Part shown: positions 1-64,000 of the stretch, in pieces
Layout: every line of letters begins with the position of its first letter
Position numbering within the stretch: the first letter of the stretch is position 1
Assembly: GCF_011397635.1 (NCBI RefSeq)
Contig: NC_064754.1
Coordinates: 34,898,043-34,962,042, forward strand
Reading direction: 5' to 3'
Length of the DNA stretch: 64,000 nt
From: Epinephelus fuscoguttatus
Taxonomy: Eukaryota > Chordata > Actinopteri > Perciformes > Serranidae
The notes under the pieces: model-generated
Told to the model about the DNA's origin: nothing
Databases searched by the model: none
Seen by the model: the letters and a program-made list of their open reading frames with translations, nothing else
Made by a program: the position numbers and the translations under genes

Positions 1-337
1 AAAATGATGTCTAAGAGCCATCATCCCTTAATGATTTCCCTGAATAAATGTGATTTCTCTTGTCAAAGTATAGAAAAGAAGGAGATCTAGCCTAAGAAAT
101 AGAGACTGATGAAGTCAGGTTTTTTGTTTTGTTGTTGTTGTTGTTGACACTAGGTGTGTGTTTTTAAAATGACACAGCAACATCAGAAGGAGGTCCTTAC
201 TGCCATAGGTTTATAATGTAATATAATATATTGCTTATATGTGTCCTCGTCTAAACACCAGGTCGACATCCAACTTCTTTTCTAGTGTTAGTGAGTTCCG
301 TCATTAAAGTATCATGTTCATCACCCTCAGTGACAAA

Positions 338-1194
338 CAGGGCTGTTTCAAGACACTCTGGGGCCCCAGGCAAGAGGCACCTTGGAGGCCTGTCATTTAT
401 AAAAAGATAAATCACTTTTCTATGATACATCACTGATATTTAAAAGGAATAAATTACTTATTGACTTATTCATACTTCAAAAACAGCATCAATAAGTGAT
501 TAACATGGGGGGATCAAAATAAAATAAATAAATTAAATAAAAATCAACCAGCTACCCTCCTCTCCTGACAAGTAAAGAACAGTCCCTTCATGAGTAAAGA
601 ACAGTCCCTAAAGTGCGGTGAGGTTTGTGGGCCGTTACCTGCCACAAAGAGAGAAATGTGAACGGCTCGTTTCTCCTCTGACACATCACATACCTGTGTA
701 CCGCCACAGCTCGGCTGTTCAGGTATTTCTGGGCTGTCATGAAAGCAGCATATTGAGTGCCAAGTGGCCAGCGCGCGCCGTTATTGGACAGCGCATGGAC
801 ACTCACCCTCTTGCAATTGGACTTTGAACTTATCCCACAGTAGTGGTACCGTGAGGTAACGTAGTACTACGGTACTCCAACAATGCTAGCGCGGGTGGCA
901 ACCAATCATGCGGGACATGGTCTCAATTTGTGTGACGCGTGAAAAGAGACAGAAATGCTGTGCAGTCCCGCACAATGCGGGACGTCTGGTCCCCCTACTT
1001 AGCCACTCGCAAGCAGCAGCTAGTAGGGGGCCCCATTAGGGGGGATTCCAACGTGTTGTTGTTGTTGCAGTGTCTGTAGGGATTCCATCATATTGTCATT
1101 GATATGGACCAATGTCAGCCGTCTCTGGGGGCCCCCTTCCAGCTCAGGGCCCTTGGCAATTGCCTAGTTTGCCTGTCCGGTTACGACGGCCCTA
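338..1194. mobile_element. Non-autonomous hAT element with 8-bp target duplication
   Basis: The element is flanked by the direct repeat GTGACAAA at 330-337 and 1195-1202. It starts CAGGGCTG and ends with the complement of TAGGGCCG, as expected for hAT ends. The empty site, with a single GTGACAAA, is present in the duplicated copy near 33463. No transposase frame is seen inside the 857 bp, so it depends on an external transposase. Confidence 0.85.
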
Positions 1195-1390
1195 GTGACA
1201 AACCTGCACTTCCTCCTGATTTCTTCAGGCAGTGCACTATTTGCTGCTGTGTTGATGTTATCACAAGAAATTTGGAAACATGCAGATTTGTATCTCATAA
1301 CTGTGAAAGACCGTAAAGTTCAGTCTGTAGTCAGGTATCCTGCATGTTGAGAATCAGGACATTTAAATCTACACTTCTGTGGTTGGGAAA

Positions 1391-2878
1391 TCCTACTATT
1401 AAATGGAGAAACCTCTGTCCCTCCGTCCTTTCGTCCGTCTGTCCGTCTGTCATCATCTGTTTTCCTCCTCACTGCTTTGACCTATTTCTCTGAACTTGCA
1501 CATAGGCTTTCATCTTGGTCATGTTCAGACAGCCACGATGCCGTTTTTGCATTTTTCCCACATTTCTATTGTTTATATTCACGTTTTTTTCCACTACCCA
1601 TTCATACTGTAAGCACCATTAGCAGCGCGAGCTGCACATGCGCGGAGACCACTTGGAAAACACCTGCGCTGGGACCACAGTTTATGGCTGGGACATGCAA
1701 TTTCAAGCACCAACACTTGCTGAAGACTAAGGTAATTACTTTACTTAACGAACGCGCGTCTGTGTCTGTGTGCGCAAGCCAGCCATTACGTATTTTCACT
1801 TTACTGACATTAGCCTACAAACATTACAAACTAAACATTGTGCTGTGCACTTTGCACTGTTTCTTTCATTCTTTCTCCGTGTTGCATGAGTATGTGTGTA
1901 CTGTGTGCTCCGCGCATGCACGGGCCTCCATGCCGTCAGCCAAAACTATTCTCCACGTATCTTATAATAACAAAAACTCTGTCTGTGGGTGTGTCTGCAT
2001 GTCTATTCCATGTTTTTCTCCTCGCTGACTTTGTCAATCCATGTGTAATTTGGCACAGTGGTAGAGGGTCATGGGAGGATGCGAATGAAGCAATATTACA
2101 TCAATTGGCCAAAGGGGGGCGCTATAGCAACCCATTGAAATTGCAAGCTTTGAATGGGCATATCTCATCCCCCGTATGTCGTAGAGACATGAAACTTTGC
2201 ACAGAGATGCCTCTCCTCATGAGGAACAAATTTGCCTCAAGAACCCATAACTTCTGGTTATATAGATTTTCCGCCAGTTTGAATTCGATCTCTTCCTAGG
2301 AAGTTTGACTGATCTGCATGAAACTCGGTGAACATAATCTAGGGACCAATATCTGAAGTTCCCTCTTGGCAAAAGTTGGAAAATGTACTAAAACTGAGCT
2401 TCTATAAGGCAATGAATATTGCGGAGGGCGTGGCTCATCACATAAAGGTGTATAACATCTCAAAGGTTTCACTGATCACCACGCAAATTTGTAGGCATAT
2501 GACCACACATAATCTGAGGGGACCCCTCCATTATTGACCCCATCAAACAAAATGGGGGCGCTAGAGAGCTAATTTCTTATCTAGGCCTAACCGCCTTATC
2601 AATTTTTACTAAACTTGGTAGATATGTAGAACAGGACGCCTCAAAGTGACTGGAGAAATTCAAGTCTAATTGGCAACTGGGTGGCGCTATAACAACAAGA
2701 ACAATGCTTAAAAAAGGCTAAAATGTGACCGATCGCTGTGGCTCCCCCTGTGGCCAAATGTTTTCGTTTTTTGTTTTTTTTTTAATTTTTGGTATGACTA
2801 AGTCATGGTATGGTATGCTATACATCATCACTGTGCTGTGCTGCCGTTGATGCTGTGCACTCAATGGGTATGGACTAG
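1391..2878. mobile_element. Helitron/Helentron-like dispersed repeat (candidate)
   Basis: This block is absent from the paralogous unit at about 33650. It begins TCCTACTATTAAATGG after an A and ends CTAG before a T, which fits Helitron-type termini (5' TC, 3' CTRR, A/T insertion site). It has a pyrimidine-rich (gtcc/gtct) tract near its start and text-like internal repeats, but no replicase or helicase frame. No convincing 3' hairpin was identified, so the class is tentative. The insertion itself is supported by the filled/empty comparison. Confidence 0.5.
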
Positions 2879-2936
2879 TAAATGTTTATTCTTGACAAAT
2901 TGGTCTCATTATCACAGTCATCAAATGATCCCTCCT

Positions 2937-3106
2937 CAGTTGCTCTTCCTGAGGTTTCTACCGTTAAAGGGTTTTTTTGGGGGAGTTTTTCCTTATCCGC
3001 TGTGAGGGTCCAAAGGACAGAGGGATGTTGTATGCTGTAAAGCCCTGTGAGGCAAATTGTGATTTGTGATATTGGGCTTTATAAATAAAACTGATTGATT
3101 GATTGA
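2937..3106 (+). mobile_element. 3' tail of an L2/CR1-type LINE with ATTG repeat tail
   Basis: A 170-bp block present in unit 1 but not unit 2 ends in repeated GATT units after an AATAAA-like stretch. Its body (a TTTTTTGGGGG run, then a TATTGGGCTTTATAAATA-like end) is the widespread fish LINE 3' UTR type. It is severely 5'-truncated and non-coding. Confidence 0.65.
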
Positions 3107-3112
3107 TCTCTC

Positions 3113-4720
3113 AAGGCAGACTTAAATGCATCTTGCAGGCTTTTGTTTTCAAATTGAATCGGACCTAAACCATCCAGTGCTTTGTAAACCAACAGCAGTA
3201 TTTTGAAACTGAATCTCTGAGAGACAAGAAGTCAGCGTAGAGACATCAGAACTGGACAGATGTGATCCAGTTTCTTGGTCTTAGTGAGAACTCAAGCAGG
3301 AGTGTTTTGTATCAGCTGCAGCTGTCTGATCAGTTTTTTTAGGGAGATCGGCAAAGACAGTTACGGTAGTCAAGTCTAGTGAAAATAAATGCATGGACAG
3401 TGTTTTTTTTTTCCAAATCTGGCCGAGACACAAGTTGTGTTCTTAAGGTGATAATAGGCTGACTTTACATTTGTCTTAATGTGGTTCAGGTCTGAGTCCA
3501 TGACTAAATCAAGATTTCTGGCTTGGTCCATCAACTGAGCACTGACTTTTAATTGTTGCTTCTTGGCTCCAAGAACAGTTAACTCAGTTTTGCCATTGTT
3601 TAATTGGAGAAAACTGTCACACATTCAATAACTGATTTGTTCAATGCACCAAAGTCCCTGGTAATATGGTTATGTAAATTTGTGTGTCATCTGCATAATT
3701 ATGGTAACATTTTGTTGAGTCCCAACCCTCACCTATGGTCATGAGATTTGGGTAGTGACCGAAAGAATGAGATTGCAGATTCAAGCAGTAGACATGAGCT
3801 TCCTCCGGAGGGTAACTGGGCTCAGCCTTAAGGTGCTCACAGACTCGGGCATACTATAAGCGGAGCGGACTCCGCGAGGAATGTCTGCAGTCATTCGGGC
3901 TTCCATAGTTGAGCGCACTTCGGCGTTGTTTTTTCCTGTAACAATGTCTGTGAAACACTACATTACCCACAATTCTTGCACGTTGTTTGCACTCTTCTGT
4001 CATGGCAATGTGAAAAATACATGCCGAGCCGTCTTCTGAGGGACACTGGTGCGCGGAGCAGAGTCCACGTGGTTGTAAAATCTGAGCTTCGTGCGCACAG
4101 GGCTTACGGACCTCTGCTTTTAGTCCGGGCAGACCTCCGTGGAGTCCGCTCCACGTACGTTCCGCCTGAGTATGTTCGGGCCTTTAGAGATAGGGTGAGG
4201 AGCTCAGACATCCGAAGGGAGCTCAGCATAGAGCCGCTGCTCCTTTGTGTCGAAAGGGGCCAGTTTGGTCCCAGAATGGAGCCTTGGGGAACTCCACATC
4301 ATTTTTGTACACTCAGATGTATAATTACTTATATATACAAAGTAGTCTCTATCCTTTAAGTGGGAACAGAACCAGATTAGTGCCGTGCCAGAAAGTCCCA
4401 CCCAGATTTCCAGTTGATGTCGTAATATGTTGTGGTCAGCCGTATCAAATGCAGCACTGAGATCCAGTAACACTGTAAATAAAATTATGCCACTGTCTGT
4501 GTTTACGTGGATGTCATTGAAGACCTTAACAAGAACAGTCTGAGTGCTGTGTGGTCAGAAACCGGACTCTAAGACATCAAAACAGTTTAGTGCCAGGGGA
4601 ACAAAGGTGCCTTTCCATTTTGTCTCGTATTGTGAATTTTGCTGTGAATAGAATCATAAAATACACTGGACGCAGTATACGAGGTTTCTCTACGTTAATC
4701 TTTTGGGGCAATGGATTAAA
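3113..4720 (-). mobile_element. L2-like LINE reverse transcriptase remnant, copy in unit 1
   Basis: Minus-strand translation gives fragments of a LINE reverse transcriptase. One at 4473-4260 contains LLDLSAAFDTADHNIL. One at 3624-3376 contains FLQLNNGKTEL and SAYYHLKN, the usual palm-to-thumb text of L2/Rex1-type fish LINEs. The frame is broken by stops, indels and nested insertions: an RTE fragment at 3708-3830 and 4184-4262, and a MITE at 3831-4183. The same remnant occurs at 33715-35085, so it predates the duplication. It has no coding capacity now. Confidence 0.75.
3831..4183. mobile_element. Harbinger-like MITE with TTA target duplication
   Basis: A 353-bp insertion splits an RTE fragment and is flanked by TTA (3828-3830 and 4184-4186). 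Imperfect terminal inverted repeats of about 45 bp contain GGGCATACT...GAGCGGACTCC at the left and its complement at the right. Unit 2 keeps the uninterrupted site near 34488. The 3-bp TWA-type duplication fits PIF/Harbinger. Confidence 0.7.
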
Positions 4721-4962
4721 AAAATATTTTCGTATCTCAATAAAAAATTATCTTGGTGTGCAAAGGGCTACGTCTTTATATGCCAGTATTTTGTTAGAAA
4801 ACGTGCTGGTTGAGTGCATAAAAATATAAAATCTTCTCTTCTGTTGTGGGAGAATTGCAGGTTATGATTATTATAATATATGTTTGTATTTGATTTCTCT
4901 TCACAAAAAAAGTGTTCTGGTGAAATTTGTCAATATCGTTTAAGATCCACAATAACTGATGG

Positions 4963-6423
4963 CAGTGGCGGCTCCTGCCAAATTTCTCAGGGGGGGCAAT
5001 TGTTGTGATGATGGCTGAGGTGACCCGTTCAATGGGTAAATTTGAATTAATTTGGCTCTACAATGACTGAACAATCCACTGTGGTCATTAACAGACTACT
5101 TTTCATCAGTTTGCCCACATAAACACCTTTGAATGTAGACAGAGACCTGTTTTACCATTAATCAAATAAAACTGAGTAAGGTATTCACTGAGTCATTGTC
5201 AGTCTTAATCAGAAAACATTTTATTATAGCTAAGTGGAAATTCATTTTGTGTTCTGATTAAATGCAGGCACACCCTACAACTTAATACAATGCACATCAC
5301 ATAGTATCAATGCTCTTTGACCTGACCTGAACGTTTTTTTTGTTGTTGTTTTTCAGTTTCAGTTATATATTGGGGGGCGTTTTGGGCATTGGGGAACGTG
5401 TCCCCCTCAATGTATATGGTAACTACGGCCCTGTAATGCACGCATAATTAGGCTACAGTTGTCTGGGTGCGCAAAGGTGAAGTGACTGGTCATACAAAGT
5501 TTGATGGAGTGTCAACTGGACAATATGGAGATATTTGCATCTTGAAAGCCGGACTACAAATGTGGATAGACAGGGAGAAACACACACAAGCCTAAGACGT
5601 GGTAAAATACGATATTCCTCACTATATGAAGTGACTGATAACAAGATCTGTATGATGGGTTGTAAAGAAATTCGTCAGGTTTTTATTTTGTAGACAATTG
5701 ATCTGGATTTATAGCATGATGGGATGACAGCACAATGATGTGTGTGATCACTGGAAAGCTGTTTAACGTGATGTCTGGCTTCTCGCTAATGGTCACAGAG
5801 AATATCCATAGAGAAGAACGGGTGTGAATTTGGACGCACTATGCGTCGTTACTTTATAACCTATATGGTTAAAAAGCCTCTTGGATCAGCTGGAAACGTT
5901 AGCCATGTTGATCTTGGATGTGACCGCTGCGCAGTGGCGCTGCCTCATGTGATGTCGGAATAATCGGAAAAATTAGTTTCCGACCATAAAGCAATATTTC
6001 AGTGGAAACGGTTGACGACGTGTTTTTTTAAACATTTTGAGTGATAAAATACAACACATCTTCTTTGTAATGTCCATGATGTCTCCACATGAGGACTTAA
6101 ACGCTCGTGAACACACAATGAAGTAAGAACGACTTCCCAACATGGGAAATCGGACCATCCGAGGAGCACATGAATTATACTTGGTGGTTTACGGACGACG
6201 AAAACACGTTGGGGCAAGCCCTCCCGGAACCCATAGAGATTGCATTGGAGTGCCTGCATTTAGAAAAAAAAGCATTTTACATGGAAGTCTATGAGAGTGA
6301 GTCGGGGCGATTTCCAGCCAGGCTGATATCGCTAATCATACATTTATTATCATCATCTTTCTTTTCCTTTGTGGCTCAAGGAGGGGCGGCGCCCTATCGC
6401 CCTCTATTGGCCAGCCGCCCCTG
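4963..6423. mobile_element. hAT element with 8-bp target duplication
   Basis: The direct repeat ACTGATGG flanks the element at 4955-4962 and 6424-6431. The ends are CAGTGGCGGCT and the complement of CAGGGGCGGCT. Length is 1461 bp. A short open stretch around 6170-6420 does not resemble a complete transposase. The paralogous unit lacks this block as part of a larger missing segment. Confidence 0.8.
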
Positions 6424-6431
6424 ACTGATGG

Positions 6432-7017
6432 GGTTATTCTAAACCATGAGAACATCAAGGTGAGTTGAAGCTGTTGTTTTAACTCAGGGAAATAAAATGT
6501 ATGTACATAAAGTGTAAAGAAGAACCAGACAGCAATAATGTCATACATTTATTTACACAGAACTTTTCTAGCATCAAATGCAAAGTACATTTAAATAAAT
6601 AAATGAAATGCAAAAGCAAGACAGTCCAACATAAAAGTAGTAGACCCAAAGAAATAAAAATGCATCTGTATCTCCAGATAAAACAAGGGGGCTTAAAAGA
6701 CAGCAAGCATGAACAAAAACCCAATCACCTGATGATCTTTACCTGGAGTCTGTCTGGACACAATAGTACTCAAAGAAACAAATACAGACACATTAAAAAA
6801 TATATATACAAATATCACAATAAAAGGCACATCAGCCCCTGAAATTAAAGAACACAATATGTTGTTTGTACACAAAGAAGCATTTTCTAATCTGATGCCC
6901 CTATCTGTGGGATGATGTCATTTGTTTGTGCCTTCAAATTCTTTTTTTAAAATCACAGTGGAATATAAATCTGTTTAATGATGAGACAACATCATAAGGG
7001 TTTGGTTATGCCCTGAG
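6432..7017 (-). other. Probable 3' UTR and downstream region of lectin gene A
   Basis: From about 6640 down to the stop codon this sequence is conserved between units 1 and 2 (35253-35621). The part near 6530-6600 also matches the decayed sixth copy near 11045-11100. An AATAAA reads on the minus strand near 6549-6554. No other gene is visible. Confidence 0.5.
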
Positions 7018-9084
7018 TTATACAGCCATTTTGTTTTCGCAGATCCAGAAGTTGTTAGTTTCACATGATGCATCATTCCAGCGATTTTGGTTCATATGGA
7101 TATTTTCTACACAGTCTTCATTTCCGCCATTATTGTTGGGTTCCCCAGATCTCCAGAAGCTGAAAGTAAAAACAAATATGCTTTTAACACAAAACACAAG
7201 CCAACTAGCATTTAATGAACAGCAACACACAGAATGTGGACAAGTTAAAGTTAATACAACAATTAAATATTATTTTTTGTTGACAGTGAAATAATAATCT
7301 CTTAAAACTCCAGAGTAATGTGTGTACCTTGTTGTCAGCAGAGTGCCATCCACCCATTTCCATACCCCCTCTGTCTCTCTGTCAGTCAGTCCAATCCATA
7401 TTTTCTTTTGGTATTGTCCTGTGAAATTCTTGTTTTAAAAGAGAAACACACAATAGTAAATTCATATTTAAACAATGTCTCACGCATCCAAGTGCACACA
7501 CACACACACACCTGTTCCTCCTCGCTGTTGATAATCATCAGGTCTGCACCTCTTTGCACACAGTCATCTCTGCTGTCTTGCCAGGTTTTCTCGACTGAAG
7601 AAATATAGTAGAAACTACCACTGAAATACACCCATCCTTGGTTTGAATGGTGATCTGTTGTTCGAGGAAAGAACAGACATTTCTTATTATTCAACAAACA
7701 ACAAAAATACGTTGAAAAACTACTTTGAACGCACGTGTGCACTTTTACCTGCTGAAAACAAAACAAAACAAAACAAACAAACAAACAAACAAAAATGTTA
7801 GGACAAGTAGGGCATTTGTTAGAATCTACTGCGGCTCACAGAAAACATCCAATCAGAGCTGAGGAGTCTCAGCCGGCAACCTGATCAAGCTGATAAGATA
7901 TGAATGCTGGTCATACTGTCAAACTAAGCAGCGCTGATCAAATATGAATCAAGATTCTGTAGCTGCATTGCCTATTTCTTGCCACAAATGTTTTTCAGAA
8001 GTTTTAGTGCACTGTTTAGCTGTAAAATGGAAAATTTGCTCCAGCTCCTGGGCTGTGCTTTGTTTTCAGCTCGACTGTTTCCAACATAGTGGCCAGGTCA
8101 CAAACCCACTTTCTCATTTTACAGCTAAACAGTATATATGTTTCTGAAAACATCTGATGTGAAAATGAGGCAATGCAGTGACAGAATCTTGATTCATATT
8201 TGATCTGCGCTGCCTAGTTGGAAAGTTTGACAGCAGCTCACCAGCCATGATTGACAGCTGCGTTAGAGGCTCTTCGATTCTGATTGGTTGTTTTCATTCA
8301 CTGTGTGGTACTGCCATTAGAAGCAATATGAGGAGAAAGAGTATGTGTTTTTTTATTTTTTACAGAATATCTGTCTTGTGTAACACTGTGGATAAGTGAC
8401 AGTTTCAGCAAATATTACACAATGTATTTTTTTTTTTAACTACAGCCTTTAAAAGAACTATTCTCTTATATAACTACAGATCAGAGACCCAAACTGTCAC
8501 TTAATGTACACTAGACTTCAGGAAGGTTTACCTGTTGAAAACACTGCATGATAATAAATCATGAATTCAACCACAGGAAGTCCCATCCTCTCTTCTAGAT
8601 TACTGAAGTAGTTTCATCATCGTACTTACGAAGGTTGATGCTCCTCAACTCGTCTCTCTCCTCAGTTAGATTTTTGAAACTGGCATCAATCCCTGGTGGA
8701 GAGGCTAACATCATTTGCAACAGAATCAGATTATGTTCACAACTAAAGAGACAATTCACTTTAACACAGAATTTCCATATAACATGAATCTTTCCATAAA
8801 GCTGTAGGTATTTTTATAAGTTAAATGTATCTGTTAAACAAACCATTCTGTCATACAGCGACAAACCACACACCCATGGTATCACACAGGAAATGGCAAC
8901 ATCTGTAGTGATAAGCTTCAACTCTGCTGTTAGAAAATGAATTCATATTAATTAATATATGATGTAATAATTTAATAAAACTCACAGAGAGCAAGACGGA
9001 GGGAAATGTTTAGAGCAACTTGTAGGACACACAGGAGACAAAAGCTCACAGCAACACATCTGAGCAGTTTTCCTCCTGTGTATG

Positions 9085-9122
<38 letters not shown>

Positions 9123-9907
9123 GCACGCATGCAGGCACGCAGGCATGCACGCACGCACGCACGCACACACACACACTGACTGATTAGCAGTTTTCTTGGA
9201 CGTGTTGTATTTCATTCACTTCAAGTCTACATTAATAATTTCCTTCACTCAAAGTCCTTGAAGCTTAAATGATAATAAGAATACCAAAGCACCGTTCTGG
9301 CAGGACTTAAAACACTAACCATATACAACCTGCGCAAAAAGGCGAGAAGCTGAAAGAAGGATGACTTTTTTTGTCTGTTTTTCAACTTTCAGTCACAGCC
9401 ATGTTACTGAAATTCTAGTATTAGATAATAATAATAATATTAATAATAATAATAATAAATTTATTTATAGAGCACTTTACATCAAAGTGCTGTACAGGTG
9501 AATTTAGTAAAAACATGCAGAACACTAGTAAAAACAAAAACACAATTTAAAACAGGACACCATTAAAAAAAAATCTTTAAAGTAGTTTAACAGTCTGTCA
9601 AAAGGTAAACACAAAAATAAATTTAAAGTCAACAATGTTTAAATGGTCATGGAGATAATGTAAATTAACAAAGACCATAAAGCCAAAAGGACTTTTTCCA
9701 CTTCTACACTGAACTATAACTCACAGTGTTGTTGATGATGTTACTTTGATGTTTCAAACAGCCAAACATTGATAGCAATTCTGTCTCACCGGGCACTGTG
9801 GTACCATCTTCATCCCTGAGACTCTTGGAGGCAGCAGTCCTGGCTGAAGCATCAGAGAGGTTCATCATCTCCACAGTGATCTCTGATTCATTTTCATAGA
9901 CGGCCAT
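7018..9907 (-). CDS. C-type lectin-like type II receptor, gene A (6 exons, 218 aa)
   Basis: A probable cell-surface glycan receptor. The exons, read in the minus direction, are 9907-9790, 9075-8986, 8692-8630, 7654-7512, 7428-7328 and 7159-7018. Lengths sum to 657 nt with consistent phases and GT-AG sites. Residues 1-40 are cytoplasmic. About 46-69 are hydrophobic ([15 protein letters not shown]) as a signal anchor with an adjacent NIS glycosylation site. About 70-91 are a short coiled neck (NLTEERDEL). About 95-218 are the lectin domain, with [32 protein letters not shown] and FWICE. EPN plus WND predicts Ca2+-dependent binding of mannose/fucose/GlcNAc-type sugars. The first canonical Cys is Phe (SGSFYY). 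Only one neck exon remains because the second was deleted. The tail carries VYENE, a possible pYxN docking site. The start is the only Met matching paralogues B and C. Confidence 0.9.
7495..7511. repeat. (CA)n at the 5' splice site of gene A lectin exon 1
   Basis: On the coding strand this reads AACAG followed directly by a GT repeat, so the donor GT is the first unit of the microsatellite. The tract is about 17 bases here and much longer in genes B and C. Confidence 0.85.
7800..8460. repeat. Truncated dispersed repeat in gene A intron
   Basis: This is the right part of a repeat found complete in gene B (36820-38642) and partly in gene C (56930-57500). It includes a shared segment on TTTAGCTGTAAAATGG and a terminal segment near CTACAGCCTTTAAA. 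In gene A the left end and the adjacent neck exon are missing. It is non-coding. Confidence 0.6.
9089..9178. repeat. (CA)n/(CG CA)n tract upstream of gene A transmembrane exon
   Basis: On the coding strand a (TG)n tract runs up to about 15 bases before the acceptor CATACACAG of the transmembrane exon. The distal half is a degenerate CACG/CATG/CAGG repeat. Genes B and C have the same tract with different lengths (39268-39316 and 58146-58171). Confidence 0.85.
9423..9588. mobile_element. Dispersed LINE/SINE-tail-like insertion with (AAT)n
   Basis: A block with (ATAATA)n, then AATTTATTTATAGAGCACTTT and an A-rich end, is present in gene A intron 1 and absent at the equivalent point of gene B (about 39505). 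It resembles fish LINE/SINE 3' tails with a simple-repeat end. The family is not assigned. Confidence 0.5.
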
Positions 9908-10024
9908 ATTTCACTCAGAATGTGATGGATGTCTTACTGGTGGTTTCTGTGATCTGCTTCTTCTTTTGTATGTTGCTTAAACTGCAAAGCACTCATGTAC
10001 TTCCTCATTTTAAAGTTAAATGTT

Positions 10025-10705
10025 GTTTTTGTTGTGGTTTGAGAGATGTCATCTCTGTGTGCTGTGGGGAGGTGTGTTCTGTGTCCTTTTTTTGGCAGGT
10101 GGTTTGGAAGCCTTGCAGCTGGAGCTCATGTCTAATCAAGGACTGCTAGCTGCAGAGGACCCGTTGCCAGATTGTCTGCACTGCTCTGTGGTAGTGTTGA
10201 CTGCTACCTCTATGTGGTTTTTGCATTGAGTGTGTGAGCTTCTAGTGATTTTTGATTCTCAAGTTTTCTCCACGTGCTGAGACGTTTTTGCCTTTGTGTG
10301 CCCCAGGTCCAGCCTGCTATCGCACTGTGCTCCAGCGCCTAGCTACCAAGCCGCCCAGCCTCGAGCCCTCCCCAGCCACCAGACACCAGCTCACGAGCCT
10401 CCCTGCCTCCGTTCTCCGGAGCCCCTCTCCACACACTTCCCCCCTCTCTTTCGAGCTCCTGGATTCCTGTGTATGCCTGTGCCTCTATTCTCCTTCCCAC
10501 ACCACCAGCCTGCCTCGCCACCCGCCTTCTCCACAACTCATCCAGCAGACGCCGACACCCCTCTGCCCCTTGCCCCGTGCCACATCACCCGGTCCCTGGA
10601 CTGCTGCTCACCTCCCTCTCCCTGATTATCTTTTCATTAAATCGCTTTCATTACGTTTAAGCTGTGTCTGTGTCTGCTCTTGGGTCCACTTCACCGCCAA
10701 ACATC
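10025..10705. mobile_element. CT-rich insertion upstream of gene A, possible solo LTR
   Basis: About 680 bp are absent from the equivalent places upstream of genes B and C. The block begins TGTTTTTG, is very C-rich in the middle, and ends with ATTAAA followed by a TGTGTCTGTGTCTGC element and ACATCA. That order would suit an LTR with poly(A) and GT-rich signals. A clean target duplication was not found, so the class is tentative. The long proline-rich open frame inside is treated as composition. Confidence 0.4.
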
Positions 10706-10929
10706 AGTTTTCACCCTATTTCCACTGACATCATATTTTTCTTTCTACAGAAGTGAGAAGGTAGAAAATAAACAGAAGTAGAATGTGGTCACAAAAATAG
10801 ACTTCCTCCTATAGAAATTTTTACCAATCAGATCTTTTTCATTTTCATGCAAGCGTATCTTAAAAAAAACCAAAACTGCCTCTAATTTGTATCAGTAGCT
10901 ACTAAATAACATACTGTATTCTCAATCTA

Positions 10930-12905
10930 GACGCTTTAACCAGGTTATTCTGAATTCTGAGAACACCAACTTTTGGAGCTGCTTTGGGAAATAAGATTTA
11001 TATCCGCAAAGTGAAAATAAGAAAACAATGGCAAAACAACAATAATATCATTCTTTTATTTACATGGCACTTTTCAAGCAATAAATGCCATATTTTTAAA
11101 AACATGAAATGCAAAAAAAGACAAACAAGAACAACATATCTGGACTGTGAGAAGACACCAGGGGCGGACTGGGACACAAATTCAGCCCGAGACATTCAGG
11201 CGCACTGGCCCACACACCAGCCCACACGTTTCTACCTAAAGTCCTCGATATGCTTGTACACTCTACACAAACGCTGTCCTCAGAATCAACTGCGTAAGAA
11301 AATCAGCAGTTATTGTTTAATTCCAGACTATAAAATAAATGCAATAATGAACTGGCCACAAATGGCGCTGTGCTTATTATTTAACTTAAAATAAGAGCAC
11401 ATGACTCTATCCTAATGCATCTAATTTTATGCACAAAATAACTGTCTGCCCTGCACAGCCCTGCTCTTGTATTACATAAGCCAAATTTATATCTCCATGG
11501 CTCACAGCCATGAACCAAGGAGGTATAAATTGGGCAATAGGCCCTACAGTCAACGTTTAGTCAACTTATTACTACAACAAAAAAATCCCACTTCGTACTA
11601 CTAAAAAGGTTTTCCTCTGGCTAAAATGTAATGCATAGTAGGCTATGCCTTCACATTGCACCTGTCATATTGCTGGTCTCATCATCACAACTGGGGTTAG
11701 ACTGTCCCTCAGCTTCACTGTCCTTGGGACTGGGAGCACCACCTAACGTTAATTACATGCATCCACAGGAAAAAAGCAAGCACATATTTTATTTTAATAC
11801 AGATTTAAATTATAATGACTTAATGCAATACCTAGTAGGCTAGTTGGCCTCTTGAACTGGACACCTAGAAGAAATACGCAATTTGCCAAAGCCAACCTTG
11901 CACATTACACACTCACGAACGTTAGCTAACGTTAATGCACCTGCTATGGCACTGTCGGCTCCAGCTCCATCTCTGTCGTTAGCAACACCAGCAGCCTCAG
12001 CCCGTCAACCAACGCCGCGGCCCAACAGGTTGGTTATTTTGGAGCACTTTGCTGCCTCTTCTTGTAAAAGTATGACTTTTTTTATTCAAGTTTTTTCCAC
12101 GACACCCTTTCTTTTTTTTAACAGTCAACCTAGTCTGGCCCACACCGGCCCACTTGGTGACCGGCCCATTGGGATTCGTCCCGAATGTTCTGATGGCCAA
12201 TTGGGTCCTTGTCATTGGTCCGACAGCCCGTTGTTCCGATATGTGATTATACTAGGCTATACCGTATTTGTGTACTGTAGAGGATCAGCAAACGCAACAA
12301 AAGTAGGCTACTGGTCAAGACACAAGTGTCATAGAGAGAAGAGAATGAAACACCATAACCTCCTGTTATTAACTCTAGGGTTGTGTGGGGAGCTCTCCGC
12401 GGTGCTGAACGGCTCCCGGCGGGCGTATTTCTACCTTGATGGTGCGCCGCGACCGGCTCTGGGTCAGCTGGGAAAGGCTTGAAGCGAAGCACGCTCACGG
12501 CTTATGTGTTTGCCAATTTCTTTTTCATTTTAACCCACACCATGATCTTTTCCTGACCCTAACCAAGTGGTTTTTGTGCCTAAACCTAACCAGACCTTAA
12601 CCACAGGGCATCGTGATGATTTCAGAACAACGGGACTTCGGAACAATGGGTTTGATATGGTCGGAAGAATGGGATGTCGGACCAATGGGCAGACCCTGGC
12701 CAATCCGCCACTGGAAGACACAACAGCAACCACGGAAATTTTTCACACTGAAAAGTGCAACAAATCCTTTAAATTAAAGGTCAAAACATGTTTGTGTCTT
12801 TAACATTTTTACAAATCACAGTTAAAAATAAATCTGTTTTATGATGTAACAGCACCGGGTTTGGTTTTGTCCAGATTTACAGAGCCATTTTCTCTTCACA
12901 GATCA
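10930..12905 (-). pseudogene. Decayed sixth lectin copy: 3' UTR and last-exon end only
   Basis: Segments 10930-11158 and 12714-12905, interrupted by a hAT element, match the 3' flank of genes A and C. They include the stretch around CAGATTTACAGAG and the codons for the C-terminal CEEKMAL-like end plus stop near 12877. Upstream lectin coding sequence is missing. At about 12905 the similarity switches abruptly to a LINE. This is a remnant, not a gene. Confidence 0.65.
11159..12713. mobile_element. hAT element with GAAGACAC target duplication
   Basis: It is flanked by GAAGACAC at 11151-11158 and 12714-12721. The ends are CAGGGGCGGACTGG and the complement of CAGTGGCGGATTGG. Length is 1555 bp, with no intact transposase. 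It splits the 3' UTR of the decayed lectin copy. Its ends resemble those of the 4963-6423 element, so both may use one transposase family. Confidence 0.85.
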
Positions 12906-13740
12906 CAGTGTTTTCTCCATCTTTCATTGTAACATACCCATATTCTTTCCTGTTGCCAAACATCTCCATAACCATACCCCACACATGATCTAACGATGCA
13001 GTTCTGCCTAGAGATTTACAATAAGTCTTCCAATAATCTCTTGTAACTTTTTTTATTATTATCCTGACCTCCACTTGCTTTCTTTCATTTTCAATTAAAT
13101 TCTGGAAATGATGTGTTTTCTTCAGGACCTTAAATGCCTTATTACGACTTTTAATTACAGCAGTGTATTCTTGTGTCCACTATGGAACTATCTTTTTCCT
13201 TTTATTCTCATTACTCTTTGGTATTGATTCCCTTGCTGCTCCTAGAATAATCCTGCTTATTTCTGCATTGAGTTTATATTTACCTTTCCTAAATTTCCTT
13301 CAGTTATTATTCTAAATTTATTCCAGTTCGCTTTATGAAATATCCATCTTCCCTCTCTCTCATCCTGTGCTTTTTCCCACTCCACTCCTGTGTTTATTAA
13401 TATTGGGTAATGATCACTACCTATAGTGCTTCCTTTGTGTACTTCTCACCTAGTTTTCCCAGTTAAAGATTGTGATACTGCAGTGAGCTCTATTGCTGAT
13501 TCTGATCCCTTCACCAAATTCACCCTTGTGCCTGACCCATCATTTAAACATACCAGATGATATTTCCTCTCCAGTGATCCAATATTGCTTCTATAGTTGT
13601 CTTTTCTCTAATCTATGCACGGGTTATAACAATGTATTACCTCCACACTTTCCCACCTATCCCACACTTCAATAACTACTCGCTCTAATTCTTGATTTAT
13701 CTTTAAAACTCTACACTTTATACTGTCTCAAGCAAATATT
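12903..13740 (-). mobile_element. Non-LTR retrotransposon fragment (endonuclease end and linker)
   Basis: Minus-strand translation shows an SDHYPI-type endonuclease end near 13412. This is followed by a WT-EC-like segment with an in-frame stop, then VTRDYWKTYC and VWGMVMEMFGNRKEYGY at 13040-12920. That is the linker before the reverse transcriptase in I/Jockey-like LINEs. Several stops and indels are present and the RT core is absent. The family assignment is broad. Confidence 0.6.
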
Positions 13741-13987
13741 GCAAAGAGTGTAAAAATGGTGAGTAACAGTGACATCAGCGGTCAAATTCTAGATTGCAGG
13801 GCTCGCTCGCGCTCACTCGCTCACCCACTCACCCCTCCCGTCGGGTAAGTGACGGTGGCCTCGTAGGACAAAAAGCCTTGTGCAGACAGAGATGGCATCA
13901 TCCACAAGTTTTTCAATTTTTTGAGGAGTAGGCCTATCTAGCGATGAGGTGAATATTTATTTAGGAATCTAAATCATATTACGACAT
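13741..13987. repeat. Dispersed repeat copy 1 (pair with 16362-16556)
   Basis: This segment matches 16362-16556 with small indels, including AACAGTGACATCAG, TAGATTGCAGGGCTC, GACGGTGGCCTCGTAG and TGAATATTTATTTAG. It is non-coding. Confidence 0.7.
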
Positions 13988-14307
13988 TGTAGCGACCCTG
14001 CAGTAAATGTTCTGTTATAATGCCAATGTTCTGTGAGTTAATGGCATGTTTGGGATTGAATGAGTATAGGTAGGGGGGCGGGGTGCGAGTGTGACGGGGA
14101 TGAGGGCTGTGTGAGTGCGTGTGCTGGTGTGTGTATGAGTGAGCTGGAGGAGAGAGCAGCAGTGCACAGTTGGAGTTACTGCTAAGTTCTTGTTTGTTGG
14201 TTGTTTTGGCGTGGTTACGGCCAACAGTAACCTGTACTGTTCAGTAATAAACGGTGGTTTGCCGAATAACTGCATCATCCTTTCCACATGTCCTGGCGGA
14301 CGCTACA
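13988..14307. mobile_element. Candidate solo LTR (TGTAGCG...CGCTACA)
   Basis: The 320-bp block begins TGTAGCG and ends CGCTACA, so it has TG/CA ends in a 7-bp inverted repeat. It holds an AATAAA near 14247 close to its 3' end. It interrupts the end of the dispersed repeat. The flanking tetranucleotides are not identical, so a target duplication is not confirmed. Confidence 0.45.
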
Positions 14308-15836
14308 GTATGTTACAGCTTACCAGTGACATATAGGTTATCTGTGAGATATAACGTTATGTTAGGAGTGTTTTATCTCCAATTGTTTGGTAACACGAGC
14401 AAACATTAGCACAGTAATGCTAAAATAACATGTTTATGTGATAGTCACAGCACAGTGCGGCAAATATAGGTTGGTATGATTATAATATATGCGTCTCCAG
14501 AGTGTTCTTCCACAGGAGTTCTTTCCACCTGGAATAAACAACGCCGATATTCACTCACGTTTTGTCCCGTCCTCGCTTATCTGATCTTTTTCTTTTATTT
14601 GGTGGTGTGGTTTCCCTCTTACGGGGCAAAGCATCTGTGTGGTCCTCCATTTAAAGTGCGACAGAATCATAAAAGTACAAAGCAGGTTCACGCAGAAGCG
14701 CCCCGGACTGAGCTTCCCCTTCTCTGTCTCCAGTGACGGCAAGTTCTAGGTAAACGCGAAAGGCCCTTTCGACCACTGTATTCAAATATGGCGACGCAAG
14801 ATGGCAGCCTCCAGCAGACCGTGCCCTGCCTGTGTATATGTAGAGAAATCATTCTAAGCCTATGAGAAAGCTTCCATTTGTATGTGAATTGCATTACACT
14901 TTAGTAAATACAGTATATATTTATGAAAGCAATAGTTGATATTTGCTAATAAACAACAACGTAAATTACACATTGTAACTTTAACACACAGTTTGTGTTT
15001 TCATCACTTCATTCCTCTGGTTAGCACTTGTGCATTTTATCAACAGACTCCCGTCACACAGTACCTTTGACATTCCTATATCTCCAAATGCCTTCCTCAA
15101 ACCGTTCGTCGGAGTAATTGGGCTGACCGATGTTCTCTCATTTCCCACCTTCTATATAAGAATTACCTTAAATTCTTCCATCATAATCTTTTTCTCACAG
15201 TTCACCTTTCCTCGTCCTCTTCTAATGCCCTTTTCCTGACTGTGTCATCTGGCTATTTCTGTACCTACTTTCTCTCCCATTACTCATAATTTGTGTCCAT
15301 TCAGCCTCCATTTCATCATCCACCAATGAACCACTAGCCTACTACTTGCAATTCTGATCCAGTCACAAATCAGATTATTCCAAAACTACTGAATCCAACA
15401 ACCAAAGATGAAGTAAGATGATAAGGTGATTCACTCTCAATCCTCTCCTTCGACGTCCTAGATGGGTGCGTACCGCCCTCTGCTGGTGACACTGCGTATA
15501 ACAGGCCCATGCAGAAACCCTCAGAGGGGCAGGTGCCCAAAGTTAAGGGGCACATAAAACAATATTTTAAAACAATATACATACACATACTCTTTAACAT
15601 GACCTGTTGAGCAACTCATATTGGAACCTTACAACAAACAGAGTCATGCTGTTGTTATTGTCCTGCACCTGATGTAATCAGAGGGGATTATGATAAATGA
15701 ATATGAGGAAATTATGACTGCTCTAGTGTCATTTAAGTTGCCTTTCCCTTTAAAATACTGTAATTCAAATTAAAATTACAATAAAATCACATGAAATTTG
15801 ACATGCACATTGTCAGGGTCATCCTGAGCAGGACTC
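14308..15836. other. Intergenic, dispersed non-coding repeats
   Basis: No gene is supported here. The stretch contains AT-rich sequence, a segment ending in a CACATTGTAACTTTAAC-type repeat end near 14990, and a short piece around CGCCCTCTGCTGGTGAC (15474) typical of dispersed vertebrate elements. Confidence 0.5.
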
Positions 15837-16199
15837 CTTTTAAACAGGGCCGTGCCGCCCATAGGGCAGGTTAGGCAAATACTGTAGGCGCCAGCATGCC
15901 AGAGGGCGCCAGGGAGTGAGGTGTTTTGTTTTTTTTTTCTTTCCCATTCTATTCGAAAAATTAGACAAGTATACACTACAAAACAACAACAGTACATATA
16001 GCCATACGTCTTTAAATAATGATGAAATAATATTTCTAATTTAAATTTCTGCCTGCTTGGCATCCTTCTGCCTCTCTGGCAGGCAGCATCAATTTCGCCA
16101 CGGTCCCCAACCGCGCCCCCTCCCTCCTCCCCCCGCTACCTGCCGTCTTCTGTAATGTGATGCTGCTGAGTGACAAACTGACAGTCGGCTGCCATCGTC

Positions 16200-16277
16200 A
16201 TGAAGAGGCAAAAGCCCTCTGGGGCGCAGTACAAAAACAAAGAAAAGAAGAGGAGGAGAAACGTGAACGAGACCGAG
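16200..16277 (+). pseudogene. hAT transposase first exon remnant (26 codons)
   Basis: ATG opens a 26-codon frame containing KRQKPSGAQ and a lysine/arginine-rich run, followed at once by GTAATG as a splice donor. The M-K-R-x-K-P-S-G-A-Q start is typical of hAT transposases that have a short basic first exon. The next plausible exon is near 26160 and is frame-damaged. No BED zinc finger or catalytic core is seen, so it is non-functional. Confidence 0.55.
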
Positions 16278-16817
16278 GTAATGATGTGATGTGATGTGAT
16301 GTGATGAACACTTCATTTAAAATGGTAGAAACACAACGTAAGGTACAGGGCCAGTGTGTAAAATGGGTTGAAAACAGTGACATCAGTGGCCAAATCCTAG
16401 ATTGCAGGGCTCATTCACTCACCCCTCCCATCAGGTAAATGACGGTGGCCTCGTAGGGACAAAAAGCCTTGCGCACGAGTTTTTCAGGAGTAGGTCTATC
16501 TAGCGACGAGGTGAATATTTATTTAGAAATCTAAACCATGTTACGATATTGTAATGAATCCCTCACGAGCAGGAGACCAGAGGAGCGTTTATTTGAGCAC
16601 TCCAAAAACTCCAGTAACACTCCAGGGGGTAAAAGACTCCGTCCCAGTAACAGACACACTTCATACACACATACTTGTTTACTATACGGAGTGGGGACCC
16701 CCCCTCCCCTCTCTGCTCCACCAATCTCCAGCCCATACACTGAGTGACAGCGTAGCCTGTAAACAGAGCTCAGCTGTTTATTTAGCCTAGCGATATCTCC
16801 GGACTATAGTAGCTGCA

Positions 16818-17099
16818 ATGGACGACTTTGAACACGATTTTGAAGAGTTTCTTGTAGCGGACACAGACCCAGAGCCATACCTGTTTGAGCCGGAGCATAC
16901 AGATGAGGAACTCCATGTGTTTGATGCTGAGCGGGCGAGAAGAGAGGCTGAATGCACAGAATGGGATTCGGTGCTACCATCGCTGGGGAGATATATCATC
17001 AGGAGGAAAAGCGCAGAGAGTGCATCACAAGGAGTGAAGTTGCGTCTTCTTTTCCTCGCAGATGACGGTTCGGGTTCATTCTCTCCTGTTGCGTGGTAA
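16818..17099 (+). CDS. Short acidic ORF, 93 aa, probably transposon-derived
   Basis: The frame starts MDDFEHDFEEFL and contains EPYLFEPEHTDEEL, an acidic motif I associate with multi-copy teleost element proteins rather than single-copy genes. After about residue 50 it loses recognisable structure, and it ends near a GTAAGTG that could be a donor. It lies inside the outer hAT element. It could be a first exon of a mobile-element gene or a chance frame; function is unknown. Confidence 0.3.
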   Translation: MDDFEHDFEEFLVADTDPEPYLFEPEHTDEELHVFDAERARREAECTEWDSVLPSLGRYIIRRKSAESASQGVKLRLLFLADDGSGSFSPVAW

Positions 17100-17303
17100 G
17101 TGTGGTCCATTCGCAAACTTTATAACTGAAAAAAACTTTTCACTACTCTCTATCAATGAACTACTTAAGCCTGATTTATGGTCCTGCGTTGAATCAATGA
17201 CGTCGCTACGTCGTAGGGTATGGGGCTACGCAGAAGGCTTGCCGTAGCCCCCGGCGTAGCCTGACTTGCACCTCCCCCTTTTTTTTTTTTTTTTTTTAAT
17301 GCT

Positions 17304-20300
17304 TTATTGAACATAGTGCAAATACAAGTATACACAACAATGTGTGTGTATGACAAATGTTAGTGTATACAACTTGGACAACAGACAGTTCAGTGTTATA
17401 AATACGCCAGGGGGGATAATATTGAAGGAAAAATGAGATAGAAATAAAAGGAATATCTGAGTAAATATTTTGTAAAGCTTGAAAAAATTACAGGTTTTAA
17501 TTGCTTTCTTATTCGTACAGTCAGAAATTGAAGAAATGTACTGTTTGATATATGCAGACAACTCTAAAAAATTTGGCTTCTTGTTTGAGAATTTAGACCT
17601 GTGAATATAAAATTTAGTTATAATAATAAGCAAATTAATTACATAAAATTTAGAGATAAGATTCTTGTCAGATTCAATGTATCCAAACAGTACATTCTTC
17701 CAGCATAAAGTCAAGTGGTGATAGACATGGTCAATGATGTAACGTGACAGTTTTCTCCACAGCTGTTGAGAGTGCGGGCAAGACCAGAATAAATGAACAA
17801 GGGTTTCATTAGAAAATCCACAAAAGGCACAGCTCACATCAATGTCTTTTTTGAGTCTTTGCAGATAAAGATTAGTTGGGTAAAATCTGTGAAGCATTTT
17901 GAATGTTATTTCTTTGACTTTGTTTGTCAAGAAGAATTTATGAGGCAATAGCCAGACTTTTTCCCAACAAATGTCTCCAACAAAGGAGGACCAGTATGAT
18001 ATAGCAGAGGGTGTGCTAACAATATCCTGTTGAAAAAGTTGAATAAGTTTGTTTCTATTCTTAGTGTTCAAAGAAAAACAAGCTTCTCCAACAACTGTTT
18101 TAGTCACATCAGGTAGTGCAGGGCAAGTGTCGTTTGTTTTAAAGTCTTTAAACAGTGACATAACACCTGAAGGCACAGCATCAAATACAACAGAAAAATC
18201 CTTAGGTGTAACAGGTATACCATAATGTTGAATGAATTCAGCATAATTGTAAAGTTGCCCATGTTGATTAAACAACTGACTCAATAAAAAAAAGTTATTA
18301 TCAAACCACCGTTGGAGAAAAATTGACTTGTTTTTATAAAGAACATATTTATTGTTCCAAATTAAAAATTTGTGGGGTGTAAAATTGTGTTTGTAGATTA
18401 GACACCATGCTAGTAACATCTGCTTATGGAATGAACCCAGTTTGATAGGAATTTTGAAAGTATAATTTAAAGTGGTGAAGTCTAAAAAATTAAGACCACC
18501 CTTACTATATTCATTCATCAAAACAGATTTTTTTAAGTAATGGGTCCGATTTTTCCACACAAAGTCAAATAAAACTTTGTCTATTGTTTTACTGACATGA
18601 CTGTCTACACCTAGTGACAGCGCAGCGTATGTTAATCTAGATATTCCCTCTGCCTTTGAAAGAAGAATCCTGCCTCTTAGAGATAAGTCACGTAAAAGCC
18701 ACATATTAAATTTCTTTTTTGTCTTATCAATTATTGGGTTGAAGTTATTGGCACATCTTTGGGATTCATTTTTATCGATAATGACACCTAAATAAGTAAC
18801 TGAATTTTTTATTTGAATATTGGAAATCGAATTAGTATAACAATTTTTAATAGGTAATAATTCACATTTTTTAAGATTTAATCGAAGACCGGAAGCTTTA
18901 GTAAAGTGATCTATAAGACTAATAGCTAAAGGTACTTGAGAACTGTTCTTTAGGAACAAGGTCGTGTCATCTGCCAGCTGACTTATAATGATAGTTCTGT
19001 CAGCAATGGTGATACCTTTCAAATTACTGTGTTTAATATGTTCACATAAAAGTTGAGCAGCAAGTAAAAATAAATAAGGGGAAATTGGACATCCTTGCCG
19101 AACGCCTCGTTTCACATCAAATCTAGAAGATGCACCAAATTTGAGTTTAATCGAACAATTGGCATTATTGTAAAGAGTTTTGACTGCATTACAGAAGTAG
19201 CCTCCAAAGCCGAATTTCTGTAACGCATGAAAAAGAAAAGAATGTTCAACAGTATCAAAAGCTTTAAAAAAAATCTAAGAAAAGCAAAAAACTGTCATCT
19301 GAGATCAGGTGTGAATAATCAAGCAAGTCTAAGACCAGCCTTATATTATTTGTGATGTGTCTATTCGGCATAAAGCCTGATTGAGCTTCATCAATTAGAG
19401 AATCAAGAACTTTTTTAATTCTTTTAGCAAGGCTTAGGGCCAAGATTTTATAGTCATTATTTAACAGACAGATTGGGCGCCAATTTTCAATGTGAAGAGG
19501 GTCTTTCCGTGGTTTAGGGATTAATGTAATCAAACCCTGAGTCATACTAGTAGGCAAAGTGCTGGATGATAGACTTTCATTGTACACTTGAAGGAGAAAA
19601 GGCGCCATCTGCTGGCTGAAAATCTTGTAGAATTCTGATGACAACCCATCTGTTCCTGGTGATTTGTTATCTTTTAATAAAGCAATACTGTTACAAATTT
19701 CTGTTTGTGATAAAGGTAGATCACAAAGATCTCTTTCCGAATCATCAAGTTGAGGAGTATGTTGTAGAGAATTTAGGAACGACAGAGTGTCAGTTTCAGA
19801 GTATTCAGAAGTGTATAATTTTCTATAAAATGTGGAACAGAAATCAGATAGGATTTTTGCGTCATCAGTTATATTTCCATTAATTATTAATTCATCAATA
19901 GTGTTGATTTTTGCGTGATGTTTTTCCATTTTGAAGAAATAGGCAGAGTTCTGTTCTCCTTCTTCCAGCCATTTTTTCCGGGATCTAATAAAAGCTCCTT
20001 CTGCCCTCCTTTTGTAAATAATATCAAGTTTCTCTTGTAAATTATACATTTTAATTTTATCCTCTTCTGTTAAATTGTCTGGTGATGTTTGAGAGAATTG
20101 GGATATACCTGCAATAACATTTTGTTCCTCTAATTTCCTGGCTTTAGCAAGTCTGCTTCCATAGGTCCTAAGGTATTTTGCTGATTCATGCTTAAAAAGT
20201 TCCCAGTTTAAGCAAAATGAATTATCTACTTTTGCCTTTTTGTGAAAAAATGATATTAAGTATGAAATTCTTGATTGGACTTCTTTAGACTGAAGAAGCG

Positions 20301-21063
20301 AGTTGTTTAATTTCCAAAACTTTGTTTTTCTGCCTTGATCAGAGGGAGACAGTTTAATAGAAATGTAAATAGCTTTGTGATCACTTAAAGGACAGGGAAT
20401 AATGTCAACAGTCATATCTTGTTCCTTAAGGTGTTTGGATACTAACCAGAAATCTATACGGGAAAACCTTGTGTTATCTTTGTTACTCCAAGTGAATGTT
20501 ACTATATCTGGGAATTTGAGTCTCCATATGTCCACTAAGTCATATCTTTCCATAAAGAGTTTAATAAAAGTATTCCTGTTATCATCACGAGCAGGTGGCC
20601 ATCTGTCTATCAGCGGGTTCAACGTAACATTAATATCTCCTCCAACTATGATGTAGGAATTTGGAAATTTGGTTAACCAATATTTAAGTCTGCCTTCTAT
20701 GTCAGCAAATAATTGAATGTTTTCTAAACTAGAGTTGTACCCATAAACATTGACTAGAATCAAGATAATCTTATTATAAGTAATAACTTGACAGACAAAA
20801 TGTCCATTTGGATCAGTGTTAGTATGTAAAATGTCACTGCTGTACCTGTTTTTCATGGTTAAAGCCCCAGCTGATCTTTCTGTGCAATGAGAAAACCATA
20901 AATCATTACCCCACTGGGTTCTCCAAAAATTCTCATCACTTGAAGTTGAATGGGATTCCTGGCAAAAACAAAAATCTGTATTAAGCTGTTTGGTAAATAA
21001 AAATAAAGCTTTACGTTTTGTGATATTTCTTAACTCCCTGGCGTTTAGGGAAACTATAGACAA
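17304..21063 (-). pseudogene. L1-type ORF2: endonuclease and reverse transcriptase, one frameshift
   Basis: The protein makes target-primed copies of LINE RNA. The endonuclease is at the N terminus (IVSLNAREL, FCQESHS, GGDINV, SRIDFWLVS, LSDHKAI). The reverse transcriptase follows (WRPICLLNNDYKIL, AQSGFMPNR, then VKRGVRQGCPISPYLF and ADDTTLFL). Near the C terminus is a Cys/His motif, CAFCGFSNETLVHLFWSCP. The frame breaks once at about 19268 in a run of eight T/A, between LFLDF and KAFD. The second half is then open for more than 600 codons to the stop at 17304. No in-frame ATG precedes the endonuclease start: the first codon of the open stretch is TTG, so the original start may be mutated. 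Confidence 0.85.
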
Positions 21064-21466
21064 TGAAATACTGAAATAAAGAAACCTTAAGTAATACTAC
21101 GAACTGGTGGGCAAATGCTGAAACACTGAGCAATAGCTGCACCTAAAACAGTCAACTTAGTCGGTGGCAATTTTAACTTTAAAGTCAACTAACACAAATG
21201 AAGTCAGGATACTTTCAATTGAGTAGTTCTTGGTGATGGACAAATATAGTTCTTAGGATAAGATGTATATCCAAAAAATGGTCTTCTTGACACAAAAATA
21301 GTCTCAGAGGAATGTAACAGAAAGAAGAAAAATGTAAAGATGGAGTGAACTCAGAACCTTGCAACGCAGTGTCCATCAGTAGGCCAGATTTAGTGAGTCA
21401 GGAGATAAAAGTTTGAATGATCCATGACTTCAACAGGACAAGCTGAATTCCAAAGTCACAATTTAC

Positions 21467-22372
21467 TTATGTGATCTCCTTTCCGTCGATGAAGGCCCGT
21501 GCACCAACATAATAAGCAGGTTTACCTTCACTGCGCGCCTTCTTTACCATGGGCCACGTCTTCAGCCTGGCCTCCCTGACGAGCTGAGACAGATCTTCAG
21601 CAAAGCGAAGTTTGCTGTCACGCATGAAGGGATGATTTTTGGCCGATTTCCAGATAGCATCTCTGCAGGACCTCATGGAGAATCGGATGATGATGGCTCT
21701 GGGATTTGTGTTGTTTTGTGATCGTTTCCCAAGACGATGTGCAACATCAACAGCAGCTGTAAGCTTGTCTTTTTCCCCTGGAAGGATGTTCTGGCAGATC
21801 TGTATGGCTTTTTCTTTCACATTTTCGGATGAGTCTTCAGCAACACCATATAGCTTCAGGTTCCACCTCCTCGAGTATGACTCCAGCTCACAGACACGCG
21901 TTTGGAGACTGACAACTTTGCGCTCTTGCTCTTTGAGATGGGTGTCAACATTCATCACTTTCTTCTGTGTATCTTTTATCTCACTGCATGCAAAGTCTAG
22001 CGTTTTCTTTACGCCTTCTATCTTCATGGTGTTTTCATCAATTTTCTTGGAGTTTACACTCACAAGCCTTTCAATGTTGTCGGCTCGCTCATTTATGAGT
22101 TTAGAGAGAGTAGAGATGACGGCGTTGTCTTGAGAAAGTAACTCATGTTCTCCTTCATACAGCGCTTTTTTTGCAGCAGGAGATTTACAGGGAGTCACAG
22201 GTAGCGGAGGGAAAGGTTCTTCAGCCATAACTGCTACTGGAGGTGTAGTGCTAGCATAGTCATGGCACGAGGTTATCAGCACATTACCTGGGTAGGAGTC
22301 GTGCACGAGGTTTTTGCTTTTTTGCATCCTTTTTCTCTCCCGACTTGACATTAGATTGATCTCAGTCATCAA
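21467..22372 (-). CDS. L1-type ORF1 RNA-binding chaperone (301 aa)
   Basis: An intact 301-codon frame. Residues about 75-170 show coiled-coil heptads (LSKLINERADNIERL and later), which would trimerise the protein. RRWNLKLYGVAE near 171-182 marks the start of an RRM-like domain. DVAHRLGKRSQ and PRAIIIRF lie in the RRM, and a basic C-terminal domain ends GKEIT. This order (coiled coil, RRM, CTD) is that of L1/Transposase_22 ORF1p, which binds LINE RNA and helps target-primed reverse transcription. Starts at MMTEI or at the second Met are equally possible. ORF2 begins about 370-400 nt downstream. Confidence 0.85.
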   Translation of the reverse strand: MMTEINLMSSRERKRMQKSKNLVHDSYPGNVLITSCHDYASTTPPVAVMAEEPFPPLPVTPCKSPAAKKALYEGEHELLSQDNAVISTLSKLINERADNIERLVSVNSKKIDENTMKIEGVKKTLDFACSEIKDTQKKVMNVDTHLKEQERKVVSLQTRVCELESYSRRWNLKLYGVAEDSSENVKEKAIQICQNILPGEKDKLTAAVDVAHRLGKRSQNNTNPRAIIIRFSMRSCRDAIWKSAKNHPFMRDSKLRFAEDLSQLVREARLKTWPMVKKARSEGKPAYYVGARAFIDGKEIT

Positions 22373-22481
22373 GGAAGTTAGTATACGTCATATGAAAGTT
22401 GGTTGAAGTGTTATTTCTTCGCTTTTCACCGGTTAAAACTTTTTTTTGTGCAGGAGCTCAGTGAAAACGACCTCACTCGGC

Positions 22482-22494
22482 AGCCATCTTGGTC
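22482..22494 (-). promoter_or_regulatory. YY1-like site at L1 5' end
   Basis: Reading the LINE strand, CCAAGATGGCTGC lies about 20-32 bases from the inferred first base. It matches the YY1 core (AAGATGG) and mirrors the YY1 site near the 5' end of mammalian L1, where it positions transcription initiation. The role here is inferred. Confidence 0.5.
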
Positions 22495-23231
22495 CGGCCT
22501 AGAAGTGTCCATCTGACTTGCACCTCCCCAAAAATGTAACTACACGTCGAGACGACGAAGACCCAGCGCAGACCGAGAGGGCTGTGATTGGTTTACTTGG
22601 TAGCAACGCATTTCCGGTTCCGTATTTCCAGATTGCGCTATCCCTGCCATCTTTAAACATCTTCTGTTGTGATGTAGATGTTGCAGTATTAAGGCCCATT
22701 TATGCTTAACGTTCAATACGGATACGGATACGGCTGGAGCCATCTGTCCGTGCTCCGTGTTCATTTCTCTGTGACCGGAAAAGCCGGAAGCTAAGCGAAG
22801 AAACAACTAGAGACGACGATAACCATTCAGGAAAGGAAAGCAGCCTCCTACCGCTCTGGCGGTGAATTGCACCGCGACGAAATGGAGTGACGGAGAAGTT
22901 TGAAGCGTTCACAACGGCGTCACGGCAACGACGTAGGTACGTTGTAGGTACGCCGCAGGACCATAAATCAGGCTTAACAGTAGGTTCGTTCGAGATGAGC
23001 TAGGCCCGCGCAGATTTGATCACCGGCGTTCGGCGCACAATGCATGCCGGTTAGTTTTGTGTCCGACTTCTTCCCGACTTGCTCTGACGTATTACAAAAG
23101 TGGACAGCGATAAAGCTGCGAGAGCGAGGCGGCCGCAGTTTTAGTCTACGAAAACCAAACGAATTTTATTTTATAGCGATTATACACTTGTATATTATAT
23201 TAATATTAATGGGTAGAATATTCAGATTCAG

Positions 23232-23607
23232 GGCGGCACGGTGGCATGGTGGTTAGCACTGTCGCCTCACAGCAAGAGGGTTGCCGGTTCGATCCCGGGC
23301 GTGGGAGCCCTTCTGTGCGGAGTTTGCATGTTCTCCCCGTGTCAGCGTGGGTTCTCTCCGGGCACTCCGGCTTCCTCCCACAGTCCAAAGACATGCAGAT
23401 TGGGGACTAGGTTAATTGGTGACTCTAAATTGTCTGTAGGTGTGAATGTGAGCGTGAATGGTTGTTTGTCTCTATGTGTCAGCCCTGTGATAGTCTGGCG
23501 ACCTGTCCAGGGTGTACCCTGCCTCTCGCCCGATGTAGCTGGGATAGGCTCCAGCCCCCCCGCGACCCTCAAGAGGATGAAGCGGTTAGAAGATGAATGA
23601 ATGAATG
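23232..23607 (+). mobile_element. tRNA-headed SINE with 15-bp target duplication
   Basis: Flanked by AATATTCAGATTCAG at 23217-23231 and 23608-23622. The head carries an A-box-like TGGCATGGTGG (23242-23252) and a B box GGTTCGATCCC (23286-23296), so it would be transcribed by RNA polymerase III. The tail is a (GAAT)n repeat. The body has the familiar teleost GTCCAAAGACATGCAG segment. The element is non-coding. Confidence 0.8.
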
Positions 23608-23925
23608 AATATTCAGATTCAGATTCAGATTGACAATAAACCATGCCAAATATTACACACTGGCCCTTTAAGCACTTGCAAGCTAACGTCAGCTCATTAG
23701 CCACTAATGATTAGCGGTAAGGCTACTACTAACGTCAATGTTACTGTGACTTCATTAGCCACTTGCTTGAGGAATCCACCTTATTTTTCACGGAAACACG
23801 GAGGCAAAACAGAACGCAGCCAGCTTCCGTTTTTTTGTGCTACACTTCCGGTCCAGCACTCTTACCACTGTGTAAATGGGAATCGCCTTGTTGTTTACCT
23901 TGCTGAGTTTAGCTCTATGTATATA

Positions 23926-24630
23926 CAGGGCTGCCAACTTTTGACTTCAGCTTGGAGTGAGATTTGTTCAAAAACATGTAATTTAAAACAAATTTCCTGC
24001 ATTTCTACACCACTAACCTCTTGGATTAAGACAAGAAAGAGCAACCATGTATGATGTTAACCAAAAATGTAAAATTATATTACAAGATTTCAGCATTGAG
24101 GTAGTTACATACATAATCCAGACTAAAATCCATGGCCCCGAGTGCCTGTCGCTAGTGCTCATCTTAATGTGTCGGGGAGTGAGGTTTTACGCACAGCACT
24201 GTACCTGCTGGCTACCGCTACACATAGGCATGCCAACCTAAAAACCTATTATTGGGAATTGTGAGAAAGCGACAGAGACACAGAGCATTCCCGTAACCAT
24301 AGTAACTCACTCGCTCCTGCCTGTGTGCGCGCGGCATGAGAGGAGAGGAAGAGACGCTGACTGAGATTACTCGGAGCAGCATGCATGGGAATAAATTACA
24401 ATATAATAGATATCTGTATATTTCTTGCTTTCCCCCTGATGACCCGAATAACGTTTTGCTGCTCTGTCTTGTCTGTCCGTGCGACGTCAGTATCCTCTTT
24501 TCACACCACGACGTTATCAGTTATGAATTTAGTTTTCACTGCGTGAGAAAATGGACATGTGGCGTGAGAGCGTGTGAAAAGTGTCAGTTGCGTGAGTCTC
24601 ACGGTCAATGCGTGAAAGTTGGCAGCTCTG
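23926..24630. mobile_element. hAT element, 705 bp, nested
   Basis: The ends are CAGGGCTGCCAACTTT and the complement of CAGAGCTGCCAACTTT. GTATATA is repeated on both sides (23919-23925 and 24631-24637); an eighth base may be mutated. No transposase is seen. It lies inside the outer hAT element. Confidence 0.7.
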
Positions 24631-24868
24631 GTATATATCACATTTTTCACGTCACTATATCACCGTTTAGACTAATCTGATGTTTGTAAAGTCTATAAAC
24701 ACAATGACTGAACAAACATTAGTATTTTTTCTGTGTGTAATTGGTTAACATGGTTATCGTAGATTAGCTGGGCTAACTGTTAGCTGTTAGCCGTTAGCCG
24801 TGTCTGTAATAACTCACTAAACCCACAAAGTGGCCTGTGAAAAAATATTTTCTCCAGCGGATGTCTTA

Positions 24869-25093
24869 GTTACAACATGATTGAGCTAAATGGAGTAGTT
24901 TCATGTCGTATCCGACAACGGGAGGCTTTTAACGGATGACGATCCTGATGTTAGCTTTGCTGCTAGTGTTAACATTAGCTGTCCCTGTCAGCTGCAGCCA
25001 CTGATGCTTTCTAGACATTGTGATTTCCCAAAACTGAATAAATACCACACATAGCAACACAAAACTGCTTTGCTAGCTCAATCATGTTGTAAC
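24869..25093. repeat. Perfect 20-bp inverted repeat with 185-bp spacer
   Basis: GTTACAACATGATTGAGCTA at 24869-24888 is exactly inverted at 25074-25093. It could be the ends of a small MITE. No flanking duplication could be assigned. Confidence 0.6.
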
Positions 25094-26130
25094 GGCTGGA
25101 TGGTTGATGCGTACATGCTGATTCGGGTGCTATCAGAGCCGATCCGCGCATCACTATGGCTTAATGATCAACTCAGTCAATTAAAACAACCCGTCCTGTG
25201 TTAGGAGTGTGTGTTGCTGACAGAAAGAAAAGGGAAAAAAGATAGAAAAGCAGCGTACACCTCACATATTTATTTCTCACAGTGGCACACATGTTTGGCT
25301 GGCATGCAGAAGCACCGTCTGTGTGTCGAGGGTGCGAGCCGCAGCTTCAGCTGCTCAGGCAGAGAGGCTTAGCCCGGTGTGTTTTTTTTCACTGATTCGG
25401 TTCTGCAGGTTCTCTGCTGGTACACTGGAGACAGGGATCAAGCAGTTTGTCTCACTCGGGATAGATTGTGCTTTTTTGGTTCATAGTTTATGATTGACGT
25501 GCGATTTATTCGCGTTTAGAGGGAATAAATTTCCGTTATAACGGAAACGTGGGCACAGTTATCTATACAAAATACACAGACTAACTAACTAACTAACTGA
25601 TTGACTACCGTAAACAACTGAAAATTGAAAAAAAATTAGCTCGCACCGTTAGCTCCAGTAAGGGAAAGCATGAGGGAAAGTGGCTGACCGGAAGTCACGC
25701 ACAAAAAAAAACGGAAGTTGATCGCTATTTACTTCCGTGTTTGAAAATAAGGTGGATACTTTAAGCATTCAGCTAGAGTTAATGTCAGTTAATGTTGCTC
25801 CCATCTTAGAGAAAGTTGGAAAGAAAGACTCAAAGTGTTTGGGGGAATGAATAAGCAACATAATTGAATATATTGGCCTATCTTTTCTTTTAATGTTTAG
25901 TGTGCAGCTGCACAAACCACTCACTGTTTACCAACCAGGCATATATTCATATACTGTATATTTATGTTTTCCAATTTTCAGATTTGTGCAGTTTGTGATG
26001 TTACAGTTGCATTTTTTATATTTTGGCTGTTTGCTGTGTTTAAAATGTCATTAGATCGAGGCAGGCTGTAATGTTAGGTGCTATTATGGTTATGCCATAA
26101 CGGTTTCACAATCAACAGCTATTTGATTAA
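25094..26130. other. Non-coding interior of the outer hAT element
   Basis: No gene or clear insertion is recognised. The stretch is AT-rich and contains (ACTA)n near 25580 and an A-rich run near 25700. Confidence 0.5.
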
Positions 26131-26334
26131 TATATTGTGAAAGCCCAGTTTGTCAAATATATGTATCTCCTCTTTTTAGAAGCACTTCTGACGTATTTGT
26201 CCCCCACCTCTGCAAATCCTGGGCCTACTAATGTAACTGCAGCCAGCTCACCCACCTTAGCACCAAGTGATGCAGCCTCAAGTGCAGTGCATTTGGTGCC
26301 AGCCAAATTGGTCAGGCACGGCCCTGCTTTTAAA

Positions 26335-27230
26335 ATTTCATATTACCTATTAAGGATTTTTTTAAAATTGACATTTCTACTCTGATGAAATTATGAATGT
26401 GTTATAATGTAATTTGAAGTGACTTAACCTTTTTAGAAACAGTTTGTCAGAAAGAGTGTAGTTAAATCATATGAACCTTTGAAAGATCATAAAAAAAGAC
26501 AGGTCAAAGATGTTAAAGATGTCAGCTATTGGGGCACCAACAGTCATGAAGGCAGACATGAAGAGAAATAAAGTTCAATGATGATTAAAAAAGCTAAAAT
26601 AATGAACGGCTTTGGATCTATGAAAAGACAGTGGTCTTAAAACTTGGCCACCAAACTCCAAGACAACAACTGAAACACTGATTATAAACAAGCTGCTCAT
26701 AAAGTGGTTCATTAACACAGACACAAACAGATAAGCCTCGACAAACACACACATTCATTTACTGCTGGTTTCACTGCTTCGATCACTGAGAATCATTACA
26801 AGATTGTGATAATATTATTGCTACTCTGATTCAGTTCCTGCAGGTTGTAATTCGAATAATACTTATTCTACAGTATATAAATGTATCCATAAATTAAATT
26901 AAATTAAAGTTAACTTTTACCTAATTAAAGCACCTATAAATAAGTTATGGATGTGTGTGCGTCCTGATGACCTTGTGATGTTTTTACTTGATATGAATCT
27001 ATGGAGGAAATCGTCTTGAGTGTGCAAGTCATAGCAGAGGCAAAATGAAGAAATGTAAGAGATAGTAAGGTGGCTGAAGGGCGGAGGTGATAACTCTGTT
27101 TTGCTGGGGTAATCAGAAACAGAGAAGAAGAAGAAGCAGTTCAGCACAGTTCTCAGAAGACACTGTTACACATCTTTGTCATATTTTGGTGTTAAATATT
27201 TTGAGTTTTGTCTTCAAAGAGGAGGCTGAG
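26335..27230. other. Upstream flank of lectin gene E
   Basis: The stretch is AT-rich with no supported coding region. The promoter of gene E must lie here, but no TATA box or CpG-rich core can be assigned with confidence. A poly-GAAGAA tract precedes the first exon near 27120. Confidence 0.4.
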
Positions 27231-30200
27231 ATGACTTTGGACCATGACAGCATGCCTGATGCTTCATCCAGGAGTAAGTCATTTTCAGTAACAGAGCGTG
27301 AGTTTGGAGGGCATCATTTTTATCAGAGTCAGGTGTGGGGGTTTGATTCAGAAAATATCATAATTAGGCAACAAGCTACATATGAAGTTAATTTTTAATC
27401 TACTTAATGAGGAGAGGGTGTACAAGAAGTGAAATGAAAGCAGATCAGAGAACACAGTATCACACCTGACTGCCTAATAATAATTATGGTGGTTTTGCAT
27501 GTTTGATTTTCTGCACACAGAGGACAGACTCTTCAGACTGGTTGCTCTGAGCTTTGGACTCCTGTGTATCCTACAAGCTGCTGCCAACATTTCCCTGCGT
27601 CTTGCTCTCTGTGAGTGATCTTACATTTCTCTCTAATTTCACCCTGAGACTTAAATTCACCATCTCAACATTATAAGACCTAAGCTTGGAACTACAAACA
27701 CACTTACCAGCTATGATGATTATGTGACATATAGTGTGGAACCAACTTAGTTTCAGGAGTAATGAATTGCAGATGAAATGAACACAGCCCCACACCAAAT
27801 GTACACACTCATACTGTATGGTGTGTACATAAACTAGAATTAACACAAGAGTAGGTGTCTTTTCCCATGACACCCTAACCTCAGTGTTGACCCGCAGGCT
27901 GGTGTCATATGGGACTGTAGGTACCTAAGGAATCCAGTGTTATCGACCATATCACGCCACCTTCTTGGCAAAGAGGAAGATGGGCGTGACCATTTTCACG
28001 GGGGTCCCTTGACCTCTCACCTCAGGATATCTGAATGAAAATGGGAGTTGTGGGTACTCACGAGTCTCCTCTTTACAGACATGCTCCCTTTATATTGATA
28101 TGATGCAGTTTGGGGCAAAAATCATGCAGTATAAACATGTTATGTTCTGCCTAATTTCTGCATCCTGGGTCCCTAAACAGTCTTGGTATTGAATAAATTG
28201 GGTATGAATGGAAATCTGAGAGTCTCTTTTATTCAGTGAGCTCAGGTTTATTCATGTGTGATGAGACACCCAACTAAACACAGCATTTATTACAGATTTT
28301 TAACTAGAAAAACTCGGCACACAGTGCTGAGCTGCATCTCAAATTCATCATCATGTTCCCTGCTTGAGAAAGATGTATACCACTTATATGAGGCATATAC
28401 TGTTGACCTGCAATCTCCCCAAAAAGATCCTTTGTCCTCCACCTAAAAAAGACAAAAATGTGTCCCGGAGGGTTAACTACAGTAGGACAAACGTATCTTT
28501 ATGCTCTTACAGATGCAAAGATGCCAGATTATGAGGCCATTATCAAAAATCTGACTGAAGAGGGAGAAGATTTGAAGAGGAAGATGATCACCTTTGGTGA
28601 GTACGAGGAAGAAACCGAAAACATTCTCATTAACATGGGAATAAAAAGATACATTATAAAAATGTTTTTCTACCTCCTGTTAGGCCAACATGTTTTTTTT
28701 TATATTCTTATACTACTTCGTATGTGAAGTTTATTAGCATCATTTTTATTTATCATTATTATTATTTTGCTTTCTTCAACAGATAATTACTCCCAACAAG
28801 GATGGGTGTATTTCTCCCACAGTTTTTATTACATTTCTTCTATTAACAAGTCCTGGCAAGACAGTAGAGACGACTGTCTGCAAAGAGGTGCAGACCTGAT
28901 CATTATCAACAGCAGAGAAGAACAGGTGAGTAATTTGGCTGTGAGAGAAAAAGGGGAAGTAAAATCAAAGATCACTGAGGTGGAGAGTGGCTAAAATTGT
29001 AATTAGGGTCCGGGCAGCTAAGCTGCCAGGACACTATTGTAATCCTAGGTCTTCTTCTTCTTCTTCTTCTTCTTCTTCTTCTTCTTCTTCCAAGGAAATC
29101 ATACTTCCCATGGGTGAAAACTCACCAAACTTTGCACAAAGGCCCACTCTCATGCCAGATATCGTCAGCTGTAAACTCAAGCCAATAGTCCTGATGATGG
29201 TGCGACAGCAAGTGTCTAAAGTTCAAAACTTTGAAAATTCATAACAAATCAACCATACAACTTCACAACTTTCATCAAACTGTAGCCCCAATACTGAAGA
29301 AACTTTTGTACATTTAAACCTATTAAAAATTATGAAGTTCATCACTCTGTTTTTTTCAAAAACTGTAAAACTTCTTAAACCTATCTCCTCCCACAATTTT
29401 TGCTCAATTGACACCAGACTTGCTACAGAGCATCTTCAGACTGTCCTACAAAAAATATGTTTCTCTGATTTTTGATTTATAAAAAATAGAGCCTACAGTG
29501 CATCAAAATGTTTGACAGTAAACGGTGCTGTAAACATATACATGCAAATTCTTGCTAAATAAATCTTCAGTGTCCATGAAAAAATGACAAAATTCTAGAG
29601 TCATGGTAGATGATGTGTGGCAAATTTCAGAATTTTATCTCAAAAACTGAATTTTTGACAGTATTTTGAATTTTGCTCTAATGTGAACAATTGGAGTCAA
29701 TGTAAAAATGGCAATTTTAAACATCGGTTTTTCACTTATGGAGCAAATCAATCATTTTTACAAACAAATTACCAACATCTCCATGCTGTCTAGATGCAAT
29801 ATGTGTATTTTCAGATTTTTGTCTTAATAACTGAATTTTTTACAGTGGTTTCAAATCTGCCTTTCCATGCACAGATGGCTGCTTTCCTACACAACAGTGA
29901 ATGGCTGACTCAATTTGTGAAACCACTGCTGAGTTGCTACTTACTAATTAGTTCAGAGCGGCAGATGACCGTCTTGGGTTCCAGAGGTTGTGGATTCAAG
30001 CCTCAACTGGTGCAGAATCCACATTGTAATGCAAACATCTTCTTGTGCTCCAGCTTATTGCTTAAAAATGCCTGAGCGTGACTGATCACTGTGCAGCATC
30101 TTCAAGTCTTTTTTCTGCTAGAAAATCTGCCTTCTCATGCTTGAAAATAAACCAAACTTTGCACAAAGATCCAGATACTTCAGTGTGAAACCATCTGAGG

Positions 30201-31286
30201 CTTCTCACTTTGCACATAGCTCAACTAGTTAAACATCAGTTTTTCACTGATGAAGCAAATCAATCATTGATAAAATAAATTCCATGCAAGGACGGCTGCT
30301 AAACCTGCACGTCTGGCTTAGTCAATTTGTGAAGCTACATCTAAATTGTCACTGACTAATTAGCTCAGTGAGATGGAAATTGATTCTTAGTCTCAGAGGT
30401 TGTGAGTTCAAGTCTCAGCTGATGCAAAAGGCAGATTGTGTTGCTAAATTCCTAAATGTCTTCTAATTCTTCTGCTTGTTGGTCAGAATTGCCTAAAAAT
30501 GCCCGGACCTGACCCATCGCTGTGCAGCAGCTATAATATTCATTTATGTTTTATATTATTTTTTTTTCTCTCTCTTTCTCTCACTGTAAACAAGGAATTT
30601 GCAAGAAAGTTCAAAGGGCTCAGGTGGATTGGACTGACTGACAGTGAGACAGAGGGGACATGGACATGGGTGGATGGGACTACACTGAACACAAGGTTCA
30701 TAAATTCCTTTTTTATTAAAGATAATGATTAATATGTAGTATTGCTATATATTAAGGAACTAGTCTTCCTACTACTGCCACCAGTACTTCAGCTGGTGGC
30801 AGTACTGAGTGCACTGCTGCTGAGCAGCACTCCAGTAGGTGAGTGAGGAGGAAGTCCTGCACCACCTTTGATTTTATGTGTTGCAGAGGTGGAAATTATG
30901 AATCACTCAGCTTCTTCTAGGTGTTTTATTCAGGGCTGATCAAAGATTTGAACAGTTTAACTTTCTTTAGGCCAAGCTGTTGCACCACTGTTCAAATAAA
31001 CTTTAGTACACCTTGGGTCACCAAAAAACTAAAATTATTTTTTGTAATGCTGAAACACTCAGGCGACACGCCAAGACTTCACTCCAGCTTCTTTGGTTGT
31101 GTTTCCTGCTAAGAACATTCTTTGATGTTTGTTTTCAGCTACTGGAACGCTGGGGAGCCCAACAGCTATCAAGGCATTGATGAAGACTGTGGAGAAATAA
31201 GGCTTTATGACAGGGAATACAACTGGAATGATTCACCATGTAAAAAGCTAAACTTCTGGATCTGTGAGAAGGTGGTGGCTCCATGA
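27231..31286 (+). CDS. C-type lectin-like type II receptor, gene E (6 exons, 202 aa, inverted)
   Basis: A probable membrane glycan receptor, and the only cluster member on the plus strand. The exons are 27231-27273, 27521-27610, 28513-28596, 28783-28925, 30595-30695 and 31139-31286. They sum to 609 nt, all with GT-AG sites and matching phases. Residues 1-18 are a short cytoplasmic tail without Tyr. About 20-44 are the signal anchor ([15 protein letters not shown]). 45-72 are the neck ([13 protein letters not shown]). 74-202 are the lectin domain, with [35 protein letters not shown] and FWICE. EPN/WND predicts mannose-type Ca2+ sites. The first fold Cys is Phe (SHSFYY). The lectin-exon donor is GTGAGT, unlike genes A-C. 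AATAAA at 31397-31402 may end the transcript. Confidence 0.9.
29005..30531. mobile_element. Dispersed repeat in gene E intron, inverted GGTCCGGGCA ends
   Basis: The block starts AGGGTCCGGGCAGCTAAGC and ends near GCCCGGACCTGACC, giving short inverted ends. It contains a (CTT)n tract (29050-29090) and partial internal repeats (AAAATGCC-GA-TGA at 30065 and 30495). No coding sequence is credible. It may be Helentron-like, but the class is uncertain. Confidence 0.5.
29050..29090. repeat. (CTT)n microsatellite
   Basis: About 14 TTC/CTT units lie within the intronic repeat of gene E. Confidence 0.9.
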
Positions 31287-33130
31287 CTCAGCATCCAAAT
31301 CTGCCCTAGACTGGCAATCGATAAGCTGCAGGGGAAGCATCTCATCGTCATGTACGAACACCTACATGTCACCACAGGAAAAACACAGGTGTCAATAATA
31401 AAATGAATGATGGCTAAAGTCCATGTAACTGCTTCACTTTCAGGGTCCTGGTGTGTTGGCTCACTGTCACAGTGTCACCATTTGTTGGGACACTTGAATA
31501 GAACAGAGCCATTCGTGTTACACCGTGCTTTCCTGACAAGTCAAAATGTCTGCTATTGTTCAAAAAATTAGTGAAGACAGAAATATATCATTAATTTATT
31601 GATCGATTCATTACTAAATTAATTATTTTGTCAGTAGTCATCATTATCATCTTTATATAACACCTGATTATATTGCAATCGTCACAGTTTCAACTCTGCA
31701 ATCACTTCTGACATCATCAGGTCTTCAAAGTGTATATAATCACATCAGAGTGCAGATACTTTTCATTTGGTTACTTGTCTAACCTTCCGTAGATGCTTTA
31801 ATGACTCATCAGCAGTGTCAAGAGGAGCTTTTGTAAATCTATGATTGCTTTACTCACTGCTTTGTGTACAGCACAACACATTGTGTATTTATGAATAAAT
31901 TGGATCCATTTTATGATAGGTTAGAAGTTGATTTTGCATTTTAACGGGGCCATCGTACATTCATTTGCATATGTGACATGCTGTAAACCCAGATTTATAT
32001 TATAATTGGCTATTTCAGGATATTCAGAAAATAAATCAAAACCTGTTTATCCTGAAATCGCCAATTTTGCTTTATTATAAGCTTTGAAGCATCAGCTACT
32101 AAAACAATGTAGATATTGGATTTCTGAGCTATGCACAGTTTGCAAAATTGTTTTAAATACTGTCACTCCACTGTTACAACTGTGTACTCCACTGTTCCCA
32201 GTGTACAGACATAGTTGTCACATATGCCAGGGATGGTTGTAACATGCCTATAAATATACATAATTAATCAAACAAATACTCACAATGAAAAGATTATTTA
32301 TCGTTCACGTTACTGTGACTATTCATTCATTGGTCACAAAATAAATGACAACACACAGATGTAGCTTACATGATACAAAGTAGCTGGTCTGTGTTAAAGT
32401 GTAGACCTAGCTTACACTAAGTAGCAAGCTTGTGCGCAGGAGTGTAATGTGTGTTGCTTGGCAACAGTACTGTTCCAGTTGCTGGACTATGTGTGTTGGT
32501 GGAGCTAAATATATCATTAAATAAACAAACAAATCACAACCTGTTGCGGCTTTTTATCGTTAATAAATGGTGCTTGTAGAATTGTTGTATAAAAGCAATA
32601 TCACACTGGAGGTTGTGCTGTTATACTGAATATTATCAGCACAGTTATAATTATCTTTGGCACAGATTTTTTTTCCCCATCTGTGCCATCCTCAGGAAAT
32701 GTTCTGCCTCTTGCTGTTTTTTTCCTGTTATCACCTGCTTTTCCACTGACTTAGCATGCAACTGATCATCATTAACTTGGCGTGTAATCAAGTCTGTTCA
32801 GGCCTTCAGGTTTTTTAAATATAAATGGAGGTACTTGGTTCAGAGATGGTTGTAACAAGGCGTTAAAACTGTTCCAGTATCCCCAGCCATATCTCCACCT
32901 ACTGTAAACTACCCTGACTGTTAGTTTAACAAATGTTTATTATTTTTATTTTTAGCTTTAAAGACGCTGATTCTGATGAGACCTGTTTGGACTCCTTGAC
33001 ATTTGATCTCAGCACAGTAACCAAAGTCCAAATTTTACCAAAAACAAACAAACAAACAAACAAACAACAACAACAAAACAAACAAAGAAAAAAAGAACAT
33101 GTACCTTCAGTGTTCAGAGAAACAGATAAC
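31287..33130. other. Intergenic region downstream of gene E
   Basis: No gene is supported. A segment at about 32575-32640 with TTGTATAAAAGCAATATCAC matches, in inverse orientation, sequence near 37455 in the gene B intron insertion. The stretch is otherwise AT-rich with AAAC repeats at 33045-33090 just before duplication unit 2 begins. Confidence 0.5.
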
Positions 33131-33714
33131 AAAATGATGTCTAAAAGCCATCATCCCTTAATGAATTCCCTGAATAAATGTGATTTCTCGTGTCAAAGTA
33201 TAGAAAAGAAGGAGATCTAGCCTAAGAAATAGAGACTGATGAAGTCAGGTTTTTTGTTTTGTTGTTGTTGTTGATACTAGGTGTGTGTTTTTAAAATGAC
33301 ACAGCAACATCAGAAGGAGGTGCTTACTGCCATAGGTTTATAATGTAATATAATATATTGCTTATATGTGTCCTCGTCTAAACACCAGGTCGACATCCAA
33401 CTTCTTTTCTAGTGTTAGTGAGTTCCATTATTAAAGTATCATGTTCATCACCCTCAGTGACAAACCTGCACTTCCTCTGATTTCCTCAGGCAGCGCACTT
33501 TTTGCTGCTGTGTTGATGTTATCACAAGAAATTTGGAAACATGCTGATTTGTATCTCATAACTGTGAAAGACTGTAAAGTTCAGTCTGCAATCAGGTATC
33601 CTGCATGTAGAGAATCATGACCTTTTAATGTACACTTCTGTGGTTGGGAAACAAATGTTTTTTCTTGAGAAATTGGTCTCATTATCACAGTCATCAAATG
33701 CTCCCCCGCATCTC

Positions 33715-35085
33715 TCAAGGCAGACTTAAATGCATCTTGCAGGCTTTTGATTTCAAATTGAATCTGACCTAAACCATCCAGTGCTTTTGTAAACCAACTG
33801 TAGTATTTTGAAACTGATAGAACAGAACTGGACAGATGTGATCCAGTTTCTTGGTCTTAGTGAGAACTCAAGCAGGAGCGTTTTGAATCAGCTGCAGCTG
33901 TCTGATCAGTTTTTTTCGGCAAAGACAGTTACAGTAGTCAAGTCTAGTGAAAATAAATGCATGGACATTGGTTTTTTTTCCAAATCTGGCCGAGACACAA
34001 GTCGTTCTATCCTTGATATGTTCTTAAGGTGATAATAGGCTGACTTTGCAATTGTCTTAATGTGGCTATTGAGATTAAGGTCTGAGTCCATGACTAAATC
34101 AAGATTTCTGGCTTGGTCCGTCAAATGAGCACTGACTTTTAATTGTTGCTTCTTGGCTCCAAGAACAGTTAACTCAGTTTTGCCTTTGTTTAATTGGAGA
34201 AAATGTCACACATTCAATAAGTGATTTGTTCAATGCACTCAGTCAGAGCTTGTATTGGACCAAAGTCCCTGGTAATATGGTTATGTAAATTTGTGTGTCA
34301 TCTGCATAATTATGGTAACATTTTGTTTTATTTCCTCGCCTTTGCCAGAGAGCAAAGCTTTTGATTTACTAGTTCATTTGAGTCCCAACCCTCACCCATG
34401 GTCATGAGATTTGGGTAGTTACAGAAAGAATGAGATTGCAGATTCAAGCAGCAGAAATGAGCTTCCTCCGGAGGGTAACTGGCCTCAGCCTTAGAGATAG
34501 GGTAAGGAGCTCAGACATCCATAGGGGAGCTCAGCATAGAGCCGCTGCTCCTTTGTGTCGAAAGGGGCCAGTTGAGGTGGTTTGGCCATCAAACAGTATG
34601 CCTCATGGATGTCTCCTGCAGGTCGAACTGGTAGGAGGCCCTGGGGTAGACCCAGAACATGCTGGAGGGATTATACCTTATCTGGCCCTGCTGACACTTC
34701 AGGATCCCCCAGGAGGAAGCTTTGCTGGGGAGAAGGACATTTGGAGTATTTTGGTCATCCTGCTGCCCCCTGAGTTCTGGCTAAGCAGATTAAAATGGCT
34801 GGCTGGATGGATGGATGGATTTTTTCCACCATAATCTGAGACTGTGGAGGAATGTAGATGTTAAACAGTAGAGGTCCCAGAATGGAGCCTAGGGGAACTC
34901 CCCATCATTTTTGTACACTCAGATGTATAATTATTTATATAAACAAAGTAGTCTCTATCCTTTAAGTGGGAACTGAACCAGATTAGTGCCGTGCCAGAAA
35001 GTCCCACCCAGATTTCCAGTTGATGTCGTAATATGTTGTGGTCAGTCGTATCAAATGCAGCACCGAGATCCAGTAATACTGGATT
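33715..35085 (-). mobile_element. L2-like LINE remnant, copy in unit 2
   Basis: This is the duplicate of the 3113-4720 remnant. Minus-strand frames include QARNLDLVMDSDLN and SAYYHLKN near 34124-34020. It is broken and interrupted by an RTE-type fragment. Confidence 0.7.
34380..34822 (+). mobile_element. RTE/Rex3-like LINE 3' end nested in L2 remnant
   Basis: The plus-strand frame has [20 protein letters not shown] and RDRVRSSDI, the C-terminal text of Rex3/RTE-like fish LINEs. It ends in a (GGAT)n tail at 34808-34822. It is 5'-truncated. In unit 1 the same fragment is shorter and split by a MITE. Confidence 0.75.
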
Positions 35086-35621
35086 AATATGGATTAAAAA
35101 ATCTTTTCATATCTCAATAAAAAATGGTCTTGGTGTGCAAAGGGCTACGTCTTTATATGCCAGTATTTTGTTAGAAAACTTGCTGATTGAGTGTATAAAC
35201 ATAGAAAATTTTCTCTTCTGAAAAAAGTCGGAAATGCAACAATATTTAGACCCAAAGAAATAAAAATGCATCTGTATCTCCAGATAAAACAAGGGGGCTT
35301 AAAAGACAGCAAGCATGAGCAAAAACCCAATCACCTGATGATCTTTACCTGGAGTCTGTCTGGACACAATAGCACTCAAAGAAACAAATACAGACACATT
35401 AAAAAATGTATGTACAAATCTCACACTGAAAGGCACATCAGCCCCTGAAATTAAAGGACAAAATATGTTGTTTCTAAACAACGAAGCTTTTTCTAATCCG
35501 ATACTGCTATCTGCGGGACGATGTCATTTGTTGTTGCCCTCAAAAAAATTTCAAAATCACAGTGGAATATAAATCTGTTTAATGATGAGACAACATCATA
35601 AGGGTTTGGTTATGCCCTGAG

Positions 35622-36131
35622 TTATACAGCCACTTTGTTTTCGCAGATCCAGAATTTTTTTGTTTCACATGATGCATCATTCCACATTTTTCGGTGATCA
35701 CTGTCATTTGTTTCTACACAGTCTTCATTTCCGCCATTATTGTTGGGTTCCCCAGATCTCCAGAAGCTAAAAGTAAAAATAAATATGCTTTTAACACAAA
35801 ACACAAGCATTTAATGAACAGCAACACACAGAATGTGTATAAGTTAAAGTTAAAACAACAATCAAATATTATGTTTTGTTGACAGTGAAATCATAATCTC
35901 TTAAAACTCCAGAGTCTTCCAAGGTACTACTGTACTTGAATATGAATAAAAGAGTAATGTGTGTACCTTGTTGTCAGCAGAGTGCCATCCACCCATTTCC
36001 ATACCCCCTCTGTCTCTCTGTCAGTCAGTCCAATCCACATTATCTGTTGGTATTGTCCTGTGAAATTCTTGTTTTAAAAGAGAAACACACAATAGTAAAT
36101 TCATATTGAAACAATGTCTCACGCATGCAAG

Positions 36132-36202
<71 letters not shown>

Positions 36203-39200
36203 GTTCCTCTTTGCTGTTGATAATCATCAGGTCTGCACCTCTTTGCACACAGTCATCTCTGCTGTCTTGCCAGGTTTTCTCGATTGACGAAATATAGTAG
36301 AAACTACCACTGAAATACACCCATCCTTGGTTCAAATAATGATCTGTTGTTAGAGGAAAGAACAGACATTTCTTATTATTCAACAAACAACAAAAATACG
36401 TTGAAAAACTACTTTGAACACACGTGTGCACTTTTACCTGCTGAAAACAAAACAAAACAACACAAAACAAACAAACAAAAACATTAGGACAAGTAATTTT
36501 AGTCACAAGCTGATGAAAGCTTGTCTGAAACGTATTGGAAACACATTATTTAGAACGTTGTGAGGCCTGACCACATACTCTGTAAAAGTGTGACATTTTT
36601 TATGCACATGATATGTTCCTTTTTTTGTTTCCTTACCACACTCACCAAAGTTACTCAGCTTCCTCTTCAACTCATCTCTCTCTTCAGTCAGGGTTTTATA
36701 ACTCTCCTCAATACCTAGTGGAGAGGTTATCGTCACTTACACCAGAATGTTCACAACTGAAGAGAAAGTTTACTTTCAAACAGAATGTCCACATTAAACT
36801 GATCTATTAATGACAGTCATTAAAGCTACAGTTTGTAACTTTAGTAAAAATAACTTCTTGTCATATTTGCTGAAACTGTAACCACTTCCACACAGAAGTA
36901 GATCAGACACATGATCTAATCAGGTTCCTCCTCACAGTGCTTCTAAAGGCATTTGTTAGAATCTACTGCGGCTCACAGAAAACATCCAATCAGAACCGAG
37001 GAGTCTCAGCCGGCAACCTGATCAAGCTGATAAGATATGAATGCTGGTCATACTGTCAAACTAAGCAGCGCTGATCAAATATGAATCAAGATTCTGTAGC
37101 TGCATTGCCTATTTCTTGCCACAAATGTTTTTCAGAAGTTTTAGTGCACTGTTTAGCTGTAAAATGGAAAATTTGCTCCAGCTCCTGGGCTGTGCTTTGT
37201 TTTCAGCTCGACTGTTTCCAACATAGTGGCCGGGTCACAAACTCACTTTCTCATTCTACAGCTAAACAGTATATATGTTTCTGAAAACATCTGATGTGAG
37301 AAATAGTTAATGCAATGACAGAATCTTGATTAAGAAATTTCACACGAGAGGGAGTGATGTTATACTCATATATCGTCACGGCTGTGATTCGGTCATAGGC
37401 ACGAGGCCGACAATCACAGCCGTGACGATATACGAGTATAACATCATGAGCTCAAGTGTGATATTGCTTTTATACAACAGTTGAACAGTTAAATAAGCAA
37501 GGCTGATTAAGAAATGTTGAAAAATGAGGACAAAATAGATAATTTAAGCATTTCATTTGTCTTCCGCCAACAAAACTAGTTCCCTCAGGACTCCGCTGTC
37601 ACCATTGCTATGTAACGTTAACGTAAACATGGTGCGCTAGGCACTTACTCTTTATACACATTTATGTGCACATTTCCATTAATTGTGCAGCCGGTGAAAT
37701 AAGTCTCTGGTGACTGCATGGTGGACTGTCGCTTCACAGGCACAGCCGACTTTGCCTTCTGATCTGACAGTATGTTGCTCCATCGTTTCCTGCTCTCCAT
37801 GGATGGCTTCCAGTAGCTTTTTGACGAGCTCTCAGACCTGCAAGACAAACGTTATATTTTAGGGCCCGACTCCTAATTAGAAGACTAACTGTACACATGG
37901 GCTACGTTAAAACAACATCATACCTGTGCCCACTCACTGTCATGATCTCCCTCGCTTCAAGTCCTGCATCTGACAGCTTCTGTATGGCAGTCGCCCAGAG
38001 GCTGTGATTGGTGTAGATAGCTGTTGTCCCCGCCTCTTTACACATCTTCGGCAGCATCTGTGCGAGTGAGTTTATTCCCAGCGGAGCTTTAGTGTGCCAG
38101 ATATTGTCTGTGTGAGCTGCTGTCATCCTGGGCTTCAGATAAAGGGCATTTGCATCTGGTGGAAGTTTGTTTAAATACTTTTCCAGGGATGTAACGCAAC
38201 TGCTGACCTAACTGACACTAACCGTCAGTTTTGATTTGATTGTTGATTGCAATCAACTGTGAGGCGGAGTGATACAGACACAGTGAAATAACTGTGATGT
38301 TGTACTCCAATATCATCACGGTTTTACTGTCTCTCGACCAATCAGATTGCAGGGCTGGAACTAACTGTCGTATAATTCATATTTGATCTGCGCTGCCTAG
38401 TTGAAAAGTTTGACAGCAGCTCACCAGCCATGATTGACAGCTGCGTTAGAGGCTCCTCGATTCTGATAGGTTGTTTTCATTTACTGTGTGGTACTGCCAT
38501 TAGAAGCAATACGAGGAGAAAGAGTACGTGATTTTAATTATTTACAGAATATCTGTCTCATGTAACACTGTGGATAAGTGACAGTTTCAGCAAATATTAC
38601 ACAATGTATTTTTTTTTAAGTTACTAACTACAGCCTTTAAAGAACTATTCTATCATACAGCTACAGACCAGAGATGCAAACTGTCACCTAATGTACACTA
38701 GACTTCAGGAAGGTTTACCTGTTGAAAACACTGCATGATAATAAATCAACCACAGAAAGGCCCATCCTCTCTTCTAGATTACTGAAGTAGTTTCATCATC
38801 GTACTTACGAAGGTTGATGCTCCTCAACTCGTCTCTCTCCTCAGTCAGATTTTTAAAACTGGCATCAATCCCTGGTGGAGGGGCTAACATCATTTGCAAC
38901 AGAATCAGATTATGTTCACAACTAAAGAGACAATTCACTTTAACACAGAATTTCCATATAACATGAATCTTTCCATAAAGCTGTAGGTATTTTTATAAGT
39001 TAAATGTGTCTGTTAAACAAACCATTCTGTCATACTACGACAAACCACACAACCGTGGTATCACACAGGAAATGGCAACATCTGTAGTGACAAACTTCAA
39101 CTCTGCTGTTCGAAAATGAATTCATATTAATTAATATATGATGGAATAATTTAATAAAACTCACAGAGAGCAAGACGGAGGGAAATGTTTAGAGCAACTT

Positions 39201-39263
39201 GTAGGACACACAGGAGACAAAAGCTCACGGCAACACATCTGAGCAGTTTTCCTCCTGTGTATG

Positions 39264-39318
<55 letters not shown>

Positions 39319-39910
39319 TGCGGTGCATTACCTGATTAACAGTTTTCTAAGCACTTAAAACACTAACCATATACAACGTCCGCAAAAAAGTGAGAAGACT
39401 CAAAAGGGACGACTGCTGGTTGTCAGACTGTTTTTTGACTTTCTGTCAGACAGAAACAGATCTCGTTGGTATAATGTCACAGCCATGTGATCGAAATTCC
39501 AGTAATAAATATCATCTTTGAAATGGGTAATCTGTCCGTCAAAAGGTAAACATGACATTCATACAAAATAAATGAAAATACAACAATGTTTAAATGGTCA
39601 CAGAGTGATAAATATAAATAAATAAGAGACCAGGAAACAAAAAAGATGTTTCCACTTCTACACTTAACCTACAAACACAGATTATCTGGATGATGTGTTC
39701 TTAAATCTCTAAATGACACTATACCCTGTGTGACCTTGTGATGTTACTTTGATGTTTCAAACAGCCAAACATTGATAGCAATTCTGTCTCACCGGGCACT
39801 GTGGTACCATCTTCATCACTGTGACTCTTGGAGGCAGCAGTCCTGGCTGAAGCATCAGAGAGGTTCATCATCTCCACAGTGATCTCTGATGCATTTTCAT
39901 GGACGGCCAT
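35622..39910 (-). CDS. C-type lectin-like type II receptor, gene B (7 exons, 242 aa)
   Basis: This is the paralogue of gene A in duplication unit 2. The exons, read in the minus direction, are 39910-39793, 39254-39165, 38871-38809, 36714-36646, 36343-36201, 36067-35967 and 35766-35622; they sum to 729 nt in frame. It has the same tail, signal anchor and first neck exon as A. A second neck exon ([18 protein letters not shown]) extends the stalk. The lectin domain has [29 protein letters not shown] and FWICE, so Ca2+/mannose-type binding is predicted. The first Cys is Phe. The tail Tyr of A and C is His here (MAVHENA), removing the only tail tyrosine. The lectin-exon donor lies in a (TG) tract of about 34 units. 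Confidence 0.9.
36134..36201. repeat. (CA)n forming the 5' splice site of gene B lectin exon 1
   Basis: About 34 CA units. On the coding strand the exon ends AACAG and the intron is (GT)n from its first base. The gene A tract is four times shorter. Confidence 0.9.
37328..38374 (-). mobile_element. Insertion with tyrosine-recombinase remnant and long hairpin
   Basis: Present in gene B and absent at the same point in gene A (near 8195). A minus-strand frame at 38126-37902 reads [31 protein letters not shown] and TVSGHR, like the end of a tyrosine recombinase, with HSL-R and GHR motifs. The catalytic Arg position is Trp. A second frame at 37848-37645 holds [18 protein letters not shown] and [14 protein letters not shown], the C-terminal tail of such proteins. 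Cryptons or QRICH1/ZMYM-type relatives are the likely source. The left end has two 34-bp hairpin arms. Confidence 0.55.
37356..37445. repeat. 34-bp inverted repeat, 33/34 identical, 22-bp loop
   Basis: The arms are 37356-37389 and 37412-37445 and share ...ATATCGTCACGGCTGTGATT. A degenerate third copy of the outer part lies near 38295-38325 at the other end of the insertion. Confidence 0.85.
39268..39316. repeat. (CA)n upstream of gene B transmembrane exon
   Basis: On the coding strand this is (TG) x about 24, ending about 14 bases before the acceptor of the 39254-39165 exon. It replaces a normal pyrimidine tract. Confidence 0.85.
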
Positions 39911-41197
39911 ATTTCACTCAGAGTGTGATGGATGTCTTATTGATGGTTGCTGTGATCTGCTTCCTCTATTGTACGCTGCTTAAACTGCAAAGCACTCATG
40001 TACTTCCTCATTTTAAAGTTCCGGTAAATGTTTTTTTCACACTAATTTCACTGATGTCATATTTTTCATTTTGAGATTCTATGCCTTCTTAAATTCAACA
40101 ACATTAAATAAACAAATGAGCTCTGTACACCCAGTAGTCCTTTTAATTATTGGCATTATTGTCACAAAAGTTAAGCTCCTATAACCAAAAATGATACAAA
40201 CTTAACTGTCAGAACAGATACAGGCTCAGTGAACACTTACTCAGCATTTAGCATTGGACATTTAAATTCTACAGAAGTGAGAAGAAGTGCTCACAAAAAT
40301 AGACTTCCTCCTGTACAGTGAGAACTGCTCTTCACTTAAAGGAAGGACTGTTTGTCTTAAAAAAGTCACAGTAATGTTGAGAGTTAAACCTGAGTTTCTT
40401 ACATGATGAACAAAAAACATGAGAGACAATGCATCAACTGTGAATTGTTTTCATTGAGAATTATAAAATGTTTACTAGCTAATTCCTGATCTGTTAGCAT
40501 ACTGGGACAAACTTTTCATTGCTGTTATTGTGAAATAGTCACAACACGCAACACAGAATACTATCTGCTGTTGAAACACAAAACAAGTCATCACTGTTGG
40601 AAATTCACTTTTGTCTACTTGCAACTGTGGCTGGTAGATTCCAAAATCTGGTGGTGGTGGTGGTGGTGGTGGTGCTAATTTTTTTTAAGAGTTGGAGGTA
40701 AGATGGTGGGTTTTCTAAAACAGGTGCTGCAAACAGTGAGAACTGATCTAATCACTGAAAAACAACATAAGTGTGTCTGTCATGTTCACAACAATGTCTC
40801 TTAAACCATGACTTGGTTACACCTTTTATTTTGAACAGGCATCTAGTGCAGCTCAAATGTTATTTTCTGATCCATTTCTGACTTGTCTGTTGATATTTTC
40901 CTTCTCTGCTTCTGTCCCCTACGTAATTAGAAAAGACAACAGAAGCCAAACCATTGGCTGTAGTTATTGTGCAGCATATACTCAACAAGAGGAAAGTCAT
41001 ATGATACATTTTCAACATGTCAGGAAAGGGTTCATACTTTAAAAGCAGATATCTCAAAAGATGGAGTGAGAAGCTGGTCATCAGTGGAGGGGTGGGTTAT
41101 TTACAGCAGAGGCGCCATTTCTTTGTTGGAAATTTCCTTTCATGAGAACATGACTGCATAGCGTCAAGATGCATTGTTGCCATATAACTACTATATG

Positions 41198-41243
<46 letters not shown>

Positions 41244-41398
41244 ATCGGGGCGAAACTCCGCCATGCGCGTTACAGAGAGCACAGGAGAACTGTAAATGCG
41301 CCACCATGTACAGACAGAAATGACATGCTGTGGTATAAATAAGATAAATAACATAAGGCTATTTGGTTTGTTTAATGAAAAGACATGGTATAGACCTG
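39911..41398. other. 5' flank of gene B
   Basis: There is no coding region. The stretch 39911-40020 matches the flanks of A and C. The stretch 40940-41170 matches 59560-59800 upstream of gene C, so it belongs to the duplicated unit. It contains (GGT)n at 40651-40674 and (TG)n at 41198-41241. Confidence 0.5.
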
Positions 41399-41611
41399 GG
41401 GTCTGTTTCACAAGGCAGGTTCAACAAACTCTGAGTCTAATTCTGAACTCTGAGTTGATCTCCTCTGAGATAGGAAACTCTGAGTTTCCGGTTCCAGAAC
41501 AGCTGATTTGAATCAGTTTAATCAACTCGGAGTAGTTTCACCTGGAGTTAAGCGCGTGCACCATGACTATAAAAAGCTAACATCAATGGAGCCCCGATTC
41601 GACGAGTCACC

Positions 41612-42310
41612 ATGGCAACGGGGAAGAGGAGGGCTGCGTTTTTCACCCCACTAGAATTATAAATCTTAATGCGCTCATAAGGCGAGTTTGAACATGTTTT
41701 CAAAAAGAAGTGCAACACCGCTGCAGCTGCAAAGGACAGGGAGATGGCGTGAGAGGAAATTGCTGCTCGGGTCAATGCCTAAGTTTAAATGTAGTCCTTT
41801 GCAATCACAATAATATTACAGGGGAAACTGCTTGAATGGTAGCCTATTAACTTATTTCATTTAGGTGCAATCCCGCGGGGGAGAAGCGCACTTGGGAGCA
41901 GGTTAGGTTGAAATATAAAAACATTGTTCAAACAGGTAAGACCTCGGCATAATCTCATGGGGGTACCTCATTTTGATCATGTTTTACATTGTAACGTAAA
42001 TATAAGTGGCTGTTTGACTGTGCAGTTGTTTTATCCCCAACATAATGCTGTTTTCACATACATGACAAATGTCTTCTCATCTATATCATGTTCTGTTAAA
42101 TAATTAAGCCTATTTAAACTAACACAGACTTCTATTCAGCCAACAGAAAGAAGGCAGATGCCCGTGCACGAGCACACTTTTCTGACCGTCCTGCATACAT
42201 TTGCCTTACTCAGTGCTCAGCATCTCCGACATTGTACAAAAAACTTCCATTTGCAAAGAAACGCAGCGCAACACACAATATCTGCTGGGATGTGAGAGCA
42301 TGACAACGAT
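41612..42310 (+). pseudogene. Harbinger Myb-like (SANT/MADF-type) protein remnant
   Basis: From ATG 41612 the frame reads MATGKRRAAFFTPLEL, a stop, then MRSYGEFEHVFKKKCNTA and AAKDREMA, another stop, then EEIAARVNA. A second exon at about 41868-41935 gives NPAGEKRTWEQVRLKYKNI followed by GTAAGA. A third piece begins NRKKADA near 42138. This protein normally helps import Harbinger transposase and bind its ends. Two stops show decay. Confidence 0.65.
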
Positions 42311-42418
42311 TCGTAATGCAAATGTAAGGACAGGTTAGGTTGTGTATGTAGATGATGGACTGTGACGTGAAACAGTACAGCTCAAAAAGATAATTGTCTG
42401 GAAATGCTAAAACATCTA

Positions 42419-44047
42419 CAGTACAGGCCAAAAGTTTGGACACACCTTCTCATTCAATGCATTTTCTTTATTTTCATGACTATTTACATTGTAGATTCTC
42501 ACTGAAGGCATCAAAACTATGAATGAACACATGTGGAGTTATGTACTTAACAAAAAAAGGTGAAATAACTGAAAATATGTTTTATATTCTAGTTTCTTCA
42601 AAATAGCCACCCTTTGCTCTGATTACTGCTTTGCACACTCTTGGCATTCTCTCCATGAGCTTCAAGAGGTAGTCACCTGAAATGGTTTCCACTTCACAGG
42701 TGTGCCTTATCAGGATTAATTAGTGGAATTTCTTGCTTTATCAATGGGGTTGGGACCATCAGTTGTGTTGTGCAGAAGTCAGGTTAATACACAGCCGACA
42801 GCCCTATTGGACAACTGTTAAAATTCATATTATGGCAAGAACCAATCAGCTAACTAAAGAAAAACGAGTGGCCATCATTACTTTAAGAAATGAAGGTCAG
42901 TCAGTCCGAAAAATTGCAAAAACTTTAAATGTGTCCCCAAGTGGAGTCGCAAAACCATCAAGCGCTACAACGAAACTGGCACACATGAGGACCCGACTCA
43001 GGAAAGGAAGACCAAGAGTCACCTCTGCTTCTGAGGATAAGTTCATCCGAGTCACCAGCCTCAGAAATCGCAAGTTAACAGCAGCTCAGATCAGAGACCA
43101 GATGAATGCCACACAGAGTTCTAGCAGCAGACCCATCTCTAGAACAACTGTTAAGAGGAGACTGCGCGAATCAGGCCTTCATGGTCAAATAGCTGCTAGG
43201 AAACCACTGCTAAGGAGAGGCAACAAGCAGAAGAGATTTGTTTGGGCCAAGAAACACAAGGAATGGACATTAGACCAGTGGAAATCTGTGCTTTGGTCTG
43301 ATGAGTCCAAATTTGAGATCTTTGGTTCCAACCGCCGTGTCTTTGTGAGACGCAGAAAAGGTGAACGGATGGATTCCACATGCCTGGTTCCCACTGTGAA
43401 GCATGGAGGAGGAGGTGTGATGGTGTGGGGGTGTTTTGCTGATGACACTGCTGGGGATTTATTCAAAATTGAAGGCACACTGAACCAGCATGGCTACCAC
43501 AGCATCCTGCAGCGACATGCCATCCCATCCGCTTTGCGTTTAGTTGGACGATCATTTATTTTTCAACAGGACAATGACCCCAAACACACCTCCAGGCTGT
43601 GTAAGGGCTATTTGACCAAGAAGGAGAGTGATGGAGTGCTGCGGCAGATGACCTGGCCTCCACAGTCACCGGACCTGAACCCAATCTAGATGGTTTGGGG
43701 TGAGCTAGACCGCAGAGTGAAGGCAAAGGGGCCAACAAGTGCTAAACACCTCTGGGAACTCCTTCAAGACTGTTGGAAAACCATTTCAGGTGACTACCTC
43801 TTGAAGCTCATGGAGAGAATGCCAAGAGTGTGCAAAGCAGTAATCAGAGCAAAGGGTGGCTATTTTGAAGAAACTAGAATATAAAACATGTTTTCAGTTA
43901 TTTCACCTTTTTTTGTTAAGTACATAACTCCACATGTGTTCATTCATAGTTTTGATGCCTTCAGTGAGAATCTACAATGTAAATAGTCATGAAAATAAAG
44001 AAAACACATTGAATGAGAAGGTGTGTCCAAACTTTTGGCCTGTACTG
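42419..44047 (+). mobile_element. Tc1-like element (DD38E spacing) with about 270-bp TIRs
   Basis: Flanked by TA (42417-42418 and 44048-44049). The inverted repeats start CAGTACAGGCCAAAAGT, run about 270 bp to around CCTGAAATGG, and differ at only a few positions. The right repeat extends into the last roughly 30 codons of the transposase. The high arm identity suggests recent activity of the family. Confidence 0.9.
42832..43884 (+). pseudogene. Tc1-type transposase, stop at catalytic Glu
   Basis: The transposase cuts and pastes its element. ATG 42832 opens MARTNQLTKEKRVAIITL, with a helix-turn-helix up to VSPSGVAK. Two compensating indels scramble about a dozen residues (about 42-54) before RKGRPRV. 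The first catalytic Asp is in LWSDESKFE and the second in FQQDNDPKH. The third acidic residue, expected 38 residues later after PDLNPI, is a TAG stop at 43687-43689. The frame then continues MVWGELDRRV to GGYFEETRI. The protein is inactive as read. The usual length is about 340-350 aa. Confidence 0.85.
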
Positions 44048-44543
44048 TATGTGCGGTCTGATAACCATCTCCCGACGAATATTTAATTCTCTGCGCAGTA
44101 ATGCTGCACCTTCATCTACGGGATCGTTATCAAAAAGACATGAAAAAAATCGCCACCTACTGTGTCTAATGGACTTTTAATATACTGACTCCGATTTTTT
44201 TAATGATTTTTTAAAATGACAAACGGCAGAACTAGGCTACTCCAAAACTCGCCTGCTGACTGAATGAATGAGGAAATCAAATGGAGTGTGTGGCTCTGAA
44301 AGAGGGTGGAGACAGAGAGAAACTCAAGGTTCATTAAGAAAAACCTGGTCCCGACCAGGTTAGGTTCATAGAGTCTGTTACTATGGTAACTGACCGAGAG
44401 CTTAAGTTACCTCTCTCTGAAACAGGCTAAAGTTACCCCTCTTTCTCTGGTTTGAGTTACCTCCTTTTTTGAAATGGAAAACTCATTTCAGGGTTAACAG
44501 ACTCTGAGTTTTCACTAAACCTGCTTTGTGAAACAGACCCCTG

Positions 44544-45177
44544 ATCTATAGGCCTGGATATGAAGCGTCCGTAGCGCCAAATAATGTAACGGTAGTTTCT
44601 AAAGAGCTAAAATGAAAAAAAAAATAAATAAATAAAATAAATCAGCCCTCCACATGTACGTTAAGTCATTTTTCTTTTGATTACTGAAATGTTTAACCAC
44701 TAATCCTTAGCCGTATTTTAAGTGTAACCCTTCACCATAACATACAACTAGTGTGTTTATCAATAAAAATAGAACATTTTTCACACATTAAAAGCACAAC
44801 TTAAAATTAAAAGCATAACTTGGCTCTCAGAATTCACCAGATTGATGCCTTCAAATCAAATATCTACAAATATATTTCTACTGGAGGAGCATGCCCCTGG
44901 ACTTATTTATTTGCTGTTGTTGCACTACTCTTGCTAGCCTAGAATTTGATAATAATCACATGCAATAATTCAAAAATTATCTTCAAGCATTATAATGTAA
45001 TGTAATCAATAGTGTCTAATCAACCTCCTTGACTGATATTTTTTTAGTCAAATAATGTGAACATTTTCTACAGCTGGCCCAAATCAAAACATATTTGTGC
45101 CTTTAATTAATTACAAATCACAGTTGAAAATAAATCTGTTTTATGATGTAACAACATCGGTTTGTTTGTGTCCAGAT
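44544..45177. other. Downstream flank of gene C
   Basis: AT-rich, without a gene. From about 45080 it is similar to the 3' flank of the decayed copy at 12800-12880 and is probably gene C 3' UTR. Confidence 0.5.
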
Positions 45178-45664
45178 TTACAGAGTCATTTTCTTTTCAC
45201 AGATCCAGAAGTTTTTAATTATACATTCTAAATCATTCCAGCTGTTTTTGTAATCATGGTAGTTTACTGCCACACAGTCTTCATTTGTGCCTTCATAATT
45301 GTTTGGTTCCCCGGTGTGCCAGAAGCTGAAATGAAAAAACAAATATGCTTTTCATAAAGAACACGAACTATCAACACATCAATACACAGAATGTGACCAA
45401 GTTAAATTTAAGCAATCATTGAAAATCATGTTTTATTGACAGTGAAATTGTCAGCTTAGGTACTGTTATGTCTAAATTTGAATAAAAGAGTGATGTGTGT
45501 ACCTTGTTGTCAGTGAAGTGCCATCCACCCATTTCCATACCTCCTCTGTCTCTCTGTCAGTCAGTCCAATCCACATTATCTGTCGGTATTTTCTTGTGAA
45601 TTCCTTGTTATTAAAGCAAAACAAATAATAAACATATAATATACATGTATAACCACTATCACAT

Positions 45665-45706
<42 letters not shown>

Positions 45707-48700
45707 GTTCCTCATTGCTGTTAATAATCATCAGGTCTGCACCTCTTCGCACACAGTCATTTCTGCTGTCTTGCCAGGTTTCCTTGATTGAAGAAATATA
45801 GTAGAAACTACCACTGAAATACACCCATCCTTGGTTTGAATAGTGAGCTGTTGATAGAAGAAAGAAAAATATCTCAATATTCAACAAACAAATAAAAAGA
45901 AGGGCACTGTAAAACTAATTGTACTACCTGTGCACTTGTGCACTTTAAGCAGCCAAAAAACCCGAAACAAACAAAAACATCCTGTTAGGACGAGGAATTT
46001 TAGCCATGAACTGACGTCAGCCTGTCTCGAAAAAAAGAAAAAAACAGAAACAGAGTGTTCAGGATCAAATCTAGGTGTTACTGCAAAGAAGCTACATATT
46101 CTAAAATGTGGCTGCTTGACACACATCTTCAACCTGGAAGCACAGAATATCTGTACAATCAGCACAGTTTCAAGATGGAAACCTAAGATGAGTGTCACCA
46201 AGTCAGTATCTGACCAAATGTCTCCTCTTCTGTTTCTGAGATGTGATGTTAAATACTGGCCAGAAAAGTATTTTTGCAGAATATTATGACGTCACAGTGA
46301 ATCTGACCTCTGACCTTTTGGATATAAAATGTCATCATTTCATAATTTTATCCCATAAAAAAATGTTGTGGAAATTTTTTAATAATTAGCATATGAATTT
46401 TTGAACTATGGCCAAAAGGAATAAAAGAGTTTTTTGAGGTCCCAGTGACCTCGATCTTTGACCACCAAATTTCTTGCTGCTTTTTTACCTGCTCACTCTG
46501 TTTGACTCTGGTGATGGCCTTTTGTAGCGTCAATTCTGGGTCCATTTGCAACTGTTCAGATAGACGTTTGTCCCGCAGACTCACCACAAGCCTGTCCCTC
46601 ACCATCTCATCATGTAGAGCCCCGTAACCTCAGTGCTCCGCCAGGCAGTGCAGCGCCGTAATGAAACTGTCGGCCGTCTCGCCCGCTTCTTGATGCTGCT
46701 GATTAAACTTTGCTCTCTCAAAGATCACATTCCTGCGATTGTCTTCTGCTTGGGTCTCCAATCCAGAAGCAATGCGGAATCTGTCGAAGCGTTTAATCCA
46801 TTTAGGGCAGTCTTCAGCCTTGAAGGTGAACTTTTCCAGCGGGGAGACTTGAAACTGTGCCATGTTGCCGCTTCGTTCAGCTAACTGTGGCTAGGCTAGG
46901 TAGCTCCGTAGGTGGTCTTCTGGTACTGCGAACTTTCCCGACCTAAAACTAGACACTTTTGCGTGTCGCTATAGGCCTATGCGGACTAAGTCACTAGTAC
47001 TGTCGCTTGCGTCTGACTTTACTTCTGACACCATGTTCAGTTATTTATTGGTATAACCACAAACCACTCATGAACCACGCAGGCTTCAGGTACTTGAGCA
47101 ACCCTTTAATTGTTCCCCTGCAACACAATACAGCATGACCTTAGTTCCCACCTGACAGGCTGGGACCTATCACTACAGTTGACCCACGTCTTCCGAAGCT
47201 GCTGGAGCATCTGCGGGCGGTGTTGCCATGTTGTCTCGCTAATTTTTTTTTAGCAGCAGGCTTACCTGCCAGGAAGGTGCCAGTGAGAGATCATGTGACC
47301 ACCTAGGCGTGCTGCTGCACGCAAGTTACGTAAGTCTTGTTCAGTGAATGTATAGGGTTTCAACGTGTGTTTACAGTTGTTTTTGTGAAGTCATTTGCAA
47401 CCTCGATAACGTAAATTTGCACATCGTTAAAACAACAATGACAATATTATCGTTAACAATATATATCGCCCACCCCTAGGTGATGGCCCAAAATAAAAAA
47501 GACTTTTGTGCCACAATTGATGCTTGTATTGGGTCAGTTACTGCTGACCTAAAACGAAATCTTAACAATGAAGAGAGACACACAGACAGCAATGGCAGCA
47601 ATCAAAACTCCAATGCTAGTGCATGGCCAAACCATTGCAGAAGTTGAAAAAGATGCAACCCAGCACTCTGATGACATCTGCAGACCCAGGTGGCCGACCT
47701 GACAGCTGAAACTGCCAGACTGTCAGATACGTGTAAGGATTTGGAAGGGCGATCATACAGGAATAACTTCCACATAACAGGAGTCCCAGAAGTAAAAGGA
47801 CGGCCCACGATCCCGGGAGTTTGCTGCTCAACTGCTCACCGATGTGCTCTCCCTCAAACATAAGCCACTAATCAACCGCTGTCATCATTCCCCCCGACAG
47901 CGTATGACTGAAGGGGAGCCACCTTGCCCGCTGATCCTGAGGCTCCACTATTATCACGTAGTGGAGCATATCTATATACACCCGCTCAAGTTATTTTGCT
48001 CTTGAACACGGCACACTTCTAGGCTGCCCCCTATCCCCTCTCCTGTTCGCGCTGGCCATTGAACCTCTCTTTGCAGCTCTACGTGTTTCTACCTCTTTTG
48101 AAGGTGTGACACGAGAGGGTGTGGTACATAGGTTATCCTTGTATGCGGACGATTTATTACTCTATGTCAAAAATCCTGTTGCCTCTTTACTGGCTATAAT
48201 GTAGTGGTTGTTGTTCACTATGTTCCCTGTATCTATGGCAAATCAAAAAAAATATATCTTTAAAAAAAAGTGGACATTTGTGCAAATATGAAGACATTCC
48301 ATCAAGCCATTCTTGAGATATTGTGTTCAGAAAAATGGAATGGACAGATGGAAAACCCCAAAACATAATGCATTTGGCAGCAGCTATTGCTGGCATGGTG
48401 GCATAAAGATACTGAGCCACATTTAGCCAGTACTGGTCTTCCACTTTGGTTTGGATTCATCAGATCTGGTATGAGAATCATCACACTTACCAAAGTCATT
48501 CAGTTTCCTCTTCAGGCTGTCTCTCTCTGTAGTCAAGGAGTTCTGCTGTGAAGCTGCCATTTTGAGTAGAGAGGTTATGATGATTTGCAACATAATCAGA
48601 GCATGTCCCAAACAAATAATAATAATAATGCTTTATGACTACACTCATGACTACACTCATGAACTTACACAATGCTTTCTGGAAACACATTATTCAGAAC

Positions 48701-51700
48701 AGTCTGAGGTCTGAGGTTTTTGCTCACAGGAATTACCTTTACATACATTTAATTCATTATCTGAAACTTAAGTGATGTTTAATATGAACCCCTGACAGAA
48801 AATAAGGAAAGCCTATTAGATTGCCATTGATGTGTAGCCACTGTTCTGTGTTAATATTGTGTGTTTGTTGTGTTTTGCTACATGTTTTCTTCAAAATAGG
48901 CCTACCTGTTTAAATGGATGACTAAAAAAAAAAAAAATTAGTGAGCCACATTAGCACTGGTCTTCCACTTTGGATTAGATTCATCAGATCTGGTATGAGA
49001 CTCGTTCTCACACTTACCACAGTCATTCAGCTTCCTCTTCAGCTCGTCTCTCTCTTCAGTCAAGGAACTCTGCTGTGAAGCTGCCATTTTGAGTAGAGAG
49101 GTTACAATGATTTTCAGAAGAATCAGAGCATGTCCACAACAAATCACTATATGACAGAATTCACATTCTTCATCAATGTTTTAGTGACAGGTATAGTTTG
49201 TTTGATATTTGTCAACACAAACCACTCTGTCACACAGAAATAAACCTGCAAGCATCTAGGTGACCGGGTCTTGGGCCATGGGGCCCTGTCGGGCTCAGCC
49301 CAAATGAATAACATGGGGCCGCCACCCTGTGGGCCTACCACCTGCAGGGACTGGCATTGGTGTCAGGTGCATTTTGTGCTGGGCGGCAGGCAGGGGCGGG
49401 GCCCCAGGCATGCTGATCCCAGGCATCGTGGACTGGCTCTGCGGACGTGGAATGTCAATTCTCTGGTGGGGAAAGAGCCGAAGCTGGTGCGGGAGGTGAA
49501 GCGGTACCAACTAGATATAGCTGGGCTCACCTCCACACACAGCACTGGTTCTGGAGCTAAACTCCTGGAGAGGGGCAGAAGTCCCGCTTTTTCTGGAGTT
49601 GCACAGGGTGAGAGGTGTTGGACAATTGTGGGGATACTCACAAGCCCCTGGCTGAGCACCACTGTGTTGAGTTTCACCTCGGAGGACAAGAGGGTTGCCT
49701 TGATGTGACTGTGGGTCGCTAAGAGAAGGTCTCTGACTATTGTTTGTGCGTATACACCGAACAGCAGTGCGGAGTACCTGGCCTCCTTGGAGTCTCTGGG
49801 CGGTGTCCTGGTGGGGCTGCCGACTGGGTACTCCATAGTTCTTCTGGAGGACTTTAATGTTCATGTGGGCAATGACGGAGAAACAGACAGGTACTGTTTG
49901 GCCAGAAGGGCTGCAGCTGTGGCGGTTGCTGAAGCAAAAACCTGGATGTGCAAGGAGTTTGGGGAGGCTATGGAGAAGGACTTTTGGTTGGCCTCAAGGA
50001 AGTTCTCGCAGACCGTTTGATGCCTCAGGAAGGGAAAGCAGGGCTTGTCTCAGGCTGTGCTCAACAGAGAAGGATCCCTCGGGGGGTCTTGTGGGGGGTA
50101 CTGCAGGATTAGGGGGTACTGGGCTCACTGCTATGAGCCATCAGGTCCCTGTATGACCAAAGTGAGAGATGTGTCCACATACTCGGCATAGAGTCAAACA
50201 TGTTCTTAGTGAGTGTTGGCCTTGGCTTGTTCCCTTGTCACTGATCGTGTTTGTGATTTTCATAGACAGGATCTCGAGGCGCAGCCAGGGGGAGGAAGGG
50301 GTCTGGTTTGAGGACCTCAGAACTGCATCTCTGCTTTTCGCAGATGATGTGGTTCAGTTGGCTCCATCACACCGTGACCTCCAGCATGCACTGGGGTGGT
50401 TTGCAGCCGAGTGTGAAGCAGTCAGGATGAGAGTCAGCACCTCCAAATCTGAGGCCATGGTTCTCTGTTGGAAACCGTTGGATTGCCCTCTCCGGGTTGG
50501 GGGAGAGTTAGTGCCTCAAGCGAGGGGGTTCAAGTATATCTACGTCTTATTCACGGGTAAGTGCAGAATGGAGCATGAGATGGATCGGCAGTTTGGTGCA
50601 GCTTCTGCAGTGATGCAGTCGTTGCACCGGTCCATTGTAGTGAAGAGGGAGCTGAGCCGGAAGACAAATCTTTCAATTTACTGGTCCACCGATGTCCCAA
50701 CCCTCACCTATGGTCATGAGCTCTGGGTAATGACAGAAAGATTGAGATCGCGGATACAAGCAGCCGAAATGAGTTTCCTCTGTGGGGTGGCTGGGCTCAG
50801 CCTCAGAGATAGGATGAGGAGCTTGGACATCCAGAGGGAACTTGGAGTAGAGCCACTGCTCCTTTGTGTCGAAAGGGGTCAGTTGAGGTGGTTTGGGCAT
50901 CTGATCATGATGCCACCTGGGCACCTCCAGCTGGAGGTGTTTCGGGTACGTCCCACTGGTAGGAAGCCCCGGGTCAGACCCAGGACATGCTGGAGGGATT
51001 ACATATCCCATCTGGCCTGGGAACACCTTGAGGTCTCCCAGGAGGAGCAGGAAGGAGTTGCTGGGGAGAGGGATTTCTAGGGTGCTTTGCTCGGCCTGAT
51101 GCCCCCGCGACCCGGCCTTGTAGTGGAGCAGATTGCTGAAACGATCTTTCACTTAGTGATGCAAGCACCAAATTTGGCACACAAGTGCTTCAGAACCTAC
51201 TTTCTCAGAAAAGTACGATGTCCACTTAAAAAAACAAAATGGCTGCCATTTTTCAAGATGGCTGCCATTCGAAGTGGTATTAAATGGTGTTTGAACTATA
51301 TATTTGATTGAATAATCCTATTTTGATGATCTATACATCAAAATATATGTTTTTGAGTATGAGAAATCCAATTCTGCATTTAGACAATCAAAATTATTGA
51401 ATATTATGATGATAAAATGGAAATTAAACGAAGAAACACTCTCTGATGTTTCTGATGTGATGTCTCGGTACGTGACCACCAAATGTAGAGTCATGATAGG
51501 ACAGTAAACTGCTTATTGCATTTCAACAGTGCTAGAAGATGTAGTATGGCTTATCTGGGGTTGACCAGTGTATTAGAAATATGATGACACTTTTCCCACA
51601 GGGTTATGTTAACTTCAATTACAAACAATGTGAACAAACTGATTGGCTTGTGTGCTTTTTTTTTTTTCTTTTCTTTTTTTTGGCCCGCCACCACCCCCCC

Positions 51701-54700
51701 TCTATGGACAACTTTATTGACCTGCCACCACCCCCCCTCCACGGAGGACAACTTTATTTGACCTGCCACCACCACCCCTCTGTGGAGGACAACTTTATTT
51801 GGCCTGCCACCACACCCCCTCTATGTACAGCTTTGATTGGTTCTTCTTTTAGTCCTCACATTTGCAGGCACACAACTGTGTACACTTCAGGATGAAGCGA
51901 TAGCATTTGCATTGTCCTCGGCATTCAGTCTTGCAGCTGAATTTTGTCAACTGCTCACAAGTCTGAGCAATGGGTGGAAAGGTTGTCCAGAGAACTTGCC
52001 AGACCTCGCCATCTTTTTGACAGCCCCAGTTGGCAGGGCTTTCAGTTTGCATTTCGCACACTGTTGCCTGGCCCCATATGAAGGCAGCTTGAAAGGCAGA
52101 CCGTTTCACATGCTGAACGAGGGATGCGCTTGTCGGTGGAATATGGCATCATAAGACCTTTGCTTCCGAGCAAACAAGTCCAGCCTTGCCTCATCGACCT
52201 TGCTTGTTGTGCTGTGCTTGTCATACATGGTGATGACAAACCTCTCAAGGATGATGAGGTCTGCATCTGCTATAATGGGTTGATATTGACTAAGCTTTTT
52301 AAAGACAGGGCTCACTTCAGGGCAGACCTCCCGTGCTTGCCATGCAGTTTTCTTGCCTTTACCACGAAAAGCTGACACAACATCACAGCCAGTAAAGGCG
52401 TAAAAAAATAGCATGCCACTGGATTTCTCTGGGCCAAGATTCACCACTATATCATGGATTGGTAACCACCTAATGGACTGACCCTGGCCAAATTCTACCC
52501 AAATAATTTCTAAGCCTGCATCCTGAAGAGTCCCAAAAACACTGACTGCAACAACAAGAATATCTGTGTCGCATGCCTTAATCAACACAGACTTCATCTG
52601 TTGCTTGGCTGCATGAAGAGCAAGTGTGAAGATTCTGCAGTCAGCTTCTTCGTGGTTGCAGGGACTTAAGCCTTCAAGTCTGATGAGTTTGTTTGAAAGA
52701 GCCTGCTCTCCTTTGGTCACAACTACAACATTGTTGGGACACAGAGTCACTATCTTGTCAGCTAGGAACCCGAAGAGCTCAGTCTTGTTGTCGCTGTCTC
52801 GCAGGAAGCTTTTCCAGTTGGGTGGTAGTTTGGTTTTGTCTGTCACTCTCCGTCGATCTCCCTTACCTCTGTTTGACCTTGTTTCAGCCTTCAAGCTTGA
52901 AGTCCAGTAGACATCAAAAACGATGTCTGTTCGCTTATATTTAGATGAGTATGTCTGGATCTTTGGAACTACATCTTGGACAGCATATTCCTCAAAGGTC
53001 TTTGATGTCTTTGGAGACAATGAATTCACAAGAGTGGAACCATCAATGATAATAGCATCACATTCTGGTTGTTTGTCAGGAGGAGAAATGGTAGCTTCCA
53101 GAATTTTTGCAAGCTGAGACTTCTGACCAGAGTGGAGTTTCCCTGTGTTGCTCAGTGCTGCAGGGAAAGACTAATTCTCATGCTTGAAGAACTCAACCAT
53201 GTCTCTGAGGTGGATGGGTAGCCATCGAGCATAGTTCACATTGTTGTTTGCAAAGAAGAAGGTGATTAGAGCAGACAGTGCTTGACAATACAAGTTGAAG
53301 TTAGCCTCTCTGAAAGATCTGACCAACGAGAAAACCACCAGTGTCTCAGTGTCTCACACCATTCATTGAAATTCAGGGCTCCTTCATTCTCCTCTGCACA
53401 ATGATGCTCATATGCTTCCTTTCGGAGCATGTAGAGACAGCATGCTGTAACTTGGTGCATGTGGCGTGTTCTTGTGACACTTGAGGCAGAAAGAAAGGAG
53501 TCAGCTGTTCCAGAAGAAGCCACCCCAGCCTCCACAAGAGCATCTGTCCACCCACTACTCTGAAGCAGGGTCCCAAGTGATCTGAATGCAGCCATCTCTA
53601 TGTGGAGACCGCCAAACATTACAACAGATTTGTCCTCACCATACAGGTCAGGCCAGTGCCACTGGACTTGTTTGGCAAGAGCATAAATAAGCTGGTCTGC
53701 AGTTATCACGGGAACCTGGTCTGGGTTGAGGTGTGCAATAGCATCCCTGACTTTGTTCATTGAATGCCTCACTGTGGCAACAGAATGGGCTTCATCACGA
53801 AGAAGGGGCAAGAGTGAGGTAATGCTCACTTCAAATTCAAGACCTCGCTTCTTCTCTGTGTGGTGGGCTGACCAAGTGATGTTAACCTCATCATCTACTT
53901 CTTGTGTGAGGCTGACCTTCTGCAGCCATTCATATTCATTTGTCAGGGGGAGACTTGGCAGAGATGCATATGTAACATTGTCCTTGGGAGGAGATGGATT
54001 CTTTTTTGTGAAGAAAGCAGGATGGACATTTGTGTAGGAATCAAGAAGTTCCGGGACTTTCTTTACACTGCTGTTTTTAGTTAACTGGATTGGTTCTCGA
54101 ACTTTGCCTTGATTTTCTGATGTTGTATGCTGGAAGATGGAGATGCTGCTTCCATGAAATGATGAAGTCGCAGTTGTAGATGAAGGATTATGATTGATGT
54201 TGGTCCATCGCACTTGTGCAGAAGAGGCCTTTCCTCAGTTTGGGGGGACAAACCACACCTTCTTCAATGTATCTGTTGACAACTGCATCTCCCAACTGAG
54301 CTGATATGTCAAGTACTCGATCATATGGAATACTAAGACCATGGTCGTGAAGCATTTCCACAAGGTGCCTCTTTCTGGTCTTAGCATGAACAGACATGCC
54401 TATGTAGACCAGAAATGGGGTTTCTCTCTCTCTGGAATGCCTTTGTGTGGCAGCACCTTCTTTGTACTTGGCAAAGCAGTTGTATAGGAGCTGAGCCACT
54501 GCCAGGTCAGTTGTAGTTGCTCCAAACCTCAGCTGAGATTTTATGTCTGCCCCATGCTCAATCATACAGACAAACTGAAGCAAAGCTGGTGGCAAGGAAT
54601 CATACACTGAACTCTCGTTGAGATGGCCCTCAAACTTATACTTGTGTTCGACCATGTGCGTGCGCAATATCTTAGCAGCTTTGGCAAGAATAATGGCATC

Positions 54701-57700
54701 AGTATAGGATGCTGCTTCTGATAAGACTGGACCAACGTCTTTTTCAAATGCCAGAAGTATATCTCGCCCTTTCTTGTAGGCTACCAGTCCAGGTATCTCA
54801 GCCAAAAGCCTCTCTTTCAGTCGGGTTGAGTTCACTTCAGGTATGTCTGTCCCAAACTGCTCAAGTCTCTCCCTGTAGAGACTAACCAATTCAGCAAGTT
54901 GGAACACAGCGGGCTCATCACTTTTATTTTTGTCTCAATGACATAGGTCAGAAGTTCAGAGAACACCAAAGGAGAGGCTTCCTTTTCTTGAGACGACTGA
55001 AGTTTTTCTTTGTTCTCCGCTGCAATCTGTGCCCTCTCTTAACAGGGCTGTTAAGCAAGGGAGGAGGTATTTAAGTTCCAGGGCCACCACATCTCCCCCA
55101 CTCAATAAAGCCAGACGCTTACCATCATTAAGATTACGAGCGCATTCATTGAGCCTCTCATTTAGATGCATGGTCATGGCTTGTCGCAGCTCTGATGTTG
55201 GTTCCATCTCTTCACATAAGAAACACCGCTGCACTTCAATGCTAGTCCTTTGCAATTTTGAGTGTCCTTCACCAGGATCATTCTGAATTTCAGCTCCTCT
55301 TTTAGTGGCACGCTCAAGTTTGCAGTTGTTAAACATTTGGCGACATTTTGGGTGATACTTTGCACTGTTTCGCCTCAATGTATCCTCAATACCACCTCCA
55401 TCATCCAATCTGGATGGGTTTACCTTGATGGGCAACTTGTTGATTGCCTGAAATTGTGGTATGGTTTTGGCTATCGTCGAATAGCCATCAGAACTACACT
55501 CATAACGGGTAGGGGGAGAGATCAACTCCTCTTTCGTATCTGTCTGACAGAGGCAACACTTCCTCCAGTCAGTTTTAGTAGCGCAACTTAGTGGATTATT
55601 GGCAGACATCTTGTGTTATACAGTTATAGGTTGAGGGTTTATCCTTTTACCACCCAGCTGTACAAAACATTAAAGCACATTGAAATATGGGATGCAACTA
55701 GGTTCAAGCATCTGGTGCCCTACACCTAGCCCAATCGTTCATCCAGTGCCATTTAAGTCCCGTGCGATCTGTACACCATCCAGGGAACTGAAGCCCTGTT
55801 ACCCTTGGCTCGGCTCTCCCGCACTGGCACATCCTGTCAATTCAGGTGCGGCTATCTAACTACAATACTACAACTAACTAAACTTCTAGTTGAGATATAT
55901 AGAGGGGCTTATTAGATAGCATTTGGGACACTAAAGTATACTACAAACTGCAGTGAGTACACCACTACAACAGTTAGTAAACTACAACTACAGTTAGTAC
56001 ACAACAAGCCAACACTGAACCCCATGCTGAGTCTCACAGCAATGATGTCACCAGTGTGCCCTGGTTGTACTTTGAAATCACTCTTATAAAAAAATACAAA
56101 CCAATAGAGCTTGACCACAGCATTTAAGTGAATGATCATGGATATTTCCCTTCAACTTAATGCAATGTCTGTGATCGGACAACTTCCGAAAATGCTAATT
56201 TTGAGTCACGTTATAGCCGCCATCTTGAAAACTGGTGGCCATATTGGAATTCAGTTGACACTATTGAGTTCTTCAAGTCATACATTCATTTTGATGTTTG
56301 GATCATTAATACATTTCTGTTCATTCAAGTTCTACTTCAAAAACCATTTTTTTTTGCATTTGACGAGGCGGCCATCTTGAAAACTGGTGGCCATCTTGGA
56401 TTTTCAGCTGGACATCGTACTTTTCTTAAATAGCACATCCTGGACATCATTTGTGCCAAATTTGGTGCTTGCATCATCAAGTGAAAGATTCTGATGGAAT
56501 ATTGACTTAATCTGCCCCACTATTGGATAAGCAGATGAAAATGAATGGATGGTTGGATGGATGGATGGATGGATGGATGGATGGATGAAAATTGTGACTT
56601 GGATTTATTTTTACTTTTATATTAAATATGAATGATGAATTAAAACCTGGAATGTCACATACTCTGTAAAGTATTGTCACCCCAACTGACGTCACCAGTT
56701 ATTCTGCAATTATGCACGATATGTAAGTTTTTTTATTTCCTTATCATACTCACCAAAGTTACTCAACTTCCTCTTCAACTCATCCCTCTCTTCAGTCAGG
56801 ATTTTATAATTCTCCTCAGTACCTAGTGGAGAGGTTATCATCACTTACAACAGAATGTTCACAACTAAAGAGAAAGTTTACTTTCAAACGGAATGTCCAC
56901 ATTAAAATGATCTATTAATGACAGGTAGTCGTTAAAGATACAGTTTGTAACTGTCACGACATCCACACAGAAGTAGATAAAACACATGATCTAGTCAGGT
57001 TTCTCCTCATGGTGCTTCTGAGGGCATTTGTTAGAATCTAATGTGGCTCACAGAAAACAACCAATCAGAGCCGAGGAGTTTCCAACGCAGCTGTCTATCA
57101 TGTCAATCACTGCTCGTGATCTACAGTCAAACTGTCGATGCATGACCGCAGTTATGAATCAAGATTCTCTCACTGCATTGCCTATTTCTTGCCACAAATG
57201 TTTTTCATAAGTTTTAGTGGACTGTTTAGCTGTAAAAAAATAAATTTGCTCCAGCTCCTGGGCTGTGCTTTGTTTTCAGCTCAACTGTTTCCAGTCACTT
57301 TCTCATTTTACAGTTAAACACTGCACTAAATATGTTTCTGAGGTGATTCTTATTTGATCCGCACTGCTTAGCTGGAAAGTTTGACAACATCTCACCAGTC
57401 ATGATTGGCATGATTGACAGCTGTGTTAGAGACTCCTCGGCTCTGAGTGGTTGTTTTCATTTACCCTGTGGAGGCTGTTAGAGCAGCATATTCATACCCA
57501 TGGTTTTAGAGTGAGATGCCCAACAATAACTTACAGGTGAAATTAATAACAGTTGATCATCATAACAGTCCTCTTGGCAGAAGATTTAACTGGGATTATT
57601 CTGGTAACACTTGCAACACTGTATTATATGCACAGTATTGGATCCATTAAATCCAGATTATTGGAGTAGTTTCATCATCGTACTTACGAAGGTTGATGCT

Positions 57701-58771
57701 CCTCAACTCGTCTCTCTCCTCAGTCAGATTTTTGAAACTGGCATCAATCCCTGGTGGAGGGGCTAACATCATTTGCAACAGAATCAGATTATGTTCACAA
57801 CTAAAGAGACAATTCACTTTAACACAGAATTTCCATATAACATGAATCTTTCCATAAAGCTGTAGGTATTTTATAAGTTAAATGTATCTGTTAAACAAAC
57901 CATTCTGTCAAACTGCGACAAACCACACAACCGTGGTATCACACAGGAAATGGCAACGTCTGTAGTGACAAACTTCAACTCTGCTGTTAGAAAATGAATT
58001 CATATTAATTAATATATGATGTAATAATTTAATAAAACTCACAGAGAGCAAGACGGAGGGAAATGTTTAGAGCAACTTGTAGGACACACAGGAGACAAAA
58101 GCTCACGGCAACACATCTGAGCAGTTTTCCTCCTGTGTATGGAAAACACACACACACACACACATACACACAAACGCGGTGCATTGCCTGATTAACAGTT
58201 TTCTAAGCACTTAAAACACTAACCATATACAACTTCCGCAAAAAAGTGAGAAGACTCAAAAGGGACGACTGCTGGTTGTCAGGCTGTTTTTTGACTTTCT
58301 GTCAGACATCAAACAGGTCTCGTTGGTATAATGTCACAGCCATGTGATCGAAATTCTAGTAATAAATATCATCTTTGAAATGGGTAATCTGTCCGTTAAA
58401 AGGTAAACATGACATTCATACAAAATAAATGAAAATACAACAATGTTTAAATGGTCACAGAGTTGATAAAAATAAATAAATAAATAAAGACCATGGAACT
58501 AAAAGGACGTTTTCACTTCTACACTTAACCTACAAACACAGATTCTCTGGATGATGTGTTCTTAAATCTCTAAATGACAGTATACCCTGTGTGACCTTGT
58601 GATGTTACTTTGATGTTTCAAACAGCCAAACATTGATAGCAATTCTGTCTCACCGGGCCCTGTGGTACCATCTTCATCACTGTGACTCTTGGAGGCAGCA
58701 GTCCTGGCTGAAGCATCAGAGAGGTTCATCATCTCCACAGTGATCTCTGATGCATTTTCATAGACGGCCAT
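45178..58771 (-). CDS. C-type lectin-like type II receptor, gene C (9 exons, 285 aa as one gene)
   Basis: The exons, read in the minus direction, are 58771-58654, 58132-58043, 57750-57688, 56822-56754, 49080-49018, 48553-48491, 45847-45705, 45603-45503 and 45325-45178. They sum to 858 nt in a continuous frame. The tail ([10 protein letters not shown]), signal anchor and first two neck exons match gene B. Two more neck exons ([20 protein letters not shown] and its near-copy) lengthen the stalk. The lectin domain has [32 protein letters not shown] and FWICEKK, so mannose-type binding is predicted. Phe replaces the first Cys. An intron of about 7.7 kb holds an RTE-like LINE and a TIR transposon. 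The alternative is a 5' gene fragment (56.7-58.8 kb) beside a separate 3' gene whose first exons are missing. Confidence 0.65.
45666..45705. repeat. (CA)n forming the 5' splice site of gene C lectin exon 1
   Basis: About 19-20 units. On the coding strand AACAG is followed directly by (GT)n. Confidence 0.9.
46348..47045 (-). mobile_element. Gypsy-type LTR retrotransposon gag remnant and leader
   Basis: The minus-strand frame from 46863 reads [15 protein letters not shown] and [14 protein letters not shown], with an apparent internal deletion before [14 protein letters not shown]. It then reads [13 protein letters not shown], a stop, [12 protein letters not shown] and [19 protein letters not shown]. 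This is the capsid region of fish Gypsy gag. A TGGTGTCAGAAGT motif near 47020-47035, preceded by AATAAA and GAACA, looks like a primer-binding site next to an LTR end. No pol is present. Confidence 0.65.
47479..48200 (+). mobile_element. L1-type LINE remnant (ORF1 piece and RT core piece)
   Basis: At 47480-47850 the frames give [10 protein letters not shown] and [17 protein letters not shown], as in L1 ORF1. At about 48010-48180 comes [17 protein letters not shown] and then [12 protein letters not shown], the catalytic YADD of the reverse transcriptase. Most of ORF2 between them is deleted. Confidence 0.65.
48411..49150 (-). repeat. Tandem duplication of a lectin neck exon with its flanks
   Basis: The segments 48411-48620 and 48936-49150 are similar over the exon and both flanks (TGGTCTTCCACTTTGG, TTCATCAGATCTGGTATGAGA, exon, TTTTGAGTAGAGAGGTTA). 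Each holds a 63-nt phase 1-1 exon encoding SQQ-S-LT-ERD-LKRKLND. The copies are about 525 bp apart. Confidence 0.85.
49271..51120 (+). mobile_element. RTE/Rex3-like LINE, decayed, 3' end displaced to 56523-56590
   Basis: The plus-strand endonuclease starts [18 protein letters not shown] and [11 protein letters not shown]. It continues with [15 protein letters not shown] and [10 protein letters not shown]. The reverse transcriptase part (50169-51080) has [51 protein letters not shown] and [16 protein letters not shown]. Its middle is deleted and several stops occur. The 3' tail, with (GGAT)n, is found at 56523-56590, after the inserted transposon. Confidence 0.8.
51682..51832. repeat. About 46-bp minisatellite, 3-4 copies
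   Basis: Repeated units contain CCTGCCACCACC, a C-run, CTGTGGAGG and ACAACTTTATTT. They lie in the 3' part of the XPG-type transposon. Confidence 0.75.
52106..55609 (-). pseudogene. Multidomain transposon protein with XPG/FEN-like nuclease end, broken
   Basis: Four collinear frames: 55609-54956, 54907-54188, 54213-53266 and 53029-52106. The first has Cys/His motifs ([30 protein letters not shown]). The next two are mostly helical and include [17 protein letters not shown] and [18 protein letters not shown]. The region after 53266 has [20 protein letters not shown]. The last frame has DIVFDVYW, then [17 protein letters not shown] and [19 protein letters not shown]. These acidic clusters match XPG-N and XPG-I motifs of structure-specific nucleases. 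Breaks: two TGA codons at about 54910-54955, a frameshift near 54200, and stops near 53266 and 53170. The whole would be about 1150 aa. I do not recognise a named protein; a transposase core is not identified. Confidence 0.6.
56543..56590. repeat. (GGAT)n tail
   Basis: About ten GGAT/GGTT units form the simple-repeat tail of the RTE-like LINE. Confidence 0.85.
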
Positions 58772-59800
58772 ATTTCACTCAGAGTGTGATGGATGTCTTA
58801 CTGGTGGTTTCTGTGATCTGCTTCTTCTTTTGTATGTTGCTTAAACTGCAAAGAACTCATGTACTTCCTCATTTTAAAATAAATGTTTTTTCTGTCTTGA
58901 GTCAAACAACTTCATCATACAGAGGTTATTACTGCTTCAGCGATGATGTGTTATTTCAACTCAACCCTCTCACATCTGCACCAGAGCTGGAAATATCTCG
59001 GTACATCACAATTAGACGACATTTTCTCAGTTTTGAGATCCATACTACCTCTTACTGTACGACTATATTCACAGTAAACATCATCATCAATAGCCATCAT
59101 AAAAAGTTCCTTTTTCTGAATCTACATCACATGAACAAATAAGCTCTGTACTACACCCAGTAATGTCTGCAGAATAGATTTAAGTATGCCATCCAATTAC
59201 ACCACTAACCAAGAGACACCTCATATTTTACATTGCATTTAAAAACAAGCCCACCCACACTGTTTTTTTTATCCTTATTGGTATTATTGTTGCAAATGTT
59301 AAACCAGTATAACAACACTTACTCAAGATGTAGACAATAGACATTAAAAGAGAAGTAAGACCATGTGGTCACCAGAGGTCAGTGAATGTACCAACATACA
59401 CTTCCTCCTGTATGGTGAGAAATGGATCACTCTCTGTCTGTCAAAATTTTTCCTTCTCTGCTTCTGCCCCTTCTGCGTAGTCAGTCAGTTTTAATCCAGT
59501 AAATAGATATCAAGTCAACAGAGTTAAAGGAAACATGGCATAATGATAGAAAAGACAACAAAAATGAAACCATTGCCTTTACTTACTGTGTAGTATGTAC
59601 TCAACAAGAGGAAAGTCATATGATACAATTTTCACCATGTCAGGAAAGCAATGTTCATACTTTTTAAAAGCAGACACCTTAAAGATGAAGTGAGAAGCTT
59701 GTCACCAGTGGAGGGGTGGGTTATTCATAGCAGAGGCACCAATTCTCTGTTGAAAACACCCTAAAAGGAAACACTCACATTCCTTTCATGAGAACATGGC
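56700..59800. repeat. Segmental duplication unit 3 (5' part of gene C)
   Basis: Exons and introns from the second neck exon up to the 5' flank match gene B (36640-41170), with the same intronic repeat truncated and without the recombinase insertion. Upstream similarity to unit 2 continues to about 59800 in blocks. Confidence 0.8.
58146..58171. repeat. (CA)n upstream of gene C transmembrane exon
   Basis: A short version (about 12 units, one interruption) of the tract seen in genes A and B, next to the same acceptor. Confidence 0.8.
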
Positions 59801-60331
59801 TGCATATAGTGTCAAGATACACTGTTGCCAACCCATTTCCCAGATCTGATCCTGTCTGACAGCCGAAATCAGATCAGAGTACTTCTGAACAGCTGGGCAC
59901 TGGTGATTGACTTTGCATTGATTTAGCCAGACTGAGGTGGAAGTAGACATCACAAGATTTAAGTCAGTGTATGATGTCAACTAATGAGGACACAGCAGAC
60001 ATTAATACAGCAATGAATCAAAGCATGCACAACGTACAGCATGTTTCATTATTCTCTGCAGCCAAAGCAGTGAACCTAGAAGAACAGTTGTTTCTTTGTA
60101 TATTAATGGGCCACTTTTAGTCATGAGCAGGTTTTAAATCTGTTTTTTTTTTTTTTTTACACCTGAAAAATAATGTGTTTGTGTCCATATGAAAATATTC
60201 AGGTTGCTTCAAAGATCAAAGTTCACACTGAAACTCCAAAACAACAGGAAAACAGTGAAATCTCCTCAAATGTTCAGCTGAAATTGAGAAATGCACTGAT
60301 TGTCCTGAGTTTGGTGGGCGTGGATGCAGAG
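58772..60331. other. 5' flank of gene C and 3' flank of gene D
   Basis: No coding region is supported. The stretch 59560-59800 repeats the gene B upstream sequence (40940-41170). A poly-T run occurs at 60144-60160. Confidence 0.5.
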
Positions 60332-60773
60332 TTATGGAAGGACTTTCTTTTCACACATCCATAAGTGTAAAAGGGAACACTTTCCATCATTCCAGCTGCT
60401 TTCCTTATCATGATACTTTATTTCAGCACAGTCTTCATCTTCTTTATTGTTAGGCTCCCCAGAACCCCAGTAGCTGAAATAAAAGCAAAAACAAATACAC
60501 TTTTATCAGAGGACACAACAAGAAAAGCACAGGGCGTTAATTCAATTAGAATTTAAAATAGTGTGAACCTTTGGGTCACTGGAGTCCCATCCACCCATTT
60601 CCACACCCCCTCTGTCTCCGAGTCAGTCAGGCCAATCCACATGTACTTCTGGAATTGTCTTGTGAATTCCTTGTTTAAAAAAAAGAAACAAATTGTTTAC
60701 AATGTTACAGAAATGAAGCCAACTGGGGAAAGCTTTCCTGAGGTGCCGAATGTACCAGGTCCGGCACTGTACA

Positions 60774-60823
<50 letters not shown>

Positions 60824-62455
60824 CACCTGTTCTTCTTTGCTGTTGATAATCACCAGGTCTGCACCTTTTCGACGACAGTCATCTCTACTGTCTGCCCAGG
60901 TTTTCTCAGTAGAAGAAATGTTGTAGAAACTACCTCTGAAATACATCCATCCTTCCGAAGCTTAGTGGAAAAAAGAAAGATAAATTTATATCTAAAAACA
61001 AGAATTTACAGATGTAGTGTTTACAGCTACAAAACAAAGAGCCAAGGTGGTATCACTGATAAACCTGTATGTCTGCTGTATTATATGAAGGCTCACAGGC
61101 TGGAAATTGCAGCAAGGGTTTGATTTTATTATCGTACTTACCAAAGTCATGCAGATTCTTCTTCAGTTCCTCTCTCTCCTCAGTCAGGTTTTTGCAACTG
61201 GCCTCAATACCTGAAACAGAATTCCCATCATATATCGTGTTAATCCATCAATGACAGTGTTCCTCTTCCTAATCTGTAAGTGTATAATTAGCGTTCTTGT
61301 AATTGTAACAGTGATCACTGGTGATCCTACAAATGGATTGTGATTGAATCTCATCATCTCTACATGTGTTAGTTTAGCACAAATTCTCTTTCTATAACAA
61401 ATTGTAGGAGTATCAAAAACTACACTGTCAATGAATGTCACTGACTGGCTGCATCACCACCTGGTATGACAATGCACTGCCCTCAATCGTGAAGCTCTAC
61501 AGACGGTGGTGCTCAGTACTCAGTACTCCAAAAACATGCATTTTCACTAAAACCTTACTGTTTAAAACTGAACTGAAAGTAAAATGTGTCTATGCTCTCT
61601 TCAAAGGCAGACTCCAAAATTGAAGGTTTTTTTTTTTTTTCGTGAAATTGTATATTTGGAAAGTTCTGAGCATACGACTGGATAAATGAGACTGGATTAT
61701 ACTGCACGCTTTGTGTGAGAGTTTGTAAATGGATGTTTTCATATAGTTTTGCTGTTATTAAACCCAAACTCAAGGTAACATGGCTTGACTTATTTACAAA
61801 CAGTCATTCTGTGGGCAAAGTATTCTTTACGCCAGCAATGCAATTAAGCTCACAGCCATCAAGCAATGCTGTTCAGCTCCAGCAATATATAAAGCATCAC
61901 AGCTCAGCGTCAGCTTTTCAGCAGCCAGCAGTCGCCCACAGTTTCCTTAGAAATGTCATCTCTGCTTACCTTCAAGCTTTCTCTGAAGATCACCATTTTT
62001 TTTAGCCAGCTTGTTGTAACTGGTCTGTAACTGGTTATTCTTTTTAGTCAGGTTGGTGCAATTGGTCTGTAACTGGTCTCTTTCTTTGGTCAAGTTGTTG
62101 CAACTGGTCTGTAACTGGTCTCTTTCTTTAATCATGTTGTTGTTGTAACTGGTCTGTAACTGGTCTGTCTTTGATTCCCACTCAGAGTTGTGTCTGGTAA
62201 TTGTCTTTGATGTATAAACAAACAAATTAACACTAGAAACAGACAGTATGAGTCCAGTCAGAGAGACAAAACACACTAGAAACACTGCAGTATCTCTGCA
62301 GCAACTGTTCCCCACTTCTTCAAGACCTGAGGGTGAAATACAAAATTGTCACACAGGTAAATGTTTAGTCCAAAGCTCAAAACAGCCAGTCTGTAAACAC
62401 ACAGAAACACACACATACTCATTTTTCTCCCTTTTGCCCAACTGTGGGGTCCATA

Positions 62456-62494
<39 letters not shown>

Positions 62495-63526
62495 GCACAA
62501 CCAGATGTTACTATGATTTATATTATTTCCTGGAGATGAAACCATAACCTCAATCTAAGTATTGCCGAATACTTCATAGAACAAAGCAGACCACTTTACT
62601 AAAGTCCCTGCTATAATAATATTACTGTACTTCAAGTTTCTAAACATTTGATTACTGTGCAGGATTTTTTTTTTTACAACAGACAATTGTACTATACTAT
62701 AGTAAGTTCTTTTTTTTTTTTTTTTTTTTTTTAAACGGATACAACCAAAACACACATCTCAAGTTCTTTGGATCAGAACACTAATGACATTTTTCTCCCA
62801 GCAGAATCACTTTGTTACTTAAGGGCCGAAGAAAAATCTCTTTAAAAGAAGGCACTTCTTTATTGCACAGATTGTGACTGAACAATCACTGTGTCAATCA
62901 CTGTGTCACTGAAATGAATACAAAAAAAAATGCTACAGTGGGCTTTTTGTTTCATATTGCAGCATTTTCTTTGTTTCCATTTTTGCAGCATAATTCCAAG
63001 CGCACAAAATGTAACTAAAGCTATTTTCATAATGCAGTGCAATGCACAAATATTCAATACAAAATATTTTTAAAATTAAAATTACATACACAGCACTTAA
63101 CACTGGGGTGTTGAATTTCTTAGGTTTGCATTATCTTTTTCCTAATCAAATTTCAAAGGTAAAATATAGTTATTCATAAAGACATGAAAATTACAGTGGT
63201 CCCATCCAAATCAACCAGCACTGACCACCAAAACCCACGAGAACAAATATCCACTAAATAAAACCAGTGCATCACTTATGACATAAAACTTCAGTTCAGT
63301 GTACCAGATAAGATTAACATTAATGCTAACGTTGTTACTTGTGTTACTTTTTAAAACTGAACCTCAAAAAGAACAGTAGGATTTCTGTCTCACCAGGCAC
63401 TGCAGCAGGCACGTCATTGTCTTCAACAAAGTGGATCTTTGATGCAGGATTCTTGGCTGAGGCATCATGGAGGTTTTCATTAACCACTGAGATCTCAGAT
63501 TCCTCTTCAAGGACAATCATCTCCAT
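60332..63526 (-). CDS. C-type lectin-like type II receptor with long coiled stalk, gene D (6 exons, 311 aa)
   Basis: The exons, read in the minus direction, are 63526-63394, 62326-61970, 61210-61142, 60960-60827, 60669-60569 and 60473-60332; they sum to 936 nt in frame. Residues 1-44 are an acidic tail (MEMIVLEEESEI) without Tyr. About 56-82 are the signal anchor (VFLVCFVSLTGLILSVSSV). About 95-160 are a stalk of 14-residue repeats of the form DQLQTS-NNLTKER, predicted to be a coiled-coil oligomeriser with several N-x-T sites. 164-186 are a neck like the other genes (NLTEEREELKKNL). 187-311 are the lectin domain, with [36 protein letters not shown] and LWMCEKK. EPN/WND predicts mannose-type binding. 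The first Cys is Phe (RGSFYN). It is the most diverged member. Confidence 0.9.
60776..60820. repeat. (CA)n just inside gene D lectin intron
   Basis: On the coding strand the donor is a normal GTGAGG and the (GT)n tract begins a few bases further in, unlike genes A-C where the tract is the donor. Confidence 0.85.
61990..62170 (-). repeat. 42-bp coding tandem repeat in gene D stalk
   Basis: About four units encode 14 residues each (two heptads), with the period marked by AACTGGTCTGTAACTGGT on the plus strand. Units differ at several codons. The array lies wholly within the second exon, so unit number changes stay in frame. Confidence 0.85.
62459..62490. repeat. (CA)n in gene D intron 1
   Basis: About 16 CA units, more than 130 bases from the nearest splice site. 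Confidence 0.85.
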
Positions 63527-64000
63527 ATTTTAGCCACTAGAGAGTGATGAAGGTGTTGGTCAAAGTGTTTTCTTCAAATGATGCTCTTCTCTGATCTGAT
63601 TTCTCTTATATGTTTGTCTGCTTACACAACAACACCAGCTGCCACCCTCTTCTTCCTCATTTTTCAGATGTCATCTTTCTATCTCATCCCCCACTAAAAG
63701 CTCTGATGGCTCCAGTTGTAACATGGGCAGGTCCTGGAAAATCTCCATCCTCCAGGGAGGCTTTCCTCTGACTTATTATTTCAGTTATATTTCCGTGACA
63801 CAAACTGCATGATTATGTTAGTGTGTCTACTTTCATCACACACCCAAAAAAAGCAAAACAATGCAATTCAGTCCAACACCATAAACAATGGCCTCTAAAG
63901 TTAATGGAAATCTTACATACTTATCTTTCTCCTTTGACATTCTTGTTACAGAGCCACTATATAATCTGAGATTTCAAGAATTAAGTCATAATATCACAAG
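63527..64000. other. 5' flank of gene D
   Basis: No further exon is seen before the window ends. The stretch presumably holds the gene D promoter, but no element can be assigned. Confidence 0.4.

Follow-up and report, generated by a model that had tools for sequence, protein, structure and literature searches.

Introduction

Academ DNA transposons were reportedly first described by Kapitonov and Jurka, and the AcademX lineage is said to have been named by Kojima. The AcademX nuclease is of the XPG type, and in other elements repair after integration is thought to be left to host enzymes. We know of no XPG nuclease in P element transposase or THAP9. Academ is placed among the superfamilies with a DDD/E transposase (PMC9587614) and is listed in zebrafish, medaka and stickleback (PMC4746887); each paper is cited here for excerpts of its text. 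AcademX makes target-site duplications (TSDs) of 3 or 4 bp and AcademH of 9 or 10 bp, and these lengths have been related to the encoded nuclease (the text says only “nuclease”) or helicase (excerpts of PMC10045372). P elements make 8-bp duplications, have 5' and 3' spacings of 9 and 21 bp, and carry subterminal inverted repeats (excerpts of PMC7776569). No paper joining Academ with XPG was found in the literature searched, nor was the name DUF6589, a Pfam family that enters the analysis below.

We compared with these systems a locus of Epinephelus fuscoguttatus lying within a 64,000-nucleotide stretch (hereafter the window, C3:34898043-34962042; positions are those of the window unless a locus is named). 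We assign a probability of roughly 0.83 to the reading that it is a cut-and-paste DNA transposon of AcademX-like type, present here as a defective copy, with a DDE core and an XPG/FEN nuclease. Academ is a known, little-studied kind of element reported in teleosts (excerpts of PMC4746887), and this family would be a new member of it; its less expected features are a P-element-like core, ends that are offset by 9-10 bp at an inner box, and paired subterminal ATGGC motifs.

Boundaries and target site of the element

The transposon, a broken copy with its gene on the minus strand, occupies 51121-56522 (5,402 bp) and is delimited by its tips, terminal inverted repeats (TIRs), TSD and uninterrupted sites elsewhere. 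The left tip starts at 51121 and the right tip finishes at 56522, both being TAGTGG-GCAGATT in inverted orientation, and they are bordered by TTG at 51118-51120 (flank ...CCTTG) and at 56523-56525 (flank TTGGA...). The left TIR (51121-51372, plus strand) lies on the gene 3' side and has a conserved ATCTTTCACTT box near the tip; the right TIR (56263-56522, minus strand) lies on the gene 5' side with the ATCTTTCACTT box 10 bp deeper inside. The inverted similarity of the ends extends over about 255 bp, far exceeding the tips named in the preliminary description, and its local score was 204, compared with a maximum of 50 in 200 shuffles of the left arm.

The uninterrupted target was sought with a 37-base pattern in which both flanks were joined by a single TTG, two mismatches or fewer being allowed. 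Within the genome searched (1.05 Gb, 26 contigs) the pattern was found at four places, each with 2 mismatches (two with TTG and two with CTG), and its reversed control gave 0 matches. Because the flank pattern occurs uninterrupted at these places, we conclude that the insertion was into repeated, LINE-like sequence; the interrupted target includes an open reading frame with a reverse-transcriptase FADD motif (50169-51080, plus strand), and we take it, following the preliminary description, to be a LINE of the RTE type. That description had argued from the matching ends, the exact TTG duplication and a clean interruption of the target that the block moved as a DNA element. All three were recovered, and with inverted ends, a TSD and the uninterrupted target sequence elsewhere, 51121-56522 is a DNA transposon. 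A 41-bp minisatellite (51675-51823; 3.8 copies, CCACCACCCCCCCTCT-rich) lies within the 3' part of the element, and short stretches resembling it match elsewhere in the genome.

The broken gene and its nuclease domain

The element had been credited with a single coding region, which does not hold for the window copy; its protein is split over three frames of the minus strand, and about 640 bp is missing. The N-terminal part (54959-55615) does carry the Cys/His clusters reported at the start of the protein, and these are putative DNA-binding zinc fingers, a role suggested by the Cys/His pattern. The second coding piece (54191-54934) runs up to the first-Asp motif (SAMD), the third (53269-54234) continues past it with the second Asp (ITADQ) and the GGLH of a DDE-like core, and the fourth (53174-53353) holds the end of a helical insertion and enters the deletion, whose junction, as judged against the sister copy L009, is at 53195-53203. 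There follow the XPG/FEN-like nuclease domain (52109-53170, 354 open codons) and, in another frame, a C-terminal Cys-rich cluster (51852-52148), all of these coding pieces being on the minus strand. The stretch lost from the window copy encodes DQxxEQxN in relatives, with D, E and N present in 12/12 aligned rows. Since the third acidic motif went with the missing stretch and the frame is broken, the window copy cannot make a full transposase, and for the same two reasons the transposase went unrecognised in it; the deletion thereby explains how an XPG-bearing transposon can appear to have no transposase.

Core parts and nuclease are joined in one open frame in six relatives (L012, L042, L044, L055, L056 and L057), and L057 only has all three acidic motifs together with the nuclease in a single frame. 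The parts of the protein were aligned separately, a joint alignment having misplaced N-terminal fragments. From the span of the pieces we estimate the complete family protein at about 1,400-1,500 residues, in the order N-terminal Cys/His clusters, DDE core with helical insertion, XPG/FEN nuclease and C-terminal Cys-rich tail.

The preliminary description had recognised an XPG/FEN-like nuclease from VFDVY, HEEAD, DTDILV and TGCD-GKGKK motifs, and these were found in that order on the minus strand within 52109-53170. The order of the acidic active-site motifs (residues D43, D86, E174, E175, D177, D201, D203 and D263) fits the XPG/FEN superfamily. The C-terminal part was modelled with a pLDDT of 84, and all 50 rows listed in the structural re-alignment belong to the EXO1/FEN1/XPG superfamily, so that this fold is strongly predicted. 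Comparison with FEN/EXO1 by hhalign gave a probability of 6.5%, in a register that shifts EEAD by two residues from the proposed EAE-to-EAD pairing, and the element was absent from the 7 genome matches to Pfam XPG_I at E <= 10, a search that remote members can escape. The domain thus resembles EXO1/FEN1/XPG nucleases in fold, in acidic motif order and in an EAD that is shared with the EXO1 sequence used, whereas it differs from them in being internal to a transposase, in having no MGI N-terminus and in giving no Pfam XPG_I match.

A predicted DDE-like core

Modelling predicts, less firmly than for the nuclease, that the central part of the protein forms a DDE core of RNase H-like fold that contains a helical insertion. 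The transposase model was that of a distant relative, L057, whose aligned row shares 23% identity with that of L011 and 19% with that of the window copy; D92, D254 and E508 are its candidate catalytic triad. Structural re-alignment of this model (VIA) gave P element transposase as best match, with ISCth4, Hermes, Transib, RAG1 and integrases also matched; Foldseek alone gave no PDB match at E <= 0.001, its top rows being unrelated. In the alignment of relatives a conserved DDE-like core, with its D/D/E columns, follows the Cys/His clusters and precedes the nuclease. Pfam DUF6589 (PF20231) matched the L046 reading frame at residues 114-411, roughly from the second Asp to the third acid, with a score above the curated cut-off. 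This family, listed by Pfam as of unknown function, here spans the transposase core region, and it was the exception when the window pieces and relatives were searched by sequence against Pfam, NCBIfam and PDB, no named nuclease or transposase being returned otherwise; on the window pieces Pfam gave only weak chance matches. The earlier statement that the element has no recognised transposase can therefore not be kept, as relatives retain a conserved DDE-like core and one of them passes the DUF6589 cut-off there. The finding links Academ elements, an unnamed Pfam family and P-element-like DDE cores. Two relatives have Asn in place of the second catalytic Asp (L062:278-1300 and L044:3619-3957) and are likely dead copies.

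Copies and diversity of the family

The first 880 bp of the element, used as a DNA query, gave 42 listed matches (43 candidates, 40 scored), some of which are to the internal repeat only and not to the ends. A tip pattern with variable spacer gave 11 matches versus 0 for its reversed control. Tips were scanned in 17 sequences (L009-L024 and the window; L001-L008, which overlap some of these, were left out), and both ends were found in 6/17, namely the window, L011, L012, L013, L014 and L015. Each of the six has an exact 3-bp duplication of its own (TTG, TTA, ATA, TCA, TGG and AAT), which bears out the expectation that collected copies would show such duplications. In the stretches fetched, the other 11 showed no pair of opposite tips that matched with at most 3 mismatches, and they were not counted for TSDs; L009, L016 and L022, for example, showed one tip only there. 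The six two-ended elements stand for two lineages, since the ends of L011-L015 are nearly identical. L011 is 5.4 kb and L012 6.2 kb long, and their relatives L013-L015 are shortened internally to 2.8-3.0 kb. Two right-hand tips of L019 (L019:309 and L019:3009) point in the same direction 2.7 kb apart and have identical 25-base outer flanks, which perhaps represents a duplicated element end with its flank.

When the L012 protein served as query, at least 63 matches were found (268 candidates, 50 scored), and the distant L057 protein gave at least 50 (282 candidates, 42 scored); both counts are lower bounds, and one copy may give several matches. The family is diverse, comprises many lineages and is no host gene. 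Among the copies found, L009 on C15 is the nearest sister of the window copy, with 93-97% identity across the main blocks of their alignment. LINE reverse transcriptase-like open frames lie inside the nuclease part of L009 (L009:4753-6537, minus strand), and insertions therefore nest in this family. An inverted-repeat search for the ends of the distant lineages L055-L058 found none, and no relatives were confirmed in viral contigs scanned with the L012 protein or in prokaryote contigs scanned with FEN1.

Placement and rival explanations

We filed the element as AcademX-like because the features that were tested fit AcademX; this membership is drawn from domain content, the 3-bp duplication and the TIRs, set beside the published description of AcademX. 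The exact 3-bp duplication in 6/6 two-ended elements falls within the 3 or 4 bp of AcademX; the nuclease is encoded with the transposase, in one open frame with core parts at 6 loci; and a DDD/E transposase of RNase H fold is indicated by the model, the VIA rows and the D/D/E columns, with Foldseek alone not significant. AcademX likewise combines a 3-bp duplication and TIRs with a DDE transposase and a nuclease (excerpts of PMC10045372), and Academ is known in teleosts (excerpts of PMC4746887). Unequal end spacing and subterminal ATGGC pairs, in contrast, are absent from the descriptions in the excerpts of PMC10045372 and PMC4746887. AcademH, which shares the superfamily by the published scheme, has a helicase and 9 or 10 bp duplications (excerpts of PMC10045372), and neither was seen in the element: no helicase turned up when the window pieces and relatives were scanned with Pfam, and the TSD is 3 bp.

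The distinct lineage raised in the preliminary description is no longer called for, because relatives retain the DDE-like core and the published AcademX features fit. An undescribed TIR superfamily that has no DDE transposase and moves by means of its XPG nuclease would agree with a window copy that retains no complete DDE triad, with window pieces that hold no Pfam-named transposase, and with the failure of Foldseek alone to name one in the model of the relative; yet the gap in the window copy is a deletion relative to L009, and a DDE-like core persists in relatives that share the ends and protein of the element, its model re-aligning best with P element and other DDE enzymes, so that we consider such a superfamily very improbable. 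The same re-alignment raises the question of whether a P element superfamily member gained an XPG domain. P element transposase is the best match of the DDE model in that re-alignment, with Foldseek alone not significant, and unequal 5'/3' spacing and subterminal inverted repeats are shared with P elements (excerpts of PMC7776569), but these make 8-bp duplications (same source) where 3 bp was found in 6/6 cases here, P element transposase and THAP9 have a THAP finger, and Pfam scans gave DUF6589 and no THAP or P element family; an origin of this kind is very unlikely.

Domestication as a host gene, or an arrangement due to chance, might be suspected from the conserved acidic residues and from the low pN/pS between lineages (pS 0.69-0.77 and pN 0.17-0.25 in three comparisons of the window copy with L011/L012; pS 0.83 and pN 0.28 for L057 and L044). 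Between recent copies, however, pS is about equal to pN (both 0.01-0.03, three comparisons), and many copies, some frame-broken, occupy different sites. The host gene reading is refuted because copies carry their own TSDs, and its chance is practically nil. The preliminary description had said that its claim would be refuted if other copies were without the TIRs or duplications, or if the protein were that of a conserved host gene present once; the outcome favours a transposon, and the pS/pN pattern is what is usually seen when an active family leaves dead copies behind.

Asymmetric ends and proposed mechanism

In all six two-ended AcademX-like elements the TTCA of the conserved inner box follows 27 bases past the tip on the gene 3' side and 36-37 bases past it on the 5' side; the two sides differ by 10 bp in the window copy and by 9 bp in the other five, whose ends are nearly identical, so that the six stand for two lineages. 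Clusters of a AARATGGCNNCC motif, which resembles a YY1 site, lie at 51236-51266 and 56367-56397. The window element and L011 have 5 motifs each and L012-L015 have 4 each, all at 116-155 bp from an end, versus 3 in the 58,598 bp of the window outside the element; the motif was spotted first and counted afterwards. Two such clusters 150 bp apart beside one tip of L022 (L022:6979-7148) are perhaps a doubled end.

We propose that the Cys/His parts would bind both the TIRs and the paired ATGGC motifs near the ends, that the two unlike ends, with inner boxes offset by 9-10 bp, would then be paired, and that the DDE core would cut the ends and join them to the two target strands at points staggered by 3 bp, which would account for the 3-bp duplication. 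The XPG part could trim 5' flaps or overhangs at the ends or new junctions, after which gaps would be filled and sealed; alternatively, it could trim the excised 5' ends or process the donor gap. The 3-bp outcome is observed, and the remaining steps are modelled on domain content, P elements and FEN nucleases. With a transposase fused to a flap-type nuclease, a post-integration repair step of the element's own becomes testable. The 9-10 bp offset, about one helical turn, may be analogous to the 9/21 spacing of P elements and the 12/23 spacing of RSSs. A broader proposal, which we put forward tentatively and regard as rather doubtful, is that Academ-type transposases are P-element/RAG-like recombinases that pair unlike ends and bring their own FEN/EXO1-type nuclease for the junctions, DUF6589 being their transposase domain.

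Two palindromes of the AARATGGCNNCC motif were seen in distant lineages, one at L055:6081-6118 (TATGGCGGCCATTTTGAAA, arms 95% complementary) and one at L058:871-902 (GGCGGCCATCTTGGA, arms 100% complementary). They suggest that conservation of the motif extends past the two lineages whose ends were mapped.
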